From Salinicola halimionae (GTDB taxonomy: Bacteria; Pseudomonadota; Gammaproteobacteria; Pseudomonadales; Halomonadaceae), in contig NZ_PZJQ01000004.1 in assembly GCF_003206065.1 (NCBI RefSeq), positions 370,864 through 434,863 of the forward strand: a stretch of 64,000 nt of DNA, given 5' to 3'. Both the position numbers and the translations under genes were made by a program. The notes below the pieces were generated by a model that was not told where the DNA came from, made no database searches, and was given only the letters and a program-made list of their open reading frames with translations. Below, piece by piece: positions 1-64,000 of the stretch. Every line of letters starts with the position of its first letter. Position 1 is the first letter of the stretch.

Positions 1-644
1 TCTTGGAGCGGCATGCGCCAGCCCGTGGGGTTGGACGGTGAGTTGATGAAAACGGCGCGGGTGCGATCGGTCACTTTTGCGAACAGCTTGTCCAGATCGA
101 GCTCGATATTGCCATCCGGATGGAAATCGAAAGGCGTCGATACGTTGATCCCGCCGACGATCTCGATCATCTGTCGGGCGTTGGGCCATGCCGGTGTCGG
201 CATGATCACTTCGCTGCCTTCGTCGAGAATCGCCTGAAGCGCCATGGTCACGGCGTTCATGCCGCCGATCGAAAGACAGAACCGCTCGGCGGCAACATCG
301 ACCTGCCAATGGCGGCGGTGATAGTCGGAGAGCGCCTGGCGCAGTTCGGGCAGGCCCTGAGAATAGCTGTAGCGAGTATCGTCCTGTCCCAGTGCATCCA
401 CTGCCGCCTGCTTTATATAGGCAGGCGTCGCCAGATCACCCTCACCAATCCATAGCCGAACGACCGAGGCGTCATGCCGGGCAAGATCCGCGACGGCGAC
501 GATTTGGTTGTCAGGCATTTCCTGAACTCGGGAGGAGCAGTAAGGGCGAAGGCTGTGGGGAATGACATCGGACATGAAAGGGCTCGCTGGATCGAGAGAA
601 GGGACGAGGGTTTTCCGAATCATATAACGCACGCTAGTTGGCAT
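1..644 (-). CDS. PLP-dependent class I/II aminotransferase (3' part outside window)
   Basis: Translating the minus strand from 644 gives about 214 residues of a fold-type I aminotransferase, and the frame is still open at base 1. The visible part holds the N-terminal arm with a GEGD segment, the YSYSQGLPELRQAL region typical of the family, a GGMNAV cofactor-binding turn, and SPSNPTG, the classical substrate/PLP segment. The catalytic lysine lies beyond the window. The start at 644 is chosen because AAAGGAA sits about 8 bases upstream; an in-frame ATG at 575 has no comparable ribosome site. Substrate cannot be read from this part. It is divergent from the glutaredoxin-like gene, with about 100 bases between them. 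Confidence 0.85.
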   Translation of the reverse strand, partial: MPTSVRYMIRKTLVPSLDPASPFMSDVIPHSLRPYCSSRVQEMPDNQIVAVADLARHDASVVRLWIGEGDLATPAYIKQAAVDALGQDDTRYSYSQGLPELRQALSDYHRRHWQVDVAAERFCLSIGGMNAVTMALQAILDEGSEVIMPTPAWPNARQMIEIVGGINVSTPFDFHPDGNIELDLDKLFAKVTDRTRAVFINSPSNPTGWRMPLQ

Positions 645-743
645 GCTAATCGTTCCTTTGAGACACTGAAATCCCTTCAGATCTCGAGCGCTTCAGCGAT
701 CTGCCAGGTCGACTGCCTCAGGAGCGAGTGCGGATTGAACAAG

Positions 744-1076
744 ATGATACGGAGATTCAAAGACATGTTTTCATCGACTCCCATCGAACGTTCTGCCGAG
801 GCGCAGGCCGATATCGATAGTGCCTGCCGGCATCTGGCGCTTTATCACTTCATGAACTGCCCCTTCTGTCAGCGTGTCCGCAGCCAGATTCAAAGGCTGG
901 CACTGCCTATCGAACTACGTGATACCCAGCGTGATCCCAGACATCGTCAGGATCTGATGGAAGGCGGCGGGAGGACGATGGTGCCGTGCCTGCGCATCGA
1001 GAAAGCGGATGGCTCGGTGGAGTGGATGTATGAATCGGCCGACATCAATCGTTATCTCGAGCGGCGCTTCGGCTGA
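744..1076 (+). CDS. Glutaredoxin-like / GST N-terminal domain protein
   Basis: This 110-residue protein has a thioredoxin fold with the dithiol motif CPFC in the context YHFMNCPFCQRV, a TMVPCL segment with the cis-proline, and a C-terminal ESADINRYL helix, as in glutaredoxins and glutathione S-transferase N-terminal domains. It probably reduces disulfides or glutathione adducts in the cytoplasm. About 30 polar residues precede the fold. The frame is open further upstream, but homologous folds begin near here. An alternative start at 765 has GGAG ten bases upstream, so the exact N-terminus is uncertain. No partner gene is apparent. Confidence 0.8.
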   Translation: MIRRFKDMFSSTPIERSAEAQADIDSACRHLALYHFMNCPFCQRVRSQIQRLALPIELRDTQRDPRHRQDLMEGGGRTMVPCLRIEKADGSVEWMYESADINRYLERRFG

Positions 1077-1201
1077 TCCGAGGGTAACGGATTCGGCACC
1101 GGCCCCATGTGGAAGCGATCGAATCGATTGTCGGTGACGTCGGCAGGGCGGATTTCGTAGAATGCCCGCTCCCCCATTGATCAAGACTCAGGAGTGAAGT
1201 C

Positions 1202-1480
1202 ATGGCACAGGCCAGCGCCCGCCACATTCTCGTCGACAGCGAGCAGAAATGTCTCGAACTCAAGCAGCAGATCGAAGCCGGTAGTGATTTCGCCGAAGTG
1301 GCACGTCAGCATTCCAGCTGCCCCTCAGGGCGTCAGGGCGGTGAGCTGGGAACTTTCGGCCGTGGCCAGATGGTCAAGGAGTTCGATGAGGTCGTCTTCA
1401 ATGGCGCCGTCAACGAAGTACACGGCCCGGTCAAGACCCAGTTCGGCTACCATCTGCTGGAAGTGACCTCGCGCACTTGA
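1202..1480 (+). CDS. ppiC: Parvulin-type peptidyl-prolyl cis-trans isomerase PpiC
   Basis: This 92-residue single-domain parvulin matches the length of E. coli PpiC (93). It starts with SARHILV, has the SSCPSG..GGELG.F segment and the MVKEFDEVVF helix, and ends with QFGYHLLEV, all parvulin signatures. It has no signal peptide, so it acts in the cytoplasm, isomerising Xaa-Pro bonds. AGGAG lies about 8 bases before the ATG. The gene appears monocistronic, with a hairpin just after the stop. Confidence 0.95.
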   Translation: MAQASARHILVDSEQKCLELKQQIEAGSDFAEVARQHSSCPSGRQGGELGTFGRGQMVKEFDEVVFNGAVNEVHGPVKTQFGYHLLEVTSRT

Positions 1481-1489
1481 TAGCCTGTC

Positions 1490-1513
1490 GAGCCGCTCGC
1501 CTCCGGGCGGCTC
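1490..1513 (+). terminator. Hairpin after ppiC
   Basis: GAGCCGC and GCGGCTC form a 7-bp stem around a 10-base loop, 10 bases after the ppiC stop. Only TCGTTG follows, so this is a weak intrinsic terminator candidate. The rest of 1514-1776 shows nothing I can support. Confidence 0.4.
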
Positions 1514-1776
1514 TCGTTGACCCACCGTGTTACCTCTGCTTGCCTCGACGGTTATCGCTTCGGTCATAATCTCTTCGACCGATGGCCCCTCGATCATCTC
1601 CCGTCGTTCGTCTTTCGATAGACGGCTCGCTGCCCAAGAACAAATCGTTACCAATCTCCCATTTCGGCTTTCCTGCGACCAACTACTCTGAATGAACGTT
1701 CGTCGTTGTCGGTGTGATCAGCATGAGAGAAGACGACGGGCGGATAAGGATATCCACGGAAAGCGAGGTAGTACCC

Positions 1777-1965
1777 ATGACTACGCATTCAAAGTCAGAC
1801 AAGACGGAAGGCAAGGTCGACAAGGCCGCCGGTAAGGTCAAGGAAGCCGCCGGCAAGATGACCAAAGACCACGAACTCGAAGGTAAAGGTAGAGCCCAAC
1901 AGGCCAAGGGGGATGCCAAGACCGCCAAGGGCAACCTGAAGGACGCCACCAAACCACGCCACTAG
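1777..1965 (+). CDS. CsbD-family stress protein
   Basis: This 62-residue, very hydrophilic, Lys/Ala/Gly-rich protein has repeated KGKVDKAAGKVKEA-like units, the CsbD signature. CsbD proteins are small, abundant, general-stress-induced proteins without a settled molecular role. The start at 1777 is preferred because GAGGT lies about 8 bases upstream; an in-frame start 21 codons earlier lacks a good site and would add non-family sequence. It is monocistronic and convergent with the symporter gene, with a strong hairpin between them. Confidence 0.88.
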   Translation: MTTHSKSDKTEGKVDKAAGKVKEAAGKMTKDHELEGKGRAQQAKGDAKTAKGNLKDATKPRH

Positions 1966-2030
1966 TTCTTGCTGAATATCAGTACATCGAGTCTTTAGGC
2001 CCATTGTTGCCAGCAAAGACTCTTCATGCA

Positions 2031-2056
2031 GCGGCCCCGGTCTTGATCGGGGCCGC
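2031..2056. terminator. Bidirectional terminator hairpin
   Basis: GCGGCCCCG and CGGGGCCGC make a perfect 9-bp GC stem around an 8-base loop. It lies between the convergent CsbD and symporter genes, so it can serve both strands. The tracts after the stem are mixed rather than pure T. Confidence 0.65.
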
Positions 2057-2080
2057 TGTCGTCTGGAAGAGCGTTAGCTG

Positions 2081-3331
2081 TCAGGCTTTGCTCGGACGGT
2101 TATAAGTCTCCAGGTCGAGCTCTTTCTCGCTCTTGGCAACGAGTGTCGTCACCATCAGGTCTCCAGCGACATTGACGCTGGTGCGCGCCATATCGAGGAT
2201 TCTGTCCACGCCGGCGACGACGCCGATCGCCTCCAGCGGCAGACCGATCTGCGCCAGCACGATCGACAGCATGATCAGGCCAGCGCCGGGCACGCCCGCC
2301 GTGCCGATCGAAGCCAGCGTGCCGGTCAGCACGATCATGCCGTAATCCATCATCGACAGGTCGGCCCCGACCAGCTGAGCGACGAACAGCGCCGCGACAC
2401 CTTGATAGATCGCCGTTCCATCCATGTTGATGGTCGCGCCTACCGGCAACACGAAACTCGAAACACCTTCGGACACACCGAGATTCTTCTGTGCGCAGCG
2501 GATGGAAACCGGCAGGGTGCCGGAAGACGATGCCGAAGAGAACGAGACCACCAGGGCGTCGATGATGCCCTGCAGATAGCGGACGGGATTGAGGCGACCG
2601 ACCAGCGTCAGCAAACCGGTGTAGACCACGAGTACGTGAACCAGACAGGCGAGATAGACCACGCCGATGACCTTGGCCAGAGGCAGCAGCACGTCCAGCC
2701 CGTACTGGCCCGAGACGTTGGCCATCAGGCCGAATACGCCGAACGGCGCGAATGCCATGACGATAGCGGTGAGCTTGTACATCGCTTCGGCGAAGCTTTC
2801 GAATACGCGAACCACCGGCTCACCTTTCTCGCCGATCAGCATTAAGGAAATGCCCAGCCCGATGGCGAAGACGATGATCTGCAGGATATTGCCCTCGATC
2901 ATCGCTTGAAGCGGATTCGACGGCACCAGCCCGACGACGATATCGACCAGTGACGGCGCTTCATTGGTTTGTTGCGCGGCACTCATCGAGGCATCCGCGC
3001 CGACGCCCGGTTGGAAAATGGTTGCCGCGACCAGGCCGATGACGATCGCGAAGGCGGTCGTCACCAGGTAGAGCCCGATTGTGCGAGCGCCGACACGGCC
3101 CATTTTTTGCGGATCGCGCATGCCGGTGATACCGACCACCAGCGTCGAGAACACCAACGGGACGATCAGCATCTTGATGCCGTTGATGAAGATATCGCCG
3201 AGCGGCTTGAACACGCTGGCCTGCTCGCCCATGAGTGCGCCTGCCAGGATCCCTAATGCCAGGCCCGCGATTATCTTTTGCCACAGGGGAATGCGTCGCC
3301 ACAGATTTGGCCGGGAGGTTGTTGCAGTCAT
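2081..3331 (-). CDS. Dicarboxylate/amino acid:cation symporter (DAACS family)
   Basis: This 416-residue inner-membrane protein belongs to the GltP/DctA glutamate and C4-dicarboxylate symporters. Visible signatures are the amphipathic N-terminus followed by repeated hydrophobic segments, the serine-rich SFSSASSSGTLPVS re-entrant loop, the NMDGTA motif that binds cation and substrate, and the GIPGAG-like TAGVPGAG loop. It couples uptake of an acidic substrate to Na+ or H+. The start at 3331 has AAGGA 8 bases upstream; 40 further codons are open but look non-coding. Glutamate, aspartate and C4-dicarboxylates are all possible substrates. Confidence 0.93.
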   Translation of the reverse strand: MTATTSRPNLWRRIPLWQKIIAGLALGILAGALMGEQASVFKPLGDIFINGIKMLIVPLVFSTLVVGITGMRDPQKMGRVGARTIGLYLVTTAFAIVIGLVAATIFQPGVGADASMSAAQQTNEAPSLVDIVVGLVPSNPLQAMIEGNILQIIVFAIGLGISLMLIGEKGEPVVRVFESFAEAMYKLTAIVMAFAPFGVFGLMANVSGQYGLDVLLPLAKVIGVVYLACLVHVLVVYTGLLTLVGRLNPVRYLQGIIDALVVSFSSASSSGTLPVSIRCAQKNLGVSEGVSSFVLPVGATINMDGTAIYQGVAALFVAQLVGADLSMMDYGMIVLTGTLASIGTAGVPGAGLIMLSIVLAQIGLPLEAIGVVAGVDRILDMARTSVNVAGDLMVTTLVAKSEKELDLETYNRPSKA

Positions 3332-3526
3332 GCGCGGGGTCCTTGTGCAGGCGAAATTGCCGGGGGCAAAAGCGCGCATTTTACGCATCCCCGGGCCTTT
3401 TGCGATCCGCCCATTCGAAAACGGGATGCCATATAACCTGATTGCGACCAAAGTCTTGGCGCGTCGATCCGGTACTGAAGCCTGCGTCGACGCTCGGAAG
3501 ACGCAGGCCCGCTTGCACAGGCGGTA

Positions 3527-5512
<1,986 letters not shown>

Positions 5513-5541
5513 CTACCCGGGATGTGAGATTCTCCGCTTGA

Positions 5542-5650
5542 TCCCTACGCCGGTACTAGCCGGATCAGGTTCGTCGGGATCCGTCGTGGCGCTGTGAATT
5601 GGCTTCAGCGCAGGACGATCTCAGCCGGTTCCACCGGCACCCCGTCAAGC
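5542..5650 (-). promoter_or_regulatory. TPP (THI-box) riboswitch upstream of thiC
   Basis: Read on the minus strand, this leader has GGGGTGCC near 5645, CTGAGAT, GAACCTGATC, the TACCGGCGTAGGGA 3' block ending at 5542, and paired arms between. These are the conserved THI-box segments in the right order. The aptamer ends about 130 bases before the thiC ATG. No clear terminator lies between, so control of translation or of a long-range structure is more likely than a simple attenuator; that last point is inference. Confidence 0.93.
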
Positions 5651-5737
5651 TGGCGATATCGTTCATCGCCGTGAGCAGTCTGTGGCGAAGATCGGGTCGG
5701 GTCAAGCCGTTTGCGACGGCAAGCCCGGCCGTGGCGG

Positions 5738-6640
5738 TCATGGTGGGCTTGATGAATCGACAGCCCGCTCGACCAGATCGATGAACGATCGGGCCTGCGG
5801 GGTCAGATGCTGACGGGCGTGGGTCAGCCACACTTCGGAGATGGCATCAGCTTCACTGATGGGACGGTAGCGGACATTGTCGATCTGGATATGGCGAAAG
5901 GAGGCGGGAAGAATCGATACGCCCATTCCTCCGGCAACGAGACTGATAATGGTATTGGGGCCACCGACTTCCTGAACCAGGCGAGGGCTGAGCCCGCGCC
6001 TGGCGAACAGGGCGTTGAACTGATCGAGCAGGCCGGTTCCGGCGGCAGGCGAAAAATAGACGAACGGATGCGTCGCCAATTCGTCAAGTGTCAGCGGTAA
6101 AGCGCTGCCACCCAGCGGCCCCTGTTCGTTGACCACGGCCATCAGCGGTTCGCGAATCAAGGTGAAGGCGTCGAGGCCGTCCGGCAGGGTGGCGGGCCGC
6201 ATGATGCCGATATCCAGATCGCCCTGTAGCAGCGGTTCGATCTGGCGCTGGCTATTGAGTTCATGCATGCGCAACTCGACGTCGGGATAACGCTGGCGAT
6301 AACGCATCAGCGTACGCGGCAGGGTCGAGGTCAACGGCACAGAAGTGGTGAAGCCGATACGCAACTGGCCCGCCTCGCCTCGACCGAGTCGGGAAACCAG
6401 CCGCGTGGCGCGTTCGGTGCGTGCCAGGATGTCGCGGGCCTCGTCGAGAAACACGTGCCCGGCTTCGGTCAGCTCGACGCGTCGATTGGTCCGAGTCAGC
6501 AGACGCGTGCCCAGCTCGCGCTCCAGCGCCTGGATCTGCTGACTGAGCGGCGGCTGGGAGATACCCAGTCGCTGCGCTGCGCGGCTGAAATGCAGTTCTT
6601 CTGCCACGGCGATGAAGTAGCGCAGATAGCGCATTTCCAT
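5738..6640 (-). CDS. LysR-family regulator (likely controls the divergent MFS gene)
   Basis: This 300-residue LysR-type regulator has an N-terminal winged helix-turn-helix (FSRAAQRLGISQPPLSQQIQALE, roughly residues 18-40) and a periplasmic-binding-like effector domain of the BenM/CatM subgroup. ATG at 6640 is preferred, with GAGAGG 12 bases upstream; a second ATG lies two codons in. It diverges from an MFS transporter across a 141-base gap, the same layout as ynfL-ynfM of E. coli, so autoregulation and activation of the exporter are inferred. Confidence 0.9.
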   Translation of the reverse strand: MEMRYLRYFIAVAEELHFSRAAQRLGISQPPLSQQIQALERELGTRLLTRTNRRVELTEAGHVFLDEARDILARTERATRLVSRLGRGEAGQLRIGFTTSVPLTSTLPRTLMRYRQRYPDVELRMHELNSQRQIEPLLQGDLDIGIMRPATLPDGLDAFTLIREPLMAVVNEQGPLGGSALPLTLDELATHPFVYFSPAAGTGLLDQFNALFARRGLSPRLVQEVGGPNTIISLVAGGMGVSILPASFRHIQIDNVRYRPISEADAISEVWLTHARQHLTPQARSFIDLVERAVDSSSPP

Positions 6641-6781
6641 TGAGTCGTGAAACCTCTCAAAAGCGTCGAATAATATATTAGAAAGCATAGTGGCGGCAGC
6701 GTAACCTACCAAGGTCTAGTCGAAGCTTGTCCTGCTGGCTCGCCAATCAACTTGAGCCGGATACGTCATTGGAGAAAAAGT
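6641..6781. promoter_or_regulatory. Divergent promoter region with a 10-bp palindrome
   Basis: The gap between the LysR and MFS genes contains the perfect palindrome TAATATATTA at 6671-6680, in an AT-rich patch unlike its GC-rich surroundings. It is a candidate core for LysR binding or overlapping promoters. No -35/-10 pair is clear enough to assign. Confidence 0.4.
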
Positions 6782-8056
6782 TTGTCCGGCCACTCATCCA
6801 CCTCTGATATCCAGAACGCGACCGAGTCAACGAATCGTCAGTTGAAACACGAGGCGGAAACCGTCGAAAGCGGCTTCATCGAGCGCGGCCAGCGCGGCTA
6901 TCGGCCGACCATGCTGGCGCTGTTCCTCGGCGCCTTCTCGACCTTCGTGCTGCTTTACTGCGTTCAACCGCTGATGCCGATTCTGTCCGACGCTTTCGAT
7001 ATCGATGCCGCGACCAGCAGCCTGTCGCTGTCGGTCTCCACCGGCATGTTGGCGATCGGGTTGTTGATCACCGGGCCGATTTCGGACGCGGTGGGGCGCA
7101 AGTCGGTAATGACGATCGCGCTGCTGGCAGCTTCGACCTGTACGCTACTGGCGGCGGTCATGCCCAACTGGACAGGCATCCTGATCATGCGGGCCTTGGC
7201 TGGACTATCGCTCTCCGGCCTGTGCGCAGTGGCGATGACCTATCTCAATGAAGAAATTCATCCGCGTTACGTCGGCCTTTCAATGGGGCTCTACATCAGC
7301 GGCAATTCGATCGGCGGGATGAGCGGACGCTTGATCAGCGGCGTCATGGTCGACTGGGTGCCGTGGCGCTGGACGCTCGCCATCATTGGCATCGTGGCCC
7401 TGATCGCAGCGATCCTGTTCATGTGCTGGCTGCCGCCATCGAAGCACTTCACGCCACGTCCGCTGAACTGGCGCAACGTGTTGTCCGGATTCACCGTTCA
7501 CTTCAAGGATCGGGGGCTACCCTGGCTATTCGTCGAAGCTTTCCTGCTGATGGGAGGCTTCGTCACGCTCTACAACTACATTGCTTATCGTCTGCTGGCC
7601 GAGCCCTACCAGGTGAGCCAGGCCCTGGTCGGCCTGCTCTCGATTGCCTATCTCTCCGGTACCTACAGCTCGGCCTGGGCAGGGTCGCTAGCGGATCGTT
7701 TAGGGCGCCAGCGAATATTCTGGATGTTCATCGCGATGATGCTGGTAGGGCTGGCGATCACGCTGTTCGAGCCGATCAGCCTGATCCTGATTGGCATGCT
7801 GGTTTTCACCTTCGGCTTTTTCGCCGCGCACTCGCTGGCCAGCGGCTGGGTTGGCCAGCGCGCCAGGCAGGCCAAGGGGCAGGCGTCATCTCTCTATCTG
7901 TTCAGCTATTATCTGGGTTCCAGCGTGGCAGGCACCTTGGGTGGGGCCTTCTGGTTCTGGGGCGGCTGGAATGGGGTCTCGCTATTCATCGCGGTACTCT
8001 TGCTGGCCGCGCTGGCGATTGGCGCTCTGCATCTGAGGCGCCTGGAAGCCGCCTGA
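6782..8056 (+). CDS. MFS transporter, YnfM-like drug/metabolite exporter
   Basis: This 424-residue major facilitator protein begins with about 40 hydrophilic residues, followed by 12 predicted hydrophobic segments. The loop 2-3 motif GPISDAVGRKS and its C-half echo GSLADRLGRQR are both present. It resembles YnfM-type exporters, including the LLYCVQP start of helix 1. No ATG precedes the fold. The start is taken as TTG at 6782 because GGAG lies exactly 7 bases upstream; another TTG at 6752 is possible and an internal ATG at 6911 would cut into helix 1. Substrate unknown. A strong terminator follows. Confidence 0.9.
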   Translation: MSGHSSTSDIQNATESTNRQLKHEAETVESGFIERGQRGYRPTMLALFLGAFSTFVLLYCVQPLMPILSDAFDIDAATSSLSLSVSTGMLAIGLLITGPISDAVGRKSVMTIALLAASTCTLLAAVMPNWTGILIMRALAGLSLSGLCAVAMTYLNEEIHPRYVGLSMGLYISGNSIGGMSGRLISGVMVDWVPWRWTLAIIGIVALIAAILFMCWLPPSKHFTPRPLNWRNVLSGFTVHFKDRGLPWLFVEAFLLMGGFVTLYNYIAYRLLAEPYQVSQALVGLLSIAYLSGTYSSAWAGSLADRLGRQRIFWMFIAMMLVGLAITLFEPISLILIGMLVFTFGFFAAHSLASGWVGQRARQAKGQASSLYLFSYYLGSSVAGTLGGAFWFWGGWNGVSLFIAVLLLAALAIGALHLRRLEAA

Positions 8057-8094
8057 CACCGAGTGCGCGTGTTAGATGACACGCTTCGAACGAC

Positions 8095-8137
8095 AAGGCC
8101 GTCGATCTGAGTCAGTTCAGGATCGACGGCCTTTTTT
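8095..8137 (+). terminator. Rho-independent terminator after the MFS gene
   Basis: AAGGCCGTCGATC pairs with GATCGACGGCCTT across a 13-base loop, and the T-run of six starts within the last stem bases (8132-8137). It lies about 40 bases after the MFS stop and before the convergent VOC gene. Confidence 0.9.
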
Positions 8138-8153
8138 GGTTCGCTGACGGGTA

Positions 8154-8579
8154 TTATTTGGCGAACAGCTGGCCCATATCCTTGAATGCCTTGAACTCCA
8201 GCGCGTTACCGCACGGATCCAACAGGAACATGGTCGCCTGCTCGCCAGGCTGGCCCTGGAAGCGAACATAAGGTTCGATCACGAACTGAGTGCCAAACCC
8301 TTTGAGACGCTCGGCCAGTGCTTCCCACTCCGGCCAGCTCAGCACGATACCGAAGTGCGGCACTGGCACATCGTGGCCGTCGACCGGATTGGTATGAGCC
8401 GATTGCTGCGACGGCGTCTGCGGGTGCTCGTGAATTACCAGCTGATGGCCGTAGAAGTCGAAATCGACCCACTGCTCGCTGGAGCGACCTTCACTCAGGC
8501 CGAACGTCTCGCCGTAGAATTTGCGCGCTGCGGCCAGATCGTGGACCGGAATGGCGAGGTGGAAAGGGGAAAGTGCCAT
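8154..8579 (-). CDS. VOC-family (glyoxalase/dioxygenase fold) protein
   Basis: This 141-residue protein carries two beta-alpha-beta-beta-beta modules of the vicinal oxygen chelate fold. It begins with [17 protein letters not shown], a typical first metal-ligand strand, and has the [12 protein letters not shown] strand near the end. VOC members include glyoxalase I, extradiol dioxygenases and fosfomycin-resistance enzymes; the sequence does not settle which. AGGAG lies 8 bases before ATG. It is divergent from a LysR gene across 152 AT-rich bases, which suggests that regulator controls it. Confidence 0.85.
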
Positions 8580-8731
8580 GGAAGAGCTCCTGAAAAGCGT
8601 GGGTAGAATTCATAGTGGTGATGGTTCCTTCAGAGTGACTGCATTGTGACGGCGAATAAATTTGATGAAAAGCGCATAATATTGCTGTCTGATATAAAAT
8701 ATTTTGAATTCATGGCGCCGCTTTTCCCTCT
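8580..8731. promoter_or_regulatory. AT-rich divergent region between VOC and LysR genes
   Basis: The segment 8655-8712 is much richer in A+T than its surroundings and carries AATATT twice (near 8679 and 8699) around TGATATAAA. This is a plausible place for a LysR site and back-to-back promoters. Exact promoter elements cannot be fixed by eye. Confidence 0.35.
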
Positions 8732-9628
8732 ATGTTCAAAGAACTCAGAACCTTTCTTGCCGTCGTGCATCACGGCACGTTTTCCGCTGCTGGCAGTGCC
8801 GTCGGGCTGACCCAGTCAGCGGTCAGTGCGCAGATTCGCAAGCTCGAGTCCGATATCGGCGAGTCGCTGTTCGAGCGTACCGGACGTGCCGTTCGGCTCA
8901 ATGCGGCTGGACGCCGACTATTGCCGCAAGCCAATGAGATGCTGGCGCTGGTCGAGCGGATCCGGCATTCCGGGGCGGACGGTTTGACTGGCGAATGGCA
9001 TCTCGGAGCGATCGCCAGTCTGCAGAGCGGGGTGTTGCCCGAGGTTCTGCAGACGCTGACTCGTGATGTGCCGGGGGTCATGACGCGCATCGTACCCGGT
9101 GTATCGTTGGCGCTGCTCGACCAGGTCGACAAAGGCGATCTGGATATGGCGCTGATCGTCCGGCCGCCGTTTGCGCTACCCGCGGATCTCCATTCCCGCG
9201 TCATCGCTCGAGAGCCGTTCGTGTTGATCGCGCCGCCCCATGCCGAAGGCGGTACGGTGGAATCGCTGCTCGAAAACTATCCACTGGTGCTTTACGACCG
9301 GGGCTCCTTCGGTGGGCGTCAGGTGGTGCGTTTTCTCGAACGGCGGAGGTTGCGGCCGGAAATTCGACTGGAGCTCGATGAAATCGATGCCATCGCGCGA
9401 ATGGTGGAGTGCGGTCTGGGCGTCGCTCTGATCCCGCTGACAGGGCTTTGGCAGCGTCAACAGCCGCTGCCGGTACGCGTGATTTCACTGGAAGAGCAAA
9501 GCTTCCATCGAGAACTGATCATGGTGTCGCGACTATCGCCGGATCAGTCGCCGCTGGTGGCCTTGATCGAAGAGGCGCTGGTGGACACGCAGAGCACTCC
9601 CTTCCCAATCAACGAACCGATGCAATGA
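8732..9628 (+). CDS. LysR-family transcriptional regulator
   Basis: This 298-residue LysR regulator has the helix-turn-helix in residues 16-40 (FSAAGSAVGLTQSAVSAQIRKLE) and an effector domain with the IVRPPFAL and ECGLGVALIPL strands. It lies between the divergent VOC gene and a pirin gene 90 bases downstream. Its likely targets are either or both; that is inference. No strong ribosome site precedes the ATG. Confidence 0.9.
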   Translation: MFKELRTFLAVVHHGTFSAAGSAVGLTQSAVSAQIRKLESDIGESLFERTGRAVRLNAAGRRLLPQANEMLALVERIRHSGADGLTGEWHLGAIASLQSGVLPEVLQTLTRDVPGVMTRIVPGVSLALLDQVDKGDLDMALIVRPPFALPADLHSRVIAREPFVLIAPPHAEGGTVESLLENYPLVLYDRGSFGGRQVVRFLERRRLRPEIRLELDEIDAIARMVECGLGVALIPLTGLWQRQQPLPVRVISLEEQSFHRELIMVSRLSPDQSPLVALIEEALVDTQSTPFPINEPMQ

Positions 9629-9718
9629 AACGGTGAAAATCATTCGCTTTTTTAGCGCTGGCTGTGCCCTAGACTGCAGGCCAGTCTCTTGGCAAGTAAA
9701 TCGCTAAAGGAAGCTTCC

Positions 9719-10585
9719 ATGCCTACGTACACACCACGCCGTGTCATCGCCCAGCATGCTGCGATCCGCGATGATATCGGCGATCTGACGACTCGCCGGC
9801 CGTTACCGGGCCCCGGGCTCGATCAGCTCGATCCGTTTCTGTTTCTCAACCATCACGGCCCGCAGGTCTATTCCACCAACAATGGCGGTCTGCCGTTCGG
9901 GCCGCACCCGCACCGCGGTTTCGAGACCGTGACGTTCATTCTGGAAGGCTCGCTGGCACACGCCGATAGCGCCGATCATCAGAGCGTAATCCGGGCGGGT
10001 GGCGTGCAGTGGATGACGGCGGGAAGCGGTATCGTGCATGCCGAAATTTCGCCGCCTGAGTTTCTGAGCAAGGGCGGGCCGCTGGAGATTCTGCAGCTCT
10101 GGATCAACTTGCCTGCGCGATTGAAAATGAGCGAGCCGCGCTATATCGGATTGCAGCGAGATTCGATTCCTGCCATTGCGCTGGAAGGTGGCGGTGAGCT
10201 TTGCCTGATCGCCGGCGAGCATGACGACACCTCAGGACCCATCGAGACCTTGACCGACGTCTTCATGTCGACGCTTTCGGTTCCTGCCGGGGCAAGCCAT
10301 CGATTGGCAGTGCCTGTCGGCCGTCAGGTCTTCCTCTATGTCATCGATGGTGAGGTCACCGTGGGTGGCGAGCCGGTCAGGGCGCAGCATCTGGTCGAGC
10401 TGGAGCGTGACGGTGATGGGATCGATATCGAAACCACTACCGACGCCCGGTTGCTCTTCGGCCACGCCGATGTCATTGACGAGCCCGTGGTCTCGCATGG
10501 CCCGTTCGTGATGAATACTCGTGACGAGATCGCCACGGCGATCGATGATTATCAGGCGGGGCGTTTCGGCGGTCTGGCGCAATAA
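9719..10585 (+). CDS. Pirin-family bicupin
   Basis: This 288-residue protein has the pirin N-terminal cupin with the metal-binding HPHRGFET motif (about residues 61-68) and the downstream HAEISPPE segment, plus the C-terminal cupin with VFLYVIDGEV. Bacterial pirins include quercetin 2,3-dioxygenases and enzyme-modulating proteins, so the activity is open. ATG at 9719 is chosen because AAAGGAAG lies just upstream. CCTAGACT at about 9668-9675 resembles a -10 element. Convergent with the acyltransferase gene. Confidence 0.9.
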   Translation: MPTYTPRRVIAQHAAIRDDIGDLTTRRPLPGPGLDQLDPFLFLNHHGPQVYSTNNGGLPFGPHPHRGFETVTFILEGSLAHADSADHQSVIRAGGVQWMTAGSGIVHAEISPPEFLSKGGPLEILQLWINLPARLKMSEPRYIGLQRDSIPAIALEGGGELCLIAGEHDDTSGPIETLTDVFMSTLSVPAGASHRLAVPVGRQVFLYVIDGEVTVGGEPVRAQHLVELERDGDGIDIETTTDARLLFGHADVIDEPVVSHGPFVMNTRDEIATAIDDYQAGRFGGLAQ

Positions 10586-10606
10586 CACGAATTGCTTCGG
10601 CGGTGT

Positions 10607-11530
10607 TCAGCGCTTGCTGTAAAGGCGTTTTTCGCGATACCCCGGCACTTTCTGCTGTTCCAGCTCGGTCTTCTTCCAGCGCTTGTATTCCCATTGATAC
10701 TGGGCCGGATCGAGAGCGATGGCGGACTCGACGCAGGCGTTGACACCGGCGGCCGACGTCACCTCGTCGGTGTCGTAGACGCGGTGGTCGGCTGCGATAA
10801 AATGAATCGCGAAGCCGCGACCATCGGGTAGACGCTTGGCAACGCCGGTGACGACGCGGGCCTGGGTTCGAGCGACCAGTTTGGGTAACAGCGTGGCGGT
10901 ATAGGCGGGGCGGCCGAAGAAGTCGGCAAACACGCCGCTGCCCCAATCGGGCTCCTGGTCAGGAAGAATACCCACCGCCTCGGCACGCTTGAGTGCCTTC
11001 AACAGGGCCGCGACGCCCCGTGGGTTGGTGGGCACCAGCTCGGCGCCCATGCGTTCACGGCCGTGACGGATGACAGGATCGAGATCGGCCATCTTGGGCG
11101 GCTCATACATGGCCGTGAACGGGAAGTGGCTCGATAGCCAGAAATTGAGCACCTCCCAGTTGCCGAAATGCGGTGCCAGCACGATAACCCCACGGTCCTC
11201 GGCGCGTGCGTCATCGAGTAGCTCGCGGCCATGGACCTCGACGATGGCAGCGTCGACTCGCTTCGGCTTGGCGACCCACGCGAACCCCAGCTCCAGCATG
11301 GTGGCGGCAGAGTGACGCAGGCTGGTTTTGATCCGGCTGCGGCGCTGCTCGCTACTCTCGTCAGGGTACGCGACTTCGAGGTTGCGGCGGGTAACGTGGC
11401 GCTCCCGACGTGAACCGGCATATAGCACGTGGCTGGCGGCGCCCGCCAGCGACCACATCGTCTTCAGTCGACAGTGCGACAGCAGGCGCCATAGCGTATG
11501 AATGGCGCGGGCTTGCAGACCTTCGATCAT
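10607..11530 (-). CDS. LpxL/HtrB-family lipid A acyltransferase
   Basis: This 307-residue LpxL-family acyltransferase transfers a fatty acyl chain, usually to Kdo2-lipid IVA, at the inner face of the inner membrane. The catalytic motif appears as HFGNWE in APHFGNWEVLNF. The DQEPDWGSGVFADFFG block, which packs the active site, is present. A basic N-terminal hydrophobic stretch would anchor it. The start at 11530 has GAGAG about 10 bases upstream; a TTG at 11560 is possible. A second, distinct family member lies at 43534-44448, so the two may add different acyl chains. Confidence 0.9.
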   Translation of the reverse strand: MIEGLQARAIHTLWRLLSHCRLKTMWSLAGAASHVLYAGSRRERHVTRRNLEVAYPDESSEQRRSRIKTSLRHSAATMLELGFAWVAKPKRVDAAIVEVHGRELLDDARAEDRGVIVLAPHFGNWEVLNFWLSSHFPFTAMYEPPKMADLDPVIRHGRERMGAELVPTNPRGVAALLKALKRAEAVGILPDQEPDWGSGVFADFFGRPAYTATLLPKLVARTQARVVTGVAKRLPDGRGFAIHFIAADHRVYDTDEVTSAAGVNACVESAIALDPAQYQWEYKRWKKTELEQQKVPGYREKRLYSKR

Positions 11531-11879
11531 TCGTTTCTCTCTTTTAATACCCGTTTTCAATATGCGCTTTTATTCGCCGGTCCTTGGGCCGTCTCCAGTC
11601 GAGACATGCGTCGGTGGCGTCGACCGTGACCACCTTGAGCAGCGCTACCTCGCCGACCTCGCCGAGCGGCCGGCACGACTCCGATGGCGATCGGCGTTGG
11701 GTGAACGCGGGGAGGTATCCTGGGAGCGGGACATAGTGACAATCACCAACAAGAGATAGGCGCTCATTATCACGCCGCGCAGCAATGCGAGCAAAGGTCA
11801 TGGCCCTTCGGGTTTTATAGCGCGGAGCGCCGTGCGGCAGCTACATTTGTTCCATGAATCCATCTGACAGGGGCCCACA
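11531..11879. other. Intergenic stretch, no supported gene
   Basis: This gap separates the divergent acyltransferase gene from the short leader frame of the MFS gene. Open frames here overlap on both strands and lack family resemblance or ribosome sites. A short CCC-TTC-GGG hairpin followed by TTTTA near 11803-11817 is the only structure seen and is weak. Confidence 0.4.
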
Positions 11880-11957
11880 ATGACCAACGCCCATGAACAG
11901 AGCGAACATCGACCCGCGATCATCGCGCGGCAGCGGTGCCGGGTGGAAGCCTTATGA
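11880..11957 (+). CDS. 25-codon upstream frame overlapping the MFS start
   Basis: ATG at 11880 follows CAGGGG by about 6 bases and opens a 25-residue frame that ends MRVEAL-like in the order CRVEAL then TGA at 11955-11957. That TGA overlaps the ATG of the MFS gene in the ATGA arrangement used for translational coupling. The peptide has five arginines, three of them in its last ten residues, and no membrane segment. I do not recognise it; it may be a leader peptide, a coupling device, or the remnant of a larger gene. Confidence 0.45.
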   Translation: MTNAHEQSEHRPAIIARQRCRVEAL

Positions 11958-13270
11958 AACCCCTTGCGAGCACAGGGTTTGCGCTGTTGGGGGCAGGGCT
12001 GATCGCGATCAGTTACGGCCTCGCGCGTTTCGCCTTTGGGCTGTTCGTGCCGCCCATCCGCGACGAGCTGGGCCTCGCGCCGGACACGATCGGCATCATC
12101 GGCGCGCTGCCGCTGATCAGCTTCCTGTTCGCCACCCTGGTTGCGCCACTTGCCACCCACTATTTCGGTGCCCGCAATGCAGCGGTGCTCTCCGGGGCGT
12201 TCGGGGTCGGCGGTCTGGCGCTGATTAGCCAGGCCTCCGGCGCGCTGTTGCTCGGCGCGGGGGTGTTCGCCTGCGGCATCTGTACCGGTCTGATGATGCC
12301 TGCGCTCACGGCGGCCATGCAGGCGCTGGTGAAACGCTCGCTGCATGGACGCGTAAGCTCGGTGATGAACGCGGGTACCAGCATCGGTCTGGTCTTGGCC
12401 GTACCGACGGTGCTGTTCCTGACCGGGGCCTGGCGTTTCGCATACGTCTCATTTGCCGTAATAGCGGTCATCGGCGTGGTCGCTGCGTGGCTCTTCCTAC
12501 CCTCGGTGTCGCGAATCACTCCGTCGAATGCCGCACCGCCGCCGCCGATCAGCGCGCTGCCGTGGTCGCGTCTGGTCAGGCTCTCGCTGTTTGCCTTCGT
12601 GATGGGCTTCGTTGCATCCGCCTACTGGATATTCGCGCCCGATCTGGTGGTCAGCCTCGGTGGTTTGCCGCCCAGCGCCACCGGGTGGCTGTGGCTCGCG
12701 GTAGGCATCGCAGGCCTCGGCGGCGCCTTCGTGGCCGACCTGGCCGATCGCAACAATCCGCCTATCACGCAAGCCCTGATGCTGATGATGCTCGCCGCGA
12801 GCCTGGCCTTGCTCGCGGCCAGCCCCGGCCAGTCGGTGCTGGCGGTCTTTTCCGCGCTGATCTTCGGCTTGGCCTACATGAGCCTGACCGGACTCTACCT
12901 GATGACCGGCATTCGCCTGTTGCCGGGCCGGCTGGCAGCGGGGCCGGTACTGCCTTTCATGGCCTTGTCGCTGGGACAAGCGACCGGCTCGCCCGTCGTC
13001 GGCCTGCTGGTTAACGCATTCGGTTACACCCAGGCATTTGCCATGTTCTCGGCGCTCGGCATCCTGGTGGCTATCCTCTCGCCCTTCTACCCCGGCTACA
13101 TCGCTCAGGCTGAAGAGGAAGAGAGCGACGAAGAATCCGGCCTTCAGGCAGCCTACGATTATCAGCTTCAAGACGAAGTCGGCGAGCCACTGGAACCTGC
13201 AGCGGATGACGCGGAAAACCCGGAGTCAGTTGATAAGCGCGGAACGGGTGATGAGCCGCGGCCACCTTGA
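11954..13270 (+). CDS. MFS transporter (YbfB/YjiJ-like)
   Basis: This 438-residue major facilitator protein has 12 hydrophobic segments and starts with the GLARFAFG helix-1 pattern of the YbfB/YjiJ group. The last 60 or so residues form a strongly acidic cytoplasmic tail (AEEEESDEESG and on) without family match, as is common in halophiles. ATG at 11954 is preferred: GTGGAAG precedes it and it overlaps the upstream 25-codon frame; GTG at 11936 is an alternative. Substrate unknown. No regulator is adjacent. Confidence 0.88.
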   Translation: MKPLASTGFALLGAGLIAISYGLARFAFGLFVPPIRDELGLAPDTIGIIGALPLISFLFATLVAPLATHYFGARNAAVLSGAFGVGGLALISQASGALLLGAGVFACGICTGLMMPALTAAMQALVKRSLHGRVSSVMNAGTSIGLVLAVPTVLFLTGAWRFAYVSFAVIAVIGVVAAWLFLPSVSRITPSNAAPPPPISALPWSRLVRLSLFAFVMGFVASAYWIFAPDLVVSLGGLPPSATGWLWLAVGIAGLGGAFVADLADRNNPPITQALMLMMLAASLALLAASPGQSVLAVFSALIFGLAYMSLTGLYLMTGIRLLPGRLAAGPVLPFMALSLGQATGSPVVGLLVNAFGYTQAFAMFSALGILVAILSPFYPGYIAQAEEEESDEESGLQAAYDYQLQDEVGEPLEPAADDAENPESVDKRGTGDEPRPP

Positions 13271-13308
13271 GTTGAGCCGACCGGCATCACAAATAGCATG
13301 GAAAAGGT

Positions 13309-13343
13309 CATCTCTGCATCACGCGTGGCGAGATGCAGAGATG
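13309..13343. terminator. 12-bp perfect hairpin downstream of the MFS gene
   Basis: CATCTCTGCATC and GATGCAGAGATG form an uninterrupted 12-bp stem with an 11-base loop, about 40 bases after the MFS stop. No T-tract follows, so it is either a T-less terminator or an RNA-stabilising 3' hairpin. Confidence 0.45.
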
Positions 13344-13442
13344 CTAGCTAGCGCCCGGCAGGACTTCATCGCCTGTCTGCTGCCGGTTTACCGGGGCAAG
13401 CCACGGCTGGTGCCCATTCAGCCGGTGCCACGCCAATCAGCA

Positions 13443-13820
13443 TTACCATAGCCAGCTATCGACCTTGTCAGGCGCGCGGTGTTCCTGCAATGCCTTGAAC
13501 CCTATCACGCAGCGCACAATCAGCCAGACGGTTTGCAGTGCCATGAGCACGAAACCGATCAGCACGAAGGCCAGTATCCAACTGATACAGGCGTAGAGCA
13601 GGCCGATCCAGAAAGTACGAATATGGTAGCGATAGTGCTCGTCCAGCCAGCGTGGGCCATTGCCCCGGTAGACGTAGGCGATGATCACGCCGATAACCGG
13701 CGTGATGCCGGTGATGAAGACGCCGAGGAGCAGGGCATACACGATCATGGCTAGCGTGGTGTCTGGGCGCTTGGCTTCGGTGTTCGATTCGGCGATAGGG
13801 GTATCGAGCGGTGAAGACAT
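13443..13820 (-). CDS. Small inner-membrane protein (COG3671/DUF4870-like)
   Basis: This 125-residue protein has a polar N-terminus of about 20 residues and then three to four membrane segments. It carries the YVYRGNGPRWLDEHYRYHIRTFWIG block between them and ends with SWLW. This pattern recurs in small uncharacterised proteobacterial membrane proteins; the function is unknown. GAGAGGAA sits just before the ATG at 13820. It is downstream of eboB on the same strand, 115 bases away, so read-through from ebo transcription is possible but not shown. Confidence 0.8.
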   Translation of the reverse strand: MSSPLDTPIAESNTEAKRPDTTLAMIVYALLLGVFITGITPVIGVIIAYVYRGNGPRWLDEHYRYHIRTFWIGLLYACISWILAFVLIGFVLMALQTVWLIVRCVIGFKALQEHRAPDKVDSWLW

Positions 13821-13935
13821 AGGGTTCCTCTCGTCGGCTTATCGGGGGGTGTCCGTATTTTGCCGCCGAGAGGCGTCAGGTGCCACTTCCTCGGGAATGG
13901 CAGTGAAAATGGCGAAACAGGTGGAATCCTGAGCG

Positions 13936-14856
13936 TTATTCGATGAGCAGGTTGTCCCGTCGCCTCGTGGGGGCAGTCTCGACAAGAGGATCGCGGCCGC
14001 CACGCAGAATCGAGTTGCCTTCGAATAGCGTGCGTTGGTCGATGGGGTCTGGATCGAGCCAGTCGGAGGCCTGCATCTGACCGCTCTTGCCGTAGACAGT
14101 GAGTGCGTTTTCATAAGTGACCCGACGCACCACGGACTCGGAAATACCGGACTCGAGCGCCAACTGCGCAGTCTTGGGAACACCAAGGCAGTCGGAAATT
14201 CCCCAGTCGCAGGCGCTGTCAACGATGATGCGATCACCGCCATACTGCTTGAGCAGTTCGACCATGCGCGCATTGCCCATCTTGGTCGAGGGGTAGATGG
14301 AAAAGCCTGCCCAGTAGCCCCGATCCAGTGTCTCGCGCACCGTCTCTTCATTGTTGTGGTCGATCACTACCCAGGAGGGATCGAGACCCATCTCTTCGCA
14401 CACGTCCATCGAGCGTGAGGTGCCACGCTTTTTATCGCGATGAGGGGTATGCACCATTACCGGCAGCTCGAGCTCCTTGGCCAGGGTCAGCTGGGCACGA
14501 AAGTATTTGTCCTCGAGCGGTGTCTGCTCGTCGTAGCCGATCTCACCGATGGCAACCACGCCTTCCTTCATGGCGAAGCGCGGTAGCCACTCCATCACGC
14601 CTTCGGCCAGTGCCTCGTTATTGGCTTCCTTGGAATTGAGGCCGATGGTGCAGTAGTGACGGATGCCGAACTGGCCGGCACGGAAGCGCTCCCAGCCGAC
14701 CAGCGAAGAAAGATAGTCGACATAGGTGCCGACGAAAGTCCGTGGCTGGCCGACCCAGAAGGCCGGCTCGACCAGTGCCACGATGCCAGCGGCAGCCATG
14801 GCTTCGTAGTCATCGGTGGTACGAGAGACCATGTGGGCGTGGGGATCGATGAACAT
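13936..14856 (-). CDS. eboB: EboB: TatD-like metal-dependent hydrolase of the ebo cluster
   Basis: This 306-residue TIM-barrel amidohydrolase resembles TatD. Metal-ligand positions are visible: H6 and H8 in DPHAHM, Glu in GEIGYDE, His in VMVHTPHR, His in VIDHNNEE, and Asp in VDSACDWG. It is a canonical member of the six-gene ebo cluster known from cyanobacteria, some pseudomonads and eustigmatophyte algal endosymbionts. Its reaction there is unknown. The start ATG follows the eboA stop by one base, with GGCCGCC just before, so the two are translated together. Confidence 0.9.
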   Translation of the reverse strand: MFIDPHAHMVSRTTDDYEAMAAAGIVALVEPAFWVGQPRTFVGTYVDYLSSLVGWERFRAGQFGIRHYCTIGLNSKEANNEALAEGVMEWLPRFAMKEGVVAIGEIGYDEQTPLEDKYFRAQLTLAKELELPVMVHTPHRDKKRGTSRSMDVCEEMGLDPSWVVIDHNNEETVRETLDRGYWAGFSIYPSTKMGNARMVELLKQYGGDRIIVDSACDWGISDCLGVPKTAQLALESGISESVVRRVTYENALTVYGKSGQMQASDWLDPDPIDQRTLFEGNSILRGGRDPLVETAPTRRRDNLLIE

Positions 14857-14857
14857 C

Positions 14858-15724
14858 TCAGGCGGCCTCTTGCAGAGTCAGGTTGTCCCAATTGATGCGA
14901 CCCTCTGCCACCAGTGCGGTGGTGTCGGGTGTGGTCAGCAACAGGGTTCGAGCGGAAGGGGTGTCGGAAGCGGTCAACGCGAGGGTGGCTGCGCCACGTT
15001 CGTCGGATGTTCCCGCCAGTGCGCGCTGCAGCGCCTCGTAAGCCGATACGCTCTCCGCGAAGGGGCCAATGCAGCGCCATAGCTCCGGGCTGACCTGGCG
15101 TCCGGCAGCCCAGCGCTCCTGGGCGTAATCGAGCAAAATTCTCGCCAGCTCGGCGTTGGCGCGTTGGTCGAGGCCGACGATCGGTCCCAGACGACTGCCG
15201 ATAAATAGCGCCTTGAGTACTATGTGGTTCCAGCGATGCTCGTCGAAGTGATCGCGCGGATAAGGGTTGCGGTGAACGATGGACTCGAATACTGCCCGCA
15301 TATTGGAGCGCAGCCCTTCGCCCACTTCGAAGGTTAGCGACTCCGCCTGGGAATAGAGCGCCAACCCTCGATATAGCGTGATCAGTTCACGGGCATCGGC
15401 GGTTCTGACCAGGTCCTGAAACGTGTCCGGGAACGGGCGAGGACCACGGAAGGTCAGCAACGCGGCGATGCGGGCCGCGCCATCGAGACTCCAGCCCGAG
15501 GGATTCCAGCCTGGGTAGGCCCGATTCGCCAGCGCCAGATCTGCTGGCGATAGCGCCAAATCCTGCTTGCCGAGACGTCGGGGTGCCAGGCCTAGAAACA
15601 AGTGCAGATCGCACTCGTTAGCGCTCTCGCTGAGTCGGGCGTACTGCGCGTCGAGCCATTCCGCATGGTCGGGTGTCTGGCGGTAGACCCACTCGCGGAG
15701 TAGCTCCAAAGATGTAACTGGCAT
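14858..15724 (-). CDS. eboA: EboA-domain protein
   Basis: This 288-residue largely helical protein matches EboA by length, composition and context: the N-terminal REWVYRQ helix, the central LYRGLALY and EGLRSNMRAVFESI blocks, and the HRWNHIVLKALFI segment. EboA has no known catalytic activity and no clear signal peptide. ATG at 15724 is chosen since homologues start near this point; a TTG at 15778 would add 18 residues but has its GGGAG too close. It is the first gene of the leftward eboAB pair. Confidence 0.85.
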   Translation of the reverse strand: MPVTSLELLREWVYRQTPDHAEWLDAQYARLSESANECDLHLFLGLAPRRLGKQDLALSPADLALANRAYPGWNPSGWSLDGAARIAALLTFRGPRPFPDTFQDLVRTADARELITLYRGLALYSQAESLTFEVGEGLRSNMRAVFESIVHRNPYPRDHFDEHRWNHIVLKALFIGSRLGPIVGLDQRANAELARILLDYAQERWAAGRQVSPELWRCIGPFAESVSAYEALQRALAGTSDERGAATLALTASDTPSARTLLLTTPDTTALVAEGRINWDNLTLQEAA

Positions 15725-16024
15725 GTAAGATTCCGGCCTGATGTTCGATGCCACTACTTTATCGACTGTTGAAAACAACTCCCAAGCTCAATTAACTGGC
15801 TAATTAATGTGCCGTTTTCGAGTAATGGATTCGTTTTTACAATTGAGGTTTTTGAGTCTATTTGAATCTGATCTAACCAGATTTTTCGTGTTAATTGCGG
15901 ATAATTGAGCGAAAAAATGAATGTCGATTGTCTGATGACACGTTGGCTGATAAGGAGTCTTTACATATCGTTTCGATAGGTCGTGACGGTGGGAACCCTA
16001 TGACTCAATCGGCAGGCAGGAGCC
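15725..16024. promoter_or_regulatory. AT-rich divergent control region of eboAB and eboF
   Basis: These 300 bases separate eboA from eboF. The middle (15780-15930) is clearly AT-rich compared with flanking genes and has no believable frame. AATCTG (15865-15870) pairs with CAGATT (15878-15883) and is followed by T's, a small hairpin. On the minus strand TTGGGA and GATAAA are 16 bases apart near 15786-15759, a weak promoter match for eboAB. No match is strong enough to call for eboF. Confidence 0.4.
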
Positions 16025-17461
16025 ATGCACAATACCCTGGTAATTCTCGTGGTGGGGTTGACGCCCCGTCTGGTCGGTGAACACACGCCGGCCTTGAAAC
16101 GTCTTGCCGAGCGTGGCGGAGTGCGCCCGCTCAATACCGTGACGCCTGCGGTGACATGTAGCGTGCAGGCAACGCTCGTGACCGGTTTGCCACCCAGCGA
16201 GCATGGTGCCGTGGCCAATGGCTGGTATTTCCGGGATCTTGCTGAAGTGTGGTTCTGGCGCCAATCCAATCGTCTGGTCACCGGTGAAAAAATCTGGGAA
16301 GCCGGCAAACGGAAGAATCCCGACTTTACCTGCGCCAAACTGTTCTGGTGGTACAACATGTACTCGACGGCAGACTGGAGCGCGACTCCCCGGCCCATGT
16401 ACCCTGCAGACGGTCGCAAGTTGCCGGATCATTACACCTCTCCGCCTGCACTGCATGACGAACTCGATGAACGATTGGGAACGTTTCCGCTGTTCAGCTT
16501 CTGGGGGCCGATGGCCGACATCTCCTCGAGCCGCTGGATCAGCGATGCCACGCGCCATGTCATGGAAACCCGCGACCCGACACTGACGCTGACCTATCTG
16601 CCGCATCTGGACTACAACCTCCAGCGTCTGGGGCCGGATCTTTCCCACCCTGAATTGCAGCGTGATCTCAGAGACGTCGATGCGTTGTGCGGCGAGCTGA
16701 TCGACGCGGCCGATCGGGAAGGGCGGCGGGTCATCGTGGTGTCCGAATACGGGATTACACCGGTGCGCGATGCCGTCCATATCAATCGCGTGTTGCGCGA
16801 GGCAGGCCTGGTGGCCGTGCGTCGCGAGAAGGCGCAGGAACAACTCGATGCCGGCGCCTCACGGGCATTTGCGGTTGCCGACCATCAGGTGGCGCACGTC
16901 TACGTCAACGACCCGACAGAGATTCCGAAAGTCAGGGCGCTGCTCGAAGGACTCGAGGGTGTGGAGGCCGTCTGGGGCGATAGCGAAAAACGTGAACAGG
17001 GGCTCGACCATCCCAACTCGGGAGATCTGGTGGCGATTGCCGAACCGGATCGGTGGTTCAGTTACTACTACTGGCTGGATGACGCTCGAGCGCCGGACTA
17101 TGCGCGTACCGTCGATATCCACCGCAAGCCGGGGTACGACCCGGTGGAGCTGTTCTTCGATCCTGCGCTGAAGTCGCCCAAACTGTCGGCGGGCTGGCGT
17201 CTCGCCAAGCGCAAGCTGGGCATGCGCCAGCTGCTGGATGTCATTTCTCTCAAGGACACCACGCTGGTCAAGGGCGCCCACGGGAGGGTGACAGACGACC
17301 CAGACATGGGGCCGCTGGTGATCTCGTCCGAAGCGGACCTGCTGCCGCAGGGTGCGCTCAAGGCCGTCGATTTCAAGGCGCTGGTACTGACACATGTATT
17401 CGGGGACGAGAAAGGTGATACGTCGTCGCGGGAGACCGCTGCCGATGCTGCCAGCGCCTGA
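16025..17461 (+). CDS. eboF: EboF: alkaline-phosphatase-superfamily (NPP-like) protein
   Basis: This 478-residue cytoplasmic protein has the nucleotide pyrophosphatase/phosphodiesterase fold. The nucleophile region PAVTCSVQATLVTG puts the threonine at 44, and D196 and H419 (GAHG) fit metal-ligand positions. By eye alignment several others differ from canonical enzymes: no Asp at the first strand, Q200 for His, and E241-Y242 for the Asp-His pair. It is the ebo cluster phosphodiesterase-like member. GGCAGGAG precedes the ATG. It is transcribed rightward alone, opposite to all other ebo genes, and ends at a strong terminator. Confidence 0.9.
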   Translation: MHNTLVILVVGLTPRLVGEHTPALKRLAERGGVRPLNTVTPAVTCSVQATLVTGLPPSEHGAVANGWYFRDLAEVWFWRQSNRLVTGEKIWEAGKRKNPDFTCAKLFWWYNMYSTADWSATPRPMYPADGRKLPDHYTSPPALHDELDERLGTFPLFSFWGPMADISSSRWISDATRHVMETRDPTLTLTYLPHLDYNLQRLGPDLSHPELQRDLRDVDALCGELIDAADREGRRVIVVSEYGITPVRDAVHINRVLREAGLVAVRREKAQEQLDAGASRAFAVADHQVAHVYVNDPTEIPKVRALLEGLEGVEAVWGDSEKREQGLDHPNSGDLVAIAEPDRWFSYYYWLDDARAPDYARTVDIHRKPGYDPVELFFDPALKSPKLSAGWRLAKRKLGMRQLLDVISLKDTTLVKGAHGRVTDDPDMGPLVISSEADLLPQGALKAVDFKALVLTHVFGDEKGDTSSRETAADAASA

Positions 17462-17521
17462 GGCGGTCGCGCTTCAGCGTCGAGTCATGGCATAGGAAAG
17501 ATATCGGGAGACGCAGGAAAG

Positions 17522-17558
17522 CCGGGGCGACATCTTCACGATGCCGCCCCGGTTTTTT
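17522..17558 (+). terminator. Strong terminator after eboF
   Basis: CCGGGGCGACATC pairs with GATGCCGCCCCGG (13 bp, one mismatch) over a 5-base loop, followed by six T's. It separates convergent eboF and eboC transcription. Confidence 0.92.
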
Positions 17559-17615
17559 GTGTTTCAGAGGTTGTCGTCGATCAAATGCTATCTCTCCAAG
17601 TGTTCAAGCAAGTGT

Positions 17616-18542
17616 TCAAGTGCCGGAAGTTACTCGCTGCAGCGCCAAGGTCGCGGCGAATGCCAGCACGCCCAGCAAAGCCATCCCATCCGCTCCCATG
17701 GCCGCCATCAGCGTGGCGTCATAGAGCGAAATCGCAGCGATAAGACCCACGACGGCACGGGGCACGTCTCCCGGCGCGCGGCGGAAAAGCCACATCAGAC
17801 AGCGTGCTCCCCAGGCCAGATAGCCCAGCCATAGCATCAGGGCGAGTAGTGAAGGTTCGGGGCCGATCAGCATGGTAGCCAGCATCAATACGACGGGGAC
17901 TGCCAATACGCCGAGGGGCCAAGCCGCACCCAGACGGTCGTAGGCTTCCTGGCGAGCGGCGTAGGTCAGACCGACGACATGGCAAGCGAGGCCTAGCGCA
18001 CCCCATACGACCATGTCGTTGAGCGTATTGGTGACCACCAGCGCTGCCGTCAGATAGGTGAGAAAACGGCACGCCCCCATCAGCAGCGGGCTCCAGCCGA
18101 TCCGCTTGTGCCACCAGTCGTAGCTCAGGATCGCGGCGATCAGCGCAAGCCCCGTCACCCCGGCAGAGGGGTGGCTCAGGAACAGCAGTAGACCTCCCAG
18201 AGCGAGCATTCCGGCACCCAGCAGCGAGACGGTCAGGCGGTCGATATCCCCCCGCGGGATCGGCCGATCGGCGCGCTCACGCGCGTCGATCTCGGCATCG
18301 CAAGCATCATTGAGATACATGCCGCCGAGGTAGAAGAGCGTCAGTGCCAGCAGCAGAGGCAAGGCGGTGCCAGAATGCCATAGAGCACCGGCCCCCGCGC
18401 CGGCCAGTACGACCCCGGCCAGCACGTTGCTCCAGACCGTGGGCAGGTTGGAAACCCGGCCCAGTTCCAGCCAGACTCTCGAGTTCAGCCCGGGTACCTT
18501 TGAACTCCGTAGCGTGGAAGCCTCTGGTTCTGATATTGGCAC
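17616..18542 (-). CDS. eboC: EboC: UbiA-like membrane prenyltransferase
   Basis: This 308-residue protein has about nine membrane segments and the UbiA-type aspartate motif NDACDAEID with RPIPRG after it, which binds prenyl diphosphate through magnesium. The second aspartate region is less canonical (SYDWWHKR). UbiA enzymes prenylate aromatic or cyclic acceptors; the acceptor for EboC is unknown. The frame runs far upstream inside eboE, so the start must lie near the eboE stop: GTG at 18542, two bases after that TGA, is the only suitable codon. No good ribosome site precedes it, consistent with coupling. Confidence 0.88.
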   Translation of the reverse strand: MPISEPEASTLRSSKVPGLNSRVWLELGRVSNLPTVWSNVLAGVVLAGAGAGALWHSGTALPLLLALTLFYLGGMYLNDACDAEIDARERADRPIPRGDIDRLTVSLLGAGMLALGGLLLFLSHPSAGVTGLALIAAILSYDWWHKRIGWSPLLMGACRFLTYLTAALVVTNTLNDMVVWGALGLACHVVGLTYAARQEAYDRLGAAWPLGVLAVPVVLMLATMLIGPEPSLLALMLWLGYLAWGARCLMWLFRRAPGDVPRAVVGLIAAISLYDATLMAAMGADGMALLGVLAFAATLALQRVTSGT

Positions 18543-18544
18543 GT

Positions 18545-19729
18545 TCAGGTCAGCTGCTGCTTGACCCAGGTCAGTTCCCGCGCCACGGCCGTCTCCACGC
18601 TCTCGGTGCGTAGGTTCTCCGGTAATACCTGCCATGTGTAGGTCTCCACTTCCAGATGCTGGGAAATCGGCTGCTGACGATGCAGAGCGAGAATGTCGGC
18701 GAGAAACGACTGCGTGGTCTCGAACGGCGGAATCGTCTCCACGAAGATCGGCACGTGATAGTGGATCCGCCATTCCTCGCCATCGGTGCGGGCGTCGTCA
18801 GCTAGCGCCTCGGGAAGGTCCGCATATCGCACCAGCCCGTGGTCGGTGGCTACCACGACCTGGTGCAGATAGGTGCGTTCGCAGAACGGGACCAGCGCCT
18901 CGCGTTTGGCGGCATCGAACTGCGGAATCCGCAGTGCCGCGCTCAGTTGCAGCTTGTGGATGGGAATGCCGGCCGTGCGCAGCGCCTCGATACTGGTGGC
19001 AGGATCTTCGAACTCGACGGCGGCGTGACAGACGTCGTAACAGACGCCGAGGTGGCGTGGCAGCGCCTGCTTCGCCTCGTCGAGCGACAAGCCACTGAGC
19101 TCGCTCAGGCGCGCTGCAGCGGCGTCGGAATAGAGCCAGTCGCGGAAGAAGGCAACGGTTTCCGCGATGGTTTCCAGAAAGCAGTGGGGCTCGGGCTCCA
19201 ACGCAATCGCGATGGTCACCTGGGTCTGTCGAGCCAGCTCCACACAGTGAGCCGCCGCCTTGAGCAGATTGTCCGCCATCTGCGATTGTGCGCCCTCGGC
19301 CAGGGGTTTGAAGGTGCCGGGTACGGTGCTCAGGCTCAAGGTATCGCCAGCGGCACCGAGTTCACTCATCAGATCGGCCAGCCAGCAGGTATAGTCCAGT
19401 CGGGCGCGCTGCTTCCAGTCGGGCTGATAAACGTTCTGTTTGACCGGGATGCCATGGAAGGGGCCGAACGGGAACCCGTTCATGGTCACCACACGGTAGT
19501 TCTCCCGGGCGAGAATGTCCTTGAGCTCGGCACGTGCGTCGGGGGCGCGAAGTTCCTCTAGCGCCTGGGCGGACAGGCGCAACCCCACGCCGAAGGTCGC
19601 TTCCGGGGAGACGGCTTCACGCACCCGTTTCACCGGCCCGAGCAGCGCGTCACGTACGGCTTCCCAGGTCTGGGTCGGATGAATATTGAGACAGTAGGTC
19701 AGTTGACCCAGATCATCAGGCAGCTGCAT
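18545..19729 (-). CDS. eboE: EboE: TIM-barrel sugar-isomerase-like protein
   Basis: This 394-residue protein belongs to the EboE family, related to xylose-isomerase-type TIM barrels. Likely metal-site residues are in ALEPEPH (Glu), CYDVCHAAV (Asp/His) and the later ATDHGL strand. The N-terminus LTYCLNIHPTQTWEAV is characteristic. ATG at 19729 is chosen over 19744 because GAGG lies 9 bases upstream, inside the end of eboD. It overlaps eboD by 14 bases, so eboD-eboE-eboC behave as one operon. The substrate is unknown; in cyanobacteria the cluster is linked to moving a scytonemin precursor to the periplasm. Confidence 0.9.
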   Translation of the reverse strand: MQLPDDLGQLTYCLNIHPTQTWEAVRDALLGPVKRVREAVSPEATFGVGLRLSAQALEELRAPDARAELKDILARENYRVVTMNGFPFGPFHGIPVKQNVYQPDWKQRARLDYTCWLADLMSELGAAGDTLSLSTVPGTFKPLAEGAQSQMADNLLKAAAHCVELARQTQVTIAIALEPEPHCFLETIAETVAFFRDWLYSDAAAARLSELSGLSLDEAKQALPRHLGVCYDVCHAAVEFEDPATSIEALRTAGIPIHKLQLSAALRIPQFDAAKREALVPFCERTYLHQVVVATDHGLVRYADLPEALADDARTDGEEWRIHYHVPIFVETIPPFETTQSFLADILALHRQQPISQHLEVETYTWQVLPENLRTESVETAVARELTWVKQQLT

Positions 19730-21008
19730 GGCTATTCGCCTCATCGCGCAGCCAGTCGATCGCGGCTGTCATGGTGGTTTCATCGATCTCGTGAACGTCG
19801 TGCCCGCGACCCAGGCCGGCCAGCAGCGTGATCGTGAGTTCGCCGCCGAGATGTTCCTGGAATTCTCTAAGACCCGTCAGTATGGCGGGCTGGCCATCGT
19901 CGTCGATTTCCAGCAACTGGGCATGGAAGACTGGCAGACCCAGGCGCTTCAGCAGCCACACGATGCGCCATTCGGCACCGGCGGGAAGCAGGCCCGTCAA
20001 CACGGAATAACGGGCATCTAGGGCGATGCCGATGGCGACGGCTTCGCCGTGGCTGATGCCGTGATGGGTCAGCGTCTCGAGTTTGTGCGCCGACCAGTGT
20101 CCGTAATCCAGCGGGCGAGACGAACCCAGTTCGAACGGGTCGCCGCCGCGGCCGATCTGCTGCATGTGCAGCTCGGCACTGCGTCGGATCATGATCTCTT
20201 CGGTGCGCGGGTCGAACTCGGCCAATGAATCGGCGTTGGTCTCGAGCCAGTCGAAAAAGGCACCATCGCGAATCAGGGCCACCTTGATCGCCTCGGAGAT
20301 ACCGGCGATCCGATCTCGTCGCGAGAGCGTGCCGAGAAAATCGAAGTCGTTGAGCACCGCCCAGGGCGGGGCGAAGGTACCGATGAAATTCTTGTGACCT
20401 TTGAAGTTGACGGCATTCTTGACCCCGACGCCGCTATCGTTCTGTGACAGCACGGTCGTCGGCAGACGAATCAGTCGCACGCCGCGATGACCCATGGCAG
20501 CGGCGAGGCCGAGCGCATCCAGTACCGCACCGCCGCCAATGACGATGACGTAGGCATGCCGATCGACACCAAAGCGCTGGATATCTTCCAGCACCCCGTC
20601 GATCGTCTCACGATTGGTCTTGATGGATTCTCCACCCGTTACCGTGATCGGCGCGGTCACCAGGGTCATCTGACTCGCATGGGTAGCGAAGTAAGCGTTG
20701 ATTCGGGACTCGAGGTCCGGCCAGGTAGCGGCAATGCCGGCATCGACGTAAATCAGGCAGCGGTGATTCTTGCGCGGCTCTTTGCGTGAAATGACGTCGG
20801 CCAGCAGCGAGTTGTCGGGGGAAAAGATTTCCCGGGTGAACGCGACGGGATAGTCATAGGCAACGGAAAATCGCTGCCAATGGATCTCTGTCGATGATGA
20901 ACGTTGAAAGGTATCGTGCTGCCTGATCGACTGCGGCTGCGTCGTGAAGGATGGCGAATCGAGGGCGACATTGCCATCGATCGAAAACGATAATGCGGGC
21001 CGGTTCAT
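19716..21008 (-). CDS. eboD: EboD: sugar-phosphate cyclase related to 3-dehydroquinate synthase
   Basis: This 430-residue protein is a sugar-phosphate cyclase. It has the NAD-binding GGGAVLDALGLAAA, the PTTVLSQNDSGVGVKNAVN block, zinc-ligand regions GISEAIK and GHWSAHKLE, and HHGISHGEAVAIG. The first 60 residues are an extension absent from AroB. AroB itself is usually encoded beside aroK, so this paralogue is unlikely to be the shikimate enzyme; the cyclitol it makes is not known. It is the first gene of the leftward eboD-E-C operon. AGGCGAT precedes the ATG by about 7 bases. Confidence 0.92.
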   Translation of the reverse strand: MNRPALSFSIDGNVALDSPSFTTQPQSIRQHDTFQRSSSTEIHWQRFSVAYDYPVAFTREIFSPDNSLLADVISRKEPRKNHRCLIYVDAGIAATWPDLESRINAYFATHASQMTLVTAPITVTGGESIKTNRETIDGVLEDIQRFGVDRHAYVIVIGGGAVLDALGLAAAMGHRGVRLIRLPTTVLSQNDSGVGVKNAVNFKGHKNFIGTFAPPWAVLNDFDFLGTLSRRDRIAGISEAIKVALIRDGAFFDWLETNADSLAEFDPRTEEIMIRRSAELHMQQIGRGGDPFELGSSRPLDYGHWSAHKLETLTHHGISHGEAVAIGIALDARYSVLTGLLPAGAEWRIVWLLKRLGLPVFHAQLLEIDDDGQPAILTGLREFQEHLGGELTITLLAGLGRGHDVHEIDETTMTAAIDWLRDEANSHAAA

Positions 21009-21216
21009 GAAGTTATCGCCTGCGTAAGGGGTCCGAAAACGAAAAAGCGGACCGCTTCGTTATCGGGCGGTCTCGCTTGGCCTCTAGCTTGGGTTTCACG
21101 GAGCTAGCTTCGGGGTTCTACGGGGCAGGCGACAAGAATGGTTCTTTTGCTACGAAGTATTAGCAGCATATCGAGTTTTTGAACGTGTCGACTCTCATTA
21201 AAACGTCGGCAGCGAT

Positions 21217-21247
21217 AAAAAGGCGGCGTCAAATGCCTGTGCCGCCT
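21217..21247 (-). terminator. Terminator after abgB
   Basis: On the minus strand AGGCGGC pairs with GCCGCCT over a 13-base loop and is followed by TTTTA. It lies 42 bases beyond the abgB stop and ends abg transcription before the eboD promoter region (21009-21216), in which I see no clear promoter. Confidence 0.7.
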
Positions 21248-21288
21248 CGACATTTCTATCGGATTTTCATCGGTTGGTTCGGCGGCGA

Positions 21289-22764
21289 TCATCCTTTCAG
21301 CGGTGAAGGAGTGACATCCTCGGGAATCGGGCAGCAATAGGGTTGCCGACGCGTGGCCGAGCCCAGCTCTTCCTGTGCTTCGGCCAGAGTGGCGGGGGTC
21401 TCGAGCAGCGCCACGGCTGTGCCCGCCATTACCTTGGCCGCCTGCAGCATGCCTTTATGGCCCAGCGAACTGCGGCCCTGTGCGACCACCTGCCAGGTAT
21501 GCAGAGGTGTGCCCAGCGCGAAGCAGTTGACGTAGCACTGAGCGGTCGGTACCACCCAGCTCACATCTCCTACGTCAGTGGAGCCATACATCAGCGCTTC
21601 ACTGGCGCTGTAGGGGGCGAGATCATCGACCAGCGCCTTGCCGTCGAGCTCGTCGACATAGGCCTCGGCGGCTTCTCCACCGGCGCTGACGATGTTGGCG
21701 TAGGTAGTGCGCAGGTCGTCCTCGCTGACCGTGGAATGGATCCGCTCTGCGTAGGCCTTTTCTTTCTCGTCGTGACGCGGTGCCCCGAACGCCTCGAACT
21801 GGGCCTGCATCAGCCTTTCCAGCGTGCGATTGGGGCGGTAGCCGGAACACGCCTTGTCGAACACCATCTCGACCTCGGTACCGGTCATCATTGCTGCGCC
21901 TTGGGCGATCTTCTGGATACGCTCGAAGATCGCCTGGACGTCGGCCATGCGCCTGGCGCGCATCAGGTAGAGCACCTCGGCCTCGGCTTGAACCACGTTC
22001 GGTGAGGCGCCGCCGGTGCGGGTGATCGAGTAGTGAAAGCGGGCATCCGGCACGACGTGCTCACGCAGGTAGTTGGCACCGACGTTCATCAGCTCCACGG
22101 CATCCAGTGCGCTACGGCCGAGATGAGGCGAGTTGGCTGCGTGGGCGGCCGTGCCCTTGAAACGGAAATAGGCTTGAATGTTGGCCAGCGTCGGGGTCGA
22201 GAAGATGGCGTTGAACGCCTGGGGATGCCAGGTCAGGGCGGCGTCGACATCGTCGAAGACACCTTCGCGCACCATGAAGGTCTTGCCGGAGCCGCCTTCC
22301 TCACCCGGGCAGCCGTAGAAGCGAACCGTGCCCGGCAGGCCGTGGGTCGAGCGACGCTCTTCCAGATAGTCACGCACGCCGACGGCGCCGGCCAGGGCGG
22401 CGACGCCCAGCAGATTGTGACCGCAGCCGTGACCGTTGCCGTCGGCGACCAGGGGTTCCGCCTCGCTCGACTCACCTCGCTGGCTCAGCCCGGCCAGGGC
22501 GTCGTACTCGCCGAGCAGGGCGATGACCGGCTTGCCACTGCCGTAGCTGGCAACGAAAGCCGTCTCGATGCCGGCGATACCCCGTTCGACCTGAAAACCC
22601 TCGGCTTCCAGCGCGTCGCTCAGCGTCTTGGCGGAGCGGGTCTCCTCGAAACGGGTCTCAGCGTATTCCCATACCTGATTGGCGTAATCGATGAAGCGAT
22701 CGCGTTTGGCTTCGATCAGCACATCGAGCCGCCGGGTGGGGGAATCGGTAGCAGTTGCGTCCAT
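21289..22764 (-). CDS. abgB: p-Aminobenzoyl-glutamate hydrolase subunit B (M20 peptidase)
   Basis: This 491-residue M20-family amidohydrolase matches AbgB (481 in E. coli). Metal-site segments are GEYDALAG, GHGCGHNLLG, GCPGEEGGSGK and the ALTWHPQ histidine; KGTAAHAA is in the dimerisation domain. With AbgA it cleaves p-aminobenzoyl-glutamate, a folate breakdown product, to p-aminobenzoate and glutamate. It is the last gene of the leftward abgT-abgA-abgB operon, 14 bases after abgA. GAGAGAG precedes the ATG. Confidence 0.93.
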   Translation of the reverse strand: MDATATDSPTRRLDVLIEAKRDRFIDYANQVWEYAETRFEETRSAKTLSDALEAEGFQVERGIAGIETAFVASYGSGKPVIALLGEYDALAGLSQRGESSEAEPLVADGNGHGCGHNLLGVAALAGAVGVRDYLEERRSTHGLPGTVRFYGCPGEEGGSGKTFMVREGVFDDVDAALTWHPQAFNAIFSTPTLANIQAYFRFKGTAAHAANSPHLGRSALDAVELMNVGANYLREHVVPDARFHYSITRTGGASPNVVQAEAEVLYLMRARRMADVQAIFERIQKIAQGAAMMTGTEVEMVFDKACSGYRPNRTLERLMQAQFEAFGAPRHDEKEKAYAERIHSTVSEDDLRTTYANIVSAGGEAAEAYVDELDGKALVDDLAPYSASEALMYGSTDVGDVSWVVPTAQCYVNCFALGTPLHTWQVVAQGRSSLGHKGMLQAAKVMAGTAVALLETPATLAEAQEELGSATRRQPYCCPIPEDVTPSPLKG

Positions 22765-22778
22765 GAAAAACTCTCTCT

Positions 22779-24125
22779 TTAAAACGTCTCGAAACCTTGG
22801 CGGCGAAGGGCAGCATCGCCGGCCTGAAGTGCCAGGTGGGCCAGGGTGCCAATGGCCAGCGGGAGCACGTCCTCGTCGAAATCGAAGCGCTGATGGTGGT
22901 GGCCGGCGGCGAGCTCGGTGCCGAAGACCATGTATGTGGCCAGGCCGTCGCGCTCACGTACGCGCTGCATCATGGTGGTGGCATCCTCGGATCCGGACGG
23001 GCGATTTTCGGTCGCGATCACGGTGTCGATGCCGGGCAGGTCGGTAATCTGCCGTTGAATGAACTCGACCAGCGCCGGGCTTGGCTCGCAGTTGCGCGCT
23101 TCGCCGGCAAGACGGTATTCCATCTCGACGCCTTGCATCGACGCCGCGCCACGCAAAACGTCCAGCGCTCGGCGCTGCATTTCATCGTTGATTTCGCTGG
23201 TTTCACCCCGGGTCTCGAGTTTGAGAGTAGCGTTGGCCGGCACCACATTGCGGCCGCTGCCGGCGTTGAGAACCCCGACGTTGATGCGTGAGGCACCGGC
23301 ACTGTGACGCGGAATGGCGTGTAGGCCGAGCGCGGCCTGGGCGGCGGCCAGCAGGGCGTTGTTGCCGGCCTCCGGGTTGGCGCCAGCGTGAGCGGGCACG
23401 CCGGTAAAGGTTGCGTCGAGTTTGGTGGTGGCGAGATAGCCGTTGTGACCACAGATGACCGTTCCCTTGGCCACGCCGGTGCCGATATGGGTGGCGATGA
23501 AGATGTCCACATCGTTGAGTACGCCGGCTTCGACCATTGACCTGGCGCCGCGTACGCCCTCTTCGGCGGGCTGGAAGATCAGCTTGATCCGACCGTTCAA
23601 TTGCGGCATCAGCTCGACGAACAGCCGCGCCAGACCGAGGCCGATGGTGGTATGCCCGTCATGGCCGCAAGCGTGCATCATGCCGGCGTTGCAGGAGGCG
23701 AACCCCTCGCGGGCCGGACGATGTCTCTCTTCACGGGATTCATCGAGATCGAGCGCGTCGAGATCGACGCGGTAGGCCAGCGTCGGCCCCGGTCGGCCGG
23801 TATCCCACTCCGCCACCACGCCGGTATAGCCACCGGTGAGCGCCGGTAGCCAGCGCTCGACGGCACCCTGATCGCGGGCGCGGTCGAGCGCCTGGGCCAG
23901 GAACTCGGGCTCGGGCACGCCCATGCGGCTGTCGGCATCTATCACATCGCGACCGATGTTGACGCGATAGCCGAGTCGGTCCAGCTCCTCTGCGACTATC
24001 GAGGCAGTGCGAAATTCGACCCAGCCGGATTCGGCATGGCGATGGAAATCCCGTCGCCACCGTTTTAGTTGCGGTATCAGGGCCTCGACCGCAGGTTCGA
24101 GATCGGGCGTGGTAACGATACTCAT
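22779..24125 (-). CDS. abgA: p-Aminobenzoyl-glutamate hydrolase subunit A (M20 peptidase)
   Basis: This 448-residue M20-family subunit corresponds to AbgA (436 in E. coli). Visible metal-site segments are YRVDLDAL, MMHACGHDGHTT, IFQPAEEGVRG and ATHIGTG, with GVPAHAGANPE in the lid domain and ELAAGHHHQRFDFDE near the end. It works as a heterodimer with AbgB in the cytoplasm. GGAGAA lies about 8 bases before the ATG. The gene follows abgT by 64 bases. Confidence 0.93.
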   Translation of the reverse strand: MSIVTTPDLEPAVEALIPQLKRWRRDFHRHAESGWVEFRTASIVAEELDRLGYRVNIGRDVIDADSRMGVPEPEFLAQALDRARDQGAVERWLPALTGGYTGVVAEWDTGRPGPTLAYRVDLDALDLDESREERHRPAREGFASCNAGMMHACGHDGHTTIGLGLARLFVELMPQLNGRIKLIFQPAEEGVRGARSMVEAGVLNDVDIFIATHIGTGVAKGTVICGHNGYLATTKLDATFTGVPAHAGANPEAGNNALLAAAQAALGLHAIPRHSAGASRINVGVLNAGSGRNVVPANATLKLETRGETSEINDEMQRRALDVLRGAASMQGVEMEYRLAGEARNCEPSPALVEFIQRQITDLPGIDTVIATENRPSGSEDATTMMQRVRERDGLATYMVFGTELAAGHHHQRFDFDEDVLPLAIGTLAHLALQAGDAALRRQGFETF

Positions 24126-24189
24126 GGTGGGGTTCTCCGTGTATCCGGTGTCGTCATGCGTTCTTTCACATTCTGGCTCTGGTGAAGTC

Positions 24190-25725
24190 TCATGACGGCA
24201 GGTAGGTGGTGATACCCGGACCGTAAGGCAGGCCCAGAAGATAGAACGCCGTCAGCAACAGAATCCAGATGCTCAGAAACGCCAGGGTGTAGGGCAACAT
24301 CAGCGACATCAGGGTGCCGAGCCCGGCGTTCTTGTCGTATTTCCGGATGAAGGTCAGTACCACGATCATGTAGGGGTTGAGTGGCGAGATGATGTTGGTC
24401 GATGAATCGGCGATACGGTAGGCGACCTGGACGAAGGCCGGGTGATAGCCGAGCTGCATGAACATCGGCACGAACACCGGGGCCTCCAGCGCCCACTTCG
24501 CCGATCCGCTGAAGATCAGCAGGTTCATGCAGGCCGTGAAGACGATATAGCAGAGAATGACCGGGAACCCGGTGAAGTCCATGGCAGTCAGCAGGTCGGC
24601 GCCATTGACGGCAATCCAGGTGCCGATGTGCGACCAGTTGAACCAGGCGATGAACTGGGAGGCGGCGAAGATCAGCACGATGTAGCTGCCGAGATCGCGC
24701 ATCGCCTCGGCCATGTTCTCGGATACGTCGCGCGAGCGTTTGATACGCCCGACGGTAATCCCCCAGGTCACGCTGACGGTGATGAAGAAGAACAGGATGA
24801 TCGGAATGATGCCGCTCAGGAACGGCGATGGAATCAGGCCACCCTCCGGTCCGCGTAGCGGAGAGTTGGGCCAGAACAGCAAGGTCGCGATGGCAGCAAC
24901 GTAGATCAACGCGGCGATACCGGTATTGCGCAGACCGCGACCGGCATTTTCCGGCTCGCGGCTCTCGACCTGCTCGACATCGCCCTCATAGGTGCCGAGG
25001 CGGGGTTCGATGACGCGCTCGGTGACCACGGCGGCAACGACGGTAAGTACGAACACCGAGACGCAGTTGAAATACCAGTTATCCACCGGCGTCACCGTCA
25101 TGTCGCTGCTGACGATACGCGCCGCTTCGGTAGAGATGCCCGAGAGCAGGGCGTCGGTTCCGACGATCAGCAGATTGGCGGTGAAGCCTGCCCCGGCGCT
25201 GGCGAATCCCAGCGCCAGCCCGGCAATCGGATGGCGCCCGAGGGAGTGATAGACCATGGCCGCCAGTGGCGGCAGCAGGATCAGCGAGGCGTCGGAAGCG
25301 ACGTTCATCATGATCCCGGTGAAGGCGACGGTGTAGGTCACCAGGCGCTTGGGCGCCGAAAGAATGGTATGGCGAATCAGGGTTTCCAGCAGACCCAGCT
25401 TTTCGGCCAGCCCGATGCCCAGCATCATCGACAGTACCAGGCCGAGCGGTGCGAAACCGGTGAAGTTATCGAGCATCGAATCGAGAATGAACTGGATCCC
25501 TTCGCCGGAGACCAGACTGCGGATCGCTTCCACCTCACCGCTGCCCGGGTGTTCGACGGTGGCCCCCGCCGCGGCGAACAGCGCCGAGGCGACCAGAACG
25601 ACCATCGCGAGCATGACGAAGATCATGAAGGGGTCGGGGAGTCGATTGCCGAAACGCTCGATAGCGTTCAACAGTCGGATCGACAGCCGCGGACGAGCGG
25701 TATCGCGGGAGGCGGTCGCTTCCAT
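24190..25725 (-). CDS. abgT: AbgT-family p-aminobenzoyl-glutamate transporter
   Basis: This 511-residue AbgT-family transporter (508 in E. coli) has about ten membrane helices and re-entrant hairpins. Signatures include NRLPDPFMIF near residue 27, SDASLILLPPLAA, ANLLIVGTDALLSG, and IADSSTNIISPLNPYM, the second hairpin. It imports p-aminobenzoyl-glutamate; some relatives export sulfonamides instead. AGGAG lies 7 bases before the ATG. It leads the abgTAB operon and is divergent from abgR over a 266-base gap. Confidence 0.96.
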   Translation of the reverse strand: MEATASRDTARPRLSIRLLNAIERFGNRLPDPFMIFVMLAMVVLVASALFAAAGATVEHPGSGEVEAIRSLVSGEGIQFILDSMLDNFTGFAPLGLVLSMMLGIGLAEKLGLLETLIRHTILSAPKRLVTYTVAFTGIMMNVASDASLILLPPLAAMVYHSLGRHPIAGLALGFASAGAGFTANLLIVGTDALLSGISTEAARIVSSDMTVTPVDNWYFNCVSVFVLTVVAAVVTERVIEPRLGTYEGDVEQVESREPENAGRGLRNTGIAALIYVAAIATLLFWPNSPLRGPEGGLIPSPFLSGIIPIILFFFITVSVTWGITVGRIKRSRDVSENMAEAMRDLGSYIVLIFAASQFIAWFNWSHIGTWIAVNGADLLTAMDFTGFPVILCYIVFTACMNLLIFSGSAKWALEAPVFVPMFMQLGYHPAFVQVAYRIADSSTNIISPLNPYMIVVLTFIRKYDKNAGLGTLMSLMLPYTLAFLSIWILLLTAFYLLGLPYGPGITTYLPS

Positions 25726-25991
25726 GGAGTACTCCTGAGACGATTGTTGTAGACCGGGTGAGCCGGTCGGATGTTGTATCGCGCTAGTGGCAGTGCTCGG
25801 GCCGGCGGTCGGTTGTGTTATGGCGCCTGACCCCGAGCGGGTCGCTGTCTCTATCTGAAAACGTCGATATGAAGACGTTGATCCGAAGACATCGACCTGG
25901 AAACACAGTAGGGCCGGCTCGGGATCGGCAAAAGATGTCGATTACTTTTTGGTGATAACCTGCGGTGATCACGAGCGTGGGGTTCACCGGC

Positions 25992-26894
25992 ATGCAGTAT
26001 CCGATCAAGCTCCATCAGATTCGGGCTTTCGTAGAAGTGTCGCGTTGCGGCAGCATACGCGCCGCGGCGCGCGAGTTGGGGCTCTCTCAGCCGGCGTTGA
26101 CCAAGGCGATTCGAGAACTGGAAGAGGGGCTGGGGGCGGCGCTACTGCTGCGGACTTCCCAAGGGGTGACGCTGACCGACTCCGGCCGCGCCTTCGAACA
26201 GCACGCGCATCTGATCATCGAAGAGCTGCGCCGGGCGCGGGAAAATGTCGAGCAGTTGAACGGTGTGCTGCGGGGGCAGATCGTGATGGGGGCTTCGGCA
26301 ACGGTGGCGCGTACGCTGCTGCCGCAGGTGGTCGGTCGCTTTCGACGTGAACTGCCCAACGTCAAACTGCGCGTCATCGAGGGTCAGCTGTCGTCAATGG
26401 TGGCGGGGCTGCGGGACGGCGAACTGGATTTCTCGATCAATACACTCTCCAGCGGCGTGCTGGATAGCGATCTCGAGGCGATCCCGCTTTTCTCGACGCC
26501 GTTCGTGGTGGTGCTCAGACGCGACCATCCCAAAGCAAGCGCCAAGACTTTGAAAGAGCTGATCGATTGCGACTGGGTGCTACCCACGGCGCGAAGTGGC
26601 TATTACGCGGACCTTGCCGATACGTTGGAGCGCCACGGTTTTTCACGCGACCAGGTCAGCGTGGTGTGCGATTCCTTCACCACCTCGCTGAATCTGATCC
26701 AGCACAGCGAGATGGTGGGTGCATTTGCCTCACAGATGACCGCGCAGCATGGGATGGGTGAGCTGATAGAGCTGACCCTGGAAGATCCGTTACCCATGGC
26801 GACTTTCCACCTCATCAAGCGTCGCGGCATCCCGTTGACCCCCGTCGCTTCGAGGTTGGCACAGATGTTCGAGTACGAAAGCCGGAGAGCGTAG
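25992..26894 (+). CDS. abgR: LysR-family regulator AbgR
   Basis: This 300-residue LysR regulator starts IKLHQIRAFVEV and carries the helix-turn-helix SIRAAARELGLSQPALTKAIRELE, closely like AbgR of E. coli in sequence pattern and in its divergent position beside the abg genes. It probably activates abgTAB in response to the substrate or a breakdown product. ATG at 25992 matches the family N-terminus; a GTG at 25965 would add nine residues. The 266-base gap to abgT presumably holds the operator, not resolvable by eye. Confidence 0.9.
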   Translation: MQYPIKLHQIRAFVEVSRCGSIRAAARELGLSQPALTKAIRELEEGLGAALLLRTSQGVTLTDSGRAFEQHAHLIIEELRRARENVEQLNGVLRGQIVMGASATVARTLLPQVVGRFRRELPNVKLRVIEGQLSSMVAGLRDGELDFSINTLSSGVLDSDLEAIPLFSTPFVVVLRRDHPKASAKTLKELIDCDWVLPTARSGYYADLADTLERHGFSRDQVSVVCDSFTTSLNLIQHSEMVGAFASQMTAQHGMGELIELTLEDPLPMATFHLIKRRGIPLTPVASRLAQMFEYESRRA

Positions 26895-26919
26895 CGGGCC
26901 GGCCGGTACTTCCTCCGCC

Positions 26920-28209
26920 TTACGCCGACTTGCCGGCGGGTTCCGCGCGTGGCGCTTCCACCGGTTCCTCCTCGACGCCGTCGAGACGGTCGGCGCGACG
27001 CAGCACCGGGAAACTCCACATCCACAGGCCGACGATCGCCAGCGTACCCACCGAGCCGATCACCGCCGCCGGTACGGTGCCGAACCACGAGGCGGTGACG
27101 CCGGACTCGAACTCGCCCAGTTCGTTGGAGGCACCGATGAACAGCATGTTGACTGCGTTGACCCGGCCGCGCATCTCGTCCGGCGTCGCCAACTGCAGCA
27201 GGGTCAGGCGGACGTAGACGCTGATCATGTCTGCGGCGCCCGCGATCAGGAGTGCGCCGAACGAGAGCCAGAACCAGTGGGAAAGCGCGAAGACCAGATT
27301 GGCGATGCCGAATACGGCTACGGCGGCAAACATGATCATACCCGCATGGCGCTTGATCGCGCGCACGCCGAGATAGAGCCCCATCACAAAGGCACCGACG
27401 GCGATGGCGCTGCGCAAGGCGCCTAGCCCTTCCGGGCCGACATGAAGAATTTCGTGAGCGTAGACCGGTAGTAGCGCGACGATACCGCCGAACAGCACGG
27501 CGAACAGGTCCAGCGAGATGACCCCGAGAATCACCGGTTTGTTGCGGATGTAGTGAATGCCGGCAGTGAAACGTTGCCAGGCGGTGTCGGTGGTTTTGAT
27601 GCGTTCGAACGCATAGCGCACCGGAACGCCGGCCAACGCCATTTGCGCCACGAGAAAGCAGCCCAGGTTGACGCTGTAGGTCAGCGTCGGGCCGAAGGCA
27701 TACAAGAGGCCGCCCAGCATCGGGCCACCGATGACGCCGATCTTCATGATCGACGAGTTGACCGCGATCGCCTTGCCCAGTTGGTCACGGGGTACGATCT
27801 GAGGCAGCAGGCTCTGCAGCGTCGGCCCGGTGAAAGCTCGGGCGGCGCCGAACAGCACCAGCACCGCGTAGAACGGCACCGGCGAATCGGGCTGCTTCAA
27901 CGACAGCAGAATCAGCAGTCCGCTGCAGAGTGCCTGGGCGGCCCAACTGAGTTGCAGGATCCGTTTGCGATCGAAGCGGTCGACCACGTCACCGGCCGGC
28001 AGCAACAGCACGACCATCGGCAGAAACTGCGCCAGGCCCACATAGCCCAGCGTCAGCGGATCGTGGGTGATGTCGTAGACCTGCCAGGCCACCACGATCG
28101 CCTGGATCTGCATGGCGAAGACCGCGCAGAGGCGCGAGGCAAGAAAGGGAATGAAACCGGGTTGACGATAAACGGGACTGTCGGGCGTTGCGGAAGCGTC
28201 TGCGGGCAT
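26920..28209 (-). CDS. MFS transporter, EntS-like (MFS_3)
   Basis: This 429-residue protein has 12 membrane segments and begins with the FIPFLASRLCAVFAMQIQAIVVAWQ helix typical of the EntS/MFS_3 group. It has the GDVVDRFDRKR loop motif and PDEMRGRVNAVN between helices 10 and 11. Family members export siderophores, macrolides or other small molecules; no siderophore gene is nearby, so substrate is unknown. The C-terminus is a short acidic, proline-rich tail. It converges with abgR, 25 bases apart. Confidence 0.88.
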   Translation of the reverse strand: MPADASATPDSPVYRQPGFIPFLASRLCAVFAMQIQAIVVAWQVYDITHDPLTLGYVGLAQFLPMVVLLLPAGDVVDRFDRKRILQLSWAAQALCSGLLILLSLKQPDSPVPFYAVLVLFGAARAFTGPTLQSLLPQIVPRDQLGKAIAVNSSIMKIGVIGGPMLGGLLYAFGPTLTYSVNLGCFLVAQMALAGVPVRYAFERIKTTDTAWQRFTAGIHYIRNKPVILGVISLDLFAVLFGGIVALLPVYAHEILHVGPEGLGALRSAIAVGAFVMGLYLGVRAIKRHAGMIMFAAVAVFGIANLVFALSHWFWLSFGALLIAGAADMISVYVRLTLLQLATPDEMRGRVNAVNMLFIGASNELGEFESGVTASWFGTVPAAVIGSVGTLAIVGLWMWSFPVLRRADRLDGVEEEPVEAPRAEPAGKSA

Positions 28210-28699
28210 GGTGACCTGGTCGTGAGGCAGGGAAGCGGCGGGTTAGCGTGCTAATCGCTCAGCATACGCCGTTATGCGGCAAAAAGCCGCTGGTCGCCAT
28301 GGCTCATCGCATGGCCGGTCATCTATCCCATCACATAACCCGTCAGTCGGGCCTCGATAGATGCCATTTCGATAGCGTTTATACAGGGCAATCGGGCTCT
28401 TGGGATAACGCTGGATAATGGTGAGCGGGTCGATGCGCCAAAGCGGCGCAATGGGCCCTTTTCTAGCCGTTTTTTGACTTCTTTTGGCGCAAGGCCGGGC
28501 GTATAGTGCGCTCGCTCCCGTGCCTTGAGTTGTCTCTGCTGCCAGAGTCGATTCTGCTGGTCCTGCGTGTGAGCCGCTACTCTGTCTTTCTGGTCGTTCG
28601 AGTCGGTCGTGCGGTTGCTCGAACGGAATTTTCGGCTGCGGTGTCTCAGTACCGATCGCCGAGCTCAATCCGAAGTGCATGTTCGAGGTTCATGGCCTT
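28210..28699. other. 490-base intergenic region between divergent MFS genes
   Basis: No gene is supported here. Two small hairpins are visible: GCGGC-AAAAA-GCCGC at 28276-28290 and GCCATG/CATGGC near 28296-28315. TTGACT (28474) and TATAGT (28502-28507) look like promoter elements for the rightward gene, but their 22-base spacing is too wide for a sigma-70 pair. Confidence 0.4.
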
Positions 28700-30082
28700 A
28701 TGTCTCGGCAGTTGCTTTCCATGGCGCTGGCACCGCTGTTGGGTCTTTTCATCCTGGGTATCGGCAATGGCTTTCTGGCCTCGCTGATCACCCTGCGGCT
28801 GGATGCCGCCGGCGAGTCCGTCACTACCATCGGCTGGGTATCGGCTGCCTACTACATCGGGTTGGCGATCGGGGCGCTGTTCAACGATCGACTGCTGCTG
28901 CGGATCGGCCACATTCGCGCCTACGCCTGCTTCGCCTCGTTAGTCGCGGTGACCGTGCTGCTGCAGGGCATGTGGCTCAACGCCGAGCTATGGTTCACGC
29001 TGCGCCTGATCGGTGGCTGGGCGACGCTGGGCGTCTATCTGGTCATCGAGAGCTGGCTGCTGACCGCTGCCGATACGCGGGTTCGGGGACGACTGTTGGC
29101 GCTCTACATGATTGCGCTCTATGGCGCCGGAGTCATCGGCCAGTTGCTGCTGGGCGTGGCGGATCACGCCGGTGCCGGCCAGCCGTTCATGATCATCGCC
29201 ATGTTGGCATCGTTGTCGGTGCTCCCGTTGGGCATGATTCCGAGAGTCTCGCCGCTGATCGAGCATGCCGAGCCTTTGTCGCCCTGGCGGCTGATCACCG
29301 TGACGCCGACCGGCGTGATGGGTTGTTTCGGCTCGGGGCTGGCGGTATCGGCCATCTACAGTTTATTGCCGCTTTATCTGCAACGCAGCGGCTTCGAGGT
29401 GCAGCAGATCGGCGAGATGATGGCGATCGTGATTCTTGGGGGGATGCTGCTGCAGTACCCGATCGGTCGCTGGTCTGACCGGCACGATCGCCAGATCGTG
29501 CTGATTCTGATCGGTGTGGTGCTGGCCGTGCTATGTGGCGGTGTCATGCTGCTGCCGGATCTTCCCGGCGTGATGGCGGCCATGCTGTTCCTGATTGGCG
29601 GTGGCGTGTTCGCGCTCTACCCGGTGGCGGTGAGCCACGCGGCCGATCGCGCTCCGGCCGGCGCATTGGTGCGAATGAGCCAGGGTCTGCTGCTGATCAA
29701 CGCGCTGGGCGCGACCCTCAGCCCGCCACTGATCACCCCGCTGATGATTCATGTCGGCGACGTGGGGTTATTCGTGGCGCTGGCCGGGTTGGGTGCGGTG
29801 CTGGTGGCGTTCTTCGTCTGGCGTCGGAGCCGGCGTCCGGCGCCGATGCCGGTGGCACCGTTCACCTCCAATCCGCAGCAGTCGGTGGTGGGAGCCGAGC
29901 TAAGCGTGACCGATGCGCTGGTGCAGGGCGCGATCGATCACGAACATCAGGAAGATCTCTCGCAGGTGGTACCTGACGTGGAAACGGCGTTCCCTGCTGA
30001 TATGGAAACCGAATCCGCACCTTCAGCCGTGGCCCCAGGGCGAGAGGGCGTCGCCAGTCGGCAGACTTCGACGACCGACTAA
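28700..30082 (+). CDS. MFS transporter, YcaD-like
   Basis: This 460-residue major facilitator protein has 12 membrane segments. The pattern ASLITLRLDAAG, VSAAYYIGLAIGAL and ESWLL after helix 4 fits the YcaD group of uncharacterised transporters. About 80 residues after the last helix form an acidic, Gln/Glu-rich tail with no family match. ATG at 28700 has GAGG 11 bases upstream; the ATG at 28679 lacks a site. Convergent with the 2OG oxygenase gene. Confidence 0.85.
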   Translation: MSRQLLSMALAPLLGLFILGIGNGFLASLITLRLDAAGESVTTIGWVSAAYYIGLAIGALFNDRLLLRIGHIRAYACFASLVAVTVLLQGMWLNAELWFTLRLIGGWATLGVYLVIESWLLTAADTRVRGRLLALYMIALYGAGVIGQLLLGVADHAGAGQPFMIIAMLASLSVLPLGMIPRVSPLIEHAEPLSPWRLITVTPTGVMGCFGSGLAVSAIYSLLPLYLQRSGFEVQQIGEMMAIVILGGMLLQYPIGRWSDRHDRQIVLILIGVVLAVLCGGVMLLPDLPGVMAAMLFLIGGGVFALYPVAVSHAADRAPAGALVRMSQGLLLINALGATLSPPLITPLMIHVGDVGLFVALAGLGAVLVAFFVWRRSRRPAPMPVAPFTSNPQQSVVGAELSVTDALVQGAIDHEHQEDLSQVVPDVETAFPADMETESAPSAVAPGREGVASRQTSTTD

Positions 30083-30099
30083 CTGGATGCGCTCAAGGC

Positions 30100-30774
30100 C
30101 TAGCGTGCCGGGTCGATCACGCCACCCAGCGAGGCATTGCGCCGGAACCAGCCGGCTATGCTGACGCGAGGCTGACGGGTCGGCAGTACTTCATGCGGAA
30201 CGCGATCGGAGAGAAAGCACGCGAAAGTGCCGGCTTCGGGGTGCACGCGAGCCACTTCGTGCTCGGGGTCGTGTTCGTCGTAGAGTGCCATTTCGCCACC
30301 GCCGTCGGCCGGCCAGTCCGGGTTGAGATAGAGCACGGTCGAGATGATGCGGTTGGCGCGACCGCGGAAGCTGTCGTAGTGCTTGCGATAGAAAGCTCCC
30401 GGCGGATAGTGGGCGAAGTGGGCCTCGAATTCGAACAGCCCCGCGTAGAGCGCGACGTTGATCTGCTGCTGGAGTTCGCTCATCAACGCCAGATAGCGTC
30501 GCTGCGCCAGGCTCTCCCGGTCCAGCCAGTGGATCGCATCGCCCCGGATATCGCGCCGTAAGGTGCGTTCTTCGCCGCGGCCGATTCCAGCCTCCTGCAA
30601 TATCTCTCGCTGCTGCAATAGCTGCAGTTCATCCAGCAGTTCCCGACATAGATCCGCGCCGAGAAAACGCTCGCCCACGTACCAGCCACGGGCCACCAGA
30701 CCATCGACCAGCGCGGGTAGTTGCGTTCTGTCCCAGAAGGCGTGATGGGCGTCATTAGGTGCGATGGGGGTCAT
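30100..30774 (-). CDS. 2-Oxoglutarate/Fe(II)-dependent oxygenase
   Basis: This 224-residue protein has the double-stranded beta-helix of 2OG-Fe(II) oxygenases: the HxD iron motif in KHYDSF, the distal histidine in DRVPHEVLP, and the 2-oxoglutarate-binding arginine in PRVSIAGWF. It is similar in size to PKHD-type and prolyl hydroxylases; the substrate is unknown. It starts 7 bases after the upstream Nudix gene stop, so the two form an operon. GAGCC lies near the ATG. Confidence 0.88.
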   Translation of the reverse strand: MTPIAPNDAHHAFWDRTQLPALVDGLVARGWYVGERFLGADLCRELLDELQLLQQREILQEAGIGRGEERTLRRDIRGDAIHWLDRESLAQRRYLALMSELQQQINVALYAGLFEFEAHFAHYPPGAFYRKHYDSFRGRANRIISTVLYLNPDWPADGGGEMALYDEHDPEHEVARVHPEAGTFACFLSDRVPHEVLPTRQPRVSIAGWFRRNASLGGVIDPAR

Positions 30775-30781
30775 GGACGGC

Positions 30782-31450
30782 TCAATTCGATGCCTTGCCA
30801 GAAGCGTCTGGCTCAGGATAGGAACGTGGGGTGGGCTGGCGTCGGCGCTGCGGGTGGTAGCGCAACTCCCCTTGCGTGGGCTTGCGGTCCAGAGCGATGT
30901 CGCTATCGAAACCGACGGCCAGCAGTTCGACCAGCATCATCGCGGACAACCCCCAGATCACGCGATCCTCGTAAGGATAGCTGGGAACGTACCAGGACCG
31001 GTCGTCGACCGGGATGACGTCGGTATGGCTGCGGCGGTCATCGATGAAATAACGCAGGGGAACCTCGAAAATCGCGGCGATTTCACCCGGCTCGGCCTGA
31101 AGTGGAAGATCCGGGGCGATCAGCCCTACGAACGGCGTCACGCGCAGGCCGTGCAGCGACATCACGTCACTCAGACGCCCGATGATATCGACCTGTTCGC
31201 CCTCGAGCGCGATTTCCTCATGCGATTCCCGCAGTGCGGTGGCGAGCAGATCCCGATCTTCCGGCTCGCGTTTGCCACCCGGGAAGGCGACCTGGCCCGC
31301 GTGCTGGGCCAGATGAGCCGTGCGCTGGGTGAACAGTAGTGTGGGTTCGGGACGGGCGACAATAGGCAGCAGCACAGCCGCCTGAGGGTAAGCCTCGGCC
31401 AGCCGGTACGGGCGATGTGCTTGCAGGCGTTCGCGGAGTTTCTCTAACAT
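30782..31450 (-). CDS. Nudix CoA pyrophosphatase (NudL-like)
   Basis: This 222-residue Nudix hydrolase has a complete Nudix box, GKREPEDRDLLATALRESHEEI, split here as GKREPEDRD then LLATALRESHEEI, preceded by the LFTQRTAHLAQHAGQVAFPGG block characteristic of CoA diphosphatases (NudL/YeaB). It would hydrolyse coenzyme A and acyl-CoA to phosphopantetheine and 3',5'-ADP. It is the first gene of a two-gene operon with the 2OG oxygenase and is divergent from a second Nudix gene. Confidence 0.9.
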   Translation of the reverse strand: MLEKLRERLQAHRPYRLAEAYPQAAVLLPIVARPEPTLLFTQRTAHLAQHAGQVAFPGGKREPEDRDLLATALRESHEEIALEGEQVDIIGRLSDVMSLHGLRVTPFVGLIAPDLPLQAEPGEIAAIFEVPLRYFIDDRRSHTDVIPVDDRSWYVPSYPYEDRVIWGLSAMMLVELLAVGFDSDIALDRKPTQGELRYHPQRRRQPTPRSYPEPDASGKASN

Positions 31451-31515
31451 GCGCTTTCGACTCTAAACTGGCGGTGTTCCGACCGACGATGACTGGCGGT
31501 TTCTGCGAAGTTCCG

Positions 31516-31581
31516 TCACATCCAGGCGCTCTGGATTCCAGGCGCCGAGAAACCGAAACCCTGTGACATCGAGGTGCTCTG
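31516..31581. repeat. Pair of 18-bp direct repeats in the divergent Nudix gap
   Basis: TCACATCCAGGCGCTCTG at 31516-31533 recurs as TGACATCGAGGTGCTCTG at 31564-31581, 15 of 18 identical and 48 bases apart. The second copy ends 12 bases before the Nudix ATG. The pair may be a duplicated regulatory site or a chance local duplication. Confidence 0.5.
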
Positions 31582-31593
31582 AAACGAGACCCT

Positions 31594-32151
31594 ATGAACT
31601 ACTGTAGCCACTGCGGCCATACCGTGCGCTTTGCGATCCCCGACGGCGACGACCGTCCCCGGTTCCTGTGCGATGCCTGTGACACCATCCATTATCAGAA
31701 TCCGCGCATTGTCGCCGGGACGCTGCCGATAGCCGGGGAGCGCATACTCCTGTGCCGCCGTGCCATCTCACCGCGAAAGGGGTTCTGGACGCTACCGGCG
31801 GGTTTCATGGAAAACGCGGAAACCGTGGAGCAGGCGGCGCTGCGTGAAACTCGCGAGGAGGCCCGTGCCGTCGTCGAAGATCCGACACTGTATACCTTGA
31901 TCAGTTTGCCGCACATCAATCAGGTCTACATGATTTTCCTCGGCAATCTCGAAGGCGATTTCGCTGCTGGCCCGGAGAGTCTGGAAGTCGAGCTATTCGA
32001 AGAGTCGCAGGTTCCCTGGGACGAGCTCGCCTTTCCGACCATCGAACGGACCCTCAAGCACTTCTTCGACGATCGGCGCCGGGGTACTTTCGAACTGCAT
32101 CTCAGCCAGATTGGCCAGGCAGAGCGGGAGCGTTACTTCGGTTCCGCTTGA
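31594..32151 (+). CDS. Nudix hydrolase with N-terminal zinc ribbon
   Basis: This 185-residue protein starts with a zinc ribbon (CSHCGHTV at residues 4-11 and CDACDTIHYQNPR), as in NADH pyrophosphatase NudC and its short relatives. The Nudix box reads GFMENAETVEQAALRETREEA, shown here in two parts as GFMENAETVE and QAALRETREEA, with the conserved REx2EE. It lacks the N-terminal domain of NudC, so activity on NADH, ADP-ribose or another nucleotide is open. No strong ribosome site is seen before the ATG. Confidence 0.88.
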   Translation: MNYCSHCGHTVRFAIPDGDDRPRFLCDACDTIHYQNPRIVAGTLPIAGERILLCRRAISPRKGFWTLPAGFMENAETVEQAALRETREEARAVVEDPTLYTLISLPHINQVYMIFLGNLEGDFAAGPESLEVELFEESQVPWDELAFPTIERTLKHFFDDRRRGTFELHLSQIGQAERERYFGSA

Positions 32152-32180
32152 AAGATCACTTTGCAGACGCTTACTGATCG

Positions 32181-32531
32181 TCAACCGGTGGCCTCCCGTT
32201 TCAGACCTGGGGGCAGCGAATCCAGGTCGCTCAACGGCCAGGCGTCGTAGGCCGGTTCCTCGTAAGGATGCGCGTCGACCAGCGCCGCGATCGCTGCGCG
32301 AATCGTGTGATCCTCGCACACCAGTTCGACCCGATACTCCTCGACGTATTCCAGCGTGCCGATCGCTCCAATATGAGGCTGCGCGCCCGGGAGCGCTCGA
32401 TACTGGCCTTGCCCGAGAGTCTGGAAGCAGCAGGCCTCGTAATCGCCAAGGCGGCCGGCGCCACTGGCGAAGACCGCGGCCTTGACGCTTTCCAGATGGG
32501 ATTGGGGAATGAAGAATGCCAGCTTGTACAT
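32181..32531 (-). CDS. NIF3/YqfO-like small protein
   Basis: This 116-residue protein matches the YqfO insertion domain of NIF3 proteins, a CutA/PII-like ferredoxin fold. It begins YKLAFFIPQSHLESVKAAVF, contains a YEACCFQTLGQGQY segment and ends near DAHPYEEPAYD. Stand-alone versions are widespread in gammaproteobacteria; the function is not known. AGGT lies about 13 bases before ATG. It is convergent with the zinc-ribbon Nudix gene. Confidence 0.85.
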   Translation of the reverse strand: MYKLAFFIPQSHLESVKAAVFASGAGRLGDYEACCFQTLGQGQYRALPGAQPHIGAIGTLEYVEEYRVELVCEDHTIRAAIAALVDAHPYEEPAYDAWPLSDLDSLPPGLKREATG

Positions 32532-32734
32532 GACCCGTTTTTACCTGGTGGAAGTTTGCGGTCAGTAAGAAGTGCCCGGTCCGGATTCGGTCGTGGCGGT
32601 GGGCCGCATGCGGCGATGATGGCATAATGCGTCGTACGCCGACAGCGGTCTGCTTGGCTCTCCTCGGAGTCACCATGTCCGGGACGAAGCGCTCGAAGCG
32701 GGCCGTTCGAGTGGAATGGCGTCACATGAATTTA

Positions 32735-32762
32735 GCGAAATGAACCGTACGAAATGAATCGT
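32735..32762 (+). repeat. Two tandem 14-bp repeats upstream of ftsB
   Basis: GCGAAATGAACCGT and ACGAAATGAATCGT are adjacent copies, 12 of 14 identical, ending 20 bases before the ftsB ATG. They contain short ATG frames out of phase with ftsB. They may be a protein-binding site or a slipped duplication. Confidence 0.5.
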
Positions 32763-32782
32763 GCCGATCGGAAGCCTTGGTA

Positions 32783-33106
32783 ATGTGGAAATGGGTGGTT
32801 TTGGTGTTGGTTGTCATGCTGGGGCTGATGCAATATCGGCTGTGGTTCGGCGAGGGTGGCGTTCGGGAATTCAATGACATCCAGGCGCGCGCCGACACCC
32901 TGGAAGGCACCACCGATACGCTCAAGGCGCGCAATGATCGTCTCGCCGCCGAGGTCGTCGATCTCAAGAACGGTCTCGATGCGATCGAGGAACGGGCGCG
33001 AAGTGACATCGGTATGGTTCGCCAGGACGAACAATTCTTCTGGGTGCCCGGCGTCGATGACCCCAAGAATGGCCCTGCCGCCAGTACGGGAGTGGTGCAG
33101 CCATGA
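32783..33106 (+). CDS. ftsB: Cell division protein FtsB
   Basis: This 107-residue protein has one N-terminal membrane helix (residues 2-16), a coiled coil of about 45 residues with heptads (ARADTLEGTTDTLKARNDRL is part), and the C-terminal EERARSDIGMVRQDEQFFWV motif typical of FtsB. It forms the FtsQLB divisome complex in the inner membrane. GGAAG lies about 8 bases before the ATG at 32783. Its stop overlaps the ispD start by 4 bases, the usual ftsB-ispD arrangement. Confidence 0.95.
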   Translation: MWKWVVLVLVVMLGLMQYRLWFGEGGVREFNDIQARADTLEGTTDTLKARNDRLAAEVVDLKNGLDAIEERARSDIGMVRQDEQFFWVPGVDDPKNGPAASTGVVQP

Positions 33107-33840
33107 CCCTCTGGTTGATCGTACCCGCCGCAGGCCGTGGCCAGCGTATGCAAGCCGACCGGCCCAAACAGTATCTCTCGCTGCAGGGCAAAAGCGTTCT
33201 GTCACGCACGCTCGAGCGTCTGCATCAGGCTTTTCCCGACGCCGTCCTGCGGCTTTGCCTGGCTTCCGACGACGACTATTTCGATCCCGACGATGTCCCC
33301 TTTGAAGAGTGGCAACGTGTCGGCGGCGGTGATGAGCGGGCCGACACGGTGGGGCGTGCATTGGCAACGTTGGCCGAAAAGGCAGCTGACGATGATTGGG
33401 TGCTGGTGCATGATGCGGCTCGGCCCTGCGTGAGGATCGAGGATCTGCACGCCCTGCGTGCTTCGCTCGAGGACGAGGCGATCGGCGCGCTGTTGGCGAC
33501 ACCTGCGGCCGATACCATGAAGCGTGCCGACGCGCGTGGCCGTATCAGTCATACCGAGCCGCGGGATGGCCTATGGCACGCCTTGACGCCTCAGGTATTC
33601 CGCTTCGATCTACTCCGGCAGGCGCTCGATGCGGCACTAGCCACCGGCATGACGGTGACCGATGAAGCCTCGGCGATCGAAGCCATGGGGCTTTCTCCCC
33701 GGCTTGTGGCGGGCAGCCGCGACAATCTCAAGATTACCCATCCCGAAGACCTGGCCATGGCAGCACGGATTCTCGCGGTCCAGGCAGAGTCGGCGACGGG
33801 ATCAGCGTCAGCCGTCGCCGATCAAGGAGTCGAAGCATGA
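33103..33840 (+). CDS. ispD: 2-C-methyl-D-erythritol 4-phosphate cytidylyltransferase IspD
   Basis: IspD makes CDP-methylerythritol in the non-mevalonate isoprenoid pathway. The 245-residue protein has the nucleotide-binding [18 protein letters not shown] start, [11 protein letters not shown], and [11 protein letters not shown] near the end. It overlaps ftsB and ispF by ATGA on both sides, indicating coupled translation. Confidence 0.97.
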
Positions 33841-34322
33841 GTTTCAGAATCGGTCACGGTTTCGATGTGCACCGCTTTGGCGAAGGCGACCACCTGATGA
33901 TCGGTGGTGTCCGGCTGCCGTTCGATCAGGGCTTCGTCGCGCATTCCGATGGCGACGTGCTTTTGCACGCGATCAGTGATGCGCTGCTGGGCGCCTGCGC
34001 GCTGGGCGACATCGGTCGTCATTTTCCGGATACCGACCCGGCCTGGAAGGGCGCGGACAGCCGTGCGCTACTGCGCCACGTGGTCGACCTGGTGCGCAAC
34101 GCCGGGTATCGAATCGGGAATCTCGATGCCACGCTGATGGCGCAGGCGCCGCGCATGGCCGAGTCGATTCCGCACATGTGCGAGAGGATCGCCGCCGATA
34201 TCGGTGTCGACCTGGGGGCGGTCAACGTCAAGGCGACCACCACCGAACGTCTCGGCTTTACCGGACGCGGCGAGGGCATTGCCGCCGAGGCGGTCGTGCT
34301 ACTGGTTGCGTCAATTGAATGA
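33837..34322 (+). CDS. ispF: 2-C-methyl-D-erythritol 2,4-cyclodiphosphate synthase IspF
   Basis: IspF cyclises CDP-methylerythritol 2-phosphate. The 161-residue trimeric enzyme has the zinc site GHGFDVHRF (residues 6-14), [19 protein letters not shown], and the [19 protein letters not shown] end, all diagnostic. It overlaps ispD and truD by four bases each. Confidence 0.98.
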
Positions 34323-35401
34323 ATGACCGCGAGCGCCGAATGAGTGAGACGACGCAGCTTTCGACGGAATATTGGCCGCCGAATTGGCACTATGCCGCGG
34401 GCCAGCCGGTCGCTACCGGTGAGTACCGCCAACGCGCGGAAGATTTCCAGGTCGAGGAACAGTTCGATTTCGCGCCGGAAGGGCAGGGCGAACACTGGTG
34501 GCTATGGCTGGAAAAACGCGGATTGACCACGCCGGATCTAGCGAGACTGCTCGCGCGGGCCGTCGACATTCCGCCACGGGACGTGGGTTATAGCGGTCTC
34601 AAGGACCGCAATGCGGTGACGCGGCAATGGTTCTCGCTGGCCCTGCCCGGTCGCGAGCCACCGGCCGATTGGGACGCCGGGCTGGCCGATCGTGGCGTGA
34701 CCTGCCTTGAAGCGGTTCGTCATCCGCGCAAATTGAAGCGTGGCGTTCACCGGGCCAATCGTTTTCGGTTGAGAATCAGTGGTGAAGCCGTCGCATCGCC
34801 AGCCACTCGGCAGCGCTGGGATCGCCTGGTAGCTGATGGCGTGCCCAATTATTTTGGCCCCCAGCGCTTCGGCCCCGAGGGCCGCAATCTGCAACGCGCG
34901 CGGCAACTGCTGGCTCGCGGCTGGCGCAAACGCCAGGATCCCCAGGGGCTGCTGCTGTCGACCGCGCGAAGCTATCTTTTCAATGCGGTGTTGTCGGCGC
35001 GCATCGCCGACGGCACCTGGTGCGTTCCGCAGCCCGGCGATGTCCTCAATCTAGAAGGCACGGCCAGCCGTTTCGCGAGCGCGGAAATCGATCAGGATCT
35101 ATTGGCCCGGGCGGCGGCTGGCGATCTACACCCCACCGGGCCGCTTTGGGGGTGTGGGCGTTTGGAGAGCGGCGCCCAGGTCGCCGAGCGTGAAACGGCG
35201 ATCGCGACTGGCTTTGGCGAGCTGAGCGGGGGGCTGGTGCAGGCCGGCGTGGATCACGCCAGACGACCGCTCCGGCTGCGTCTCAAGGACGCTGACTGGG
35301 AGCTGCAGGATGATTCGGTGTGGCTCTCCTTTACCCTGCCACGCGGCGCTTTTGCCACCTCGGTACTGCGAGAGTTGTTTCGGCATTCGACGTTGATGTG
35401 A
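34319..35401 (+). CDS. truD: tRNA pseudouridine(13) synthase TruD
   Basis: TruD converts U13 of some tRNAs to pseudouridine. The 360-residue protein has the catalytic motif [11 protein letters not shown] with D96, followed by the [12 protein letters not shown] and NYFGPQRFG blocks and FATSVLREL near the end. ATG at 34319 overlaps the ispF stop; the in-frame ATG at 34340 is equally possible, giving seven residues fewer. It is followed by a 61-base gap before surE. Confidence 0.96.
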
Positions 35402-35462
35402 CGTCGGGTCTGTCGTTCGGGTCTAGGTAATCCGCGTTGACGATCAACCAGGAGGAAAGGAG

Positions 35463-36215
35463 ATGCGCAGACTGTTGTTGTCAAATGACGACGGTGTTCA
35501 TGCTCCGGGTTTGAGAGCATTGGCTCAAGCCCTCGAAAGCCATACCCGACTACGAGTGGTGGCTCCGGAGCGTGACATGAGCGGTGCCAGCAACTCGTTG
35601 ACGCTAACGCGGCCATTGGCGTTGACCTCGCTCGACAACGGCTTCTACAGCGTCGACGGTACGCCGGCGGACTGTGTCTATCTCGGCGTCAACGGTGTGT
35701 GGGAGGAAAGGCCCGACCTGGTGATTTCCGGGATCAATCACGGCGGCAACCTGGGTGACGACGTGCTCTATTCAGGCACAGTGGCGGCGGCCATGGAGGG
35801 GCGCAACCTCGGCATGGCGGCGATTGCCATTTCCCTCTGCGGCCAACGTCATTTCGACACCGCCGGACGTGTCGCCGCCAGCCTGATCGGGGCGGCGGAA
35901 AATCTTTCACTGCCGCCGCGCAGTCTGCTCAATGTCAACGTGCCGGATCTGCCATGGAGTGAAATTCGCGGTTTTCGGGTGACCCGACTGGGGTATCGCG
36001 GCCCGGCGTCACAGCCGATCCATGTCAGGGACCCCCGTGGTCGCGACCGCTACTGGATCGCGGCGGTATCGGAAAATGCCGACGATGGCCCGGATACCGA
36101 TTTTGCGGCGATAGAGGCCGGCTTCGTCTCGATCACGCCGCTGCATACCGATCTGACCCGTCACGAGACGCTGAACGATGTACAGGGCTGGCTGGATGGA
36201 TTGTCACACGTCTGA
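35463..36215 (+). CDS. surE: 5'/3'-nucleotidase SurE
   Basis: SurE is a nucleotidase and exopolyphosphatase linked to stationary-phase survival. The 250-residue protein has the metal-site [13 protein letters not shown] start, [35 protein letters not shown] and INVNVPDLP-like [23 protein letters not shown] immediately before the ATG is the strongest ribosome site in the block. The order surE-pcm-(membrane protein)-nlpD-rpoS is that of E. coli. Confidence 0.97.
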
Positions 36216-36234
36216 GGAATTGAGCGGCGTCGGC

Positions 36235-36870
36235 ATGACGTCGCAACGAACACGCAATCGCATGGTCGAACGTCTGTCGGCTGGCGGAATTCGTCATGCC
36301 CGGGTGCTGGAGGTGATGGCGGCGGAGCCGCGCCATCTATTTCTGGATGAGGCGCTGGCTCATCGCGCCTACGAAGATACGTCGTTGCCGCTGGGGTTGG
36401 GGCAGACGTTGTCTCAACCTTGGATCGTGGCGCGAATGAGTGAACTGGTAGTGCAGGCCGAACCGCAGCGGGTGCTGGAAATCGGCACCGGGTCCGGCTA
36501 TCAGACCTTGATTCTGTCGCGTCTGGTCAAGAGCGTCTGGAGCGTCGAGCGTATCGCAGCGTTGCAGTCCCGGGCCCGTCAACGTCTCGTCAGGCTCGGG
36601 GCGCATAACGTCAATCTGCGCCATGCCGACGGCGGTATGGGCTGGCCCCAGGCAGCACCATTCGATGTCATTCTGCTCACGGCCTGTGCCAGTGAGCTTC
36701 CCCAGCCATTACTGACCCAACTGCGCGACGGTGGCGTGTTGATCGCGCCGCTGGCGGATAATGAGGGGCGGCAGTGGTTGACCCGTATACGTCGGCGCGG
36801 GCCGGCATTCGATCATCAGCGTCTCGAAGAGGTGCGTTTTGTGCCATTGCTTGAGGGAGTCATTCGTTGA
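36235..36870 (+). CDS. pcm: Protein-L-isoaspartate O-methyltransferase
   Basis: Pcm repairs isoaspartyl damage in proteins using S-adenosylmethionine. The 211-residue protein has the SAM-binding VLEIGTGSGYQTLIL motif, the QTLSQPWIVARM substrate loop, and the VWSVERIAALQ strand. The frame is open from 36178 inside surE, but ATG at 36235 matches the family N-terminus. Its stop overlaps the next start (TTGA). Confidence 0.95.
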   Translation: MTSQRTRNRMVERLSAGGIRHARVLEVMAAEPRHLFLDEALAHRAYEDTSLPLGLGQTLSQPWIVARMSELVVQAEPQRVLEIGTGSGYQTLILSRLVKSVWSVERIAALQSRARQRLVRLGAHNVNLRHADGGMGWPQAAPFDVILLTACASELPQPLLTQLRDGGVLIAPLADNEGRQWLTRIRRRGPAFDHQRLEEVRFVPLLEGVIR

Positions 36871-37787
36871 AGCGCATCGCGACAACCGTATTGAAAGGTA
36901 TGGGCATGGGCGCGGCGGATGCCGTGCCGGGGGTCTCGGGTGGCACCATTGCCCTGATCGTGGGTATCTATGAGGAGCTGATCGAGACCATCAAGCGCTT
37001 TGGGCCTAGCGCTTTCGGAGTCTGGCGCCAACAGGGCTTCGCTGAGTTGGTCACTTATCTCAATCTGCGTTTTTTGATTCCATTGGTGCTGGGAATCGGT
37101 ATCAGCCTGGTGACGGTCGCGCATCTGATGACCTGGTTGATGGCAAACCATGAGCTGTTATTGAACGCGTTTTTCTTCGGACTGGTGTTGGCGTCGGCCT
37201 GGGTAGTGGTGCGTCAGGTCGGCCATTGGCGTTGGCGCTATCTGCTGCCCATGTTGCTGGGGCTGCTGGTTGCGGCGTTCTTGCCGCATCTGCTACCGGA
37301 CATGAGTCAGGCGGGCAGCTCGACGCTGTTCGTCGCCGGGGCGATTGCCATCAGCGCGATGCTGCTGCCGGGCGTGTCGGGTAGTTTTCTGCTGCTGGTA
37401 ATGGGGCTTTACGGCACCGTTATGGACGGGATCAAGAGTTTTGATCTCGGGCTTATCGGCATTTTTGGTGCGGGATGCTTGCTGGGCCTGCTCACCTTCT
37501 CTCGACTGCTTTCCTGGTTGTTGCGTCATTACCATGCGATGACGCTGATGACGATTGCCGGTTTCATTCTGGGATCACTGCCGCAACTATGGCCGTGGCG
37601 GCAGATCGCCAGTTATCGGATGGCTGCCGATGGACAGCAGGTGGCTTTGGCCTACCACTATCTGGTGCCTTCGGATTACGCTGCGATAACCGGTCAACCG
37701 TCCCATTGGGTCGTGGCAACGGCGTTGATCGTCGTCGGTGTCGTGGTGGTAATGTGCTTGGGAGAGCGCAATAAGGCATCGACATGA
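36867..37787 (+). CDS. DUF368 membrane protein, PopT-like polyprenyl-phosphate transporter
   Basis: This 306-residue protein has eight or so membrane segments and the two DUF368 glycine/proline motifs: GAADAVPGVSGGTIAL near residue 16 and AISAMLLPGVSGSFLL near 170. DUF368 proteins were recently shown to recycle undecaprenyl phosphate across the membrane in other bacteria (PopT), alongside DedA-type UptA. That role here is inferred. The start is a TTG whose TTGA overlaps the pcm stop, with GAGGGAG 7 bases upstream. It sits between pcm and nlpD, tying it to envelope genes. Confidence 0.9.
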   Translation: MKRIATTVLKGMGMGAADAVPGVSGGTIALIVGIYEELIETIKRFGPSAFGVWRQQGFAELVTYLNLRFLIPLVLGIGISLVTVAHLMTWLMANHELLLNAFFFGLVLASAWVVVRQVGHWRWRYLLPMLLGLLVAAFLPHLLPDMSQAGSSTLFVAGAIAISAMLLPGVSGSFLLLVMGLYGTVMDGIKSFDLGLIGIFGAGCLLGLLTFSRLLSWLLRHYHAMTLMTIAGFILGSLPQLWPWRQIASYRMAADGQQVALAYHYLVPSDYAAITGQPSHWVVATALIVVGVVVVMCLGERNKAST

Positions 37788-37837
37788 GGCGTATCGCCGG
37801 CATCTATCGGTATTTCGTGACGAAAAAGGAATTTCCT

Positions 37838-38992
37838 ATGAGTAAGCGTCGTACTGCACTGTTACTGGGGCTCCTTCCCATCGTTGCCGTCGGGCTCAAC
37901 GCCTGTACGACATCGAGCGGCCGCCCGCAGGTGCAGGATCTTTCCGTCAGCCGCAACAGCGATACGAATTCGACCTATACGGTCAAGGGCGGTGACACCA
38001 TTTACGGTATTGCCTGGCAGAACCGGGTGGATTTCCGCGATCTGGCTCAGCTCAATGGCATCTCCCCTCCTTATCGTCTGGAGCCGGGGCAGCAGTTGAA
38101 ACTGAAGTCTGGTGCGAGCGTCAGCGGTGGGCAGGTTGTGGCCAGCAGTGGCGGTGTTACCGCGACGGGGCTAGGTGCTGCAGGAAGCGACACCAACTCG
38201 TCGTCTACGGCAGGCGAGGGCGACAATCCTTCCTGGCTGCTGCCTTCGGATAGCGAGACGCCGAGCTCGGAGGTGGCGCAGCGCGGCGGGCAAGCGGCGA
38301 GTGGCAGTGCTTCTTCTTCTGCGCCGAAGCCGGTCAATACCCAGAACGATGGCAGGACGGTTGCTCAAAATGGCTCCCAGAACGGCTCGCAGCAAAGCAA
38401 GCCTGCGACGAGCGCTGGCAGCAATGCTGGCGCCGGTCAGGTCGGTCGATCGCCCGGGGCTTCTGCTGCGACGGCCGCTGACACCGGCTCGTCATCTTCT
38501 TCTGCTTCAATGAATCGAAATAGTACGAAAACGGCTTCCGGCAACGACGCGGGTACGGAAGTGGCAGGTGAACCCAGCGGGGCACCCGACCGTTCCGACA
38601 GAACCTACAAGCCGGTCGAGAACGTGCCTTGGCAGTGGCCGACAAGTGGTCAGATCGTGGGTAAGTTCGACGGGGATTCGAACATAACGCCCGGCATTGA
38701 TATTGCCGGACAAAAGGGGCAACCTGTCAAAGCAGCCGGACCAGGGATTGTGGTATATGCCGGCGATGGCGTGCGGGGATATGGCAACCTCATCATCCTC
38801 AAGCACAACGATCGCTTCTTGAGCGCTTACGCTCACAACGACTCGTTGAAGGTCAAGGAAAACGATGTCGTCGAGGCCGGAGAGACGATAGCTACCATGG
38901 GGCAGACGGATGCTGACCAGGTCGAGCTACATTTCGAGGTTCGCGTGAACGGACAACCCCAAGACCCACTTAAATACCTGCCTGCGCGCTGA
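37838..38992 (+). CDS. nlpD: NlpD-like lipoprotein, LysM and M23 domains
   Basis: This 384-residue lipoprotein has a signal peptide with lipobox LNAC (Cys23), a LysM peptidoglycan-binding domain (about 47-90), a long low-complexity Ser/Gly/Ala/Asn linker (about 95-270), and a C-terminal M23 domain. Two of the usual zinc positions are altered (TPGID where enzymes have HxGxD), while LHFE remains, so it is probably a non-catalytic activator of AmiC, as in E. coli. AAGGA lies 7 bases before ATG. In relatives the main rpoS promoter lies inside this gene. Confidence 0.95.
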   Translation: MSKRRTALLLGLLPIVAVGLNACTTSSGRPQVQDLSVSRNSDTNSTYTVKGGDTIYGIAWQNRVDFRDLAQLNGISPPYRLEPGQQLKLKSGASVSGGQVVASSGGVTATGLGAAGSDTNSSSTAGEGDNPSWLLPSDSETPSSEVAQRGGQAASGSASSSAPKPVNTQNDGRTVAQNGSQNGSQQSKPATSAGSNAGAGQVGRSPGASAATAADTGSSSSSASMNRNSTKTASGNDAGTEVAGEPSGAPDRSDRTYKPVENVPWQWPTSGQIVGKFDGDSNITPGIDIAGQKGQPVKAAGPGIVVYAGDGVRGYGNLIILKHNDRFLSAYAHNDSLKVKENDVVEAGETIATMGQTDADQVELHFEVRVNGQPQDPLKYLPAR

Positions 38993-39343
38993 TCTACATC
39001 GGCGTCATGGATTACTGGCGCATCGTTCGCCGAACTCATCATGAATGGCGTGCATCCGATGGCCCGCGCTAAACGTAGTTCCCTTCTGGGGCCGCGTCGA
39101 GTCCGGGCCAACGAAAAGATCATTCGATGCATGCGTTCGGTGGCCCGGGGCGGCTCAGCGCAGGGCTCGCGCTCCCTCGACAATAGGGCTCGCATATAGG
39201 ACTGCCTCAGTGCAGAAACGACCAGTAGACGAGCCAAGATAATTAACTAGGGAAAGTTTTAGAACTGCAAGGAATACGCGGTCGCCAAACGGCAGGGTTG
39301 CCATGGCGAGGTACTCAGGTAGCCAAGATTGGGGGTAGTGGAC
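38993..39343. promoter_or_regulatory. nlpD-rpoS intergenic region, probable rpoS leader
   Basis: These 351 bases carry no supported frame. In related bacteria rpoS messages start upstream of or within nlpD and have long leaders under small-RNA or structural control, so the segment is probably untranslated leader. TATAGG at 39195 could be a local -10 element. GC-rich self-complementary runs occur around 39060-39110 but no single clean hairpin. Confidence 0.4.
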
Positions 39344-40318
39344 ATGAGCATGCTTGAACGGGAAATTCAGGATGTTGAGCTCGAAGGTGTCGATGCCACA
39401 GAAGTCGATAACGACGACACGGGTCGCAAGGATGATGAAAGCGCTTTCGAGAAAGCGCTGAACCGTGAAGAAAATTCCTACCACCACAGCCTCGATGCGA
39501 CGCAGATCTATCTCAACGAGATCGGCTTTTCGCCGCTGCTGACACCCGAAGAGGAAGTGCATTACGGCCGCCTTGCCCAGAAAGGGGATCCGGCGGGCCG
39601 TCAACGCATGATCGAATCCAATCTGCGTCTGGTGGTCAAGATCGCCCGACGTTACCTCAACCGTGGACTGTCGCTGCTCGATCTCATCGAAGAAGGCAAT
39701 CTGGGGTTGATCCGTGCCGTCGAGAAATTCGATCCGGAACGGGGCTTTCGCTTCTCGACCTATGCGACGTGGTGGATTCGCCAGACCATCGAGCGGGCAC
39801 TGATGAATCAGACGCGAACGATTCGCCTGCCGATTCATGTGGTCAAGGAACTCAATGTCTATTTGCGAGCTGCTCGTGAACTGACTCAGAAGCTGGACCA
39901 TGAGGCCACCGCTGAAGAGATCGCCGAGTTTCTCGACAAGCCGGTAGGCACAGTCAAGCGTATGCTTGGGCTCAATGAGCGCGTCTCATCGGTCGATTAT
40001 CCGATGGGGGCCGAAAGTGACAAGCCGCTGATCGATACGATTGCCGACGAAAACGAGGACGGTCCGGAATCCAATCTGGTCGATGACGACGTCAAGCAGC
40101 ACGTCGACGAATGGCTGGTTGAGCTCAGCGACAAGCAGCGTGAAGTCGTGCTGCGTCGCTTCGGCTTGCGCGGGCACGAAGCCGCCACGCTTGAAGAAGT
40201 CGGTGAGGAAATCGGACTTACGCGGGAGCGCGTGCGCCAGATCCAGGTCGAAGCGCTCAAGAAGCTACGTCGGATGCTGGAAAAGCAGGGCCTGTCGATG
40301 GATTCCATCTTCGAGTAG
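39344..40318 (+). CDS. rpoS: RNA polymerase sigma factor RpoS
   Basis: RpoS directs stationary-phase and osmotic stress transcription. The 324-residue protein has sigma-70 region 1.2 ([21 protein letters not shown]), region 2 with [20 protein letters not shown] and [13 protein letters not shown], region 3 and region 4 with [19 protein letters not shown]. The acidic N-terminus is typical. ATG at 39344 follows GGGGGT by about 8 bases. The nlpD-rpoS order is conserved in gammaproteobacteria. In a halophile it would be central to osmotic adaptation. Confidence 0.98.
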
Positions 40319-40416
40319 GTGGCGTGCCGGGCGCTAGCAAATGCGTAAATGCCCGTGAAGACTCGTCCTGCTATTGATCCGATCGCATACATGCGGCATT
40401 GTATGTAAACCTCGAG

Positions 40417-40448
40417 CCGAGGCGTCAGCGAGTCTGCAGACGCCTCGG
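40417..40448 (+). terminator. Terminator candidate after rpoS
   Basis: CCGAGGCGTC and GACGCCTCGG form a perfect 10-bp stem over a 12-base loop, about 100 bases past the rpoS stop, followed by TCGTTTGT. The rest of the 311-base gap 40319-40629 holds a second hairpin and no gene. Confidence 0.65.
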
Positions 40449-40470
40449 TCGTTTGTCGTGTGATCCGGAT

Positions 40471-40492
40471 GACGCCGACGACTGTCGGCGTC
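40471..40492 (+). terminator. Second hairpin in the rpoS-tolC gap
   Basis: GACGCCGAC and GTCGGCGTC make a perfect 9-bp stem with a 4-base loop, 22 bases after the first hairpin, then TTGAG. Together they look like a tandem terminator between rpoS and the TolC gene. Confidence 0.5.
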
Positions 40493-40629
40493 TTGAGTCC
40501 GTCAGAAAAACAGCCATGATTGGGTCTCTGAGCGATGTTCGGCAACGTTGGCCGCCCGTGCATGCTGGCACAGGACCCGCGCGGTCGGTTTTGTATCATC
40601 GCCAGAGCTCAACGATAGGAAATGCCTCG

Positions 40630-42099
40630 ATGTCGCCTCTCATCTCGTTGCCGTCGCGTGCTCCATTGCGACACGCCATTTCGCTGTTGGTCGTCGCGGC
40701 GTTTGCCCCTTCGGTCCAGGCAGCAGATCTACTGACCATCACTCAGGATGCGTTGACGCATTCGGCAACGTTGAACTCGTCTCGTTCGACGTTTAAAAGC
40801 ACCGAGGCTGGACAAGACGTCGAACGCGGTGACTTGCTGCCACAGATCAGTGCCACTGGTAGCGCGTATCGCTACGATACGTTGAGTAGCCAGCGTTATG
40901 CCGGTTCGAGCGCAGCGCAGGCAGGATCGTCCGGTGCCAGCTCTTCGGGCGAGGATTACAACGGCACTAGTCTGGGCGTCAATGTCACCCAGGCGCTGTT
41001 CGACGCCACCAACTGGTACGAGTATCAGCAGAGCAAGAAGCAGGTGGGCCAGCAGGCGCTGCAGCTTGAAATCGATCAGCAGCAGCTACTTTATGATGTC
41101 TCCGAAGCCTATTTCGAAATCCTGCGCGCCAAGGAAGTGCTGGATGCCCGACAGGCGCAGGAAAAGGCGATCGGCCGGCAGCGCGAGCAGGCCAACGAGC
41201 AATTCAACGTCGGTTTGGTGGCGATCACCGACGTCAACGAAGCTCAGGCCGCTTTCGATTCGGCACGCGCTCAGCGTATTGCTGCCAAGAGCGATCTGCA
41301 GGTTAGCTTCGAGACTCTGGAACGCCTGACCGGAAAGCATTATGACAGCATCGAGGGGCTGGACAGTGATTTGCCGATCCAGCCGCCCACCCCGGTCCGC
41401 CGTGATGAATGGGTCGAAATAGCGCTGGCCAGCAGTCCGTCGATTCAATATGCCCAGGCCGGCGTCGGTCTAGCGGAGTCGGGTGTCGATATCGCTCAGG
41501 CAGGCCATCTGCCGACGCTGGATGCTTTTGCCGATTACTCCTATGCCAACAATGATCGCGATGAGCTGCGCGGTCACAACGAAGATTTGCAGATCGGCGT
41601 GCAGGCCAACCTGCCGATTTATACCGGCGGCTCCACCAGCGCCTCGGTGCGTGAAAACACCTACACGCTTGAAGCGACTCAGTACGATTTCGAGGATCAG
41701 CGCCGTTTTACCACTCAACAGGTTCGCTCCCTGTTCGCGCAGGTTAGCAATGATGTCGAGTCAGTCGAGGCTCAGCGCGAAGCGATCGTTTCCAGCCGCA
41801 GTGCTCTCGAGGCGACTCGTGCCGGTTACGAAGTGGGCACCCGTAATATCGTCGATGTACTCGATGCCGAGCAGTCGCTTTACGAATCGATGTCCGATTA
41901 CGCTGACGCTCGATATACCTACGTCACCGACTTGCTGCAGCTTCGCCAGCAAGCCGGCGTGCTCAATCTCGACGTGATTCGCGGTACCAACCGCTGGCTG
42001 CGTGATAGCAACCCGGTCTCGTTGGACGTGAACGACGCGGATGACAATTCGACAGTCGATGATATTGGCAAGCGTCCCACACCGCCGCCCAGATCATGA
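40630..42099 (+). CDS. tolC: TolC-family outer membrane efflux channel
   Basis: This 489-residue protein has a signal peptide ending about SVQA-AD (residue 33), two repeated OEP coiled-coil halves (SEAYFEILRAKEVLDARQAQ and VRSLFAQVSNDVESVEAQRE regions), and the GTRNIVDVLDAEQSLYES block typical of TolC. It would form the trimeric outer-membrane duct for type I secretion and tripartite efflux pumps; no pump genes adjoin it, as for E. coli tolC. ATG at 40630 has AGGAA about 9 bases upstream; earlier in-frame starts lack the signal peptide context. Confidence 0.93.
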   Translation: MSPLISLPSRAPLRHAISLLVVAAFAPSVQAADLLTITQDALTHSATLNSSRSTFKSTEAGQDVERGDLLPQISATGSAYRYDTLSSQRYAGSSAAQAGSSGASSSGEDYNGTSLGVNVTQALFDATNWYEYQQSKKQVGQQALQLEIDQQQLLYDVSEAYFEILRAKEVLDARQAQEKAIGRQREQANEQFNVGLVAITDVNEAQAAFDSARAQRIAAKSDLQVSFETLERLTGKHYDSIEGLDSDLPIQPPTPVRRDEWVEIALASSPSIQYAQAGVGLAESGVDIAQAGHLPTLDAFADYSYANNDRDELRGHNEDLQIGVQANLPIYTGGSTSASVRENTYTLEATQYDFEDQRRFTTQQVRSLFAQVSNDVESVEAQREAIVSSRSALEATRAGYEVGTRNIVDVLDAEQSLYESMSDYADARYTYVTDLLQLRQQAGVLNLDVIRGTNRWLRDSNPVSLDVNDADDNSTVDDIGKRPTPPPRS

Positions 42100-42123
42100 T
42101 TCGAATCTAACTCCGCACGGCCA

Positions 42124-42150
42124 CGACGCCGCTGCTCTGCAGCGGCGTTG
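42124..42150 (+). terminator. Terminator after tolC
   Basis: ACGCCGCTGC pairs with GCAGCGGCGT around a 3-base loop, extended by two more pairs, then TCGTTAG. It lies 24 bases after the tolC stop. Confidence 0.7.
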
Positions 42151-42278
42151 TCGTTAGCGCAGGAGATGCTGTCTTTTGATCGCTCGGAAGGGGCGCCACA
42201 CTGCCCGGCAGGGTAAAATGACGGCAGGCAACCGGTGGAGTCCACCGGTATTCGTCTGGTTGTTGCTAAGGAAGTGTC

Positions 42279-43364
42279 ATGGCCCGGCCGCTCATCGCCG
42301 ATATCGATCTAAAATCTCTGCACCACAACTACGCCGTCGCTTGTGAGTTGGCGCCTCTGAGTCGCGCGATGGTAGTGATCAAGGCGAATGCTTACGGTCA
42401 TGGTGCAGTGGCTTGTGCCAAAGCGCTGGAAACCGTTGCCCCGGCGTTCGCGGTGGCCTCCCTGGAAGAAGCCGAAGCGCTGCGGGAAGAAGGTATTACT
42501 CGACCGATCCTGCTGTTGGAGGGGATCTTCGAGGCGGAAGAGTTGCCCCGTGTGGAGGCGCTGGATCTGTGGCAAGTCGTGCATAGTGATTGGCAACTGA
42601 AAGCCGTTCTGAAGTATTCGGGCGCTCACCCGCTGACGGTCTGGCTCAAGCTGGATTCGGGAATGCATCGGCTTGGCTACGACCCAGAGGTATTTGTCGA
42701 ACGCTGGTCGCAACTACTGGCATCGAGCGACCGGGCTTGCGATCTCCATCTGATCAGTCATTTTTCCAGTGCCGACCAATGCGATACCTCGCAGTTCGAA
42801 CAGCAGCAGCGGACCATCGATGCGGTCTGCCAGCGGTTGAATGCGCCGCGGTGTATCGCCAACTCGCCGGCGACATTGGTCAAGCCACAGACCCATGGTC
42901 AGTGGAACCGGCCCGGCATCATGCTCTACGGCAGCAATCCGCTCGAAAGTGAGCTGCCGGCTGGTATCACGCTCGAGCCAGTGATGACGCTGCGTTCGCG
43001 ACTGATCGCGGTTCGCTCGCTATCGGCCGGAGAGCCGGTCGGCTACGGCGCCCGCTGGCGGACTTCGCAGCCTTCTCGAATCGGAGTTGTCGCTGCCGGC
43101 TATGGCGACGGCTATGACCGTCACGCACGCGATGGTACGCCGATACTGGTTGACGGGCAGCGCTGCCCGCTCGTCGGGCGTGTTTCGATGGATATGCTGA
43201 CAGTAGATATCAGTCACCTGCCCGACGCAGATGTCGGCAGTGAAGTGGTGCTCTGGGGCCAGGGTCTCAGCGTCGACGAAGTGGCGAGCCACAGCGATAC
43301 CATTGGATATACGTTGCTGACGGGGATTTTGCCGCGGGTGCCGCGGCGCTATCACGGAGGCTGA
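42279..43364 (+). CDS. alr: Alanine racemase
   Basis: This 361-residue PLP enzyme interconverts L- and D-alanine for peptidoglycan. The PLP lysine is K35 in VIKANAYGHG and the opposing catalytic tyrosine is Y256 in PVGYGARW. RVSMDM and the C-terminal LTGILPRVPRRY complete the family pattern. AAGGA lies 10 bases before the ATG. Its last codons fall within the first unit of a three-copy tandem repeat that continues past the stop. Confidence 0.97.
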   Translation: MARPLIADIDLKSLHHNYAVACELAPLSRAMVVIKANAYGHGAVACAKALETVAPAFAVASLEEAEALREEGITRPILLLEGIFEAEELPRVEALDLWQVVHSDWQLKAVLKYSGAHPLTVWLKLDSGMHRLGYDPEVFVERWSQLLASSDRACDLHLISHFSSADQCDTSQFEQQQRTIDAVCQRLNAPRCIANSPATLVKPQTHGQWNRPGIMLYGSNPLESELPAGITLEPVMTLRSRLIAVRSLSAGEPVGYGARWRTSQPSRIGVVAAGYGDGYDRHARDGTPILVDGQRCPLVGRVSMDMLTVDISHLPDADVGSEVVLWGQGLSVDEVASHSDTIGYTLLTGILPRVPRRYHGG

Positions 43365-43415
43365 CGCGCGGCGCTATCACGGAGCCCTAGTGCGGCGCTA
43401 TCAGGAAGGCTGGAG
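43343..43415 (+). repeat. Three tandem ~24-bp repeats at the alr 3' end
   Basis: Units start at 43343, 43368 and 43392 and share the core GCGGCGCTATCA followed by CGGAG or GGAAG. The first unit encodes the last residues of Alr including its stop; the other two lie downstream. The unit is likely a slipped duplication of the gene end and is not linked to a mobile element. Confidence 0.8.
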
Positions 43416-43533
43416 CCGTCGACGTGGCCGATTTTCCCGTTCCCGTCTGGCTTGCTCTTTCGCCCTGACTTCGCTGTTCTGACTTCGCGTTATTTCGCTA
43501 CACTGTCCGACGTTCATACAAAATCGGGGAACC

Positions 43534-44448
43534 ATGGCCAAGAAAGTCTATCCTGCCAACCACGCTCATCCCCGCTACTGGGGCGCCTGGCTCGGCATTA
43601 CGTTGATGCGGCTGGGTGCGCTTTTACCTTGGCGTTTCAAACTGGCGCTGGGGCGAGGCATCGGTCTGATGAGCTGGAAGCTTGCCACGCGTCGACGCCA
43701 TATCACTGACACCAATCTTGCGCTCTGCTTCCCCGAGCTGAACGATCAGCAACGGGCGGATCTGGTCAGGAAGACCTTTGTCGCCAATGGCATCGGTATT
43801 CTCGAGACGGCCACCGGCTGGTGTCGCGACCCCGAGCATCTACGCCATCGGGTGGCGTTTCGCGGAACCGAGTATATGGATCGTGCCATGGCGCAGGGTA
43901 AAGGCGCTCTGATCATCGGTATCCATTTTTCGACGCTGGACTTGGGGGGCGCTCTGCACTCGCTCTTTTTCCCCGCCGATGTCGTCTACCGGCCGCACGA
44001 TAATCCGGTGTTCGAAAATTTCATGACTCGCGCTCGGCGCGGCATCTTTGGGGCGGCGATCGATCGTCATGATCTACGTGGCGTGGTTCGTCGAATCAAG
44101 TCGGGTCATGCCGTGTGGTACTCGCCGGATCAGGATTTTGGCCGGGAAGCGAGCGTGTTTGCGCCGTTCTTCGGCGTGACGGCGGCGTCGATCAAGCTGA
44201 CCGCCAAGATCGCCAAAATGACGGGCGCGCCGGTGATGCCGCTGATGTTTCATCGCAACCCGGACAATCGCACCTATACGTTGGAATATCTGCCGGCGCT
44301 GGAGAATTTTCCCAGTGGTGACGACGTCGCTGACGCAGCGCAGGTGAATGCGTTCATCGAGCAGGCCATTCGGCGTCATCCGGAGCAGTATCTGTGGCTA
44401 CATCGACGTTTCAAGACGCGTCCGCCGGGCGAGCGTTCCTTTTATTGA
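43534..44448 (+). CDS. LpxL/HtrB-family lipid A acyltransferase (second copy)
   Basis: This 304-residue LpxL-family acyltransferase has the canonical HX4D motif as HFSTLD in IGIHFSTLDLGG, the DQDFGREASVFAPFFG block, and the closing QYLWLHRRFKTRPPGE. These match LpxL/LpxP better than the copy at 10607-11530. It would add a secondary acyl chain to lipid A. The first 30 residues hold the membrane anchor. The gene is about 170 bases after alr and appears to be transcribed alone. Confidence 0.93.
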   Translation: MAKKVYPANHAHPRYWGAWLGITLMRLGALLPWRFKLALGRGIGLMSWKLATRRRHITDTNLALCFPELNDQQRADLVRKTFVANGIGILETATGWCRDPEHLRHRVAFRGTEYMDRAMAQGKGALIIGIHFSTLDLGGALHSLFFPADVVYRPHDNPVFENFMTRARRGIFGAAIDRHDLRGVVRRIKSGHAVWYSPDQDFGREASVFAPFFGVTAASIKLTAKIAKMTGAPVMPLMFHRNPDNRTYTLEYLPALENFPSGDDVADAAQVNAFIEQAIRRHPEQYLWLHRRFKTRPPGERSFY

Positions 44449-44588
44449 GCAGGCAGTTACGTTTGAAACTTGACGAAAAGGCCAGAAGCGGCAAGGCTTA
44501 GACTACCTTCACGGAACGAGAGGGTGGTTTGCCGACAATCGGATAGTCCGGTCGGCAGGTCCAATGGGTCAGCACAGGAAGAGTCGCC

Positions 44589-44747
44589 ATGCTTAGTTAC
44601 GCCGTAATTTTCCTTATCGTCGCCATCATCGCCGGGGTTCTGGGTTTCGGTGGCATCGCTGGCGCCGCCGCGACGATCGCCAAGGTTCTGTTCGTGATCT
44701 TCTTGATCCTGTTCGTCGTGTCGCTGATCCGCGGCCGAGGCCGTTGA
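44589..44747 (+). CDS. DUF1328 small membrane protein (YtjA-like)
   Basis: This 52-residue protein reads [14 protein letters not shown] at its start, [14 protein letters not shown] in the middle and [12 protein letters not shown] at its end, two hydrophobic helices joined by a glycine/alanine turn. That is the DUF1328/YtjA family, small inner-membrane proteins of unknown role often induced by stress. AGGAAG sits about 7 bases before ATG. Upstream, CTTAGACTA near 44497 resembles an RpoS-type -10 element, which is suggestive only. Confidence 0.9.
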
Positions 44748-44830
44748 GGCGCTAGAGTCGATATCTGCGGCGCCGAAACCACGTTAGACAATAATGATGG
44801 AGTCGGCACCAACAGAGCCGGCATGAACGA

Positions 44831-44855
44831 ATACCCCGCCTAAATGGCGGGGTAT
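44831..44855. terminator. Bidirectional terminator between DUF1328 and ettA
   Basis: ATACCCCGCC and GGCGGGGTAT form a perfect 10-bp stem with a 5-base loop, flanked by short A and T runs. It lies between two convergent genes and can stop both. Confidence 0.85.
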
Positions 44856-44888
44856 TTGCGTTCATGGTAGCCGAGAGCGTTGACGGGA

Positions 44889-46550
44889 TCAGGCGTCGAT
44901 TCGCTTGTATTTCATACGCTTCGGCGTGTCGTTACCGACGCGCTTGTGGTAGTCCGCTTCATACTCGGCGTAGTTGCCCTCGAAGAAGACCACATTGGAG
45001 TCGCCCTCGTAGGCGAGAATATGCGTCGCGATACGGTCCAGGAACCAGCGGTCGTGCGAAATGACCAGCGCGCAGCCAGGGAACGCCAGCAGCGCCTCTT
45101 CCAGAGCTCGCAGAGTCTCGATGTCGAGATCGTTGGAAGGTTCGTCCAGCAGTAATACGTTGGCTGCCTGCTTAAGCGTCTGGGCCAGCTGCAGACGGCC
45201 ACGTTCACCACCCGACAGATCGCTCAGACGTTTCTGCTGATCGGTGCCCTTGAAGTTGAACCGGCCGACGTAGGCCCGCGAGGATACTTCGTAGCCGTTG
45301 ATGTTGAGTATGTCCTGACCACCGGAAACGGCCTCCCATACGGTCTGAGTGTTGTCCAGGTGATCGCGCAGCTGTTCGACATAGGCCACGTTGACCGTAT
45401 CGCCGAGCACCACTTCGCCGCCGTCCGGTTGTTCCTTGCCGGCGATCAGCTTGAAGAGTGTCGATTTGCCGGCGCCGTTCCCGCCGACGATGCCGACGAT
45501 CGCACCGGTTGGTACCTGGAAGCTGAGGTTGTCGAACAGCATCTTCTCGTCGAAGCGCTTGATGACATCGTGAAACTCGATGACCTTGTCACCTAGGCGC
45601 GGCCCGGGCGGAATGTAGATCTCGTTGGTCTCGTTGCGCTTCTGATAATCGCCCGACTGCAGCTCTTCGAAGCGATTGAGACGCGCCTTGCTCTTGGCCT
45701 GGCGGCCCTTGGCATTCTGACGGACCCACTCAAGCTCCTGCTTGATCGCACGCTGACGTCCTGCCTCCTGCTTGGACTCCTGTTCGAGGCGCTTCTCCTT
45801 GGATTCGAGCCACTGGGAGTAGTTGCCTTCAAACGGAATGCCCTGACCACGATCGAGTTCCAGGATCCAGCCGGCGACATTGTCGAGGAAATAGCGATCG
45901 TGGGTAATTGCCACGACAGTACCCGGATAATCGTGCAAGAAGCGTTCTAGCCAAGCGACGGATTCGGCATCCAGGTGGTTGGTTGGCTCGTCCAGCAGCA
46001 GCATGTCCGGACTCGACAGCAGCAGCCTGCAAAGTGCAACGCGCCGGCGCTCGCCGCCGGAAAGATGGCCGACACTGGCATCCCAGGGAGGGAGCCGCAG
46101 AGCCTCCGCAGCCACTTCGAGCTTGCGCTCGATGTTGTGAGCGTCGGCGGCCTCAATGATGTTTTCCAGACGCGCCTGCTGAGCGGCCAGAGCGTCGAAG
46201 TCGGCGTCCGGTTCGGCGTAGGCGACATAAACGGCTTCCAACTGCTCTTGCGCCTGCTTGATCTCGCCGAGCGCTTCTTCGACCGTTTCGCGAACGTCCT
46301 TGCTGTCGTCGAGCTCCGGCTCCTGCGGCAGGTAGCCGATATTGATACCCGGCATCGGGCGCGCTTCGCCGTTATGTTCGGTGTCGAGGCCGGCCATGAT
46401 ACGCAGCAGCGTCGACTTTCCCGAGCCGTTGAGGCCGAGCACGCCGATCTTGGCGCCGGGGAAGAAGGATAGCGAGATGTCTTTCAGGATCTCGCGCTTC
46501 GGGGGGACGACCTTGCCCACCCGGTTCATGGTGTAAACGTATTGCGCCAT
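44889..46550 (-). CDS. ettA: Energy-dependent translational throttle protein EttA
   Basis: EttA is an ABC-F ATPase that binds the ribosome E site and gates the first elongation step according to ATP/ADP. The 553-residue protein (555 in E. coli) has two ATP-binding cassettes: Walker A GLNGSGKST and GGNGAGKST, two LSGGE signatures, LLLDEPTNHLD and LLLDEPSNDLD. The intervening arm/linker is present (NAKGRQAKSKARLNRFEEL). It starts MAQYVYTMNRVGKVVPPKRE, diagnostic for EttA. No membrane segments. Confidence 0.98.
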   Translation of the reverse strand: MAQYVYTMNRVGKVVPPKREILKDISLSFFPGAKIGVLGLNGSGKSTLLRIMAGLDTEHNGEARPMPGINIGYLPQEPELDDSKDVRETVEEALGEIKQAQEQLEAVYVAYAEPDADFDALAAQQARLENIIEAADAHNIERKLEVAAEALRLPPWDASVGHLSGGERRRVALCRLLLSSPDMLLLDEPTNHLDAESVAWLERFLHDYPGTVVAITHDRYFLDNVAGWILELDRGQGIPFEGNYSQWLESKEKRLEQESKQEAGRQRAIKQELEWVRQNAKGRQAKSKARLNRFEELQSGDYQKRNETNEIYIPPGPRLGDKVIEFHDVIKRFDEKMLFDNLSFQVPTGAIVGIVGGNGAGKSTLFKLIAGKEQPDGGEVVLGDTVNVAYVEQLRDHLDNTQTVWEAVSGGQDILNINGYEVSSRAYVGRFNFKGTDQQKRLSDLSGGERGRLQLAQTLKQAANVLLLDEPSNDLDIETLRALEEALLAFPGCALVISHDRWFLDRIATHILAYEGDSNVVFFEGNYAEYEADYHKRVGNDTPKRMKYKRIDA

Positions 46551-46663
46551 GGAAATCCGATTATATGTCGCGGTGAATAGAATTAGGCAGTCACTGCTGA
46601 GGCGCCCGTCGATAGGGCTCAGCGTAGATCAGGAAGGGTAAACCAGTCATGCCGACAATGCGA

Positions 46664-46683
46664 ACGGGCGCCTGAGCGCCCGT
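46664..46683. terminator. Hairpin downstream of the PA3496-like gene
   Basis: ACGGGCGC and GCGCCCGT form an 8-bp stem with a 4-base loop, about 38 bases past the stop of the small leftward gene. There is no T-tract on the minus strand. Confidence 0.45.
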
Positions 46684-46720
46684 GTTGATGAAGCCTGTCT
46701 GTATATGCAAGCACGGCAGC

Positions 46721-46915
46721 TTACTCTTCTTCGTCGCCGAACTCGTTGTACCAATCATCTTCGATGGCGCGTCTGAGTCGACGTTCCTCGAGGAGTGCCT
46801 CTACCTGGCGTCGGGCGCGTAACGAATCCGCCTTGCTGCTGCGCGGGCGCTCGAATTGCTCATCATTGACGGCTTCGGAAAAATCCTGCTCGTCGATATA
46901 TTCCTCACGGCTCAT
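46721..46915 (-). CDS. PA3496-family small protein
   Basis: This 64-residue, highly charged protein has an acidic N-terminus (REEYIDEQDF) and a central SLRARRQVEALLEERRLRRAIED helix, ending WYNEFGDEEE. The pattern is that of the PA3496 family, annotated as putative envelope-integrity proteins; there is no membrane segment or signal. ATG at 46915 has GGGAGG 8 bases upstream, better than the ATG at 46936. Function is not established. Confidence 0.8.
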   Translation of the reverse strand: MSREEYIDEQDFSEAVNDEQFERPRSSKADSLRARRQVEALLEERRLRRAIEDDWYNEFGDEEE

Positions 46916-47124
46916 TGCTTGGCCCTCCCGTGACATCGCATCTCAGTGACGCTTCGGGCTATATATCTCCGAACGCCACTGGATACAAGACTTCAGCCGT
47001 GAAAAAGTTTGTCAGCATCATCTCCAGCCTGAGGGTCACGCTGGAAAACCAAGCGTAGTTAACTGGGCAGCCCAAAACGGGCAGCGTAGACTCCGCGGCT
47101 TTCCTGAACGCCGGAAGTCTATGC

Positions 47125-47466
47125 ATGAGCCAGTTACCTCCTTGCCCGCAGTGCGGGTCCGAATATACCTACGTCGATAGCCAACTGTTTGTCTGCCCCG
47201 AGTGTGCCCATGAGTGGTCCGATACGGATGCCGGCGCCGAGGATAGCCAGGACAGCGTCGTAACCGATGCGCACGGCACGCCGCTCGCCGACGGTGACAG
47301 CATCACCGTGATCAAGGATCTCAAGATCAAAGGCTCGTCCCTGGTGGTGAAGGTCGGCACCAGGGTCAAGAACATTCGCCTGGTGGATGGTGACCACGAC
47401 ATCGACTGCAAGATCGACGGTATCGGACCGATGAAGCTTAAATCGGAGTTCGTCAAGAAAGCTTGA
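47125..47466 (+). CDS. yjdM: YjdM/PhnA-family zinc-ribbon protein
   Basis: This 113-residue protein has the zinc ribbon [10 protein letters not shown]...CPECAHEW (four cysteines at residues 7-28) and the C-terminal PhnA domain with [22 protein letters not shown] and [19 protein letters not shown]. It was long named PhnA, although it is not a phosphonoacetate hydrolase; its role is not known. GGAAG lies before the ATG. It is divergent from the PA3496-like gene. Confidence 0.95.
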
Positions 47467-47513
47467 AACCGATCCAGAGCGTTTTTGGGATACCCGTTAA
47501 CGTAGAGAGCATC

Positions 47514-47543
47514 AAAAAAAAGTCGGCCGAAGGCAGCGGCTAA
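47514..47543 (-). terminator. Weak T-rich terminator candidate
   Basis: On the minus strand AGCCG and CGGC pair over a short loop and run into eight T's (47514-47521 reversed). It lies just past the leftward membrane-protein gene stop. The stem is short but the T-run is long. Confidence 0.45.
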
Positions 47544-47573
47544 GATCGCATGGCGTGTGCCAATTCGGTGCGA

Positions 47574-47945
47574 TCAGGATTCCTTCGAGCGCACTTCGTA
47601 TTCACCATCGAGTACCCGCTGTGAACGCTTGGCCGGGTGGGTATCGCTGGTGTGAGCGCCGCTGTCATGGTCAGCGCTGCCACCGGCATATTGCGCTTGA
47701 GAAGCACGGACTTGCTCGGCACGTTTCTTCATCCGGTGACGAAGAAATGGCAACATGGCCCAGCCGATGACGAGGAAGAACAGGCCGAGCAGGGTGCCGA
47801 TGATCAGCATGGCGCCGAACAGTAGCCAAGTGAATAGCAGACGCAGGCCGCCGGCTCCCTGGCGCGGTCGAGTTTGCTGTACGCGCGCTCGCCACTGCTG
47901 AGCGGCGCGCCAGGCGGCGTTGTCATTCTGGCGGTTATCGGTCAT
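47574..47945 (-). CDS. Small membrane protein downstream of PepSY gene
   Basis: This 123-residue protein has an Arg/Gln-rich N-terminus, one long or two short hydrophobic helices (about residues 34-68, LLFTWLLFGAMLIIGTLLGL and on), then a basic stretch RHRMKKRAEQ and a hydrophilic tail. I do not recognise a family. Its start overlaps the upstream PepSY gene stop by ATGA, so the two are coupled. By position it may belong with the PepSY/two-component module. Confidence 0.75.
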   Translation of the reverse strand: MTDNRQNDNAAWRAAQQWRARVQQTRPRQGAGGLRLLFTWLLFGAMLIIGTLLGLFFLVIGWAMLPFLRHRMKKRAEQVRASQAQYAGGSADHDSGAHTSDTHPAKRSQRVLDGEYEVRSKES

Positions 47946-48427
47946 CCGGTTGCACTCCCGGTGTTGAAATCTGCGGGTTTCAAATCTTCGCGATGCAGTT
48001 CGAGATCGAACTTTGCCTGATTGCCATTGTAGCCCTCGATCTCGATGTGCCCATCACTATCGACCTCGAGTTCTTCGAAGCGTTGCATGCCCCGATCGCG
48101 GGCGCGAGCCAACGCCTGCCGAAGTTCTTCCCCGGTCAGGCTCCAGTCCGGCGTGTTCGATTTACGCTGACTTTCGCGCATCAGGGTGGCATCGTTCAGG
48201 GTCATCGACACATCGAGCTCCCAGCCATCTTTGCGCCAACCTTCGATTTCGAAACGGTTGTCGTCATGATCGACATCCAGTTTTTCATAGTGACTGAAGC
48301 CGTAGCGCTCGGCACCGTTCAGCAGCGTATTCAGCTGGTTATAGGAAAGCGCCGTGTCGTCGGCCATGGCGCCGGTACTGATACCGCTGCCAAGTGCCAC
48401 GGCGGAGAGGATCCATGGATTTTTCAT
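47942..48427 (-). CDS. Periplasmic PepSY-domain protein
   Basis: This 161-residue protein has a signal peptide cleaved near GAMA-DD (residue 23), then two repeats resembling PepSY modules: HYEKLDVDHDDNRFEIEGWR and RFEELEVDSDGHIEIEGYNG. PepSY proteins inhibit or sense proteases and lie near two-component systems in many proteobacteria. AGGAG lies 7 bases before the ATG at 48427. It is divergent from another PepSY gene and a response regulator. Confidence 0.82.
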   Translation of the reverse strand: MKNPWILSAVALGSGISTGAMADDTALSYNQLNTLLNGAERYGFSHYEKLDVDHDDNRFEIEGWRKDGWELDVSMTLNDATLMRESQRKSNTPDWSLTGEELRQALARARDRGMQRFEELEVDSDGHIEIEGYNGNQAKFDLELHREDLKPADFNTGSATG

Positions 48428-48635
48428 CGCCAATCTCCTGATGCCGAGTATCGTGAAAACGTCCATCGCGGCGGCGCGAGGGCTCTGCCGATTTTCACCG
48501 TTATACTCGCAGGGACCTTGCCCCGAACTGACGAAGGCGTTCATCTTGGGTTCATCGTGTCGGGTTAGCGATGCCGCGAACGAAGCGTTCTGCGGTAACA
48601 GGTTCATGTCGGGTTAATGGCTGCTGCGGCACACT

Positions 48636-48983
48636 ATGAAAATGAAACTACGCAACTATTTCGTGCTGCTGCCGATTTTCCCGCTGATGGTGAGCGGCGC
48701 TTTGGTGCCGGTCAGCGCCGACGGCGACAATTGGAGAGATCTGCACCAGGAGGTCAAGGAAGGCCATCTGGTGGGAATCAACGACATCATGGATTGGCTG
48801 GAAGCGCGCTATGACGGTCAGATTCTCGAGGTCGAGCTGGAACAGGACAATGGTCTGATCGAATACGAAGTGGAGATGATCGGGCCCCAAGGGCAGGTCG
48901 TCGAATTCGAGTTCGACGCTACCAGCGGCGAGCTGTTGAGCGTCGAAGGGGTCAACATCGAGGCGATGAAAAAATCACCCTAG
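48636..48983 (+). CDS. Periplasmic PepSY-domain protein
   Basis: This 115-residue protein has a signal peptide (cleavage near PVSA-DG, about residue 29) and one PepSY module with a YDGQILEVELEQDNGLIEYE core and FDATSGELLSVEG, the typical closing strand. It lies 57 bases before the response regulator and is probably co-transcribed, as with PepSY genes that precede qseB/phoP-like operons. No strong ribosome site is seen; an ATG two codons later is possible. Confidence 0.88.
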   Translation: MKMKLRNYFVLLPIFPLMVSGALVPVSADGDNWRDLHQEVKEGHLVGINDIMDWLEARYDGQILEVELEQDNGLIEYEVEMIGPQGQVVEFEFDATSGELLSVEGVNIEAMKKSP

Positions 48984-49040
48984 GCTGTCAGCTTTCGTGG
49001 CTGATGGCGGAAACGTGTGTCTTGAGTCAGGGGGTCGGTA

Positions 49041-49712
49041 ATGAAGGTATTGTTGGTCGAAGACGACGCGGCACTGGCCGAAGCACTGGCGGACGCGCTG
49101 GCGGAAGCCGGATTGTTGATTGAGTCGACGGCCACCGGGCAGCAAGCCGATTATCTAGTGCGTACCGAACGCTACGATGCGGTCATCCTCGATCTGGGTC
49201 TGCCAGACGGTGACGGTACGCGCTGGCTGTCGCAGTGGCGTGATGATGGTATCGACCTGCCGGTACTGGTGCTGACGGCGCGCGAACGTTGGTCCGACAA
49301 GGCCGCAGGCTTTTCCGCCGGTGCCGACGATTATGTGGTCAAGCCGTTCGAGACCGCCGAGGTGCTGTTTCGCCTACGGGCCCTGGTCCGTCGGAGCCAT
49401 GGCCACGCTCACCCCGTTATCCGGGTGGGGGAGCTGACCCTGGATACGCATTCGGGCAGTGTTTCGCTGGCGGGGCGACCGATTACTCTGACCGCACAGG
49501 AGTCGCGCCTGCTCTCGTACCTGATGCATGCTTCGCCACGGATCGTCAGCCGTGCCGAGCTCGTCGAGCATGTCTACAATCGCGATCACGAACCCGATTC
49601 CAACGTCATCGACGTCCAGATCAGTCGTCTGCGGCGCAAGTTCGGCCGTGCCCGCATCGAAACGCTTCGCGGCCAGGGTTATCGCCTGGTCGATCTCGAG
49701 GCCGAGGCTTGA
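49041..49712 (+). CDS. OmpR/PhoP-family response regulator
   Basis: This 223-residue regulator has the receiver domain with EDD (residues 7-9), the phospho-acceptor in VILDLGLPDGDG (D51), TA in LVLTARE, and K in DDYVVKPF. The C-terminal winged helix ends with the DVQISRLRRKFGRARIETLRGQGYRL block, split here as DVQISRLRRKF and ETLRGQGYRL. It pairs with the kinase directly downstream (TTGA overlap). Targets probably include the PepSY genes, which is inference. Confidence 0.95.
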   Translation: MKVLLVEDDAALAEALADALAEAGLLIESTATGQQADYLVRTERYDAVILDLGLPDGDGTRWLSQWRDDGIDLPVLVLTARERWSDKAAGFSAGADDYVVKPFETAEVLFRLRALVRRSHGHAHPVIRVGELTLDTHSGSVSLAGRPITLTAQESRLLSYLMHASPRIVSRAELVEHVYNRDHEPDSNVIDVQISRLRRKFGRARIETLRGQGYRLVDLEAEA

Positions 49713-49759
49713 AAGACCAAGAGTTGAGAGGCCGAGACTTGAAAGCCAAACGCTCGAGA
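49700..49759 (+). repeat. Two ~30-bp direct repeats at the regulator/kinase junction
   Basis: Units 49700-49729 and 49730-49759 are about 23 of 30 identical and in frame with the kinase, giving related decapeptide units with LK and RG. Each contains its own GAG(A)GG and TTG, so each offers a possible kinase start. A third, weaker unit may begin at 49760. Confidence 0.6.
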
Positions 49760-51202
49760 GGAGAAGGCTGGAAACGCTGGCAGCCGCGCTGGCTGGCTCG
49801 TCAGAGTGAACGTCTACGTCTGGCACCGTTGGGGGCCAGATTGCTGGTGGCCTCGTTGGTATTGGTCATCGTGCTGTTACCGCTGGCCGGTGCCGGTTTG
49901 AGCTACAACTTTCGACAGTCCGCCACTGCCTCATTCGATAGTCGACTCGAATCTTTGCTCAATGCGTTGCTGGCCGGTATGCAGGTCGACAACATCGGCC
50001 AGCGTCTGCAGCTCAATCGTTCGCTGGGCGATGCCCGCTTTGATCGGGTCTACTCCGGTTGGTACTGGCAGGTAACCGACGGCCGCGATCTGACACTGAC
50101 CTCCCGTTCGCTATGGGATCAGCGCCTTCCGATTCCCGACGATGACGATGGGGTCAATGTCTACGAGGTCGATGGCCCGCGTGATGACGAGTTGCGCATG
50201 ATCGAGCGGGATCTGCACTTGCCGGGGCATCGCGATGCGATTCACGTTGCGCTGGCAGGCTCGACCGTGGAACTGAACCACGAAGTCGGGCGCTTCGAGC
50301 GTCTTTTGATACTGTCGCTGGCGACCTTTGGCGTGTTGCTGTTGGCCGGGCTGGCGCTGCAGATGCGCTGGGGGCTGGCGCCGCTACGCCGGATGTCGGC
50401 CAATCTGCGGGCGGTCGAAGAGGGCGAGATCGAGCGTCTGGATACCCAGTTGCCGATGGAGCTCAAGGAGCTGGCGCTGGCAATGAACGGCGTGCTCGAG
50501 CGCGATAGGCGGTTGATCGAGCGCGGCCGCGCGGCCGCAGGCAACCTGGCGCACGCGTTGAAGACGCCGGTCAGCGTGCTCAAGACGCTATCCGAACGCT
50601 TTCCGGAGACACAGCGTCGGCCTATCAATACCGAGCTGACGCGCATCGACGATGCCGTTCGTCATCATCTGGCACGAGCCTCGGCAGCGGGTGGTGTGGC
50701 ATTTTCGGGACGAGTGTCGATCCATGACGCCATTGCCCCGGTGGTGCAGGGATTGGCCAAGCTGGCGGCGCGACGAGGCATACGGTTCGATGCCGATATC
50801 GATCCCAAGGCGACAGCGCGTATCGATCCCCAGGATCTTCAGGAGCTCACCGGCAATCTGCTGGAAAACGCATTGCGATGGGCGGAGGGCCGAGTTCTGT
50901 TCAGGGTCTCTCGGGTACCGCAAGGTGTGCGTCTGAGAATCGAGGACGACGGGCCGGGGATGACTCAATCCCAGGGCGAAGCTGCGCTGGCGAGAGGTGT
51001 GCGTCTGGATGCGCGCGACTCTACAACCGGCTCCGGCCCCGGGGGATCGGGTCTGGGATTGGCGATCGTCGAGGATCTGATGATGCTTTACGGTGGCACG
51101 CTGCGTCTGGAGCGCGCTGCTCTCGGGGGATTGGCGGCCGACGTATGGCTCCCGGCATCGCCGGTCTCTGCTCAGACCGGCGACGTTCTGGCATCCGAGT
51201 GA
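49709..51202 (+). CDS. Sensor histidine kinase (PhoQ/QseC-like)
   Basis: This 497-residue inner-membrane kinase has a basic N-terminus, a first helix (about residues 40-60, LLVASLVLVIVLLPLAG), a periplasmic sensor domain, a second helix near LILSLATFGVLLLAGLAL, a HAMP-like linker, and the catalytic half: phospho-acceptor His in NLAHALKTPVS, N box NLLENALRWA, DDGPGM and GSGLGLAI. No ATG fits. The start is taken as TTG at 49709, whose TTGA overlaps the regulator stop, with GAGG 7 bases upstream; TTGs at 49724 and 49739 are alternatives. Confidence 0.93.
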   Translation: MKDQELRGRDLKAKRSRGEGWKRWQPRWLARQSERLRLAPLGARLLVASLVLVIVLLPLAGAGLSYNFRQSATASFDSRLESLLNALLAGMQVDNIGQRLQLNRSLGDARFDRVYSGWYWQVTDGRDLTLTSRSLWDQRLPIPDDDDGVNVYEVDGPRDDELRMIERDLHLPGHRDAIHVALAGSTVELNHEVGRFERLLILSLATFGVLLLAGLALQMRWGLAPLRRMSANLRAVEEGEIERLDTQLPMELKELALAMNGVLERDRRLIERGRAAAGNLAHALKTPVSVLKTLSERFPETQRRPINTELTRIDDAVRHHLARASAAGGVAFSGRVSIHDAIAPVVQGLAKLAARRGIRFDADIDPKATARIDPQDLQELTGNLLENALRWAEGRVLFRVSRVPQGVRLRIEDDGPGMTQSQGEAALARGVRLDARDSTTGSGPGGSGLGLAIVEDLMMLYGGTLRLERAALGGLAADVWLPASPVSAQTGDVLASE

Positions 51203-51275
51203 TGATTTCCAATGACGCGGCCCGAATGGATGCCGCCGTCTATCTGTCGGCCCGTCATGAACCGTGGATTTCAGG

Positions 51276-52259
51276 TCATTGCGCCAGCAGTTGGCCTCGA
51301 ACCACGGTGCGGAAGCCGCGCCGTTCCGGTGACTGGATGGCGGCCAGCGCCAGCTGCAGCGCCTGCTGTGCCATCTCCGGCAAGTTATGGTGAATGCAGG
51401 GAATATGCAGCCCGAATACGTCGCTATGTTCGATGTCGTCGATGCTGAACAGCTGCACGTCACGCTGTGGTACAACGCCGCGTTCGTGGCACAGCTTCAG
51501 CACCGCCATGGTGATCTGATTGTTGGCTCCGATGATGCCTTGCGGCCAGGGATGATCACGCAAATATTCGCATAGTGCGTGATAGGCGGGTTCGAAGGTG
51601 AAATCACTGTACACCACATCGAGCGATATCTGCCGGCTACCGATGGCCTCGCGCACGCCGGACATGCGACCGATCGAAACCATCGAATCGGCCGGCCCGG
51701 AAACCGCGAGCAATTGCTCCAGTCCCTGCTCCAGACAATAACGACCGGCCTGATAGCCGCAGTCGAGGTTGTCGATATAAACCCCGCCGTAATGCGCTGC
51801 CTTGAGTTCGCGATCGACCAGCACCACCGGAATGCCTGCCGATGCGAGACGATCCAGATAGCCCGGATGGTAATCGATGTCCGACGAGATCACCGACAGA
51901 ATGACGGCATCGACGGAAAATTCGATCAGTTTGCCGATCGCTTCGGCTTCCAGCGTTTCCGATTCGTAGGAGTCGAATACCAGCACGGTGTAACCGCGGG
52001 CTCTAGCCGCCAGCGTGATTTCGCGAGTAAGGCGGCCAAAAAACGGGTTGCTCATGTTGGGATTGACGACACCCAGAGTACGGGTAACTGCCGTGTCGCG
52101 CCCCCCTGACTGTGGCACGTAATTGAGTTCACGAGCGATGCGCAATATCTGATTGCGGGTCTCGGCATGGACTTTTTCCGGCGAGGAAAAAGCCCGCGAC
52201 ACGGTGATCTTGCTGACACTGGCCAGTCGGGCAATATCTTCGAGTGTGGTACGAGGCAT
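51276..52259 (-). CDS. LacI-family repressor of the polyol locus
   Basis: This 327-residue LacI-family regulator has the helix-turn-helix TLEDIARLASVSKITVSRAF (residues 5-24), the LNYVPQ hinge helix, and a sugar-binding domain with VVNPNMSNPFFGRLTREI and GIIGANNQIT. It is divergent from the mtlEFGK-mtlD-xylB genes and would repress them until the polyol is present. ATG at 52259 has GGGAGAAGAGG close upstream; earlier in-frame codons precede the domain and lack sites. Confidence 0.93.
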   Translation of the reverse strand: MPRTTLEDIARLASVSKITVSRAFSSPEKVHAETRNQILRIARELNYVPQSGGRDTAVTRTLGVVNPNMSNPFFGRLTREITLAARARGYTVLVFDSYESETLEAEAIGKLIEFSVDAVILSVISSDIDYHPGYLDRLASAGIPVVLVDRELKAAHYGGVYIDNLDCGYQAGRYCLEQGLEQLLAVSGPADSMVSIGRMSGVREAIGSRQISLDVVYSDFTFEPAYHALCEYLRDHPWPQGIIGANNQITMAVLKLCHERGVVPQRDVQLFSIDDIEHSDVFGLHIPCIHHNLPEMAQQALQLALAAIQSPERRGFRTVVRGQLLAQ

Positions 52260-52527
52260 CGCCTCTTCTCCCTGATGACCCTCGTGGTGTTTTGAGTCCA
52301 GACGTCGCAAGTCGGCTCGGCTGGCGTACCGATCTCGGCATTCTGTCGATCGTCGATTGGCTGTCAGCATCTCGTGCACTGTGGACACTGAATATCATTT
52401 CGCATCATTTTATATCATCGATAGCGTCTCGGTTACGCGCTTTTTTCTCTAATACTTAGGTCTAGAATAGGCATTAAACATTGGTCTAATAAAATTTAAA
52501 ATATTGATTTTATTGGATTATTTTAAA

Positions 52528-52543
52528 AATCAATCGCTTGATT
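52528..52543 (+). promoter_or_regulatory. LacI-type operator candidate
   Basis: AATCAATCGCTTGATT is a 16-bp palindrome with a central CG and one mismatched pair, the typical layout of LacI-family operators. It overlaps the -35 element of the promoter at 52538-52565, so a bound repressor would block RNA polymerase. Confidence 0.6.
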
Positions 52544-52565
52544 CCTGGGGTGTTAACGTTATGAT
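52538..52565 (+). promoter_or_regulatory. Sigma-70 promoter candidate for the mtl operon
   Basis: TTGATT (52538-52543) and TATGAT (52560-52565) are separated by 16 bases, a good sigma-70 match. Transcription would start near 52572, giving a leader of about 170 bases before mtlE. Confidence 0.6.
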
Positions 52566-52744
52566 TTATCTTTGATGTCATGAGCGTTCAAGTATTCGCT
52601 CTTGCAGCGCAAACGGTCGATCCTCGCCTCTGAATAACGCCAGCCTAGAATCATCAGGTCGGACCGTGCCCGGGGATCGTTCGGTACTCGGCGTGACAGC
52701 AGTCAAAGCCATAGCAATAACAAGCACTTCGAGAGGAATTCCTG

Positions 52745-54064
52745 ATGAGACTTGCCCTGTTTGTTTCAAGCATAGGGATCGCGGGCCTGGGGGTCTGTTC
52801 CGCTGCCATGGCGCAGAGCACGGAAATCACCGTGGCCACCGTGAACAACCCCGACATGGTGACGATGCAGAGCATGATGTCAGCGTTCAAGGAGGCCCAC
52901 CCGGACATCAAGGTGAACTGGGTGACGCTGCCGGAAAACGAGTTGCGTCAGAAAGTGACCACCGACATCGCCAGCGGTGCCGGCCAGTACGACGTGGTCA
53001 CCGTGAGTAATTACGAGACGCCGATCTGGGCGCAGAACGATTGGCTCACGCCGATGGAGAACCTGCCTGACAGCTATGATGTCGATGACCTGCTCACGCC
53101 GGTCAAGGATGGGCTGTCGGTGGATGGCACGCTCTATGCGTTGCCGTTCTATGCGGAGTCCTCGGTGACCTACTACCGCAAGGATCTGTTCGAGAAGGCC
53201 GGTATCGAAATGCCGGACAAGCCGACCTGGACCCAGATCGACGAGTTTGCTTCCAAGATCCACTCACCCTCGGACGGCGTCTACGGGATCTGCCTCCGCG
53301 GGTTGCCGGGCTGGGGGCAGAACATGGCGTTGTTCGGCACCATGGTCAACAGCTTCGGCGGGCGCTGGTTCGACATGGACTGGAAACCGCAGCTGACCAG
53401 CGATGAGTGGAAGAACGCGGCCAATGCGTACGTCGATCTGCTCAACGATTATGGCCCTCCGGGGGTGACCTCCAACGGCTTCACCGAGTCCGAGACCCTG
53501 TTCGCCAACGGCCAGTGCGGCATGTGGGTGGATTCTACCGTTGCGGCCAGTTACGTCAGCGACCCGGAAACCTCGCAGATCGCCGACAAGGTAGGTTTCG
53601 CTCAGGCGCCTCATGAGAAGACCGAGAAAGGGTCCAACTGGCTATTCACTTGGGCATTGGGCGTGCCACAGTCCTCTAAGCACCAGGAAGCTGCGAAGAC
53701 CTTCGTGGAGTGGGCGACTTCCAAGGATTACATCCAGGCGGTGGCGGATGACAAGGGCTGGCTGGCGGTGCCGCCGGGAACGCGACAATCGACTTATGCC
53801 AGTGACGACTACGTCAAGGCAGCGCCGTTTGCACCGCTGGTCGAGACGGCGATCAAGAGCGCCAGTCCCAACGACCCCAGCGCGCAGGAAGTGCCTTACA
53901 CCGGCGTGCAGTTCGTCACCATTCCGCAGTTCCAGGCGATCGGCACCCGTGTCGGCCAGCTGATGGCGGCGATGCTCTCGGGTGAGAGCAGTGTCGACGA
54001 AGCGCTTCAGCAAGGGCAGACCTTCACCGACCGCATCATGCAGCAGACCGGCAAACCGCAGTAA
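52745..54064 (+). CDS. mtlE: Polyol ABC transporter substrate-binding protein
   Basis: This 439-residue periplasmic protein has a signal peptide cleaved near AMA-QS (residue 23) and the cluster D/MalE-like fold with TVNNPDMVTMQ, GQYDVVTVSNYE, YYRKDLFEKAG and GMWVDST. It is like MtlE of pseudomonads and SmoE of Rhodobacter, which bind mannitol, sorbitol and arabitol. It is the first gene of the operon and is followed by a stable hairpin that could raise its message level over the permease genes. GAGAGGAA precedes the ATG. Confidence 0.93.
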   Translation: MRLALFVSSIGIAGLGVCSAAMAQSTEITVATVNNPDMVTMQSMMSAFKEAHPDIKVNWVTLPENELRQKVTTDIASGAGQYDVVTVSNYETPIWAQNDWLTPMENLPDSYDVDDLLTPVKDGLSVDGTLYALPFYAESSVTYYRKDLFEKAGIEMPDKPTWTQIDEFASKIHSPSDGVYGICLRGLPGWGQNMALFGTMVNSFGGRWFDMDWKPQLTSDEWKNAANAYVDLLNDYGPPGVTSNGFTESETLFANGQCGMWVDSTVAASYVSDPETSQIADKVGFAQAPHEKTEKGSNWLFTWALGVPQSSKHQEAAKTFVEWATSKDYIQAVADDKGWLAVPPGTRQSTYASDDYVKAAPFAPLVETAIKSASPNDPSAQEVPYTGVQFVTIPQFQAIGTRVGQLMAAMLSGESSVDEALQQGQTFTDRIMQQTGKPQ

Positions 54065-54075
54065 ACGAGGTACGG

Positions 54076-54107
54076 GACACCGCCGATCGGGGTCGATCGG
54101 CGGTGTC
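54076..54107 (+). other. Intercistronic hairpin between mtlE and mtlF
   Basis: GACACCGCCGATC and GATCGGCGGTGTC form a perfect 13-bp stem with a 6-base loop, 11 bases after the mtlE stop. No T-tract follows. Such hairpins behind binding-protein genes protect the 5' message or partly stop transcription, giving excess binding protein. Confidence 0.7.
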
Positions 54108-54179
54108 GCTACGTAAGCTGGAGCTGTCCAAGTCGGATTAGTGGTTGCATCGAGCAATCCAACGCCACGGGAATTCCGC

Positions 54180-55103
54180 ATGAAAGCCATTTCTCGAACT
54201 GCCCCGAGCGCTGAAGAAACCGGCGCTCGTTCGTTCGCTCGTACCACGCGACTGCTGATGGCACCGGCAGTCATCTTCCTGCTGATCTGGATGCTCGTGC
54301 CGCTGGCAATGACCATCTACTACTCGTTCCAGCAGTACAACCTGATCATGCCGATGTACAACGGCTTCGCCGGGTTGAATAATTTCGCGATTCTGCTGGG
54401 CGATCCCACTTTCTGGAAGTCGCTAGCCAATACTCTGATCATCGTCGCGGCCAGTCTGGTCGTCACGGTGTGCCTGGGGTTGGCGCTGGCGCTACTGTTC
54501 AATCGTACTTTCGTCGGCCGCGGCGTGGCTCGAACGCTGGCGGTGGCGCCATTTTTCGTCATGCCGGTCGTGACCGGTCTGATCTGGAAGAACATGCTGT
54601 TCCATCCGGTCTTCGGTCTGTTCGCCTGGATGGCCCGGCAGCTGGGGCTGGAGCCGGTCGACTGGCTCGCCCATTACCCGATGCTGTCGGTGGTCATCAT
54701 GATTACCTGGGAATGGACGCCGTTCGCACTGTTGGTGTTGCTGACCGGCCTACAGTCCCTGCCGGAAGATCAGGTCGAAGCGGCCAAGCTCGATGGCGCC
54801 AGCGCCTGGCAGGAATTTCGGCATATCGTGATTCCGCACCTGGGCCAGGTGCTGTATGTCGTGGTGATGCTGGAAAGTATCTTCTTCCTGACCTCGTTTG
54901 CCGAGATCTATACCACCACCGGTGGTGGTCCCGGCACCGCGACCACCAATCTTCCGTACTACATCTTTCAGACCGTGTTCCAGCAGAACGACATCGGCAT
55001 CGCGTCGGCGGCAGCCATCGGCGCCGTGATCCTGGCGAACATCTTCGCCATCATGCTGATTCGCTTCATTGCCGGAAACCTCAATGCGGGGGCCGCACGA
55101 TGA
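54180..55103 (+). CDS. mtlF: Polyol ABC transporter permease (MtlF-like)
   Basis: This 307-residue MalF-type permease has six membrane segments and the EAA loop EAAKLDGASAWQEFRHIVIP (about residues 214-233), which contacts the ATPase. ATG at 54180 has GGGAA 7 bases upstream; a GTG at 54141 would add 13 residues. It overlaps mtlG by ATGA. It forms the membrane pore with MtlG for mannitol, sorbitol or arabitol uptake. Confidence 0.93.
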   Translation: MKAISRTAPSAEETGARSFARTTRLLMAPAVIFLLIWMLVPLAMTIYYSFQQYNLIMPMYNGFAGLNNFAILLGDPTFWKSLANTLIIVAASLVVTVCLGLALALLFNRTFVGRGVARTLAVAPFFVMPVVTGLIWKNMLFHPVFGLFAWMARQLGLEPVDWLAHYPMLSVVIMITWEWTPFALLVLLTGLQSLPEDQVEAAKLDGASAWQEFRHIVIPHLGQVLYVVVMLESIFFLTSFAEIYTTTGGGPGTATTNLPYYIFQTVFQQNDIGIASAAAIGAVILANIFAIMLIRFIAGNLNAGAAR

Positions 55104-55924
55104 GATCGAAACGTTCTACCAACGCGGCCATGGGCGTGCTGGCCTGGATCGTGGCGCTATTGATTTTCTTCCCGATCCTTTGGTTGTTGCTGACCTCGTT
55201 CAAGACCGAGCAGCAAGCCTTTACGGTCGTGCCGAATTTCTTTTTCTCGCCGACACTGGATAGCTTCAAGGCTGCATTGGCACAGGGTAGCGGCTATTGG
55301 CACTACGCCTGGAATTCGGCGTTGACGGCTATCGTCTCGACCATCATCGGTCTGGCGCTGGCGGTGCCGGCGGCCTATGCGATGGCCTTCTATCCCAATA
55401 AACGCACCGATTTTCTGCTGGTATGGATGGTTTCGACCAAGTTCATTCCGGCCGTCGGCGTGCTGATTCCGATCTATCTGGTCTACAGCGCGGTCGGGCT
55501 TTTGGATAATGCGCTGGGGCTGACTCTGTTGTTCACCGCGATGAACCTGCCGATCATCGTGTGGATGGTCTACTCCTACTTCCGCGACATCCCCAAGGAT
55601 ATCGTCGAGGCGGCCGACATTGATGGCGCCAGTATCATGCAGACGCTGTTCAAGGTAGTGCTGCCGCTGGCGCTGCCAGGACTGGCCTCGACCGGGCTGC
55701 TGGCATTGATCCTGGCGTGGAATGAGTCGTTCTGGAGCATCACCATGACTGACCACAGTGCAGCGACACTGGCGGTTTACATCGCCTCGTTCAAGAGTGC
55801 CGAAGGACTCTACTGGGCCAAGATGTCCGCTGCTTCGGTGCTGGCCATCGCGCCGATCATCGTGCTCGGTTGGTTCACGCAACGCCAGATGGTCAGAGGC
55901 CTGACTTTCGGCGCCGTTAAATGA
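55100..55924 (+). CDS. mtlG: Polyol ABC transporter permease (MtlG-like)
   Basis: This 274-residue MalG-type permease has six membrane segments and the EAA loop EAADIDGASIMQTLFKVVLP (about residues 172-191). The long open frame upstream is a shadow of mtlF; the true start is ATG at 55100, overlapping the mtlF stop. It pairs with MtlF. The ATPase gene follows after 45 bases. Confidence 0.93.
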   Translation: MRSKRSTNAAMGVLAWIVALLIFFPILWLLLTSFKTEQQAFTVVPNFFFSPTLDSFKAALAQGSGYWHYAWNSALTAIVSTIIGLALAVPAAYAMAFYPNKRTDFLLVWMVSTKFIPAVGVLIPIYLVYSAVGLLDNALGLTLLFTAMNLPIIVWMVYSYFRDIPKDIVEAADIDGASIMQTLFKVVLPLALPGLASTGLLALILAWNESFWSITMTDHSAATLAVYIASFKSAEGLYWAKMSAASVLAIAPIIVLGWFTQRQMVRGLTFGAVK

Positions 55925-55969
55925 TCGGCTATCACGCCGCTAACGAATCTATTTCAGAGGGCTAACGAG

Positions 55970-57118
55970 ATGGCCATCGTCGAACTCAAGAATGTCGCCA
56001 AGAACTATGCCCAGGGTCTCGTTGCCAAGGGCAAAGGCGACAAAAGCAGCAATGCGGTCGATAATTTCAACCTCGTTACGCGCGACGGTGAATTCGTCGT
56101 GCTGGTGGGGCCATCGGGATGCGGTAAATCCACCACCATGCGCATGATCGCCGGGCTGGAGCGCAATACCGAAGGTGCGATACTGATCGATGGCAAAGAC
56201 GTCAGTCAGGTGCCGCCCAAGGAACGCGACATCGCGATGGTGTTCCAGAGCTACGCGCTCTATCCGCACATGACCGTGGCCGAGAATATGGCGTTCAGCT
56301 TGAAGCTGAAAAAACGTCCCGCGGCGGAGATCAAAACGCATGTCGATGAAGCAGCGCAGACGCTGGGTATCCAGCATCTGCTAGATCGCAAGCCTCGCGA
56401 GCTCTCCGGCGGGCAACGTCAACGGGTCGCGCTGGGGAGGGCGATCGTGCGTGATCCGCAAGTATTCCTGATGGATGAGCCGCTATCCAACCTGGACGCC
56501 AAGCTCCGCGTGGATATGCGTGCCGAAATCGTCAAGCTGCACAAACGTCTCAACGTGACCACGTTCTACGTCACCCACGACCAGGTCGAAGCCATGACCA
56601 TGGGCGAGCGCATCGTGGTGATGAAGGACGGCAAGATTCAGCAGATCGATACGCCGATCAATCTCTACGAGTTCCCGGCCAACCGTTTCGTGGCCGGGTT
56701 CATCGGTAACCCGTCGATGAACTTTCTGCGCGCTAAGCATGCCGATGGGGTCGTCAGTGGCGACGGTTACCAGCTGTCGCTGGACGGTGGCCACAGGCCA
56801 GCGGTGATATCTCGGAAAATGGTGGATGTCTGGGTCGGTATTCGTCCCGAGCATCTTCGGCTGAGCGACGCTACGGCAACCAATCGCATCCAAGGCACGG
56901 TAGACGTGGTCGAGACGCTGGGGGCGGTGACCGTGGTGCAACTGAGCGTAGGCGAGCACTCCGTCACCGCGCAGCTACCCGGTCATCAGAAGGTCGAGCT
57001 CGGTGACACGCTGACCCTGTCCTGCGATAGCGACAAGTTGCATCTGTTTGACGACGAGAGCGAGCTGGCCATTGGCCGCGAATCGACGGCGCAGCCCTCG
57101 GCAGCCGCCGAAGTCTGA
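55970..57118 (+). CDS. mtlK: Polyol ABC transporter ATP-binding protein (MtlK-like)
   Basis: This 382-residue MalK-type ATPase has Walker A GPSGCGKST (47-55), Q-loop VFQSYALYPHM, signature LSGGQ (145-149), Walker B VFLMDE (165-170), H203 in VTHDQ, and a C-terminal TOBE regulatory domain. A Lys/Gly-rich insertion of about 10 residues (around 17-28) sits before the first strand end, unlike SmoK or MalK. GAGGGCTAACGAG precedes the ATG. It powers import by MtlFG. Confidence 0.95.
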   Translation: MAIVELKNVAKNYAQGLVAKGKGDKSSNAVDNFNLVTRDGEFVVLVGPSGCGKSTTMRMIAGLERNTEGAILIDGKDVSQVPPKERDIAMVFQSYALYPHMTVAENMAFSLKLKKRPAAEIKTHVDEAAQTLGIQHLLDRKPRELSGGQRQRVALGRAIVRDPQVFLMDEPLSNLDAKLRVDMRAEIVKLHKRLNVTTFYVTHDQVEAMTMGERIVVMKDGKIQQIDTPINLYEFPANRFVAGFIGNPSMNFLRAKHADGVVSGDGYQLSLDGGHRPAVISRKMVDVWVGIRPEHLRLSDATATNRIQGTVDVVETLGAVTVVQLSVGEHSVTAQLPGHQKVELGDTLTLSCDSDKLHLFDDESELAIGRESTAQPSAAAEV

Positions 57119-57178
57119 TCGACCGAGGCGCGGCGTTCAGCATTTTCCCCGGGCAGTGACTTTTTCAGGAGAAACCCT

Positions 57179-58654
57179 ATGCCATCGTTGAATTCGACGG
57201 CCCTCGAGTCACTCGAGGATACCGTCGCCCAGCCATCCTATGATCGTAGCCGGATCACGCCGGGTATCGTGCACTTTGGCGTTGGCGGTTTTCATCGTGC
57301 GCACCAGGCGATGTATCTCGATGATCTGATGAATCGAGGCGAGGCGCTGGACTGGGGTATCGTCGGCGTGGGTGTGATGCCCGGCGATCGCCGGATGCAG
57401 GCCGCGCTGTCCGCTCAGGACCATCTCTACACGCTGGTGGTCAAGCATCCAGACGGCGAGTATCAAGCCCGAGTCATCGGCTCGATCATCGACTACCGCT
57501 ATGCGCCGGACGATATCGAAGGAACGCTGGAATTGTTGGCAGACCCCAAGATTCGCATCGTCTCGCTGACGGTGACCGAGGGTGGCTACAACTTCCATCA
57601 TGTGACGGGTGAATTCGATCTGGGCAACGAAGAGGTACAGCACGACCTGGCCTCGCCGCAGACACCCAAGACGACCTTCGGGATCGTCGCCGAGGCGCTG
57701 GCGCGGCGGCGAGAACGCGGCATCGAGCCGTTCACCGTGATGTCCTGCGACAACATTCAGGGTAATGGCGAAGTCGCTCATAAGATGTTCGTGGCCTACG
57801 CCAGAGCGCGGGACGCGGAACTGGGCGACTGGATCGATGCCAACGTGCATTTTCCCAATTCGATGGTCGACCGCATCACACCGGTCACCACCGACGCGGA
57901 TATTGAAGAAATTCACCAGCGTTTCGGTATCGAGGATCGCTGGCCGGTGGTGTGCGAGCCTTTTACCCAGTGGGTGCTGGAAGATCATTTCAACAGCGGT
58001 CGGCCCGCCTACGATCAGGTCGGCGTGCAGCTGGTCGACGACGTCATGCCCTACGAATTGATGAAGCTGCGTCTGCTCAATGCCAGCCATCAGGCCCTGA
58101 CCTATTTCGGCTATCTGGCCGGCTACCGCTATGCTCATGAAGTGTGTCAGGACCCGCTGTTCGTCGATTTTCTGCTCGACTACATGAACCGTGAGGGCAC
58201 GCCGACTCTGCGCCCGGTACCGGGTGTCGATCTCGACGACTACAAGCACACGCTGATCGCGCGTTTCGCCAATCCGGAAATCAAGGACACCCTGGCGCGG
58301 CTATGTGCCGAAAGCTCGGATCGCATTCCCAAATGGCTACTGCCGGTGATCCGGGAGCAGTTGGCGCAGGGTGGCGAAATCCATCGCAGCGCCGCGGTCG
58401 TGGCCAGCTGGGCGCGCTATGCCGAGGGGGCCGACGAGCAGGGCGAGCCGATCACCGTCGTCGATCGACTCAAGGATGAATTGATGGCGATCGCCAAGCG
58501 CAATCGCGACGAGCCGACCGCGTTCATCGAGAATCGTCAGCTGTTCGGGGATCTGGCCGACGATGAACGTTTTCGTTCGGCCTATCTCGATGCGCTCGAG
58601 CGGCTCTACCGTGACGGTGCGCGGGCGTGTGTCGAGTCTCTCGTGGGCCATTGA
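57179..58654 (+). CDS. mtlD: Mannitol/arabitol 2-dehydrogenase (polyol-specific long-chain dehydrogenase)
   Basis: This 491-residue NAD-dependent dehydrogenase is close in length to the Pseudomonas fluorescens mannitol 2-dehydrogenase (493). It has the nucleotide motif GVGGFHRAHQ (34-43) and the catalytic KxxxxNxxH set at K296, N301 and H304. It oxidises mannitol to fructose, arabitol to xylulose, and sometimes sorbitol. It follows mtlK by 60 bases with AGGAG before the ATG and precedes a xylulokinase, which suggests pentitols or mixed substrates. Confidence 0.95.
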   Translation: MPSLNSTALESLEDTVAQPSYDRSRITPGIVHFGVGGFHRAHQAMYLDDLMNRGEALDWGIVGVGVMPGDRRMQAALSAQDHLYTLVVKHPDGEYQARVIGSIIDYRYAPDDIEGTLELLADPKIRIVSLTVTEGGYNFHHVTGEFDLGNEEVQHDLASPQTPKTTFGIVAEALARRRERGIEPFTVMSCDNIQGNGEVAHKMFVAYARARDAELGDWIDANVHFPNSMVDRITPVTTDADIEEIHQRFGIEDRWPVVCEPFTQWVLEDHFNSGRPAYDQVGVQLVDDVMPYELMKLRLLNASHQALTYFGYLAGYRYAHEVCQDPLFVDFLLDYMNREGTPTLRPVPGVDLDDYKHTLIARFANPEIKDTLARLCAESSDRIPKWLLPVIREQLAQGGEIHRSAAVVASWARYAEGADEQGEPITVVDRLKDELMAIAKRNRDEPTAFIENRQLFGDLADDERFRSAYLDALERLYRDGARACVESLVGH

Positions 58655-58738
58655 CGTCAGCGGCTAACGGGGTAAGGTCGGCGCTCGTGCCGGCCACGGA
58701 GCCAAGCCGGAATGGGAACTGATCAAGGGATGGAAGCG

Positions 58739-60226
58739 ATGTATATCGGCGTGGATTGTGGCACCCAGAGCACCAAGGTCGTGGTGGTCGACGGTGACGA
58801 CGGACGCATCGTTGGCGAAGCCTCTCGTTCCCACAAGCTGGAGCAGGGCGACCACGGCCGGCGGGAGCAGCGTGTCGAGGAGTGGACCGAAGCCTTTCGG
58901 GGCGCGCTCGAGGAAGCCCTCGGCGATGCCGGCGTGAAGGCAAATGTGGTTCGAGGTATCGGGATCTCGGGGCAGCAGCACGGCATGGTCGCGCTGGATG
59001 ACGATGGCACGCCGGTGCATCCGGCCAAGCTCTGGAACGACACCGAAACGGCGGAGTGGAATGAACGACTGATCGATCAGCTCGGCGGTGAGCAGGGCTG
59101 CATCGACAAGCTCGGGCTGGTCCTGCAGACCGGCTATACCGCCTCCAAGATTGCCTGGCTTCGTGAAACGCACCCGCAGGCCTATCGACGGATCGCCACG
59201 TTGCTGTTACCGCACGACTATCTCAACTTCTGGCTGACCGGCGAGCGTGTCGCCGAACCCGGTGACGCTTCCGGTACCGGCTACTTCGATACGCGAGCGC
59301 GAACCTGGCGTCGTGATGTGTTCGAACTCATTGCGCCGGAACTCGACTTCGACAGCGTGCTGCCGAGGCTGATCGGCTCCCGGGAGGCGGTAGGCAAGGT
59401 GCGCCCGACATTGGCACGCGAGCTTGGGCTCAACGAAGACGTTCTCGTCTCCAGCGGCGGGGGCGACAACATGATGGGCGCTATCGGCACCGGCAACATC
59501 GAACCGGGGCGGGTCACGATCAGCTTGGGCACTTCAGGCACCATCGCCGTGCATTCTTCCGATCCTGTGATGCCGGACAACGCCATGGTGGCCAACTTCT
59601 GTGCCAGTCACGACGGCTGGCTGCCGTTGATCTGCACCATGAACGTGACCTCGGCCACGACGACGCTGAGGGAACTGGTCGGACTCGATATCGACGGTTT
59701 CAACCGCGCTGTCGCCAAAGCCGAGCCGGGGGCGGGCGGGATTACGCTATTGCCGTTCTTCAGTGGCGAACGGGTACCGGCGCTGCCCCATGCACAGGCG
59801 AGCATGAGCGGCATGACGAACTTCAATACCACGCCGGAAAACCTGTGCCGTGCCGCCGTCGAGAGCGCAACCTTCGGGTTGCGCTACGGTCTGGAGCTGC
59901 TCGGTCCGCTGGCCAGTCAGGCGACTCAGATACGTCTGGTCGGGGGCGGCGCAAAAAGTGCGATATGGCGCCAGATCGTGGCCGATGTTCTCGACGTCGA
60001 GGTGGTCTGTCCGCAGGTCACCGAGGCGGCGGCTTTCGGTGGCGCGATTCAGGCGCGCTGGTGCGATGATCGTGAGTCAGAGGTGGCGCTGGACACGCTT
60101 TGCCAAAACTGGGTGCGACTGGACGACTCCACGCTGACAAGGCCTCGACCAGAGACAGTCGCGGCTTACCACGGTATTTATCGGCGCTATCGTGAAGCGT
60201 TGAGCCGTGAGTATGGTATCGCTTGA
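58739..60226 (+). CDS. xylB: Xylulokinase
   Basis: This 495-residue FGGY-family kinase phosphorylates D-xylulose to xylulose 5-phosphate. It begins MYIGVDCGTQSTK (ATP site), has the GISGQQHGMV block, the catalytic aspartate in SSGGGDNMMGAIG, GTSGTIAV, and the LVGGGAKSAIWRQI block. ATG at 58739 fits the fold start and has AAGGGA about 9 bases upstream; ATGs at 58730 and 58712 are alternatives. It links the dehydrogenase product to the pentose phosphate pathway. Confidence 0.93.
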   Translation: MYIGVDCGTQSTKVVVVDGDDGRIVGEASRSHKLEQGDHGRREQRVEEWTEAFRGALEEALGDAGVKANVVRGIGISGQQHGMVALDDDGTPVHPAKLWNDTETAEWNERLIDQLGGEQGCIDKLGLVLQTGYTASKIAWLRETHPQAYRRIATLLLPHDYLNFWLTGERVAEPGDASGTGYFDTRARTWRRDVFELIAPELDFDSVLPRLIGSREAVGKVRPTLARELGLNEDVLVSSGGGDNMMGAIGTGNIEPGRVTISLGTSGTIAVHSSDPVMPDNAMVANFCASHDGWLPLICTMNVTSATTTLRELVGLDIDGFNRAVAKAEPGAGGITLLPFFSGERVPALPHAQASMSGMTNFNTTPENLCRAAVESATFGLRYGLELLGPLASQATQIRLVGGGAKSAIWRQIVADVLDVEVVCPQVTEAAAFGGAIQARWCDDRESEVALDTLCQNWVRLDDSTLTRPRPETVAAYHGIYRRYREALSREYGIA

Positions 60227-60493
60227 AGCGCTCGTATCATCGAGTGATGACGCCTCATGCATTGAAATCCCCCAGACCTTGAAATCGAGCCTGGGACCCC
60301 TCACTGACGGTTACTAGAGCGAGGCTTTCCCGATGAAGTTCGCCCTTTGCAGATCGCCTTCCTCGATGTCGATGCTCGGTTACGGGCGGCGACTCGGTTC
60401 GAGCACGGCGGCGACCGCCGCACATCGGTGTTATGCTTTCAGTATCAGGATTGCGATGGTACGCAATCACACACCAGGACGATGGAGCGATTC

Positions 60494-61450
60494 ATGACAC
60501 AGCAACTCGACTCTCTCAAACAACTTTCCATGGTGGTTGCCGACACCGGCGATCTGGATGCCATTCGCCGCTATCAGCCGCACGACGCAACCACCAATCC
60601 CTCGTTGATTCTCAAGGCCTTCGATCTCGAAGGCTACCAGTCGTTGATCGATGAGACGCTGAGCGCGGTCAAGTCGGAAGTGTCCGATGCCGACTCGCGA
60701 GTCGATGACGCAGTCGACCGTCTCTGCGTGGCGATCGGCACCGAAATCACCAAGATCATTCCGGGCCGTGTCTCCACCGAAGTGGCAGCCAAGCTCTCCT
60801 TCGACGAGGAAGCCAGCGTCGAGAAGGCTCATCATCTGATCAAGCTTTACGAGAAGCAGGGTGTCTCCAAAGATCGCGTGCTGATCAAGCTCGCGTCTAC
60901 CTGGGAAGGCATTCGCGCCGCCGAAAGGCTTGAGAAGGAAGGTATCCGCTGCAACCTGACGCTGCTCTTCTCCGATGCTCAGGCCCGCGCCTGCTTTGAA
61001 GCCGGTGTCTACCTGATTTCGCCGTTCGTCGGTCGCGTCACCGACTGGTACAAGAAATCCACCGGCACCGAGTCCTACGCGCCGGACGAAGATCCGGGTG
61101 TCAAGTTCGTGCGGGGCGTCTGCGACTATGCCGCTCAGTACGGCTATGAAACCGTGGTCATGGGCGCAAGTTTCCGCAATACCGATCAGATCCTGGCGCT
61201 TGCTGGCTGCAACCGCCTGACCATCTCGCCGGCACTGCTCGAGGAACTCTCCTCGGCGGATGGTGAAGTCCAGCGCAAGATCACCGATCAAGGTAGCGGA
61301 AAGCCGCGCGAAGACCGTATCGGCGAAGCACAGTTCCGCTGGGAACATAACGAGGACGCCATGGCGACCGAGAAGCTCGCTGAAGGCATTCGTACTTTCG
61401 CCGCCGACCAGAAGAAGCTGGAAGGTCTGCTGGCCAAGCGTCTGGGCTGA
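60494..61450 (+). CDS. tal: Transaldolase
   Basis: This 318-residue class I aldolase transfers dihydroxyacetone units between sugar phosphates. It matches E. coli TalB (317), with D17 in VVADTGD, the Schiff-base K132 in [11 protein letters not shown], and the [11 protein letters not shown] and [13 protein letters not shown] blocks. ATG at 60494 has GGAG 7 bases upstream. It is 267 bases from xylB, possibly with its own promoter, but functionally continues the pentitol pathway. A strong terminator follows. Confidence 0.97.
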
Positions 61451-61470
61451 TGTCCTACCGCAGTATGATA

Positions 61471-61503
61471 CGAAGACACCCGGCCATGCGCCGGGTGTCT
61501 TCG
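61471..61503 (+). terminator. Strong terminator after tal
   Basis: CGAAGACACCCGGC and GCCGGGTGTCTTCG make a perfect 14-bp stem with a 5-base loop, then TTTAA. It marks the end of the polyol/pentose locus. Confidence 0.9.
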
Positions 61504-61555
61504 TTTAAGGGCCTACAGCCATCCGAACTTGACGCCAAGCGCCAATTGACTCGAC

Positions 61556-62551
<996 letters not shown>

Positions 62552-62589
62552 GAGCGCTCTCGTCGAGAAGTGAGTGGACGCTCGTTAGC

Positions 62590-62615
62590 GCCCTCATGAT
62601 CCTCATCATGAGGGC
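62590..62615. terminator. Perfect 11-bp hairpin between TPR and oxidoreductase genes
   Basis: GCCCTCATGAT and ATCATGAGGGC form an 11-bp stem with a 4-base loop. It is 84 bases beyond the TPR stop and 38 bases before the oxidoreductase ATG, without a T-tract. It could be a terminator or a leader hairpin. Confidence 0.45.
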
Positions 62616-62698
62616 ACCTGAGATGAATGCAACCGATCCTTGCTGCCGAGCTTCACTTTGACTCTTAGCGTCACCGGATTTTCGGACGGAGTATACGT

Positions 62699-63397
62699 CT
62701 AGATGTCTTTCAGCAGGGCCTGAATTTCCTGACGGCGCCCGGCATCGGCCGTCTCTCTGCCAAGACGCGGCGCGGCCGCCATAGCCTTGTCGAGTGCCTG
62801 ACGGGCTTGCGCGTCATCGCCCTGATCGTGGAGAAAGTCAGCCCAGAAGTAGTTGCTATCGATACCGTCGGGGTTGACGCTCAAGCCTTTCTGCAGCAGC
62901 TGTCGCGCCTTGTCGTCGTCACCGAAACTGATCGGCCAGCCGGGTACCTGATGATAGAGCGTGCCCAGGCTGGTATAGGCCGAACCGTTCAGCGTTTCGG
63001 GGTCGATCGATAGCGCCTGCTCGAACTCCGAGCGCGCGTCCTTCACCTGAGACAGGGCGCTCAGGCCGCCCTCGGCCCCGGCCTGGGAGCCTCGTATGAT
63101 CCCCGCCCAGGTATGCAGCTCGGCGCTTTTCGGTTGCGCTTTCAGCAATGCCAGAGCGCGTTGATAAAGCTGCTCGAAGGCATCGACACGCCGCGCTTCC
63201 GGTGTCTGATACTGAATATTGGCCCAGCGGCTTTGGAGTTCGTGCAGGCCTGCTGCGATCGCTGCTGTCGAGTCCGTGGTCGACGCCGTCGAGGATTCCG
63301 CCGCCAACGCCATGGAGCTGTCGGTTAGCGCGATGCCTGACGTTGTGGCGAGAACCATGGCGAAGGCCATTGCTTTAAGAGAAAGATGTGCTGTCAT
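62699..63397 (-). CDS. Periplasmic TPR-repeat protein
   Basis: This 232-residue protein has a signal peptide (hydrophobic MAFAMVLATTSGIAL core, cleavage near residue 33) and several tetratricopeptide helices, with SEFEQALSIDPETLNGSAYT and LLQKGLSVNPDGIDSNYFWA patterns. It probably scaffolds or binds proteins in the periplasm; no partner is visible. ATG at 63397 has GGGAG 6 bases upstream. It lies 19 bases after the SDR gene, so the two form an operon. Confidence 0.82.
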   Translation of the reverse strand: MTAHLSLKAMAFAMVLATTSGIALTDSSMALAAESSTASTTDSTAAIAAGLHELQSRWANIQYQTPEARRVDAFEQLYQRALALLKAQPKSAELHTWAGIIRGSQAGAEGGLSALSQVKDARSEFEQALSIDPETLNGSAYTSLGTLYHQVPGWPISFGDDDKARQLLQKGLSVNPDGIDSNYFWADFLHDQGDDAQARQALDKAMAAAPRLGRETADAGRRQEIQALLKDI

Positions 63398-63416
63398 GGT
63401 GATCTCCCGTTTCGAC

Positions 63417-64000
63417 TCAAGGCGTGGAAGGGCGACGTGCATGCTGCTGAATCGTCGGCAGCTGTTTTTTGAGCGCGCGGTCGACGATGCCGGGCAGGAT
63501 GCCGTTCAACTTGACCAGCAGGCACTCCGGCCATCCAAGCTGTCGGTCGCGGGCTTGCTTCTCGATGCCGCGGACGACACTCGCGGCGACGTGCGCAGGT
63601 TCGTCCACATGATTACCCAGCGCGTTGTTGAGCGCGTCGGCGCGATCGCTGTTCATCCCCGTGCGGGTCGCGCGAGGGGAGATGTGCAGCACCTGAATCG
63701 GGGTGTCGGCCAGCTCACGGCGCAGCGCCTGGCTGAATCCGCGCAGGGCGAACTTGGTCGTGCAGTAGGCGGTGTAGCCGGGATGACCGATCGCACCGAA
63801 CGCAGAACCGAGATTGATGACCCAGGCGCTGTTCTCATGCAGCAGTCGGGGCAGCAGTGCCTGGGTGAGCAACAGGGTTGCCGTCACGTTGAGATCCACC
63901 ATCGATGAGATCACGGCAGGAGACTGCTCATCGAAGAGACCGAAGTGATTCAATCCGGCGGCGTTGATCAGCATATCGATGCGAACGTCTTCCGCGATGT
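63417..64000 (-). CDS. Short-chain dehydrogenase/reductase (5' part outside window)
   Basis: The frame enters from beyond base 64000, and about 194 C-terminal residues are visible. They include the INAAG strand, the catalytic serine region NLGSAFG, and YCTTK (YxxxK), the signatures of classical SDR enzymes. The visible methionine at 63974 is internal, because the strand before INAAG continues upstream. The C-terminal 40 residues form a basic tail. Cofactor motif and substrate are outside the window. Confidence 0.9.
   Translation of the reverse strand, partial: IAEDVRIDMLINAAGLNHFGLFDEQSPAVISSMVDLNVTATLLLTQALLPRLLHENSAWVINLGSAFGAIGHPGYTAYCTTKFALRGFSQALRRELADTPIQVLHISPRATRTGMNSDRADALNNALGNHVDEPAHVAASVVRGIEKQARDRQLGWPECLLVKLNGILPGIVDRALKKQLPTIQQHARRPSTP

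Follow-up and report, generated by a model that had tools for sequence, protein, structure and literature searches.

The 64,000-nucleotide stretch of Salinicola halimionae DNA analysed here (the window) harbours a complete ebo cluster at positions 13936-21008, i.e. homologs of EboA to EboF are physically clustered. It is an ebo cluster of a known kind, and its layout is already widespread. On balance, we lean towards regarding it as a discrete accessory module whose predicted product, a cyclitol lipid, would assist the passage of another metabolite across the inner membrane. What is new here is evidence on mechanism, namely the separation of EboD from AroB, a cyclase slot that looks swappable, and changed metal-ligand positions in EboF.

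Gene content and layout

The features of the region, in window positions, are as follows.

13936..14856, minus strand: eboB, metallo-dependent hydrolase superfamily (TatD-like)
14858..15724, minus strand: eboA, reading frame open to TTG 15778, likely ATG start at 15724; predicted all-helical fold
15725..16024, no strand: divergent AT-rich gap separating eboAB from eboF, with short blocks conserved close to each end
16025..17461, plus strand: eboF, PF01663 family, changed metal-ligand positions
17522..17558, no strand: GC-rich inverted repeat plus six T between the converging eboF and eboC, putative terminator by eye
17616..18542, minus strand: eboC, UbiA-superfamily prenyltransferase, NDxxDxxxD (N78, D79, D82, D86)
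18545..19744, minus strand: eboE, xylose-isomerase-like TIM barrel
19716..21008, minus strand: eboD, sugar phosphate cyclase, not AroB
21020..21154, minus strand: eboD leader, with blocks at 21131-21154, GAAGCTA (21105-21111) and TACGCAG (21020-21026)

Family models and between-cluster profiles confirmed the original prediction that all six members are present, and the genes lie in the places and on the strands first given: eboA-eboB run left, eboF runs right, and eboD-eboE-eboC run left and converge on eboF. The shared AT-rich gap is likewise real, with a GC content of 0.447 (15800-16099) versus 0.57-0.67 in the adjoining 300-base steps (13100-17899). The open reading frame at 17616-18773 is too long for eboC, and homology begins at about 18542 (GTG, 308 aa). 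In most relatives the alignment to EboA begins at about its residue 14-22, in many of them with CATG there, so that its start is probably ATG 15724 rather than TTG 15778. With the reading frames starting at these points, eboD has a 29-nt overlap with eboE, and the spacing is 2 nt between eboE and eboC and 1 nt between eboA and eboB.

The EboA and EboE family matches that the original prediction called for were both found in NCBIfam (EboE, 434 bits, cut-off 250; EboA domain, 157, cut-off 50). The full EboA subfamily model (213 versus 320) and the EboC model (112 versus 250) stayed under their cut-offs, and the NCBIfam results contained no EboB-, EboD- or EboF-named model. The identities of these three proteins rest on Pfam (TatD, 64 bits for EboB; DHQ synthase, 114 for EboD; Phosphodiest, 223 versus 23 for EboF), on PRK06203 for EboD (564, cut-off 333; the model itself is named 3-dehydroquinate synthase) and on profiles built between clusters. 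EboC passed the Pfam UbiA model with 60.6 bits (cut-off 34.2); PHROGs gave no match for EboA or EboE. None of the EboE, SCO3242 and EboD models exceeded its cut-off in 14 control genomes, where matches below cut-off occurred in 1/14, 10/14 and 12/14, respectively.

Distribution of the module

The original prediction called the three-way arrangement unusual, which proved overstated. The identical layout is found in 24/24 family relatives carrying ebo, and it is therefore not a chance arrangement; it recurs in eight alphaproteobacterial loci, and a peculiarity of the S. halimionae genome is ruled out. Moreover, Yurchenko 2016 (PMC5133447) describes an ebo operon of the same six families in varied orders, including six-gene clusters with one gene reversed. 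The order here (D-E-C, F reversed, A-B) differs from the A-B-C-D-E-F order given there for plastids, Bacteroidetes and cyanobacteria. While the cluster thus departs from the canonical ABCDEF order, gene order is not defining for ebo: we counted 13 layouts among 36 six-gene loci of one set. A layout tally taken over the 80 best out of 584 confirmed relatives is a biased sample.

In a tree for which the 24 family loci were thinned to eight, the halomonad clusters are nested among alphaproteobacterial loci. The module occurs in 17/18 genomes of the genus set (Salinicola by proxy) and in 2/24 genera sampled across the family, the family and class sets being samples drawn from larger groups. The eighteenth, ebo-less genus genome (G003) has an empty site between the same flanks. 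Being present or absent as a block, ebo behaves as a discrete accessory module.

The flanking genes tested (8.7 to 28.2 kb) code for regulators, transporters and peptidases, together with a pirin, DUF4870 and a protein of the lipid A acyltransferase family; they yielded no product cluster. As the M20 peptidase, AbgT, DUF4870 and lipid A acyltransferase family genes are all kept in G003, they do not belong to the module. The same holds for the MFS gene at 11936-13270, which is excluded by its absence from the relatives' stretches (matches in 0/24 at E<=1e-10).

EboD and the cyclase slot

A tree with 32 of the 73 EboD sequences split the organism's own AroB, together with four DHQS sequences, from EboD plus ValA with a support of 100; the sequence regarded as the housekeeping AroB matched separately, on contig C7. 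On which of EboD and ValA is the closer one, the tree gave a support of 43. The grouping of EboD with the housekeeping AroB, which would have spoken against the original prediction, was thus not seen, and a second AroB is ruled out; against the aroB model TIGR01357 EboD reached 209 bits (cut-off 305). The zinc ligands E239, H304 and H320 are present in 32/32 EboD sequences. At the DHQS Arg position 297 EboD has Ser, Ala or Gly, and at the DHQS Asn position it has Asp 301, as in ValA. Arg 298 is common to EboD and ValA and His 308 is as in DHQS, whereas Trp 305 and the Ser/Ala/Gly at 297 occur in neither. At the sites checked, EboD matches neither DHQS nor ValA.

Actinobacterial clusters of the SCO3242 type resemble ebo in their C, A, B, E and F homologs, which lie on one strand in 13/13 loci. 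They differ from the cluster here in that an inositol-phosphate synthase homolog comes first (11/13) and no EboD passes the cut-off (0/12 genomes with such C-A-B-E-F loci). The synthase model had no match in 119 other loci, nor in the initial 40 kb of the window. The one synthase homolog queried, L173, has myo-inositol-1-phosphate synthase 1u1i as its best solved relative and, more weakly, a five-membered-cyclitol-phosphate synthase (41 bits). Two of the 13 loci have no synthase; at the exceptional locus L199 an inositol-/levoglucosan-dehydrogenase-like gene, under both models' cut-offs, precedes C. The actinobacterial EboA match is weak (88-124 bits), and a fusion of this homolog to a TIM barrel has been reported (PMC5133447). 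Because 11/13 loci start with the synthase homolog and EboD passes in 0/12 genomes, the cyclase slot looks swappable. Such a different ring-making enzyme supports the idea of a ring-sugar-like compound with a lipid tail.

Residues and folds of the other Ebo proteins

For the conservation analysis we left out frameshifted (L046, L050) and duplicate loci (L141, L087, L088, L120), loci with <4 ebo genes, and matches covering <70% of the profile. EboB retains what we take to be a TatD-like metal site (HxH, E, H, H, D), each position conserved in 72 or 73 of 73 sequences, the remainder being a gap; its conserved residues are H6, H8, E105, H136, H139, H167 and D217. In EboC the first Asp-rich motif (N78, D79, D82, D86) occurs in 68/68. 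The second UbiA motif would presumably fall at 194, 197 and 198; these positions vary, with almost no Asp, and in place of Asp the stretch 193-199 has T, E199 and variable residues. D275 is Gln in 13/13 actinobacterial sequences.

The EboE model (pLDDT 94.9) gave 99 PDB matches at E<=0.001, among them xylose isomerases, D-tagatose 3-epimerase, the dehydroshikimate dehydratase AsbF and IolI, with a query-normalised TM of about 0.4-0.5 among the matches listed; its sequence profile had no match among PDB sequences up to E 1. The EboA model is all-helical (pLDDT 94.5) and had no PDB match at E<=0.001.

In EboF, paired to the reference by a weak sequence alignment, V10, Q200, E241 and Y242 replace D, H, D and H, while T44, D196 and H419 are kept; the metal roles of the paired reference residues are our assumption. 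These four usual metal-ligand positions are changed in all readable sequences (74 ebo, 13 actinobacterial), which makes a phosphodiesterase role doubtful. Glu or Gln at the changed positions could still bind metal. That the changes track an unphosphorylated product is ruled out, as actinobacterial EboF is the same. Of the predicted phosphodiesterase-like character, the Pfam family match holds and the usual two-metal ligand set does not.

Non-coding elements

An alignment of 16/17 genus loci revealed the short conserved blocks near both ends of the divergent gap. For the eboD leader, alignments took 11/17 and then 15/17 genus loci; in the 15 loci, 23/24 columns of the block 21131-21154 are invariant. 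A structured RNA is unsupported: Rfam returned three matches, all far under the gathering scores, the covariation term was -0.24, and 1/15 predicted pairs changed on both sides. A coding peptide in the block is unlikely, as third codon positions are not visibly more variable by eye. A scan for terminator-like sites gave three, among them 21058-21044, compared with 5.0 in shuffles. The repeat at 17522..17558, read by eye as a putative terminator, is absent from these three sites.

Proposed pathway and alternatives

Paper searches of the open-licence PubMed Central literature turned up no identified ebo product. A prenylated cyclitol had been predicted for this cluster; the cyclase-swap comparison backs the cyclitol part, but the idea is not new, the same proposal having been published by Yurchenko 2016 (PMC5133447). 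We envisage that EboD would cyclise a ketose phosphate (probably that of a heptulose) to a keto-cyclitol. EboB and EboE, the latter with a fold of metal-dependent isomerases, epimerases or dehydratases, may rework this. EboC would then add a prenyl chain in the membrane, and the all-helical EboA may hold the partners together; EboF probably carries out a step other than the classical two-metal hydrolysis of phosphodiesters. The resulting cyclitol lipid would help to transfer another metabolite over the inner membrane, cf. the scytonemin monomer in Klicki 2018. The lipid-carrier idea and the ebo knock-out phenotype in Nostoc come from the discussion of that paper (PMC6282210), where genetic work in another species led to the proposal that ebo helps to bring a metabolite into the periplasm. 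Each Nostoc ebo deletion studied left the monomer in the cytoplasm; the deletions did not cover eboD (PMC6282210). The Nostoc punctiforme genes are homologous to those here. Their cluster is associated with scytonemin genes, and eboD lies close by, outside the cluster proper (PMC6282210); the tested flanks of our cluster hold no product cluster. As told in the same paper, the EDB cluster of a Pseudomonas fluorescens strain, involved in nematode avoidance, has the full ebo set, as here, and contains further non-ebo genes.

A prenylated aromatic, for which EboD would supply a shikimate-like aromatic acid and EboC would farnesylate it, appears unlikely. An aromatic acceptor is favoured by Ubi-297, an EboC from marine Flavobacteria, because it farnesylated quinoline acids in vitro, preferring 8-hydroxyquinoline-2-carboxylic and quinaldic acid; however, that work had expected aromatic or quinoline-like acceptors from the outset (PMC9235831). 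AsbF among the EboE fold relatives would also fit, but EboD is without the DHQS Arg and Asn, and the actinobacterial versions have an inositol-phosphate synthase homolog in its place. It is conceivable in principle, and in our estimate rather improbable, that the Ebo proteins are chiefly a membrane-bound translocation complex in which the enzymes are parts and no lipid is made. The uniform phenotype of the Nostoc deletions (eboD excluded; PMC6282210), the changed EboF ligand positions and an EboA that is all-helical, like many scaffolds, argue for such a complex. The motif residues of EboB, EboC, EboD and EboE, however, are nearly invariant, which fits catalysis.

A rearrangement with a regulatory meaning peculiar to the halomonad lineage could be read from the blocks conserved within the genus in the divergent gap and before eboD, the latter not found in eight sister-genus loci. 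Yet the layout is the same in the sister genus and in the eight alphaproteobacterial loci, so that this peculiarity is largely refuted and the explanation most improbable.

Returning to the cyclitol lipid, a broader scheme is possible, though we put it forward tentatively: ebo may be one pathway with an exchangeable entry enzyme, in which A, B, C, E and F process a cyclitol from either EboD or the synthase homolog into a membrane carrier of the prenyl-cyclitol type through which metabolites are exported. EboF would have an alkaline-phosphatase fold that has been rebuilt, keeping no more than one of the usual metal sites and using new chemistry. If the cyclase slot is swappable, the head group would be a cyclitol and the product question becomes testable. 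The genus is well suited to a product hunt, as 17/18 genomes carry the module and the eighteenth offers a natural null with the same flanks.

Gene content of the ebo cluster

Six ebo-family genes adjoin each other in the window, which bears out the complete cluster of the original prediction. Read on the minus strand, eboD-eboE-eboC are followed by the reversed eboF and then by eboA-eboB. With a 29-nt overlap between eboD and eboE and only 2 nt separating eboE from eboC, D-E-C forms a tight unit. eboC proper spans about 17616-18542, as the longer ORF takes in sequence preceding the homologous part. In most relatives eboA homology begins at about residue 14-22, and the likely eboA start is 15724. 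The EboA and EboE family matches proposed as a check are both present and are the strongest evidence in the cluster (NCBIfam; EboE, 434 bits, cut-off 250; EboA domain, 157 bits, cut-off 50). EboC fell under the strict model cut-off (112 vs 250 bits) and EboA under the full-model cut-off (213 vs 320 bits; both NCBIfam), so the set is divergent by those models.

Two non-coding regions accompany the genes:

21020-21154, minus strand, block preceding eboD, single copy in the genome
15725-16024, divergent gap between eboA and eboF, short conserved blocks close to either end (16 genus loci)

The genus genomes with the block preceding eboD are exactly those with ebo, 17 of 18. Nothing in Rfam approached the gathering score. 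A 5' arm of this block could base-pair with the stretch directly before the start codon, with negligible covariation. A consensus scan of the divergent gap revealed no sigma-70-type site.

EboD and its proposed actinobacterial counterpart

A single DHQ-synthase match apart from EboD lies elsewhere in the genome, on a separate contig, and we took it as AroB. In a tree of 32 EboD sequences, this putative AroB, four solved 3-dehydroquinate synthases (DHQS) and ValA, EboD and ValA split from AroB and DHQS with support 100. The phylogeny called for by the original prediction therefore does not place EboD with housekeeping AroB; the branching order of EboD and ValA has a support of 43. EboD retains the zinc ligands, Lys 197, 206 and 242, and His 308 as in DHQS. 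The DHQS Arg is replaced at 297, the DHQS Asn is changed to Asp 301, as in ValA, and Trp 305 is EboD's own residue. Judged by the sites compared, EboD is predicted to be neither DHQS nor ValA. PMC4426668 describes 14 fingerprint sites. It counts against a non-DHQS reading that the NCBIfam model passed by EboD is named 3-dehydroquinate synthase, a naming of EboD considered unfounded by Yurchenko (PMC5133447).

SCO3242, a related actinobacterial prenyltransferase family, exceeded its cut-off in 3 of the 6 genomes that were reached through loci and, within one class, in 10 of 60. With one genome common to both sets, this gives 13 loci from 12 genomes. In every one of these loci, homologs of C, A, B, E and F share a strand (gene order from ORF spans). 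The EboA match is weak (88-124 bits), and the one actinobacterial EboE run against NCBIfam exceeds the EboE cut-off (400 bits). The EboD model was over cut-off in none of the 12 genomes; its weaker matches, found in all 12, fit AroB. Directly ahead of C, 11 of the 13 loci have an inositol-phosphate synthase homolog. A model built from two of these genes, both Pfam-confirmed, had no match at E<=1e-5, either among 119 other loci or within the window's first 40 kb. The same two genes scored far below the cut-off of the mycothiol Ino1 model (29 and 46 bits against 638). Among solved relatives of the homolog in locus L173, myo-inositol-1-phosphate synthase ranks best (218 bits). A synthase of a five-membered cyclitol phosphate matches more weakly (41 bits), so the ring could be of either size. 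There are two exceptions. L199 has a dehydrogenase ahead of C, with sub-cut-off matches to levoglucosan (373 vs 650) and inositol dehydrogenases (111 vs 355). L203 has an FAD oxidoreductase there and an inositol-monophosphatase-family gene farther upstream; it is a second copy, and the genome's other copy has the synthase.

From these gene families, we read the pattern as the substitution of one cyclitol-making enzyme for another. PMC3610822 assigns SCO3242 and SCO3243 (myo-inositol phosphate synthase) of Streptomyces coelicolor to its list for the CDA cluster. A partial literature search found no published account of the cyclase swap; "inositol" and "active site" are absent from the main text of PMC5133447, as is "inositol" from that of PMC9235831.

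The other Ebo proteins

Nothing in the PDB matches the all-helical EboA model (pLDDT 94.5) at E<=0.001, and helical-repeat proteins account for many of its weak top matches. EboE is predicted to adopt a xylose-isomerase-type barrel. Nearly all sequences keep the metal-site residues of EboB and the first Asp-rich motif of EboC, whose second motif is not Asp-rich.

EboF was aligned by sequence to the solved nucleotide pyrophosphatase 2gsn; the alignment is weak, with the expected motifs in register. V10 stands at the first metal Asp, Q200 at a metal His and E241-Y242 at an Asp-His pair, 2gsn residues that we take to be metal-binding, and EboF retains T44 (the nucleophile), D196 and H419. All sequences, 74/74 ebo and 13/13 actinobacterial, share Q200, E241 and Y242. 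V10 occurs in 73/74 and 13/13, and H419 in 74/74 and 12/13, the remainder being gaps. The gene predicted as phosphodiesterase-like is present, but the changed metal-ligand positions make its phosphodiesterase annotation doubtful. Glu or Gln at these positions could still bind metal.

Distribution and history of the cluster

Counting the genome studied here, EboE occurs in 25 of 250 Halomonadaceae genomes (2 of 24 genera), 17 of 18 Salinicola genomes and, across the class, 15 of 369. The sole genus member without it (G003) retains LysR, AbgT, two M20 peptidases, DUF4870 and the acyltransferase, its flank proteins showing 88-96% protein identity. About 154 bases separate its M20 gene from DUF4870:

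L214 (comparison locus), around 9013-9166, empty site of G003

Flank homology ends shortly past the M20 gene and returns roughly 65-70 bases ahead of DUF4870. Hence the three ebo transcription units are present or absent as one block, and the cluster is a discrete module. By Pfam, ten flanking proteins (8.7-28.2 kb) comprise two LysR regulators, a pirin, a lipid A acyltransferase family protein, two MFS transporters, DUF4870, two M20 peptidases and an AbgT transporter, with no product cluster apparent among them.

Two loci have genes matched in separate frames or pieces, through decay or assembly error: L046 (eboD, eboC, eboF, eboA) and L050 (eboE, eboD). A genome with a full ebo set has a second, standalone EboE-like gene (L084, 7987-9249; 227 bits, under cut-off). 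EboE homologs without other detected ebo genes occur in 28 of 119 loci (e.g. L123, L133, L148, L151), some of them short contigs. Several adjoin sugar ABC transporter-, dehydrogenase- and transketolase-like genes, neighbours judged by eye that hint at a role in the catabolism of sugars or polyols.

The predicted three-way arrangement is indeed non-colinear, but hardly unusual. It is shared by 24 of 24 family relatives, by 1 of the 9 class loci that have the full gene set (15 class loci fetched) and, within the best 80 of 584 relatives, by 11 of 36 six-gene loci. Three of these 11 duplicate family loci; the other eight are alphaproteobacterial by name, including Sulfitobacter, Nitrospirillum and Rhodomicrobium. 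D-E-C stays together in several other layouts, too. Six-gene clusters with one reversed gene already appear in Yurchenko 2016 (PMC5133447). When EboB, EboE and EboF were concatenated for a tree (49 loci, 1133 columns), the halomonad clusters were monophyletic (9 loci, support 100). They share a 15-member clade (support 96) with six alphaproteobacterial loci, one of which, L096, has a different layout. Three further same-layout loci attach at supports 69-73, and the class locus L080, with the same layout, lies on a separate branch. Based on layout and tree, the simplest reading is that the cluster was transferred with its layout between halomonads and alphaproteobacteria.

Implications for the product

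The main evidence against the predicted prenylated cyclitol-like product is that an EboC farnesylated quinoline acids in vitro (PMC9235831). Taking gene-family evidence and the putative cyclase swap together, we favour a pathway in which a cyclitol would be made, then modified and prenylated by Ebo proteins. Cyclitol prenylation was proposed in 2016 by Yurchenko (PMC5133447) and a carrier role in 2018 by Klicki (PMC6282210). To the 2016 proposal, the putative cyclase swap would add independent support for a cyclitol head group.
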